Notes under the pieces: model-generated
The model's database searches: none
What the model saw: the letters and a program-made list of their open reading frames with translations, nothing else
What the model was told of the DNA's origin: nothing
Virus record (IMG/VR): IMGVR_UViG_3300001847_000544
Location: 1 to 20,295 of that record
Strand: one strand, 5' to 3'
DNA length: 20,295 nucleotides
Origin: a virus
Translations under genes and position numbers: made by a program
Part shown: in pieces, positions 1 through 20,295 of the stretch
How the letters are laid out: each line of letters begins with the position of its first letter
Numbering within the stretch: position 1 is the stretch's first letter

Positions 1-1
1 C

Positions 2-7
2 TATAAT
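2..7 (+). promoter_or_regulatory. Possible -10 box at the window edge
   Basis: TATAAT is a perfect sigma-70 -10 hexamer about 55 bases before the first start codon at 63. Its -35 partner would lie outside the window, so only half of the promoter can be judged. It would make bases 14-62 an untranslated leader for the first gene. Confidence 0.35.
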
Positions 8-62
8 CAACTCTGTGGGTTAAACATTAAAGAGATCAACGTTACTCCTTCCGTCTGAAATC

Positions 63-260
63 ATGCAATTCCAAGTTACTGACATCGCATTTGATTTTGA
101 TTCAGATGATGACTTTCCTGAGCACGAGTTTAGTAACATTACCGACGAAACGATTGGTATGATCTGGGAGGCAGATGATGAGGACGATCTAATCGAAGAG
201 ATCACATGTGCAACGGGTTGGTGTATCAAATCCATCGACTATCGTATCATTCTGAAATAA
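63..260 (+). CDS. Small acidic cyanophage-type hypothetical protein (65 aa)
   Basis: A 65-residue, strongly acidic protein with clusters of Asp/Glu at about residues 10-20 and 37-46. The C-terminal segment contains ATGWCIKSIDYR. I recall this ending from short conserved proteins of cyanophages, but no function is known to me. There is no signal peptide, membrane segment or recognisable catalytic motif. The start ATG at 63 directly follows ATC with no clear Shine-Dalgarno sequence, a start context shared by several genes in this array. It is the first gene of the early-type array, and a new promoter follows it. The acidic composition could suit a DNA-mimic or a protein-binding role, but that is speculation. 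Confidence 0.8.
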   Translation: MQFQVTDIAFDFDSDDDFPEHEFSNITDETIGMIWEADDEDDLIEEITCATGWCIKSIDYRIILK

Positions 261-283
261 TTGTAACAGTTTTGTAAAGGGTC

Positions 284-312
284 TTGACTTTGCTCCTGAT
301 CCGTGCCATACT
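284..312 (+). promoter_or_regulatory. Sigma-70-type early promoter
   Basis: TTGACT (284-289) is followed after exactly 17 bases by CATACT (307-312). This gives 5/6 and 4/6 matches to the -35 and -10 consensus at optimal spacing. The predicted transcription start is near 319, about 15 bases before the ATG at 335. It would drive the run 335-1386 with host polymerase. Confidence 0.6.
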
Positions 313-334
313 ACATTCATACCAAACAAATCAA

Positions 335-487
335 ATGCTCACTAACGACGACCTTTCCAACATTCTCTCTCTGATTGACTTTCACGATGTCGAAGATTAT
401 GAAATGATTCAAGAGAATTGGGGTTTCGATGTTGAAACTCTGCGTGATAAGATCTGCGATCTGATGTCCTACAACACTCAAGGTTGA
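335..487 (+). CDS. Small acidic hypothetical protein (50 aa)
   Basis: A 50-residue protein beginning MLTNDDLSNIL. A longer reading from a TTG at 284 is unlikely because that codon forms the -35 box of the promoter at 284-312. ATG 335 lies just downstream of the predicted transcription start. The protein is acidic and probably mostly helical, with a single cysteine near the C terminus and no recognised domain. Its TGA at 485-487 lies only five bases before the next ATG at 493, so translation of the two is probably coupled. Function is unknown. Confidence 0.65.
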   Translation: MLTNDDLSNILSLIDFHDVEDYEMIQENWGFDVETLRDKICDLMSYNTQG

Positions 488-492
488 TTATC

Positions 493-768
493 ATGTTTGA
501 CTACATTTGCATCCAATTCGGTCACTCTGACATTCCGAATCACTGGTATAACTGTAAGACTGCACATTCTACTGCTCGTGCTGCAGAACGTTACGGTCTT
601 GATACTATGTGCGTTGCAGGACAATTTGGTTTCGTTGTAATCGAACAGACCAAAGATACCTGGAAAGTGTTGGATGATCGTTCGATGTTGCCTCCTTCTG
701 GTTATAGTGTTGGTTGCACAAATACCAACATTTGGGTTCAACCTGCTCCTCAACTTGTGCTCGTCTGA
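493..768 (+). CDS. Hypothetical protein (91 aa)
   Basis: A 91-residue protein beginning MFDYICIQFGHSD. I chose ATG 493 over the TTG at 484, which overlaps the previous stop codon; ATG 493 follows the ATC context common in this array. The sequence has alternating hydrophobic stretches (FGFVVIEQ, WKVLDD) that suggest a small mixed alpha/beta fold, and several cysteines and tryptophans. No membrane segment or known motif was recognised. The stop TGA (766-768) overlaps the next ATG (768-770) as TGATG, which indicates translational coupling with the 57-residue gene that follows. Confidence 0.75.
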   Translation: MFDYICIQFGHSDIPNHWYNCKTAHSTARAAERYGLDTMCVAGQFGFVVIEQTKDTWKVLDDRSMLPPSGYSVGCTNTNIWVQPAPQLVLV

Positions 769-941
769 TGATTAACTCTAAACTCGAAATGCTGTCTGCT
801 CGTGAACAACTGATGAGTGATATTGATTGTATCATCGAATCGTTCTTCTATGATACCTGGGGCGATGAATACAACGAAGAGCAACAACAACTGGTGACAC
901 AGTTGTGTGATGCTGTCTGTGCAAACTTTCCTTCTAACTAA
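768..941 (+). CDS. Small acidic hypothetical protein (57 aa)
   Basis: A 57-residue acidic protein beginning MINSKLEMLSAREQ. The start is ATG 768, overlapping the upstream stop as TGATG. A longer frame reaching back to 714 would overlap the preceding gene heavily and is not needed. It is predicted to be largely helical, with a glutamine-rich stretch (EEQQQLVTQL) and two cysteines near the end. No domain is recognised. The TAA at 939-941 is two bases before the ATG of the next gene, so this is the middle of a coupled run of tiny genes. Confidence 0.7.
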   Translation: MINSKLEMLSAREQLMSDIDCIIESFFYDTWGDEYNEEQQQLVTQLCDAVCANFPSN

Positions 942-943
942 TC

Positions 944-1216
944 ATGGCAGTTCCTAACAACACTCTTGCAAATCTTCGTGATCGTGTCAATCGACTGATC
1001 GAACTTCAGGGTGAAGATGCACCTGCGGCCGCCTTTATCTTTACCAGTGAAGATGTATTTGTGTGGTCTGAAGATGGTGGCGAACAGTTACCTGTAGATC
1101 GTGAAGTTACAGCACAAATCCTCAACAATATCGAGGACGATTATGATTACCTTTACACGGAAATCTTCAACTGTATTGATAACGAACTGCGCGATCTGGG
1201 AGTGATTAAGGGATGA
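944..1216 (+). CDS. Small acidic hypothetical protein (90 aa)
   Basis: A 90-residue protein beginning MAVPNNTLANLRDRVNRL. An N-terminal amphipathic helix is followed by a beta-rich middle (AAAFIFTSEDVFVWSEDGG) and an acidic helical C terminus (residues about 62-85). No known family is recognised. The start sits two bases after the previous TAA, in the context TAATC-ATG. The stop overlaps the next gene's ATG (1213-1215) by four bases, as ATGA. Arginine codons are mostly CGT or CGA, as in the rest of this array and unlike the structural genes to the right. Confidence 0.75.
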   Translation: MAVPNNTLANLRDRVNRLIELQGEDAPAAAFIFTSEDVFVWSEDGGEQLPVDREVTAQILNNIEDDYDYLYTEIFNCIDNELRDLGVIKG

Positions 1217-1386
1217 AATCCAAAGAGGTTACTTACATTTTCCTTGCGTTCATAGCTATACTTGGATGGAACGCATTTCTCATTCAACGTGATGACAAAC
1301 TGTTTCAGGCATACTATCATCAAAAGGCACAGATTGAGGCACAAAATATCATAAAACCTGCTTATCAGACCCATAAGCAGGACTGA
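1213..1386 (+). CDS. Small single-span membrane protein (57 aa)
   Basis: A 57-residue ORF starting MKSKEVTYIF, with ATG 1213 overlapping the stop of the preceding gene. Residues about 7-25 form one hydrophobic helix (YIFLAFIAILGWNAFLI), followed by a polar tail rich in Gln, Lys and His. Two N-terminal lysines suggest an inner-membrane protein with the N terminus inside. Its last codons encode the perfect hairpin at 1358-1382, part of the cassette repeated at 2863-2904. Function is unknown; small early membrane proteins of phages can act in exclusion or lysis control, but nothing here shows that. Confidence 0.65.
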   Translation: MKSKEVTYIFLAFIAILGWNAFLIQRDDKLFQAYYHQKAQIEAQNIIKPAYQTHKQD

Positions 1387-1490
1387 TCAAAGAAAGTCTG
1401 GTTTTGTATCACCACGAACAACACGGGTCTGCCAGATGCCCTATATTGATCTCACAAGGGGGGAGGAAACGACCCCCACACACAAACCTC
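1350..1490 (+). repeat. Hairpin-plus-promoter cassette, copy 1 (PeSL-like)
   Basis: Two blocks here recur at 2863-2985. Block a (1350-1391) matches 2863-2904 at 35 of 42 positions. It holds a perfect 9-bp stem (1358-1366 with 1374-1382) around a 7-base loop. Block b (from 1433) shares CAGATGCCCTATATTG and, a few bases on, ACAAGGG, followed by G-run/C-run sequence that can pair (1456-1478). The TATATT at 1442-1447 is a good -10 hexamer. No TTGACA-like -35 is present at the right distance: bases 1419-1424 are CAACAC. The gap between blocks is 41 bases here and 20 in copy 2. Confidence 0.65.
1433..1447 (+). promoter_or_regulatory. -10 element of cassette copy 1
   Basis: TATATT at 1442-1447 lies within a 16-base stretch identical to the one that forms a full promoter at 2911-2939. 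The -35 is poor here, so this promoter may be weak, need an activator, or be decayed. It decides the start of the downstream gene: the in-frame ATG at 1436 lies upstream of the expected transcript start. Confidence 0.45.
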
Positions 1491-1495
1491 AAAAC

Positions 1496-1750
1496 ATGAC
1501 TGCAACCTTCCAAACCAACATGCTCGACCAAACTTTCAACGGTTGGGCAAACTATGAGACCTGGAATGTGTCTCTGTGGATTCAAAATGATGAGGGTTTG
1601 TATAACCTTGCCAAAGAGTATTTCACCTATGATGTTCTTGCTGAGGTGCTCTATCTTGAGTTCGGACTGAAAGAAACTCCTGACGGTGTGAAGTTCAACG
1701 ACCCGAAAATCAATCGGATTGAGATGAACGAAATGCTGCAAGATCTCTGA
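1496..1750 (+). CDS. Conserved cyanophage-type hypothetical protein with GWANYETWNV motif (84 aa)
   Basis: An 84-residue protein beginning MTATFQTNML with the motif NGWANYETWNVSLWIQND at residues about 14-31. I recall near-identical motifs in a conserved small protein family of cyanophages and cyanobacteria with no established function. The frame is open from ATG 1436, but that codon is inside the promoter element shared with 2925-2940. The identical MPYI start of the two longer readings therefore comes from the repeated promoter, and ATG 1496 is the better start. It is acidic with a helical C terminus. It is followed by a 37-base gap and then the 76-residue gene. Confidence 0.8.
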   Translation: MTATFQTNMLDQTFNGWANYETWNVSLWIQNDEGLYNLAKEYFTYDVLAEVLYLEFGLKETPDGVKFNDPKINRIEMNEMLQDL

Positions 1751-1787
1751 TTCAGTTACTCTAACCCATTCACTCTTCACTAACATC

Positions 1788-2018
1788 ATGAACCGTAAGT
1801 TTCACCCTATCAGCATCGAAGATCGTGAGATGTTTGCTTACAACGCACGCATCAACAAATCCAAAGCAGAGATAGAACGAATCAACGCACATCCCGAGCA
1901 ACGGATGAAGTATTGCTTCTCATTCATGCAAGGTGCTGATAACGAAATGCGTGCCAAATGCTATAACAAGATTGCTGAATACTCTGCACAACTTGACTGG
2001 TCCGAGGCACACTTCTGA
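1788..2018 (+). CDS. Hypothetical protein (76 aa)
   Basis: A 76-residue protein beginning MNRKFHPISIEDREMF. Predicted helices run through most of it (RINKSKAEIERINAHPEQRM and the C-terminal NKIAEYSAQLDWSEAHF). It has two cysteines and no recognised domain. The ATG follows CTAACATC, the start context seen repeatedly in this array. Its TGA (2016-2018) overlaps the ATG of the next gene as TGATG. It probably belongs to the same transcript as the genes through 2671. Confidence 0.75.
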   Translation: MNRKFHPISIEDREMFAYNARINKSKAEIERINAHPEQRMKYCFSFMQGADNEMRAKCYNKIAEYSAQLDWSEAHF

Positions 2019-2170
2019 TGGCACGAGCTAAACAACTCACGTTCAAATCACCTGACAAAATGAAACTCCTAGGTCTAATCTTCGTCCTGTTGTTTATCAC
2101 TGTCCCTGCTGTACGATATAACACAGGGACTGCACTTCACACTGTTGCCAACATCATTCAAGGAGAGTAA
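2018..2170 (+). CDS. Small single-span membrane protein (50 aa)
   Basis: A 50-residue ORF beginning MARAKQLTFKSPDKMK. A basic N terminus (Arg, Lys) precedes a hydrophobic segment at residues 17-32 (LLGLIFVLLFITVPAV) and a short polar tail. By the positive-inside rule the N terminus should be cytoplasmic. An internal ATG (Met15, at 2060) would give a 36-residue form that begins directly at the membrane segment. It overlaps the preceding stop by one base and ends four bases before the next ATG. Function is unknown. It is the second tiny membrane protein of the array, unrelated in sequence to the one at 1213-1386. Confidence 0.6.
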   Translation: MARAKQLTFKSPDKMKLLGLIFVLLFITVPAVRYNTGTALHTVANIIQGE

Positions 2171-2174
2171 AATC

Positions 2175-2276
2175 ATGTCCCGAGAGCAACGTCAAACTAA
2201 CGCAGTTCGCACCAACACGCAACAGATTCGCCCTGTACTTTTCAACAACAAAGCAACAAACAAGAACCACAAATGA
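2175..2276 (+). CDS. Very small basic ORF (33 aa)
   Basis: A 33-residue, Asn/Gln/Arg/Lys-rich ORF beginning MSREQRQTNAVR. It is supported mainly by its setting. Its start follows the previous TAA after AATC, the array's usual start context, and its stop overlaps the following ATG (2273-2275) by four bases as ATGA. It could equally serve as a short leader that couples translation to the gene at 2273. Composition suggests a disordered, possibly RNA- or protein-binding peptide. No homologue is recognised. Confidence 0.45.
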   Translation: MSREQRQTNAVRTNTQQIRPVLFNNKATNKNHK

Positions 2277-2500
2277 CTGACGACCTTTACAACGAAATCA
2301 TCAAATCTGAATCCATGACTAACACTATTGATCGTAATTCTCTCCAAGAAGCATACATCCAAAACCTGATTGATGGGATGGACTATAAAACGATGGAGAG
2401 GTTTGTTTATGATACTTTGGAGGAGAATCTCACCAACTATAGTGATGAAGAACTGATCACAGAAGTAGAAGAATACTATCCCGAACTGTTGGAGGGTTGA
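2273..2500 (+). CDS. Acidic helical hypothetical protein (75 aa)
   Basis: A 75-residue, very acidic and helical protein. The C-terminal half contains DGMDYKTMERFVYDTLEENL and ends EEYYPELLEG. I recall this kind of ending (…DELL.EV.E..PELLE) from small proteins of cyanophages and cyanobacteria of unknown function. An internal ATG at 2315 (MTNTIDRN) is an alternative start that would remove the first 14 residues. I keep ATG 2273 because of its four-base overlap with the preceding small ORF. It is followed after six bases by another small gene. Confidence 0.75.
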   Translation: MTDDLYNEIIKSESMTNTIDRNSLQEAYIQNLIDGMDYKTMERFVYDTLEENLTNYSDEELITEVEEYYPELLEG

Positions 2501-2506
2501 TAACAC

Positions 2507-2671
2507 ATGGTTGACAAAATGAACCAAGACCAGTATAATGATCCTTGCACGATTGCACTTCAATATGAACAACAATACAGGGACACATTAGACTGGGATG
2601 ATCTACTCACACCTGATGAATACCTCGACCATTTGGATAGACGACTTTACAAAAGATCTCACGGTTACTAA
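2507..2671 (+). CDS. Small hypothetical protein (54 aa)
   Basis: A 54-residue ORF beginning MVDKMNQDQYNDPC, with an internal in-frame ATG five codons in. It has an acidic middle (WDDLLTPDEYLDHLD) and a basic C terminus (RRLYKRSHGY). No domain is recognised. It is the last gene of the run before the first DnaA-box cluster, which begins eight bases after its TAA. Its continuous spacing with the gene upstream supports it as real. Confidence 0.6.
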   Translation: MVDKMNQDQYNDPCTIALQYEQQYRDTLDWDDLLTPDEYLDHLDRRLYKRSHGY

Positions 2672-2678
2672 CATTTAG

Positions 2679-2729
2679 TTTTCCACAGGTTGCGGAAAAC
2701 TTTTATACTTTTCCACAGGTTTTTCCACA
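2679..2729. other. DnaA-box cluster 1 (candidate origin or regulatory site)
   Basis: TTTTCCACA, the cyanobacterial DnaA-box form and a match to the general TTWTNCACA consensus, occurs at 2679-2687, 2709-2717 and 2721-2729. A one-mismatch inverted copy (TTTTCCGCA on the minus strand) lies at 2691-2699. An A+T-rich stretch (2731-2757) follows immediately, as expected of an unwinding element. Three exact boxes in 51 bases is far above chance. A role in replication initiation or in binding host DnaA is inferred and not shown. Confidence 0.6.
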
Positions 2730-2862
2730 GATTAAAAATACCTAAAAAAACATATGTTTGCGTTCTATTTAACTCTTAGGAAACGTACAGTAAAGGTCAC
2801 TCAGAGATGCAAGTTAAGCCCCCAGTCTATCACAATCTCCCACAATTTGCAACCCTCAGACT

Positions 2863-2985
2863 CATAAAATCAGCTTATCTCTGACATAAGCAGGACTGAT
2901 CAAAAAACGCTTGACAGACCCTCTCAGATGCCCTATATTGGTTGCAGACAAGGGAAGGGAACAAACCCCACCCCCAACATCACAA
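2863..2985 (+). repeat. Hairpin-plus-promoter cassette, copy 2 (PeSL-like)
   Basis: This is the second copy of the cassette at 1350-1490. Block a (2863-2904) keeps GCTTAT/ATAAGC as a shorter 6-bp stem (2873-2878 with 2886-2891) around a 7-base loop. Block b from 2925 carries the same 16-base -10 segment and ACAAGGG, then G and C runs. Here the -35 is intact. Read in the frame of the 57-residue gene's end, block a still spells Ile-Lys...Ala-Tyr...His-Lys-Gln-Asp-stop with an early TGA. It may therefore be a vestige of a duplicated gene end. Confidence 0.65.
2911..2939 (+). promoter_or_regulatory. Near-consensus sigma-70 promoter
   Basis: A perfect TTGACA (2911-2916) is followed by a 17-base spacer and TATATT (2934-2939, 5/6 match). 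It is the strongest host-type promoter in the window. The expected transcription start near 2946 leaves a leader of about 60 bases before ATG 3006. This argues against the in-frame ATG at 2928, which lies inside the spacer. Confidence 0.75.
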
Positions 2986-3005
2986 ACCCTCTCAAATCGC
3001 CTCTC

Positions 3006-3329
3006 ATGCGTAAGATCGAACGTCTCATGAACAAAGCTATCACTGAGTCGAAAGATTGGAAACTCGATAACACTGAGGTCCAATACTTTTCGGGTCATGA
3101 TATCTCTCGGGTGTATCTGTTCGGCAACTTGATTGCTGAGATTGGTCCTACCTATGTTCAACTTTTCGATGGTGGTTGGCAAACTGTTACCACCAAATCG
3201 CGTCTGAATGCTATTCTCAAGGAGCACGGATTGCCTGGTGAAGGTATCTTTCAGAAGAACTACAATTGGTTTTTCAAGTCTAACGACTACGGTGTGATTC
3301 CCTTCTTCTCAGGTATGCGTATCGCCTGA
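3006..3329 (+). CDS. Conserved hypothetical protein between the DnaA-box clusters (107 aa)
   Basis: A 107-residue protein beginning MRKIERLMNKAITESKDW, with GGWQTVTTKSRLNAILKEHG at about residues 57-76 and a C-terminal FFSGMRIA. I recall proteins with this QT.TTKSRLNA...FQK...W pattern in cyanophages and cyanobacteria, with no known function. The pattern of a helix, beta strands and a helix suggests a compact fold. ATG 3006 is chosen because the upstream ATG 2928 falls inside the promoter. The gene has its own strong early-type promoter and is bracketed by DnaA boxes: cluster 2 starts two bases after its TGA. A link to replication is an inference from position only. Confidence 0.8.
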   Translation: MRKIERLMNKAITESKDWKLDNTEVQYFSGHDISRVYLFGNLIAEIGPTYVQLFDGGWQTVTTKSRLNAILKEHGLPGEGIFQKNYNWFFKSNDYGVIPFFSGMRIA

Positions 3330-3331
3330 AG

Positions 3332-3383
3332 TTTTCCACAGAAATATACCTAACCTGTGGAAAACTAATTAACTTTTTCCACA
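3332..3383. other. DnaA-box cluster 2 (candidate origin or regulatory site)
   Basis: Exact TTTTCCACA boxes lie at 3332-3340 (+), 3356-3364 (-) and 3375-3383 (+). The first two form a perfect 11-bp inverted repeat (3331-3341 with 3355-3365) around 13 bases that contain ATACCTAA, a motif also found beside cluster 1 at 2738-2745. With cluster 1 this makes six exact boxes in two groups about 600 bases apart. The last box is about 20 bases upstream of a -10 box (3403-3408), so DnaA could also affect transcription of the gene at 3447. Confidence 0.6.
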
Positions 3384-3402
3384 GGTAAGTCCTCGGCAAG
3401 AC

Positions 3403-3408
3403 TATAAA
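3403..3408 (+). promoter_or_regulatory. -10 box upstream of the 51-residue gene
   Basis: TATAAA lies 39 bases before ATG 3447. The -35 position (3380-3385) holds CACAGG, which is not a match, and overlaps the end of a DnaA box. The leader is an A/C-rich stretch with repeated CTAAC and ACACA and no Shine-Dalgarno sequence. Confidence 0.4.
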
Positions 3409-3446
3409 CTACCCAACACACACTAACTAACACAAACACACACATT

Positions 3447-3602
3447 ATGTCTAAGCAAGTTCTCATCTCCATGCTGCGTCAAGGTAACAACGGCAACGAG
3501 ATTCTGAGCATTCTCGATGTTATCGCCAACGATGCAATCAGCGAGGGCAACGATGATACCCAGACTGCGAATGTTCCCACTCTGGAGATGATCGACTTCT
3601 GA
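3447..3602 (+). CDS. Conserved small cyanophage-type protein MSKQVLISML... (51 aa)
   Basis: A 51-residue protein beginning MSKQVLISMLRQGNNGNEIL. This N terminus is familiar to me from a very widespread small protein of cyanophages and cyanobacteria whose function is unknown. The protein has an N-terminal helix with the QGN..(N/D)EIL.IL pattern, then an acidic, probably flexible C terminus ending LEMIDF. Codon use is G+C-rich compared with the structural genes. It is monocistronic: a promoter-like box lies upstream and a terminator-like hairpin starts 15 bases after its stop codon. Confidence 0.8.
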   Translation: MSKQVLISMLRQGNNGNEILSILDVIANDAISEGNDDTQTANVPTLEMIDF

Positions 3603-3617
3603 CCAGTTAGGTATAGC

Positions 3618-3640
3618 AGGGGCAGTCAAATGCCCCTCTT
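3618..3640 (+). terminator. Terminator-like hairpin
   Basis: A perfect 7-bp stem AGGGGCA/TGCCCCT (3618-3624 with 3631-3637) with loop GTCAAA is followed by CTT. The U-tract is short, so termination may be partial. It lies 15 bases after the stop of the 51-residue gene. Confidence 0.55.
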
Positions 3641-3652
3641 AAGTATAACGAA

Positions 3653-3685
3653 CTCCGCCCAGATCCCAGTCGTGGCGGGGGTTTT
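3653..3685 (+). terminator. Second terminator-like hairpin at the junction
   Basis: CTCCGCC (3653-3659) can pair with GGCGGGG (3674-3680), with one T-G wobble, around a 14-base loop. GTTTT follows directly. Together with the hairpin at 3618-3640 it would isolate the early array from the genes to the right. The large loop lowers confidence. Confidence 0.4.
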
Positions 3686-3700
3686 CGGGGTCGGGGGCGG
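3674..3700 (+). other. G-rich tract (possible G-quadruplex)
   Basis: Runs of five, four and five G (3677-3681, 3687-3690, 3693-3697), flanked by GG pairs, stand out in an otherwise A+T-rich phage sequence. The tract could form a two-tetrad or bulged quadruplex on the plus strand. No function can be read from the sequence. Confidence 0.35.
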
Positions 3701-3707
3701 CCGTCTA

Positions 3708-3715
3708 TATAAATT
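3708..3715 (+). promoter_or_regulatory. Late-promoter-like box TATAAATT
   Basis: TATAAATT resembles the T4-type late promoter element TATAAATA with one difference. It is 123 bases before the next start codon, and a second box lies closer, so its use is uncertain. Confidence 0.3.
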
Positions 3716-3773
3716 AATGGGTCCTATGTAAGCTATAAAGTCTTGCATTCGACCTCTAATTATATCGACCCCC

Positions 3774-3780
3774 CTAAATA
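3774..3780 (+). promoter_or_regulatory. Late promoter box CTAAATA
   Basis: CTAAATA is the form of the T4-type late promoter commonly proposed for cyanophages, recognised by sigma-factor gp55 with gp33 and the clamp in T4. It sits 57 bases before the ATG at 3838 and could start the middle or late transcript running to the right. Confidence 0.5.
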
Positions 3781-3837
3781 AAAAACGATGGGTCCCCCTG
3801 GGAGTCCCTAATTGAAAAAAATTTCGCGGTAGAAAAA

Positions 3838-4170
3838 ATGGAAGAAGATGAACTTTACTATGCTACGAATAATGACTACTTTATTCGGTATACAGATAGA
3901 ACGACGAGGAATACTGAGTTTGTGTTGGTGAATGCACGGGATGAAAAGCAAGCCCTTGGAACGTTTACCCGTCTGCGGTCTAATTATGTCGATGGTTCTC
4001 TCAGCATTCTAACCAGAGAGGAGTATCGAGAAATTAGAGAAAACATGGGATTAAATCCTGATCAGATGGAGAGAGAAGAACTCCCAGAACCTCTTCAAAG
4101 ATTAATGGAAATTCATGATAGTCCAGAATGGAGAAATCGGTATGAATCAGGTGGATTTGAAGACTACTAA
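3838..4170 (+). CDS. Hypothetical protein (110 aa)
   Basis: A 110-residue acidic protein beginning MEEDELYYATNNDYFIRY. The first half looks like beta strands (YFIRYTDR, TEFVLVNARDEKQAL), which suggests a small ferredoxin-like or sensor-like fold. The second half is helical and rich in Glu/Arg (TREEYREIREN, MEREELPEPLQRLMEI). No known domain is recognised. It is the first gene right of the junction and is preceded by A-rich sequence with no strong Shine-Dalgarno. Its 3' end overlaps the next frame. Arginine codon use shifts towards AGA compared with the left array. Confidence 0.75.
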   Translation: MEEDELYYATNNDYFIRYTDRTTRNTEFVLVNARDEKQALGTFTRLRSNYVDGSLSILTREEYREIRENMGLNPDQMEREELPEPLQRLMEIHDSPEWRNRYESGGFEDY

Positions 4171-4402
4171 GTGGTACTTGGAGGTGGCATTCCCAAATCC
4201 TAGGATAGAACCAAAGTGGAGGGCACTGTATGAAATGTCTGAAGAAGAAGGTCACATGAGAGTTGCAAACGAAGAACATCTGAATGATTTACAAGTTGAT
4301 GAAGTTATGTTTTTCGATACATATAATGAGGCAGAAGATTTCGCAGCAGATCTCACGGCTAAATATGGATATTTCACTCAGGTAAAGGAATATGTCACGT
4401 AA
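4142..4402 (+). CDS. Hypothetical protein (86 aa)
   Basis: An 86-residue protein beginning MNQVDLKTTKWYLEVAFPNP. The pattern of strand (KWYLEVAF), central region (MRVANEEHLND), strand (VDEVMFFDTY) and helix with a final strand (AEDFAADLTAKYGYFTQVKEYV) suggests a compact alpha/beta domain. The start is uncertain. The frame is open from 4115, but that overlaps the previous gene by 56 bases; ATG 4142 overlaps by 29 bases and a GTG at 4151 by 20. The 3' end overlaps the start of the AbrB-like gene by 11 bases, so these genes are probably co-translated. No function is known. Confidence 0.7.
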   Translation: MNQVDLKTTKWYLEVAFPNPRIEPKWRALYEMSEEEGHMRVANEEHLNDLQVDEVMFFDTYNEAEDFAADLTAKYGYFTQVKEYVT

Positions 4403-4559
4403 ATTTATTATAGAGTTACAGGAGTCTCCAGAGGGCGATCTCATTCTTGAGTTCCCTCAGGAGATTGTTGATGAGCTAGGACTTATGGAAGGTGATGTCC
4501 TTCGATATGAACTAGAGGAAGATCTGAACGGTTTCCGAATGTACAAGGAAGAAAAATAG
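4392..4559 (+). CDS. AbrB/MazE-like swapped-hairpin protein (55 aa)
   Basis: A 55-residue protein beginning MSRKFIIELQ. The stretch LILEFPQEIVDELGLMEGDV (residues about 17-36) is the hallmark of the SpoVT/AbrB and MazE-type swapped-hairpin DNA-binding fold: a strand, P-x-E-h-h-x-x-L-G-h, then EGDhL. Members are dimeric transcription regulators or antitoxins. No toxin gene is adjacent, so a regulatory role in phage gene expression is likelier than a toxin-antitoxin pair, and a structural relic is possible. It overlaps the preceding gene by 11 bases and is followed at once by a GC-rich palindrome (4560-4581). Small AbrB-like proteins are known in cyanophages from memory. Confidence 0.75.
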   Translation: MSRKFIIELQESPEGDLILEFPQEIVDELGLMEGDVLRYELEEDLNGFRMYKEEK

Positions 4560-4581
4560 CGCGTAGCGCGTTCGCTGCGCG
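4560..4581. repeat. GC-rich palindrome after the AbrB-like gene
   Basis: A 9-bp stem (4560-4568 with 4573-4581, one G-U wobble) closes a CGTT loop, with a run of A on both sides. GCGTAGCGC-type palindromes are common interspersed elements in cyanobacterial genomes. It lacks a downstream T-run on the plus strand. On the minus strand it would be followed by CTATTTTTC, so it could stop antisense transcription. Confidence 0.5.
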
Positions 4582-4606
4582 AAAAAACTCAAAGGGATTA
4601 TGAAAG

Positions 4607-4882
4607 ATGTTTGAAACAGAATTGTCAAAACTATTGAAGCAGAATACTCCTGCAAAAGATGCGGATCTTCTGTATATCTCTAAGGATAATGAAATTGCCC
4701 ATGAGGCACTTAATGATTGCATGACAACAATTCTAGATCGACTTAAGAATCTAGAAGAATATGCACTCATTCTTCCTAGTAAGATACAATATAAACCACC
4801 AGGTAAAGAAGAGTATTTAACTTTGAAAGAAAATCTAGATTACATTTATGAACGTTTGGAGAAGTTAGAACAGAATGTTTAA
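4607..4882 (+). CDS. Helical hypothetical protein (91 aa)
   Basis: A 91-residue protein beginning MFETELSKLLKQNTPAKDAD. Two long helices are predicted (about residues 28-55 and 66-90). Leucine-rich spacing in DRLKNLEEYALILP and the C-terminal NLDYIYERLEKLEQNV suggests coiled-coil association. AAAGGGA lies 12-18 bases before the start and may serve as a ribosome site, although a bit far. Its 3' end overlaps the oxygenase-like gene by eight bases. Function is unknown; it could be a partner of that protein. Confidence 0.7.
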   Translation: MFETELSKLLKQNTPAKDADLLYISKDNEIAHEALNDCMTTILDRLKNLEEYALILPSKIQYKPPGKEEYLTLKENLDYIYERLEKLEQNV

Positions 4883-5561
4883 TATGATTGTCAGGGACGA
4901 ATTGTATCAAGTCTCTGAAGTGAATTCAAATTTAGAGATAGAAACTATTCATACAGATCATTTAAAGTATCTGAAAGTTTCAAACTTTCTAAAATATCCT
5001 CATGAGTTTATTTCGTTATTCTCTCAATATCCTGCAGTTGTTGGTCCTTCGTATATTACAACAGCAGGTGCAAGACAGAACTTTACACCGATTGAAGTTA
5101 GAAATATTTTAATTGCTTATCAGGAAATTCTTGATACCATTCGTCTCAAAGTTAATCCTGTGAAATGGATTAGCTCCACAAATATCATGTGGGATGGAAT
5201 GGTAGGTATGACAGGATGCAATAAACCTCATTATGATGCAACAACCATGGTAGCAAATTTGTGGTTGTCTGAGCATAATGGTGGCACTGCTTTCTATTGC
5301 TATAAAGGGAACAAATATAATAAGTCAGATTTGGAAGGAGAGAATATTTTCTGGGAGTTAAGTCCTGAATTAAAAGTGTGGGAGAACTTTGAAGGTGATA
5401 ACGAGTGGAAAAAATATCATCTGATTCCCACAGAATTCAATACAGTTTACATTTATGATGGAACATTCTTTCATGCTCCATATCCACAGTTAAATGATCA
5501 GTATCGATATTCTCTTGTGTCATTTTATCATGATACGATTAACTTCTCTGAGCACGTCTAA
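4875..5561 (+). CDS. 2-oxoglutarate/Fe(II) oxygenase-like protein (228 aa)
   Basis: A 228-residue protein with the metal-ligand pattern of 2OG-Fe(II) dioxygenases. His119 and Asp121 lie in KPHYDATTMVANLWLS, His200 in FFHAPYP, and Arg211 in YRYSLVSF is a likely 2-oxoglutarate carboxylate ligand. GGTAFYCYKG (about 136-145) fits the core double-stranded beta-helix. The closest family I recall is DUF6445-type; the natural substrate is unknown. Such enzymes are frequent in cyanophages and are thought to modify proteins, nucleic acids or small metabolites. ATG 4875 overlaps the preceding gene by eight bases; ATG 4884 is an alternative. It lies directly before the late structural block, so modifying virion proteins is possible but unproven. 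Confidence 0.75.
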   Translation: MFNMIVRDELYQVSEVNSNLEIETIHTDHLKYLKVSNFLKYPHEFISLFSQYPAVVGPSYITTAGARQNFTPIEVRNILIAYQEILDTIRLKVNPVKWISSTNIMWDGMVGMTGCNKPHYDATTMVANLWLSEHNGGTAFYCYKGNKYNKSDLEGENIFWELSPELKVWENFEGDNEWKKYHLIPTEFNTVYIYDGTFFHAPYPQLNDQYRYSLVSFYHDTINFSEHV

Positions 5562-5564
5562 ATA
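5558..5564 (+). promoter_or_regulatory. Late promoter box CTAAATA
   Basis: CTAAATA overlaps the TAA of the oxygenase-like gene and lies 26 bases before ATG 5590. Position and sequence fit a T4-type cyanophage late promoter for the large structural gene. Confidence 0.6.
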
Positions 5565-5589
5565 ATTTGGAATAGTACTAACATATATA

Positions 5590-8500
5590 ATGCCTTGCTC
5601 CAATAATAACTGCAGCAATTTTACTCCTACAGGAGACGGTAGTGGAGATGTAGGAGTATCTCCAGTTGGAGTGCAGATGACAAAAGTTGTTTATCCAGCA
5701 TGGGATCAATCTGAGATTAATGCACCAGATTGGGAACGTGATCGCATGATGTATTACTATAATGATGTCTGCGAAACATCGTATTCAATTGGTGGACTTC
5801 ATACAGTTAGGGGTTCAACTAATGATGCTGTTGGTGCTGGAAATCCAACTACAGAAGTTGAATTTGGATTATCTGGAGTTGAAAATCCAAATGCAGGAAA
5901 AGTTAGATCAGTTTTAGGTACAAATTATTGGTGGGAAAATAGAACAGATCTTTGCCCAACAAGTTTTTATGGTTATGGTGGATGGGGAGCAGCTGCAAAT
6001 CGTCCAAATTTAAAAGTTAGATATTGGGATTGGTATCCATCAGAAATTAGTTTTGAACCCGTTTCATCAGATACTTGGTTCTCCTACATGTGGGACACTA
6101 CAAATGGTGTTGTTGGAAGACCATGCTATGTGATGTGTTATTTTATGTACACAAGACTGTCTACTGGAAGTTATGGTAGTGGTAAAACTGCTTATTCTAC
6201 AAGTCGTTACAACACTTATTATGGTTTAAGAAGAGTTCCTTTTACATGTGCTTGTACACCGAAGGAAACTTATGTCTATTATGAAATTGAAGATGGGAAA
6301 ATAACAGAACAAGAGGATCCTGATCCATATCCAATTATTTGGTCAGTTGGAACAAAAACTCAAAAGATTGCATTTCAATATCCAGGTGGTGTAGTTGATT
6401 CTACAGTTACGATTCGATTAGCTGGGATTGAAACTCAAAAAGATGTATTAACACTAGGTTCATGGACTCAAGCTTATACTTCATCAGGAGGATATATAGC
6501 TGAGGTATATACTGAATATGGAAAAGCAGAAGGATTTTTAAAAACAAATAATACTGGACATAGGTACAATACTCAACTTGAATGCAGATCTGGTTCTACT
6601 GTTGTTGCTAAATTAAATGCAACGTTTAGACCTGCAAATGGATTGGGTGATAGTGGTTATCCAGATTCAAAAGTGAAGATCACAGGTATCGAAACAACAT
6701 CAAATACACCATCAATTACAAATGGAACAACTTATGATTTGTATGCAAGATATGAAACTAATAGTAAAAACCAATTTAAAATTGGTGAGGTTCAATTCAC
6801 AAGTGTAGCCAGATCAAATACAAAAAAAGGTGTAGCAATTACATTCCATGTAAATGAACCAAAACAGGTTACTTCTGGAATGATCGGTTCATCTCTTTCT
6901 AGTCTTGGTTTTTATAAAGTTTGGGATGGTTCATCTGGTCCTACCTATCAATCACCACAAGGAAATGGAGTGTGGGAATCTGAAAATACTAATGTAATTA
7001 AAGATTATACCTTACCAAATGGTGCGGTAATTCGCATGAGAATTTCTTCGGTTAAAAATGGAAGTAATTGGTATACAAACTGGAAAATACTAAGAATTAT
7101 TCGTAGAGGGTCAAATTATGCAACTGGAGATGGAGTAACGTATACAGGTCAAAATACTTATTATTTGTATTATCCAAACGCAGATGCAGCAAATAAAGTT
7201 GGTATTGCATTAATGGTCTCAAAGACACAAGATGGAAATTTCTCACAAGGTTCAACACTATTGCAAGTTGGAGATACAATTAATGGATGGACAATATCAC
7301 GTTTAAAACACAGTGATGATGAATTTAATACTCATGTAGCAGAACTTATAAAAGGCACAAATTCATTTACTGCAGATACAACATATACTTCTGGTATAGG
7401 AATAGCAGTTAAAGTTCTTGCTGGGTGGGGAATAGCAAATAGGGCTATGTTGATTGGTAGATATGAATTTCAAAGAAAGGAGATTGTATATTCAACAGCA
7501 CAAGTTGATGGTGATGTACCTCAAGAAGAATATGAAATTGTTAAACCAAAACTTCAAGCTGTTGTGGAAAATGGAAAAATAACAAAAGTTCAAATTATTA
7601 ATCCAGGAAGAAATTTACAGGATCCTAGAATTGAACCAATCAAAATTGCTGTTGAATATCCACCAACATATGTAAATCATACAAAATATGTCAATAATAT
7701 GGAATCTGGAGATAATCCTGATATTGCTTGGTCAAAAGCTAGAGGTACAGGAAAATTAGCAAAATTGCAACCAGTATTTTCAGAAGGTATTTTAGTTGAT
7801 GTTAAAGTTATTAATGGTGGTAGTGGTTATTCATCTACTAAACCACCATATGTAGAAGTTCCATATATTGCCAAAGAAGAAGTAACTAGTTTAGAAGCTG
7901 GCACATCAGTAGAAAAAAGAGAAGGTGGGGGATCAAAACAATTATTTGAAAAATCCGAAGCCTTTAAAGCGATGGCAAAAGTTGATTACAAGATGGGTAA
8001 GTTGGATCTTGATGTTGATGATATGACTCAATATTATACAAAAAATCCCACAACTGGTGCATTTGAATTTGATTCCAAAAAAGTTCCATATACTGAATAT
8101 ACTCAAAAAGGATTTACTTATAGCAACTATACAAGTTTACAAAATCAACATTATGCACCCAAATCATATAGCAAATTAAAAGGTAGTATTAAAGATTTAA
8201 ACAAGAAAAAGAATGCACAAGTATATGTTGCTCCAAAAACAGGAACAAGTAAAAGTTGGGCTCAACAATTTTTACCACCTACAAGTAAAGAAAAAAATAA
8301 AGAATTATCTCCAGATTACAAAACTCTTCTATCTGAGATGAAAAAAACTGATGAAAAAAATAAACAGGCTACTGTTACGAATAAAATTTCTAATGAAAGA
8401 TCAAATGATCTAAAAGGACTATTATCTAAAAATAGTGTTTCATATCCAAATGAATTTAATATTGAACCAAGCAAAGCAGATTTAAGTTATACTGGTCAAA

Positions 8501-9423
8501 ATATCAAAACTGATGATTTGACAATTAAATCATATGAATCTAAATCATCATCAGTTAAAATAACTACTTCAACATCAAATGTTCAGTATTATCCTCAAGC
8601 ATTTAAAGATTTTTATAAAGATAATTTAAATCCAAAAGATCACAAAGCACTATTAGAATTAATGGACTCTAATGATAAGACACATGAGGAAAATATTAAT
8701 AGCTTGTGGAAAAGAGATTTGGATTCTGCAAGAACTTTTGTGTACGATGGGGTGTCTACTCAAACTGTTAAATATGCTTTTTATAATTTACCCTGTGCTT
8801 CAGCAGATTTTAAATACATGTTGAATGGTTTTTGTCCAGATCCAAGACCAACAACAAATATTAAAATTACTCTTGGAGTAAAGGTTAATAACCAAGATTA
8901 TACAAATGAACGTGGACCTTGCAAAAAATGCATTTATACTGATGCTGCAACAATTTCTGCATATAATAGTTTAGTAAGTTCTTATGGTTCAGGTAATGTA
9001 TCCATGGAAGATGCTTGGTGTCAAACTTATGCTTTCCCAACTTATTATGCTGCTCATACTGATGGTATTCCAAAGGGAATACCATTTGGAGCATACTCAC
9101 TTCCATACTTATCTACAATTTTTGGTGGATATACAAGATCATATATAAAATCTCAATATGGAAAACAATACGTATATGAAGGTTGTCATGATTATGAAGT
9201 ATCTGGATTTTTACAAGTTTTACACGATCTCACTTTAGAGGGAGATATTTTTACTGCGGCATTAGAAAAATATGGTAATCCCTATGATTATAAGTGTGGA
9301 AGAGTTTATGAAGATGGTATTGCAATTAGTCAATTAGATCTAAATAATACTATAGGTGCATCTGAGGATTATCTTCCTGGAGCACCAAATCAATTATCAA
9401 GTCCAATTGTATCAGAAGCATAA
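5590..9423 (+). CDS. Large virion structural protein (1277 aa), unassigned
   Basis: A 1277-residue protein rich in Thr, Ser, Asn, Gly and Tyr, with the beta-strand repetition usual for tail or baseplate proteins. Residues about 1-250 are Tyr/Trp-rich with several cysteines. About 250-640 look like repeated beta domains. About 660-750 hold two GxGY-like units (GKITKVQIINPG, GGSGYSSTKPP) related to those of the giant protein at 12971. About 780-1020 is Lys-rich and probably flexible. The C-terminal part (about 1060-1250) has regularly placed cysteines (CKKC, WCQTY, EGCHDY, YKCGR) that could bind a metal or form disulfides. No enzyme motif is seen. ATG 5590 has no Shine-Dalgarno but follows a late box. 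It overlaps the PAAR gene by one base, which suggests a baseplate or spike-associated role. Confidence 0.85.
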   Translation: MPCSNNNCSNFTPTGDGSGDVGVSPVGVQMTKVVYPAWDQSEINAPDWERDRMMYYYNDVCETSYSIGGLHTVRGSTNDAVGAGNPTTEVEFGLSGVENPNAGKVRSVLGTNYWWENRTDLCPTSFYGYGGWGAAANRPNLKVRYWDWYPSEISFEPVSSDTWFSYMWDTTNGVVGRPCYVMCYFMYTRLSTGSYGSGKTAYSTSRYNTYYGLRRVPFTCACTPKETYVYYEIEDGKITEQEDPDPYPIIWSVGTKTQKIAFQYPGGVVDSTVTIRLAGIETQKDVLTLGSWTQAYTSSGGYIAEVYTEYGKAEGFLKTNNTGHRYNTQLECRSGSTVVAKLNATFRPANGLGDSGYPDSKVKITGIETTSNTPSITNGTTYDLYARYETNSKNQFKIGEVQFTSVARSNTKKGVAITFHVNEPKQVTSGMIGSSLSSLGFYKVWDGSSGPTYQSPQGNGVWESENTNVIKDYTLPNGAVIRMRISSVKNGSNWYTNWKILRIIRRGSNYATGDGVTYTGQNTYYLYYPNADAANKVGIALMVSKTQDGNFSQGSTLLQVGDTINGWTISRLKHSDDEFNTHVAELIKGTNSFTADTTYTSGIGIAVKVLAGWGIANRAMLIGRYEFQRKEIVYSTAQVDGDVPQEEYEIVKPKLQAVVENGKITKVQIINPGRNLQDPRIEPIKIAVEYPPTYVNHTKYVNNMESGDNPDIAWSKARGTGKLAKLQPVFSEGILVDVKVINGGSGYSSTKPPYVEVPYIAKEEVTSLEAGTSVEKREGGGSKQLFEKSEAFKAMAKVDYKMGKLDLDVDDMTQYYTKNPTTGAFEFDSKKVPYTEYTQKGFTYSNYTSLQNQHYAPKSYSKLKGSIKDLNKKKNAQVYVAPKTGTSKSWAQQFLPPTSKEKNKELSPDYKTLLSEMKKTDEKNKQATVTNKISNERSNDLKGLLSKNSVSYPNEFNIEPSKADLSYTGQNIKTDDLTIKSYESKSSSVKITTSTSNVQYYPQAFKDFYKDNLNPKDHKALLELMDSNDKTHEENINSLWKRDLDSARTFVYDGVSTQTVKYAFYNLPCASADFKYMLNGFCPDPRPTTNIKITLGVKVNNQDYTNERGPCKKCIYTDAATISAYNSLVSSYGSGNVSMEDAWCQTYAFPTYYAAHTDGIPKGIPFGAYSLPYLSTIFGGYTRSYIKSQYGKQYVYEGCHDYEVSGFLQVLHDLTLEGDIFTAALEKYGNPYDYKCGRVYEDGIAISQLDLNNTIGASEDYLPGAPNQLSSPIVSEA

Positions 9424-10031
9424 TGCCTAGGTTTGTAGGAACTGTAACAGGAACTTGTACTGGTGAGGGTAAACCAATACCAGCTAACATCCACCAGGTC
9501 ACTGTAGGGCATACAGGACCTGGTAGCGGTGCTCCGTGTTGTGTACCAGCACCAAAAGGATGTCCAGTTGAAGCTGGAGGACAAAATACCCTCGCAAAAA
9601 CCAAACCTTTGGCAGTTGTTTCACAGACATGCATGTGGCCACCTCAAACTACAGTACACAAAGTTCCAGCAACTGCATGTAAAACTGTTAAAGTTAATGG
9701 GCAAATTCCCTTATTAGATGGTGATATTTTAACAGATCATATAACACCATCTACAAATATGATTCAACATATGTTTGCTACTCCACCAGTACCAAAAGCT
9801 TGTTCTCCATGTACTATTCCCGTCCTTATTCCCTGCACTGGATCGCTTTTATCTACGGAAGATTCGACAACAGGTTCTGGACCTGGAAAAGGTCACATAA
9901 GAAAAGTAATTGCAACTACAGCAACTGTATTTTTTGAGGGAAGAAAGGTAGCTGCAATTGGAGATCCATTAGGTCCACCATGTTTTGCTAAGATTTCTAA
10001 GGGTGCAACAAACGTGGTAGTTGGCAAATAG
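9423..10031 (+). CDS. PAAR-repeat tail-spike tip protein (gp5.4-like, 202 aa)
   Basis: A 202-residue protein with PAAR-repeat features: GKPIPANIHQVTVGHTGPG near the N terminus, VKVNGQIPLLDGDILTDH at about 89-106 and VFFEGRKVAAIGDPLGPP at about 169-186 followed by a Gly/Val-rich end. PAAR proteins form a sharp cone, often with bound metal, that caps the central spike of phage tails and type VI secretion systems; T4 gp5.4 is the phage example. This one has ten cysteines (12, 39, 40, 47, 70, 86, 127, 130, 138, 187) and is about twice the length of gp5.4, so it may carry an extra domain or two PAAR-like halves. It starts within the TAA of the preceding gene. Confidence 0.85.
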   Translation: MPRFVGTVTGTCTGEGKPIPANIHQVTVGHTGPGSGAPCCVPAPKGCPVEAGGQNTLAKTKPLAVVSQTCMWPPQTTVHKVPATACKTVKVNGQIPLLDGDILTDHITPSTNMIQHMFATPPVPKACSPCTIPVLIPCTGSLLSTEDSTTGSGPGKGHIRKVIATTATVFFEGRKVAAIGDPLGPPCFAKISKGATNVVVGK

Positions 10032-10049
10032 TAAAAAATGTGGTAAAAT
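10021..10049 (+). promoter_or_regulatory. Sigma-70-type promoter of the 48-residue gene
   Basis: TTGGCA (10021-10026, 5/6) is followed by a 17-base spacer and TAAAAT (10044-10049, 5/6), with TGG just before it as an extended -10. It overlaps the 3' end of the PAAR gene. Host-type promoters are unexpected inside a late gene block. Confidence 0.6.
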
Positions 10050-10072
10050 CAAACAGTCTTTAAGGAGATAAT

Positions 10073-10219
10073 ATGGCAAAATCTAAAGGTTCACTCACAA
10101 AATCAAATTATATCCCTGGGCCACCCAAAAAATCCCGTCAAGGAAGAGGATTAGGAACCAAATATGCTGCATCTAGTCGTAATTCAGCACCTAAAAAGTA
10201 TAGAGGTCAAGGAAAATAA
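10073..10219 (+). CDS. Highly basic small protein (48 aa), moron-like unit
   Basis: A 48-residue protein beginning MAKSKGSLTKSNYIPGPPKK and ending KKYRGQGK. It has nine lysines, four arginines and no acidic residue, so it is probably disordered until bound to nucleic acid or an acidic partner. I recall a similar Gly/Lys/Arg-rich small protein as conserved in cyanophages at this position; its function is unknown. TAAGGAGA six bases before the start is the best Shine-Dalgarno in the window. A host-type promoter precedes it and a strong terminator follows, so it forms an independent transcription unit within the structural genes. Packaging, DNA binding or ribosome interaction are guesses. Confidence 0.8.
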   Translation: MAKSKGSLTKSNYIPGPPKKSRQGRGLGTKYAASSRNSAPKKYRGQGK

Positions 10220-10227
10220 TAAATTTT

Positions 10228-10258
10228 AAGGCAAAAATGTAAATTTTTGCCTTTTTTT
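10228..10258 (+). terminator. Strong intrinsic terminator
   Basis: A perfect 11-bp stem (10228-10238 with 10243-10253) with GTAA loop is followed by a run of T to 10258. It closes the 48-residue gene's unit and would separate it from the gp25-gp6 transcript. Confidence 0.85.
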
Positions 10259-10318
10259 GTCAAAAATCGGGATAGCAACCCCGTAAAAAGTTCTGTTTAA
10301 CCCTTATGGAGCAAACAG

Positions 10319-10519
10319 ATGGCAAAAAATCCAAATCCAGACCGAATTTCAAGCATAATGCAAGAAAATTTTGGTACAGTTTGTCTAATTACAGACATAC
10401 AAGCTGACAAATACTTAAAAAAATTAAAAAAACCTACCAATCAACCGCCCGAAGATCGTTATTCCCGTCCATGCGGAGGTAAAGGCGGGTTTGATGACTA
10501 TGTAGAAAGGTGGCATTAA
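10319..10519 (+). CDS. Small hypothetical protein (66 aa)
   Basis: A 66-residue protein beginning MAKNPNPDRISSIMQENFG, with a lysine-rich centre (KYLKKLKKPTNQPP) and a C terminus RPCGGKGGFDDYVERWH. It is preceded by ATGGAG at 10306-10311, a possible ribosome site eight bases before the start. It contains two cysteines and no recognised domain. It lies between the terminator at 10228-10258 and the late box at 10523, with no clear promoter of its own. It could be read from upstream transcripts that pass the terminator. Function is unknown. Confidence 0.6.
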   Translation: MAKNPNPDRISSIMQENFGTVCLITDIQADKYLKKLKKPTNQPPEDRYSRPCGGKGGFDDYVERWH

Positions 10520-10522
10520 TCG

Positions 10523-10530
10523 TATAAATA
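10523..10530 (+). promoter_or_regulatory. gp25 late promoter: Late promoter TATAAATA
   Basis: TATAAATA is an exact T4 late promoter core, 27 bases before the gp25 start. It is the best late box in the window and should drive gp25-gp6 and perhaps the giant gene downstream. Confidence 0.8.
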
Positions 10531-10531
10531 T

Positions 10532-10548
10532 TCGATAGATACTATCGA
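10532..10548 (+). promoter_or_regulatory. Short palindrome in the gp25 leader
   Basis: TCGATAG and CTATCGA (10532-10538, 10542-10548) form a perfect 7-bp inverted repeat with a 3-base loop, between the late box and the start codon at 10557. It would lie at the 5' end of the late transcript and could stabilise it or bind a dimeric regulator. Confidence 0.45.
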
Positions 10549-10556
10549 TTATTCTA

Positions 10557-10973
10557 ATGCCACTAAGGTCTTCAGAAGAAACTAGATATATTAGATCCTA
10601 TTCAGATATAAATGTTGACTTTAGGAATAATCCGATTACAAAAGACATTTATCCTGTCAGAAACGAGGCTGCAATTACACAATCAATAAAAAATCTTGTT
10701 CAAACTCGTTTTGGGGAAAGATTAATGCAACCAACAATAGGATCTAATGTATATAATATGTTATTTGAACCACTAGACGTTTTTAGTGGCATAGAACTCC
10801 AGGATAGAATCTTCAGAACCATTAAAAACTATGAACGTCGAGTAGAAGTTCAAGAAGTTTCAGTAGCAATTATGGATGATGAAGATTCTGCTATTGTAGT
10901 AGTGACTTATAGAATTATTGGTGAACCACAACTTATTAAAAACCAGTTTATTCTAGAAAGGCCATCTTCATGA
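10557..10973 (+). CDS. 25: Baseplate wedge subunit gp25 (GPW/gp25 family, 138 aa)
   Basis: A 138-residue protein with the family pattern: DFRNNPITKDIYPVRNEAAI near the N terminus, then QSIKNLVQTRFGERLMQP and GSNVYNMLFEPLD (about 42-75), and a beta-strand C terminus with VVTYRIIGEPQ. In T4, gp25 joins the gp6-gp7 core bundle of the baseplate wedge and helps start sheath assembly; relatives occur in type VI secretion (TssE). T4 gp25 is 132 residues, so the length fits. The start codon has no clear Shine-Dalgarno sequence but follows a late promoter. The stop overlaps the gp6 start by four bases (ATGA). Confidence 0.93.
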   Translation: MPLRSSEETRYIRSYSDINVDFRNNPITKDIYPVRNEAAITQSIKNLVQTRFGERLMQPTIGSNVYNMLFEPLDVFSGIELQDRIFRTIKNYERRVEVQEVSVAIMDDEDSAIVVVTYRIIGEPQLIKNQFILERPSS

Positions 10974-12937
10974 AACCAACAAATTTAGTCAGTTTAGACT
11001 TTGATGAAATTAGAGAATCAATTAAATCATATCTAAGAACTAGAAATGAGTTTACGGATTATGATTTTACTGGTTCTACACTATCTTATTTGATTGATGT
11101 TTTAGCATATAATACTTATTATAGTGCCTTTAATGCTAATATGGCGCTAAATGAAGTATTTTTGGATACTGCATCAATTAGAGATAATGTTGTTTCTTTG
11201 GCAAAGTATTTAAATTATTTACCAAGATCAGCACAATCTTCAAAAGCATGTATTACGGTAACAGCTCAAACTGCTATTAATACAGATGGTTCATATCCAA
11301 CTACTGCTACAATTTCTAAAGGAGATGTAGCATCTGGAATCGTAAATGGAAAACAATATAATTTTGTTATTTTGGATGATTTAACAACATCGGTTAGTTC
11401 ATCTACTGGACTTGCTACATTTGGACCATTTAAAATTTATGAAGGAAATTTACTTTCTTATCAGTATATTGTAGATACAACTATTTCTCAAAATTTTATT
11501 ATACCAAATGATAACGTCGATACAGATACTATTAGAGTATATGTTAGACCAAACTTACAATCAACTCAATATGACCGCTATAATCAGGTAAAAAATATTA
11601 CTACTGTAGAATCTTACGATAAAGTATATTTTTTAAGCGAAACAAATGATAGAAGATTTGAAATTACTTTTGGAGATGGTAATATTGGAAGAAAATTACA
11701 AGATAATGAAGTGATTTATGTTGAATATGTGAAAACAAACGGGAATATGGCAAATAATATTAATGCCATGTCTTTTATAGGTACAATAATTGATTCAAAT
11801 GGTGCTGAGTCTTTAACTGCAGATTTAGTTTTAAATGAAAAATCTCAACTTGGTGATGATCCAGAAACTATCAAATCTATAAAATTTAATGCTCCTAAGT
11901 TTTATTCTGCACAAAACAGAGCAGTAACATCAAAAGACTATGAAGCAATCATCAAAAATATTTACCCAAATGCAAAATATATTAATGCTTTTGGTGGAGA
12001 ACTTTTATCCCCCCCTGTGTATGGAAAAGTAATTATTGCAATTAAAACCAATACAGGAACAAAATTAAATAATCTATCCAAAAAAGAAATTATATCAAAA
12101 TTAAAGCCATATGCGATGGCATCAGTTGAACCTGTAATTGTTGATCCTGATGAGTATTATTTGAATTTGTCTATATTTGTTGCAGCTACAACATTTAAAA
12201 GTATCTTGTCCGAAGAATCATTATCCACAAGTACTTCTGCTGACATCAAAAAGAAAATTCAAGCAGCAATTCAACAATTTGGCGATCAAACTGATTTGGG
12301 TAATTTTGGCAAAACATTATCACTTTCCCAATTAGAAAAAATAATTCTAAATGCTGATCCAAATATTAATGATGTTCAATTTGGAGTTACTCCGTACCAA
12401 TTAATTCCTTATGAAAATTTAGATTATCCAAAAACATGGAATTTAGATTTTGGACTTGCTTTAAATTGTTCTTGCGATTCAGCTGCAGGAAGTACAATTC
12501 AATCTTCAAAATTCTATACAGAAAATGTAAATCAACCTCAATATTTAAGAGATGATGGATCTGGAAAATTAATTTCTTTCTATATTGAAAATAACAAAAC
12601 AGTAATTACAAATAATAATGCTGGAACTTATGATTGCAAATCTGGAAAAGTAACCGTTGGTCCACTAAAAACAACATGCGACCCAGTGGGAGGATGTACT
12701 AATACGCCAGCAAATATTGTTATTGCAATTAATCCATCAAATCCAAATACAATACCAGTTCCACCTGGATCTATTTTATCATTAAATGTTCCTGATATTA
12801 CTATTGGTGATACCATTCCAGATGGAGTCACAGGTGGTTCTGTTGGGTCTCCTGACGGATTAATTACATCGCCAGAGATTTATTCCTTCACAAGCCCTGT
12901 TGCTATTGATGCTGCTGCATTAAACTGCTTCGTATAA
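10970..12937 (+). CDS. 6: Baseplate wedge subunit gp6 (655 aa)
   Basis: A 655-residue protein, close to the 660 residues of T4 gp6. The N terminus (LDFDEIRESIKSYLRTRNEF, then LSYLIDVLAYNTYYSAFNAN and a predicted helix bundle) is characteristic. FEITFGDGNIGRKLQDNEVI at about 226-245 is the conserved GDG-x-h-G motif of the gp6/J-like baseplate family. Next comes an alpha/beta region (about 310-400, ITSKDYEAIIKNIYPNAKYI-like). The last 150 residues are Asn/Ser/Pro/Gly-rich and probably an extension. Gp6 forms the ring that connects the six wedges and drives baseplate conformational change. It overlaps gp25 by four bases, which supports coupled, stoichiometric translation. Confidence 0.92.
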   Translation: MKPTNLVSLDFDEIRESIKSYLRTRNEFTDYDFTGSTLSYLIDVLAYNTYYSAFNANMALNEVFLDTASIRDNVVSLAKYLNYLPRSAQSSKACITVTAQTAINTDGSYPTTATISKGDVASGIVNGKQYNFVILDDLTTSVSSSTGLATFGPFKIYEGNLLSYQYIVDTTISQNFIIPNDNVDTDTIRVYVRPNLQSTQYDRYNQVKNITTVESYDKVYFLSETNDRRFEITFGDGNIGRKLQDNEVIYVEYVKTNGNMANNINAMSFIGTIIDSNGAESLTADLVLNEKSQLGDDPETIKSIKFNAPKFYSAQNRAVTSKDYEAIIKNIYPNAKYINAFGGELLSPPVYGKVIIAIKTNTGTKLNNLSKKEIISKLKPYAMASVEPVIVDPDEYYLNLSIFVAATTFKSILSEESLSTSTSADIKKKIQAAIQQFGDQTDLGNFGKTLSLSQLEKIILNADPNINDVQFGVTPYQLIPYENLDYPKTWNLDFGLALNCSCDSAAGSTIQSSKFYTENVNQPQYLRDDGSGKLISFYIENNKTVITNNNAGTYDCKSGKVTVGPLKTTCDPVGGCTNTPANIVIAINPSNPNTIPVPPGSILSLNVPDITIGDTIPDGVTGGSVGSPDGLITSPEIYSFTSPVAIDAAALNCFV

Positions 12938-12949
12938 ATCTGTTAAATA
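12933..12949 (+). promoter_or_regulatory. Late-promoter-like boxes before the giant gene
   Basis: TATAAAT (12933-12939, overlapping the gp6 stop) and TTAAATA (12943-12949) each resemble the T4-type late box with one or two differences. They lie 22-31 bases before ATG 12971. One of them may give extra transcripts of the giant gene. Confidence 0.4.
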
Positions 12950-12970
12950 GTACAAAGAGAGATAATAAAA

Positions 12971-15900
12971 ATGCCTCAACAAGCATCCGTATCGCTTTCA
13001 GTTTTAAATCAACTTCCTGATTTTATTAAGGAAAATAGCCCCCTATTTGAGCAATTTTTACACCACTACTATAAATCTCAAGAAAAGATTGGTGGACCAA
13101 TAGGGATAGTAAATAATTTAACAGATTATTTAAATATATCATCATATGATTTAAAAGAGTTAGATGCATCAACTATTACAATTAGTAATACAGCAGATTA
13201 CGATACTGATATTATTGTTCAAAACACAGATGGATTTGTTGAGAATGATGGGACAATTTTAGTTGATAATGAAGTAATTTATTATGAATCTATTAAAAAA
13301 TCTCCAAAAATAGTTTTTTCTTCAGGTATTTCATATTTAGAATTTAATAAGAAAGTACTGGAGTTATTTAATCCATATCAGCAATTTAATGGATCAAAAA
13401 AAATCTTTGATTTAAAAGTAAATAATCTTCCAGTATTTCCCCCAAGTGCAAATCATTTAATTGTTACTGTTTATGGTAATTGTTTAAGACCTAATATAGA
13501 TTATACAATTGCAGGATCAACTATTGTATTTACTCGTGCACCAAGAACATTTGATGCTGTTAATTTATCTGATACTATAGAAGATGTTTCAATTTATTAT
13601 TTAAAAGGATATGAATCCTCTATGGTTGAAGTTATGGATCTTATGACTCCTACCGCTTCACCAAAAAATATTTGGAATTTAAAAATTAATGGAAAAGCAT
13701 ATTATCCTGCATCCGATGTATTAACAATAGCGGTTGTAGATGGTAAATTATTAAAACCATTACAGGAATATAGTATTTTTGAAGATAATATTATTTTTAA
13801 AAATGCCCCTGTTCACAACATTTATGTTGGATATATTAATGCAAATTTATTATCAGTTGGTTCTGGAGCTAGAGCATATACTGTTGTCAATAATGAGGGT
13901 GAAGTAGAGAATATTATATCTTCCTATGGTGGAAGTGGTTATACATTAAATAATGTACCTAAGGTTTCGATTACTGGAGGAAACGGTTCTTATGCAACTG
14001 CTGAGGCTTTAGTTGGTGGAATCAAAAATATTACTTTATTAGAATCTGGTAGCGGATACTCAAAAGAAAATCCACCCTATATAACAATTGCTTCCCCAAC
14101 ACTAGTTGGAGGATCAACTGCACAAGCAAAAGTAAGTGTAAACGATTCAGGAGAAATAGAATCAATTTCTCTATTAAATAGTGGTTCTGGATATGATTTT
14201 ACTCCAAGAATTAAATTCACAAATCCAACTGGAGCAGAAGTTGGAAATGTTGTAATTAACTCTAATAATGGAGTTCAAAGTATTCAAGTTATTGAAGGTG
14301 GATTTGGGTATACTACCGCGCCAAAAATATACATCGATCCACCAACAGAAGTAAATGGTATTCAAGCTTCAGCAGAAGGAATTTTAAATAGTGATGGAAA
14401 ACTTGTATCTGTAAATATTTTAGTTGCAGGAAGAGGATATACATCTACACCAAGAGTTAAAGTAATTCAACCAACTGGGGCACAGATTTTAGATGTTTCT
14501 GTGGATGATTTTGGTAGAGTTATTCGTATTGAACTATTAAGTGGTGGATACGGTTATACAAACGTTCCTAGCATCTATATTGTTGATGATAGAAAGGACA
14601 ATTTAGGAAATTTTTCTGGAGGAAGCGGGGCAGCTGCCCAAGCAACAATTTTTAATGGGGAAATTATTGATATTAATATCACTTCATTTGGTGAGGGATA
14701 TTCCAGATTACATCCACCAAAAATTTATATTTCATCAACAGAAGGGGCAAAAGCTTCTGCTGAAATCGGAGAAGATGAAATTACAGGATTTAATATTATC
14801 AGTATGGGTAAAAATTATGACAAATCTGAATTTGTAAATTGTTCAAGAGGTGTAAGCGGAATTATTGGATATGATTCCGAAGATCATATTATTTTTAAAG
14901 ATGAATCCGAATCAATTGCCACTAATCATCCTGCGGGAACACTTATTACAAGTTTAGATGGAATTTTTTATAAAAAAATAATTGATAAATTTATTAATCA
15001 GTATTTACCAGGACTACCTTCTATTGACACAAACTCATTAAATTTAAAAAATATACTATCAAGCATTAAAGATTTTTATTCCTCCAAGGGAACAGTATAT
15101 TCAATTTCATATCTATTCAAACTTCTTTATGGATCTGATATTGATGTAACATATCCAAAAGATCAAATTATTAAACCATCTGCATCAACTTGGTCTATTG
15201 ATACAATTATTCGTTGTAGATTGATTTCTGGAAATCCAGAAAATTTAAGAGATTCTTTATTGGAACAAAATAATGATGCGGTTGATACAAGTGTAAATTA
15301 TGCAAAAGCTTTAATTGAAAATTATACTGCTATACAAACAGCAAATTATGATGTTTATGAATTAATAGTTTCTGAAGAAAGTATTGAAGGTAAGTTTGTT
15401 ATTCCATATGCAACCAAATTGGTACAAGGATTAAATCCAACTGATTTAATTATTAACGTCGATTCTACAATTGGTTGGCCAGAAAGAAATGGTGAAATTG
15501 TAATTGGATCTGAAATTATTAGATACAAAGAAAAAACATTAACACAATTTATTGAATGTACAAGAGGACTTAATGATACAGAAGCACAAAGATGGGATGC
15601 TGGATCTATAGTAAATTCAAATTTTTATGTTTATGCAAATCAAGGTACTTCTAAAGAAGTAGTTTTATCAATTTTTGGTATCGTTGATGCAAATCAAACT
15701 ACTTTATTAGAAGATGGAAATTACTATCTATCTGGAGATAAGTTAACAATCTCAAAACTTGGTACAACAGACGATACTGAATTGGTGAATAGTTGGTTAT
15801 ATAATGTTAAAAAATTATTAAAAGTATCCAGTATTACATATGGTGGTGTAAATAATCAAACTGCTACAGTAACTTGCGATAAACCACACGGATTATTAAT

Positions 15901-18900
15901 TGGAGATCAATTTACAATTTATGGTGCAAATCCTATTGTTTATAATGGAACATTTTTAGTTATAGGAAGAGAAAGTGCTACAGTATTTAAATATTCATTA
16001 CCACAACCAGCTGTTCAACTTCCTCAAGGAAATATTTTATTGTCAATTGATTTAAATACAGGTAAAAGTAATACTAATTCAATTAATAGTTCAATTAGTA
16101 GATTCCCATCTAATATTCAAAATACATTTTTAAATAAAACACACGTATATGTTGCCGCATCAGGAATTCCAAACTATAAAATTGGTCCTTTCTTAGGAAC
16201 AGCACTTCTACCAGGAAACCAAAGAAAATTATATAAATTTCCAAGAATACCAAACACAATTTCAGTAAAAACAAAAACTGTTCCAGGACCAATTGCTAGT
16301 TTAGTTAATGGTGTTAGTGTTTGGAACTATAAATCTGAAGTTACCTATCCATTTGGTCCTGTTACTGATGTTTTAATTAAAAATTCTGGATCTGGATATG
16401 ATGCTGCGGTTCCACCAATCGCAACATTTGTTGGTGGAGGAGGAACTGGAGCATCTGGAGAAGTTGTAGTAAATGGTTCTGTAGTTGATTATGAAGTTCT
16501 TAATGGTGGATCTGGATACACTGAATCTCCTTTAGTTTCTGTTTATGGAGAAACTGGCATAGGAGCAACAGGAACAGCAATTATAACAAATGGAATAGTT
16601 ACTAAGATTCTTGTTAATACTGCAGGATCTGGATATAACACAGAACCTACTGTTGCAATTACTGGAGGAGGTGGATCTGGTGCTGTAGCAAAAGCAGTTG
16701 TCAGAGGTCCTATTGAAAAAATTAATATTACTAATTCTGGGTCTAGCTACACATCAAGTCCATCTTTGTTAATCAGCAGCGGTTATGGTGCAGCTGCACA
16801 AGCATACGTTAGTAACGGAAGAATAATTTCTATTGCTATTATTTCTGCTGGATTTGGATATACTACTGCACCAAAAGTAATTATTACAGGAGATGGATAT
16901 GGTGCTGTAGCAAAAGCTACTATTTCTACTGAAGGATCTGAGCTCGGCAGAGTTACATCGATTACTATTTTAAATAGAGGAATTGGATACAAACAAGGAA
17001 CCACTCAAATTAGATTGGAATCTGTTGGTGAAGGAGCAGAATTTGACTGTCAAATTTTTGAATGGACATATAATTTATACAAACAAACAACATTTGATTC
17101 TGCAAATGGATCTATTTTTGAAGGATTTAATAATCAATATGGTGGTGAATATGCTCATATTGGAAATCCAAAATATCTGAGATATGTTTTAGGTGATAAT
17201 CTAATCATGACTTCTCAGGAGACTTTAATTGAGAATACTTCTGTTAAACATTCACCAATTATAGGTTGGGCATTTGATGGTAATCCCATATATGGACCTT
17301 ATGGTTTGCAAGATCCAACTTCATTATCTAGTGCTGTTGTTCCAATTCAAAGTAGTTATGTATTAAAAAATAATTTAATTTATAACGAAAATACTAATCC
17401 AAATCCTGTAAGAATCGAAGGGCCTTCTCTTGTTAATTATCCAGCAGGTACATTTGTTGAAGATTACGAATATACATTTAATAGTTTATCAGTTTACTTA
17501 GATCAATATAATGGAAGGTTTTGCAAAACTCCAGAATTTCCTAATGGAATTTATGCATATTTTACAACTCTTGATGCTGCAGGTAATGCTAAATTTCCAT
17601 ACATGGTTGGTCCTTCTTATTATTCCGATCCTGAAACTTGGAATTTAAATCAATTTGCAACACAATCAAATATTCCAACTGGAGTTGTTAGATATAGAAC
17701 ACCTTTTGAAGATGTTGATATTGATATTGAAAGAGTTCCAAATGAATCAACAAATGCTCTAACATTAGAAAATGGTGATTTATTACTTTTTGAAATTGAA
17801 GATGAAAATAAAGATGGAATTATTAGTCAAGATGAAATTAATGATCCTAATGTATTGTATGAAGAGCAGAGGTTAGAAGTATTCGATTATTTCCCTAAAA
17901 TTGAAACTTCTTCAAAAGTTGATATTGAAATTGAAACAACAACAAAATTTGAAGATGCAAAAATTACAGGATTTTTTGTTGAAAATGCTGGAAATAACTA
18001 TCAAGTTAATGATAGACTAATATTTGATGACACTGGAACATCTGGTTATGGAGCATCGGCAAGAATTTCAGAAATTCAAGGAAAGGATATCACTTCATAT
18101 ACGTATGAATATAATTCTACTACAGATACCTTTAATGCGGTTGTAACAACTAGTGAGCCTCATAATTTAATTGCTGGAGATCAAGTTATTATGACCACTA
18201 CTCCAGTAATGGAGCCAACAAGTAAAACTATTTTAGTCAAATCACTATCAGGTATAGAAAAAGTAACAGTTACTGATATAGGAACTGGATATAATCCAGA
18301 TATGATTCCAGATGTATCTATTGAATCAAATACTGGACAATATGGAAAAATAACTCCAATTGTTACTTCTGCAGGAACAATTGAAGAATTTAGTATTGTG
18401 AATTCTGGAATTGGATACGATTCAGATCCTATTGTAAGAGTATCTCACCCTCAAATTGAAAGAAGAGCAGATTACTTCTTAACAACTCATGTTTCAGATG
18501 CCAATAATGTCAAATTTAATGGTTCTTTTGCAGCATCTGATAAAACAATTTATTTAGTTGGTAGTGGAGTTGGTAGTGATGGCAATACATCTGGAATATT
18601 ACAGAAATTAAATACAGATGGATCCACTTATTATTCAAAATCTTTATCTTCTACTCAACCAGGAACACCAAATAACTATTGCGAATTAGTATCTGCGTGT
18701 AAAAATGGAACAAGTGTTTATGTTGTTGGAAGAACTAAACCAAATGCATCATTAAATAATGCATATAATCCAGATATTCTCGTTGCAAAATATACAGAAA
18801 ATAGTACTGGATCTGCAGCTAATTTAACATGGCAAAGAGAATTTGCTGGTATTAGTGGTATTACTAGATCTGATATCGTAACAGATATTGCTTCAGTTGG

Positions 18901-20295
18901 AGATAACATAGTAATTGTTGGATATACAAACACAAATACAACAAGTGTTTATGATGGATTTTTAATCTATATGAATTCATCTGGTGATGTAATAACAAAG
19001 AGAAAAATTACATCTGCATCTTATGGAGAAAAAATTACTTCTGTACGAGTTGACTCCAATAATAATATTTTTGTAGTCGGTACTTATTCCGATACAAATA
19101 TTTTAGTTTCAAAACTTTATCTATCTGGTAACAGATTATTGGAGGATTGGTCAAAATCTTATTCATATACTGGATATAAATTTACAGATGTATCTGCAGT
19201 TATTGATGAATATGATCAAATTTATGTTACTTCGTGTGCAGAATCGATATCTACTGGTGATAGAAAAGTTCTACACTTTATGCGTTTATCGAATGTTGGT
19301 GATATTATTAAGAGCCAATTTAATGGTGTAAGCAATTCATCAATTTCAATTACACCATCAAAATGTTCTATAGATGTTTTTGGAGAAATATCGGTTGCAT
19401 ATACATCTATTGATACTAATTTAACAAAAACTATTGGTGTAGTTAAATTCCAATATGATGGTTTTATTTTAGATTCTTCTACTATTGCTGGACCATCTGG
19501 AACCAACTTATTGAGAAAGGGGTTTGAATCTTCTATTTGTGTTTCTGATGCTTCTGGTGATCCTATAATTGTGGGTCAAATTTATGATAATAGAACACAA
19601 TTTTTATATAATGCGTCAAGCACATATAATGATGCAACAGGAAGAAATTCTGCACTTACTACATCTGGAACAGTTTCTACAACATCAGATTCAAAATATG
19701 GAACTCTTGCATATTCTATAAGTTTATCGGGAAGATTAGATGGTACTTCATCTCTCACCACATCTTCGTGGACTTTAGACGGTTGGTACAAATATGATTC
19801 ATTATCAACTACAAAGACTGTTGATTTGATTACAATTGTTGATGGTTCAAATACCATAATTGTTCAGCAAGAAATGACTTCTGGATCTAATTATGGAAAA
19901 ATTAGAACTAAAATTAATACTACAACTGGTACTTGGAGCACGGCGACTAATTCAACAACATTAATGAATGGTCAATATGCATTCATTTCTTTAACTAAAT
20001 CTCTTTCAAATAATATTGCAACATATACAGTTTATGTAAATGGAACACAATTCTCACAACAAACGAGTTCAACAAATATTAAACCAGCAGTTATTAGATG
20101 GGGAAGCACAACATCATCTTCCTCACATCCATTAAAACTTGATGATCTGAGATTATCAAGTTACGATACTACTGGAATTATTGCTACGGCAGCTGCTGGT
20201 AAGAATGACTATGGTTCCCCATCTGGTTTTGTCTTTAAAACTGATAAGAATTTAGATTCTGCAAGAATGGGGAATATAACATTTACAAATAATGG
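12971..20295 (+). CDS. Giant virion protein, gp7-like N-terminal part with fibre-like domains (partial, >2441 aa)
   Basis: The frame is open from ATG 12971 (AAAGAGAG 10-17 bases upstream) to the window edge; 2441 codons are visible. Residues 1-60 (LPDFIKENSPLFEQFLHHYY) and 666-740 (GTVYSISYLFKLLYG) look like baseplate-wedge segments I associate with the large protein after gp6, the gp7 position. Between and after these come GxGY repeats (about 319-617, 1139-1340, 1674-1817). A YHYH-like segment follows (HSPIIGWAFDGNPIYGPYG, 1427-1445). Residues 1611-1622 (DENKDGIISQDE) are a canonical EF-hand loop. Residues about 1830-2200 are propeller-like with recurring VVG/VGT strands, and about 2225-2405 are LamG-like (WTLDGWYKY, YTVYVNGTQ, LDDLRL). 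It probably anchors to the wedge and carries surface-exposed binding domains. The gp7 equivalence is moderately sure; the domain calls are by eye. Confidence 0.85.
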   Translation, partial: MPQQASVSLSVLNQLPDFIKENSPLFEQFLHHYYKSQEKIGGPIGIVNNLTDYLNISSYDLKELDASTITISNTADYDTDIIVQNTDGFVENDGTILVDNEVIYYESIKKSPKIVFSSGISYLEFNKKVLELFNPYQQFNGSKKIFDLKVNNLPVFPPSANHLIVTVYGNCLRPNIDYTIAGSTIVFTRAPRTFDAVNLSDTIEDVSIYYLKGYESSMVEVMDLMTPTASPKNIWNLKINGKAYYPASDVLTIAVVDGKLLKPLQEYSIFEDNIIFKNAPVHNIYVGYINANLLSVGSGARAYTVVNNEGEVENIISSYGGSGYTLNNVPKVSITGGNGSYATAEALVGGIKNITLLESGSGYSKENPPYITIASPTLVGGSTAQAKVSVNDSGEIESISLLNSGSGYDFTPRIKFTNPTGAEVGNVVINSNNGVQSIQVIEGGFGYTTAPKIYIDPPTEVNGIQASAEGILNSDGKLVSVNILVAGRGYTSTPRVKVIQPTGAQILDVSVDDFGRVIRIELLSGGYGYTNVPSIYIVDDRKDNLGNFSGGSGAAAQATIFNGEIIDINITSFGEGYSRLHPPKIYISSTEGAKASAEIGEDEITGFNIISMGKNYDKSEFVNCSRGVSGIIGYDSEDHIIFKDESESIATNHPAGTLITSLDGIFYKKIIDKFINQYLPGLPSIDTNSLNLKNILSSIKDFYSSKGTVYSISYLFKLLYGSDIDVTYPKDQIIKPSASTWSIDTIIRCRLISGNPENLRDSLLEQNNDAVDTSVNYAKALIENYTAIQTANYDVYELIVSEESIEGKFVIPYATKLVQGLNPTDLIINVDSTIGWPERNGEIVIGSEIIRYKEKTLTQFIECTRGLNDTEAQRWDAGSIVNSNFYVYANQGTSKEVVLSIFGIVDANQTTLLEDGNYYLSGDKLTISKLGTTDDTELVNSWLYNVKKLLKVSSITYGGVNNQTATVTCDKPHGLLIGDQFTIYGANPIVYNGTFLVIGRESATVFKYSLPQPAVQLPQGNILLSIDLNTGKSNTNSINSSISRFPSNIQNTFLNKTHVYVAASGIPNYKIGPFLGTALLPGNQRKLYKFPRIPNTISVKTKTVPGPIASLVNGVSVWNYKSEVTYPFGPVTDVLIKNSGSGYDAAVPPIATFVGGGGTGASGEVVVNGSVVDYEVLNGGSGYTESPLVSVYGETGIGATGTAIITNGIVTKILVNTAGSGYNTEPTVAITGGGGSGAVAKAVVRGPIEKINITNSGSSYTSSPSLLISSGYGAAAQAYVSNGRIISIAIISAGFGYTTAPKVIITGDGYGAVAKATISTEGSELGRVTSITILNRGIGYKQGTTQIRLESVGEGAEFDCQIFEWTYNLYKQTTFDSANGSIFEGFNNQYGGEYAHIGNPKYLRYVLGDNLIMTSQETLIENTSVKHSPIIGWAFDGNPIYGPYGLQDPTSLSSAVVPIQSSYVLKNNLIYNENTNPNPVRIEGPSLVNYPAGTFVEDYEYTFNSLSVYLDQYNGRFCKTPEFPNGIYAYFTTLDAAGNAKFPYMVGPSYYSDPETWNLNQFATQSNIPTGVVRYRTPFEDVDIDIERVPNESTNALTLENGDLLLFEIEDENKDGIISQDEINDPNVLYEEQRLEVFDYFPKIETSSKVDIEIETTTKFEDAKITGFFVENAGNNYQVNDRLIFDDTGTSGYGASARISEIQGKDITSYTYEYNSTTDTFNAVVTTSEPHNLIAGDQVIMTTTPVMEPTSKTILVKSLSGIEKVTVTDIGTGYNPDMIPDVSIESNTGQYGKITPIVTSAGTIEEFSIVNSGIGYDSDPIVRVSHPQIERRADYFLTTHVSDANNVKFNGSFAASDKTIYLVGSGVGSDGNTSGILQKLNTDGSTYYSKSLSSTQPGTPNNYCELVSACKNGTSVYVVGRTKPNASLNNAYNPDILVAKYTENSTGSAANLTWQREFAGISGITRSDIVTDIASVGDNIVIVGYTNTNTTSVYDGFLIYMNSSGDVITKRKITSASYGEKITSVRVDSNNNIFVVGTYSDTNILVSKLYLSGNRLLEDWSKSYSYTGYKFTDVSAVIDEYDQIYVTSCAESISTGDRKVLHFMRLSNVGDIIKSQFNGVSNSSISITPSKCSIDVFGEISVAYTSIDTNLTKTIGVVKFQYDGFILDSSTIAGPSGTNLLRKGFESSICVSDASGDPIIVGQIYDNRTQFLYNASSTYNDATGRNSALTTSGTVSTTSDSKYGTLAYSISLSGRLDGTSSLTTSSWTLDGWYKYDSLSTTKTVDLITIVDGSNTIIVQQEMTSGSNYGKIRTKINTTTGTWSTATNSTTLMNGQYAFISLTKSLSNNIATYTVYVNGTQFSQQTSSTNIKPAVIRWGSTTSSSSHPLKLDDLRLSSYDTTGIIATAAAGKNDYGSPSGFVFKTDKNLDSARMGNITFTNN
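13926..14822 (+). repeat. GxGY protein-coding repeats, set A (8 units)
   Basis: Eight units of about 40 residues each centre on GSGY, GFGY, GRGY, GYGY, GEGY or a degenerate GKNY, followed by P-x-(V/I)-x-(I/V). Each then has a Gly/Ala-rich turn (GGSGAAAQA) and a strand of the type G-x-I-x-x-I. They probably build a beta-solenoid or a stack of small beta domains. Confidence 0.75.
16384..16991 (+). repeat. GxGY protein-coding repeats, set B (6 units)
   Basis: Six units (SGSGYDAAVPP, GGSGYTESP, AGSGYNTEP, SGSSYTSSP, AGFGYTTAP, RGIGYKQGT) are spaced about 32-40 residues apart. Linkers such as GGGGTGASGEVVVNGSVV are more glycine-rich and closer to each other than set A. This suggests a more recent tandem expansion. 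Three further, diverged units lie at about 17990-18420. Confidence 0.75.

Follow-up and report, generated by a model that had tools for sequence, protein, structure and literature searches.

The window, i.e. the whole stretch of 20,295 nucleotides that was analysed (IMG/VR record IMGVR_UViG_3300001847_000544), is a fragment of a T4-like cyanomyophage, and its closest relative by DNA at the locus is Synechococcus phage S-CREM1. Two tight arrays of the 9-mer TTTTCCACA lie on either side of a small gene. The first array is at the upstream end of a conserved non-coding element, in which the boxes are followed by an AT-rich tract, a core and a σ70 promoter. The following features were located (positions in the window):

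2679..2687, plus strand: DnaA box 1 of array 1, exact TTTTCCACA
2691..2699, minus strand: variant box of array 1, TTTTCCGCA (one mismatch)
2709..2717, plus strand: DnaA box 3 of array 1, exact TTTTCCACA
2721..2729, plus strand: DnaA box 4 of array 1, exact TTTTCCACA, 12 bp (about one helical turn) from box 3
2730..2756, plus strand: AT-rich tract GATTAAAAATACCTAAAAAAACATATG, candidate DNA-unwinding element
2736..2857, plus strand: conserved non-coding core, AT-rich tract included (nhmmer 52.2 bits, E 6.5e-14, with a profile of 12 sequences that includes the window, independent support coming from relatives outside the profile)
2911..2939, plus strand: near-consensus σ70 early promoter TTGACA-N17-TATATT, downstream of the core
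3006..3329, plus strand: Kyano_Gp96 gene, 107 aa (PF23790, E 1.6e-38; phrog_554; function unassigned), first gene past the element
3332..3340, plus strand: DnaA box 1 of array 2, exact TTTTCCACA
3356..3364, minus strand: DnaA box 2 of array 2, exact TTTTCCACA, inverted pair with the box at 3332
3375..3383, plus strand: DnaA box 3 of array 2, exact TTTTCCACA

Array 1 covers 2679-2729 (51 bp) and array 2 covers 3332-3383 (52 bp). A first-pass annotation of this DNA had counted six exact boxes and one single-mismatch copy in two groups of about 51 bases, which the recount reproduced. The A-rich tract it had noted after the first group is present (2730-2756), and the only two exact matches outside the arrays (7563 and 8705, both on the minus strand) do lie in the 1277-codon ORF at 5590-9423, as it had stated; six of the eight exact boxes of the window are in the two arrays. 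The inverted pair in the second group, given there as 11 bp, has arms of 12 bp (AGTTTTCCACAG / CTGTGGAAAACT). After dinucleotide shuffling, windows contained 0.51 exact sites on average, and eight copies or a triple within 60 bp occurred in 0 of 2000 shuffles. When up to one mismatch was allowed, 23 matches were counted versus 10.9 expected, a number reached in 0 of 100 shuffles. The 12-bp spacing between boxes 3 and 4 also occurs in S-H38, S-PM2, Syn1 and S-CREM1, and the TGCGGAAA/W variant was found within the arrays of other phages, too. A perfect TTGACA-N17-TATAAT is present at 2511-2539 inside a small ORF (2507-2671), about 140 bp before array 1; a transcript starting there could cross the array.

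The 9-mer TTTTCCACA is the published cyanobacterial DnaA box, which is bound cooperatively in vitro by domain IV of Cyanothece DnaA (PMC4674748). In 31 picocyanobacterial regions upstream of dnaN, the commonest 9-mers were CTACTACTA (22/31) and GTAGTAGTA (21/31), both of the DnaA-trio type, followed by TTTTCCACA (20/31), which is thus the commonest DnaA-box 9-mer at the host origins. Published binding and host counts both back the first-pass assignment of the 9-mer to the cyanobacterial form. DnaA is encoded by all six host-type genomes tested, and its DNA-binding domain (domain IV) was absent from all 13 phages tested. The identification of the arrays as cyanobacterial DnaA boxes is well supported.

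In an alignment of 13 phages, the AT-rich tract (consensus roughly AAATgTaTTAAAAAAaCATA) starts between a few bases and about 30 bp past the boxes. It is followed by a block with an invariant CTTAGC and a near-invariant TGTCAA and then by a near-perfect σ70 promoter. The least stable 30-mer of the element belongs to the lowest 2.7% of the window, which is itself AT-rich, and to the lowest 0.01-1% in the complete genomes of seven relatives. For P-SSM4, the least stable 50-mer of the whole genome falls in the element; at the 100-bp scale, S-PM2, Syn33 and the window show only a weak effect. Further AT-rich repeats were seen in some relatives. S-PM2 (AJ630128, 19459-19608) and locus L258 have tandem 17-bp and inverted repeats of the AAATCTTAAG type about 200 bp past the box array, and Syn1 has a similar AT-rich inverted-repeat region downstream of its element. 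Small hypothetical ORFs annotated in Syn9 (gp86/gp87, 52477-52797), Syn33 (Syn33_082) and S-CAM22 (gp162) overlap the element, and some of them may be spurious.

For an estimate of the association between boxes and core, IMG/VR was scanned with a core-only pattern containing no box, which yielded 42 non-redundant contigs. At least two exact TTTTCCACA were present within 220 bp upstream of the core in 40 of them, and TTTTCCACA was the top 9-mer upstream of the core. In total, 88 boxes were counted in 9.2 kb upstream of the core versus 30 in the remaining 370 kb of these contigs, a 117-fold enrichment, while 300 letter permutations of TTTTCCACA occurred 0.18 times on average (maximum 15). The usual geometry comprises a plus-strand box at 0, the TGCGGAAA variant on the minus strand at 14, a minus-strand box at 23 and often a fourth box at 31 bp. 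In complete genomes, most or many of the copies are at the element (5/6 in S-CREM1, P 3e-10; S-SZBM1, P 4e-7; S-H38, P 6e-6; S-PM2, P 3e-5). Conversely, two IMG/VR scans for box pairs returned the core in 71 of the 201 loci among the listed matches, hence other viruses, too, have box pairs without the core.

Absence of the boxes from close relatives had been named by the first-pass annotation as an outcome speaking against its proposal; the opposite was found, since the arrays recur. S-CREM1 has two arrays flanking its Kyano_Gp96 gene as in the window. Exact-box arrays were also found in S-H38, S-PM2, S-SZBM1, S-M1, Syn9, Syn1, S-SM1, Syn33, S-SM2, DSL-LC03 and S-CAM22 as well as in P-SSM7, S-ShM2 and S-SSM5, and local alignment of the box region added S-CAM1, S-CAM3, S-RIM44, S-RIM32, S-H35 and S-RIM4. 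The second array is present in some phages only, among them, besides the window, S-CREM1, S-SZBM1, DSL-LC03, P-SSM7 and S-ShM2. In Syn33 (46489), S-CAM22 (42049) and S-M1 (171502), a lone exact box precedes the array by about 228 bp as a conserved outlier. No exact-box array was found in P-SSM2, P-SSM4, S-CRM01, S-RSM4, S-SCSM2R, S-T4, P-HM1, P-RSM4, T4 or the podovirus P-SSP7. Prochlorococcus hosts were considered as an explanation for the missing boxes and rejected, as P-SSM7 has boxes and Prochlorococcus-like low-GC genomes share the oriC box.

Leaving sub-threshold matches aside, 7 of 10 tested cyanomyophages have a single copy of the core in their complete genome, namely S-CREM1, S-H38, S-SZBM1, S-PM2, Syn9, Syn33 and, with a weaker match, P-SSM4. 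A core without boxes was found in S-RSM4, S-SCSM2R and P-SSM4, and S-T4 has a weak core plus one near-box. Neither boxes nor, in the profile search, a convincing core were detected in P-SSM2 and S-CRM01. A stricter core pattern had no match in ten genomes; this pattern was too strict and the absence was not counted as evidence. The distant phage S-SKS1 has three boxes with 21-bp spacing, two TTATCCACA and one TTTTCCACA. Past the boxes come tandem AT-rich repeats, then a core-like segment that has TTTTGTCAAGCACC at its end, and then TTGACA-N17-TATAAT; the core of S-SKS1 was identified by eye, with a profile score below significance. The tandem repeats of this phage (NC_020851, about 151250-151410, reverse strand) are about 22 bp long (CTCTTATAAACCTTCTCTAATA), with the boxes immediately on one side and the core-like segment on the other.

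In all 14 phages measured, S-SKS1 among them, g25 follows the element at a distance of about 3-9 kb (3.0-8.8 kb), and the orientation is the same. The record of S-SZBM1 is circular, and there the distance of about 7 kb wraps round the record start. Downstream in the window, a baseplate-wedge-like protein (phrog_719), the g25 homologue (10557) and the g6 homologue (10970) are encoded. That the arrays flank one small gene, as reported in the first pass, is true of the window, where a real gene (PF23790) lies between them, but the flanking is not conserved. The Gp96 gene can precede the element by up to 1.3 kb or follow it by up to 4.5 kb. A pairing of arrays and Gp96 as the essential feature was therefore rejected: Gp96 shifts relative to the element, while array 1 stays joined to the AT-rich core. 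A defence role of the neighbouring small proteins was rejected as well, since PADLOC gave no match. Past the small genes, two G+C-rich hairpin-like sequences (AGGGGCAGTCAAATGCCCCT and CCGCC...GGCGGGGGTTTT) at 3640-3720 are possible terminators, and a TATATAAATTAA stretch comes after them. The 55-aa ORF at 4392-4559 (phrog_661) has a syntenic counterpart in S-CREM1 annotated as MazE antitoxin, and an AbrB/MazE-family gene is located in the matching region of Syn33.

The first-pass annotation had offered three functions for the arrays, namely an origin fired by host DnaA, a sponge for DnaA and DnaA-controlled promoters; of these, the anatomy agrees best with an origin and least with a passive sponge. 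We propose, with about an even chance of being right, that the conserved element acts in cis as an initiation site and is probably a replication origin of early infection which recruits host DnaA. Host DnaA would bind the perfect-box array cooperatively. The DnaA complex, aided by transcription from the strong host-type promoter downstream, would then open the adjacent AT-rich tract, where the T4-type replisome of the phage might be loaded to carry out the initial rounds of DNA synthesis, with a later switch to recombination-dependent replication. In the phage of the window, the second array, 0.65 kb away, could make the site bipartite. The wider proposal that T4-like cyanophages share one dedicated host-DnaA origin, which is bipartite in some lineages and had its boxes replaced in some while the core was kept, is held more tentatively and at somewhat less than an even chance.

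Several properties of oriC-type origins are present. A cluster of host-type DnaA boxes lies in non-coding DNA, an easily unwound AT-rich tract is adjacent (its 30-bp minimum ranks among the lowest 0.01-1% in complete genomes), and the site is single and conserved per genome with fixed synteny. Two others were not found. A DnaA-trio by the proximal box, which is common but not universal at such origins, was not conserved (CTACTA in 5/37 elements, TAGTAG in 0/37, compared with CTACTACTA in 22/31 host origins), and complete genomes had no minimum of cumulative GC skew at the element, a usual though not universal mark. The skew check suggested in the first pass gave a local low point at about 3.2-3.7 kb of the window, but no global minimum there in complete genomes. 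In these, raw cumulative skew shows a nearly steady climb. After detrending, 6/7 genomes have their maximum at a distance of 3-14 kb from the element, which is more easily explained by gene-module composition. GC skew was rejected as proof of an origin, the detrended extremum being opposite in sign. Against an origin fired by host DnaA stands the T4-type replisome carried by the phages; T4 itself is not known to use DnaA. Since box-less relatives retain the core, DnaA is not universally required. The lack of both boxes and a convincing core in P-SSM2 and S-CRM01 and the near-consensus quality of the boxes at the WH7803 oriC also count against this reading.

In other bacteria, DnaA also works as a transcription factor, and the arrays might instead activate, repress or time one or more early promoters according to the replication state of the host, with no origin involved. 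A σ70-like promoter (at least 10/12) was found downstream in 33 of 37 elements (89%) compared to 4% of background segments. It lies downstream of the AT-rich tract and points away from it. The boxes are about 190-260 bp upstream of this rightward promoter and do not overlap it, a distance that argues against simple promoter control. On the reverse strand of the core, many phages have a TTGACA-N17-TAAG block of invariant spacing which could point into the AT-rich tract and would suit such control, but in the window this block matches a promoter poorly, and a leftward promoter within the core was accordingly kept as a lead only. Minus-strand ATG ORFs of at least 100 aa were searched in the 1 kb before the core and none was found (0/28). 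Furthermore, transcription control needs neither a destabilised AT-rich tract nor a fixed spacing, and the gene downstream of the element differs among phages. We regard this explanation as unlikely.

A host or phage protein other than DnaA could recognise TTTTCCACA, the core then being the regulatory or origin region of that protein. An unrelated binder could act, given that the core is kept without boxes, which are replaced by GAGAATCAAT-type repeats in two cases: GAGAATCAAT/ATTGAGAATCA repeats occupy the box position in the box-less S-RSM4 (L136, about 2090-2195) and in the IMG locus L439, possibly as sites of another regulator. In DSL-LC03, such repeats and boxes occur together. The box word itself speaks for DnaA, being the commonest DnaA-box word at host origins. 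Its variation is confined almost wholly to the first two bases, with bases 3-9 near-invariant, and the T-to-A change at position 3 in the boxes of S-SKS1 is exactly the one tolerated in the DnaA consensus TTWTNCACA. A different binder is considered quite improbable.

E. coli datA is a locus for DnaA titration with a high-affinity cluster of DnaA boxes. A similar sponge would titrate host DnaA and stop initiation on the host chromosome. Up to seven perfect boxes in 460 bp (DSL-LC03) would be in line with titration, as would the higher quality of the phage boxes, which are closer to consensus than those at the oriC of marine Synechococcus WH7803, where near-consensus boxes only were found. Most phages have two to four boxes, though, a small number for titration as long as the phage genome has not been amplified, and neither strict geometry nor a conserved adjoining AT-rich tract and core is expected of a passive sponge. 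While datA resembles the element as a DnaA-box cluster, a high-affinity cluster free of origin features was not what was found here: the cyanophage array is fused to a conserved AT-rich tract, core and promoter. The sponge is thus judged highly doubtful. A structured leader or primer RNA as the functional unit, with incidental boxes, would account for a conserved non-coding core but is hardly credible, since neither pairs nor covariation were seen in the consensus fold, Rfam had no matching family and the box enrichment is far too strong for incidental sites.

A DnaA-recruiting origin, to return to the preferred reading, can be compared with known systems. Cyanobacterial oriC, located upstream of dnaN in Synechococcus, Anabaena and Cyanothece, likewise has clustered TTTTCCACA boxes beside AT-rich non-coding DNA, its tandem and inverted boxes being spaced by about 10-12 or 20-24 bp. 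The element differs in being on a lytic phage genome, in lacking a conserved DnaA-trio and an adjacent dnaN, in having a phage-specific core and early promoter and in the existence of box-less relatives. In Bacillus subtilis and Helicobacter pylori, oriC is bipartite, with two box arrays flanking a gene and one of them beside AT-rich DNA. The two arrays of the window are arranged in the same way, except that the flanked gene is not dnaA and that the second array occurs in some phages only. Host DnaA sites are combined with an own initiator (RepA, O) and iterons in P1 oriR, lambda and other phage and plasmid origins, the phages being temperate. The predicted use of host DnaA sites at a phage origin is shared; unlike these, the cyanophage is lytic and has a replisome of the T4 type, and no origin-binding initiator is known from it. 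The T4 origin oriF/ori(uvsY), annotated by gene 25 (NC_000866), also combines a promoter with easily opened DNA near gene 25 of a T4-like genome, but lies on the other side of that gene and is primed by the uvsY transcript. At T4-type origins, a promoter sends its transcript into an unwinding element (R-loop); in the cyanophage element, the reverse-strand block, poorly kept in the window, is the one that could point into the AT-rich tract. The T4 genome has no DnaA-box clusters, and oriF, compared with the element by box and core patterns, is a loose parallel only.

For Syn9, a single theta origin has been predicted, according to a review (PMC2984593). In the literature covered on cyanophages with DnaA or DnaA boxes, which does not extend to the original paper on the Syn9 theta origin, no element of this kind is described. 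T4-like cyanophages are among the most abundant viruses of the ocean. The element is carried by many T4-like phages of marine and freshwater cyanobacteria and, judged by its sequence, looks like an undescribed replication origin that borrows host DnaA. It provides a precise, testable location for the start of replication and sets the cyanophages apart from T4, which has no such sites. If the proposal is true, this mode of initiation would be new for T4-like phages, and phage DNA synthesis would be tied to the replication control of the host and hence possibly to light and the cell cycle.
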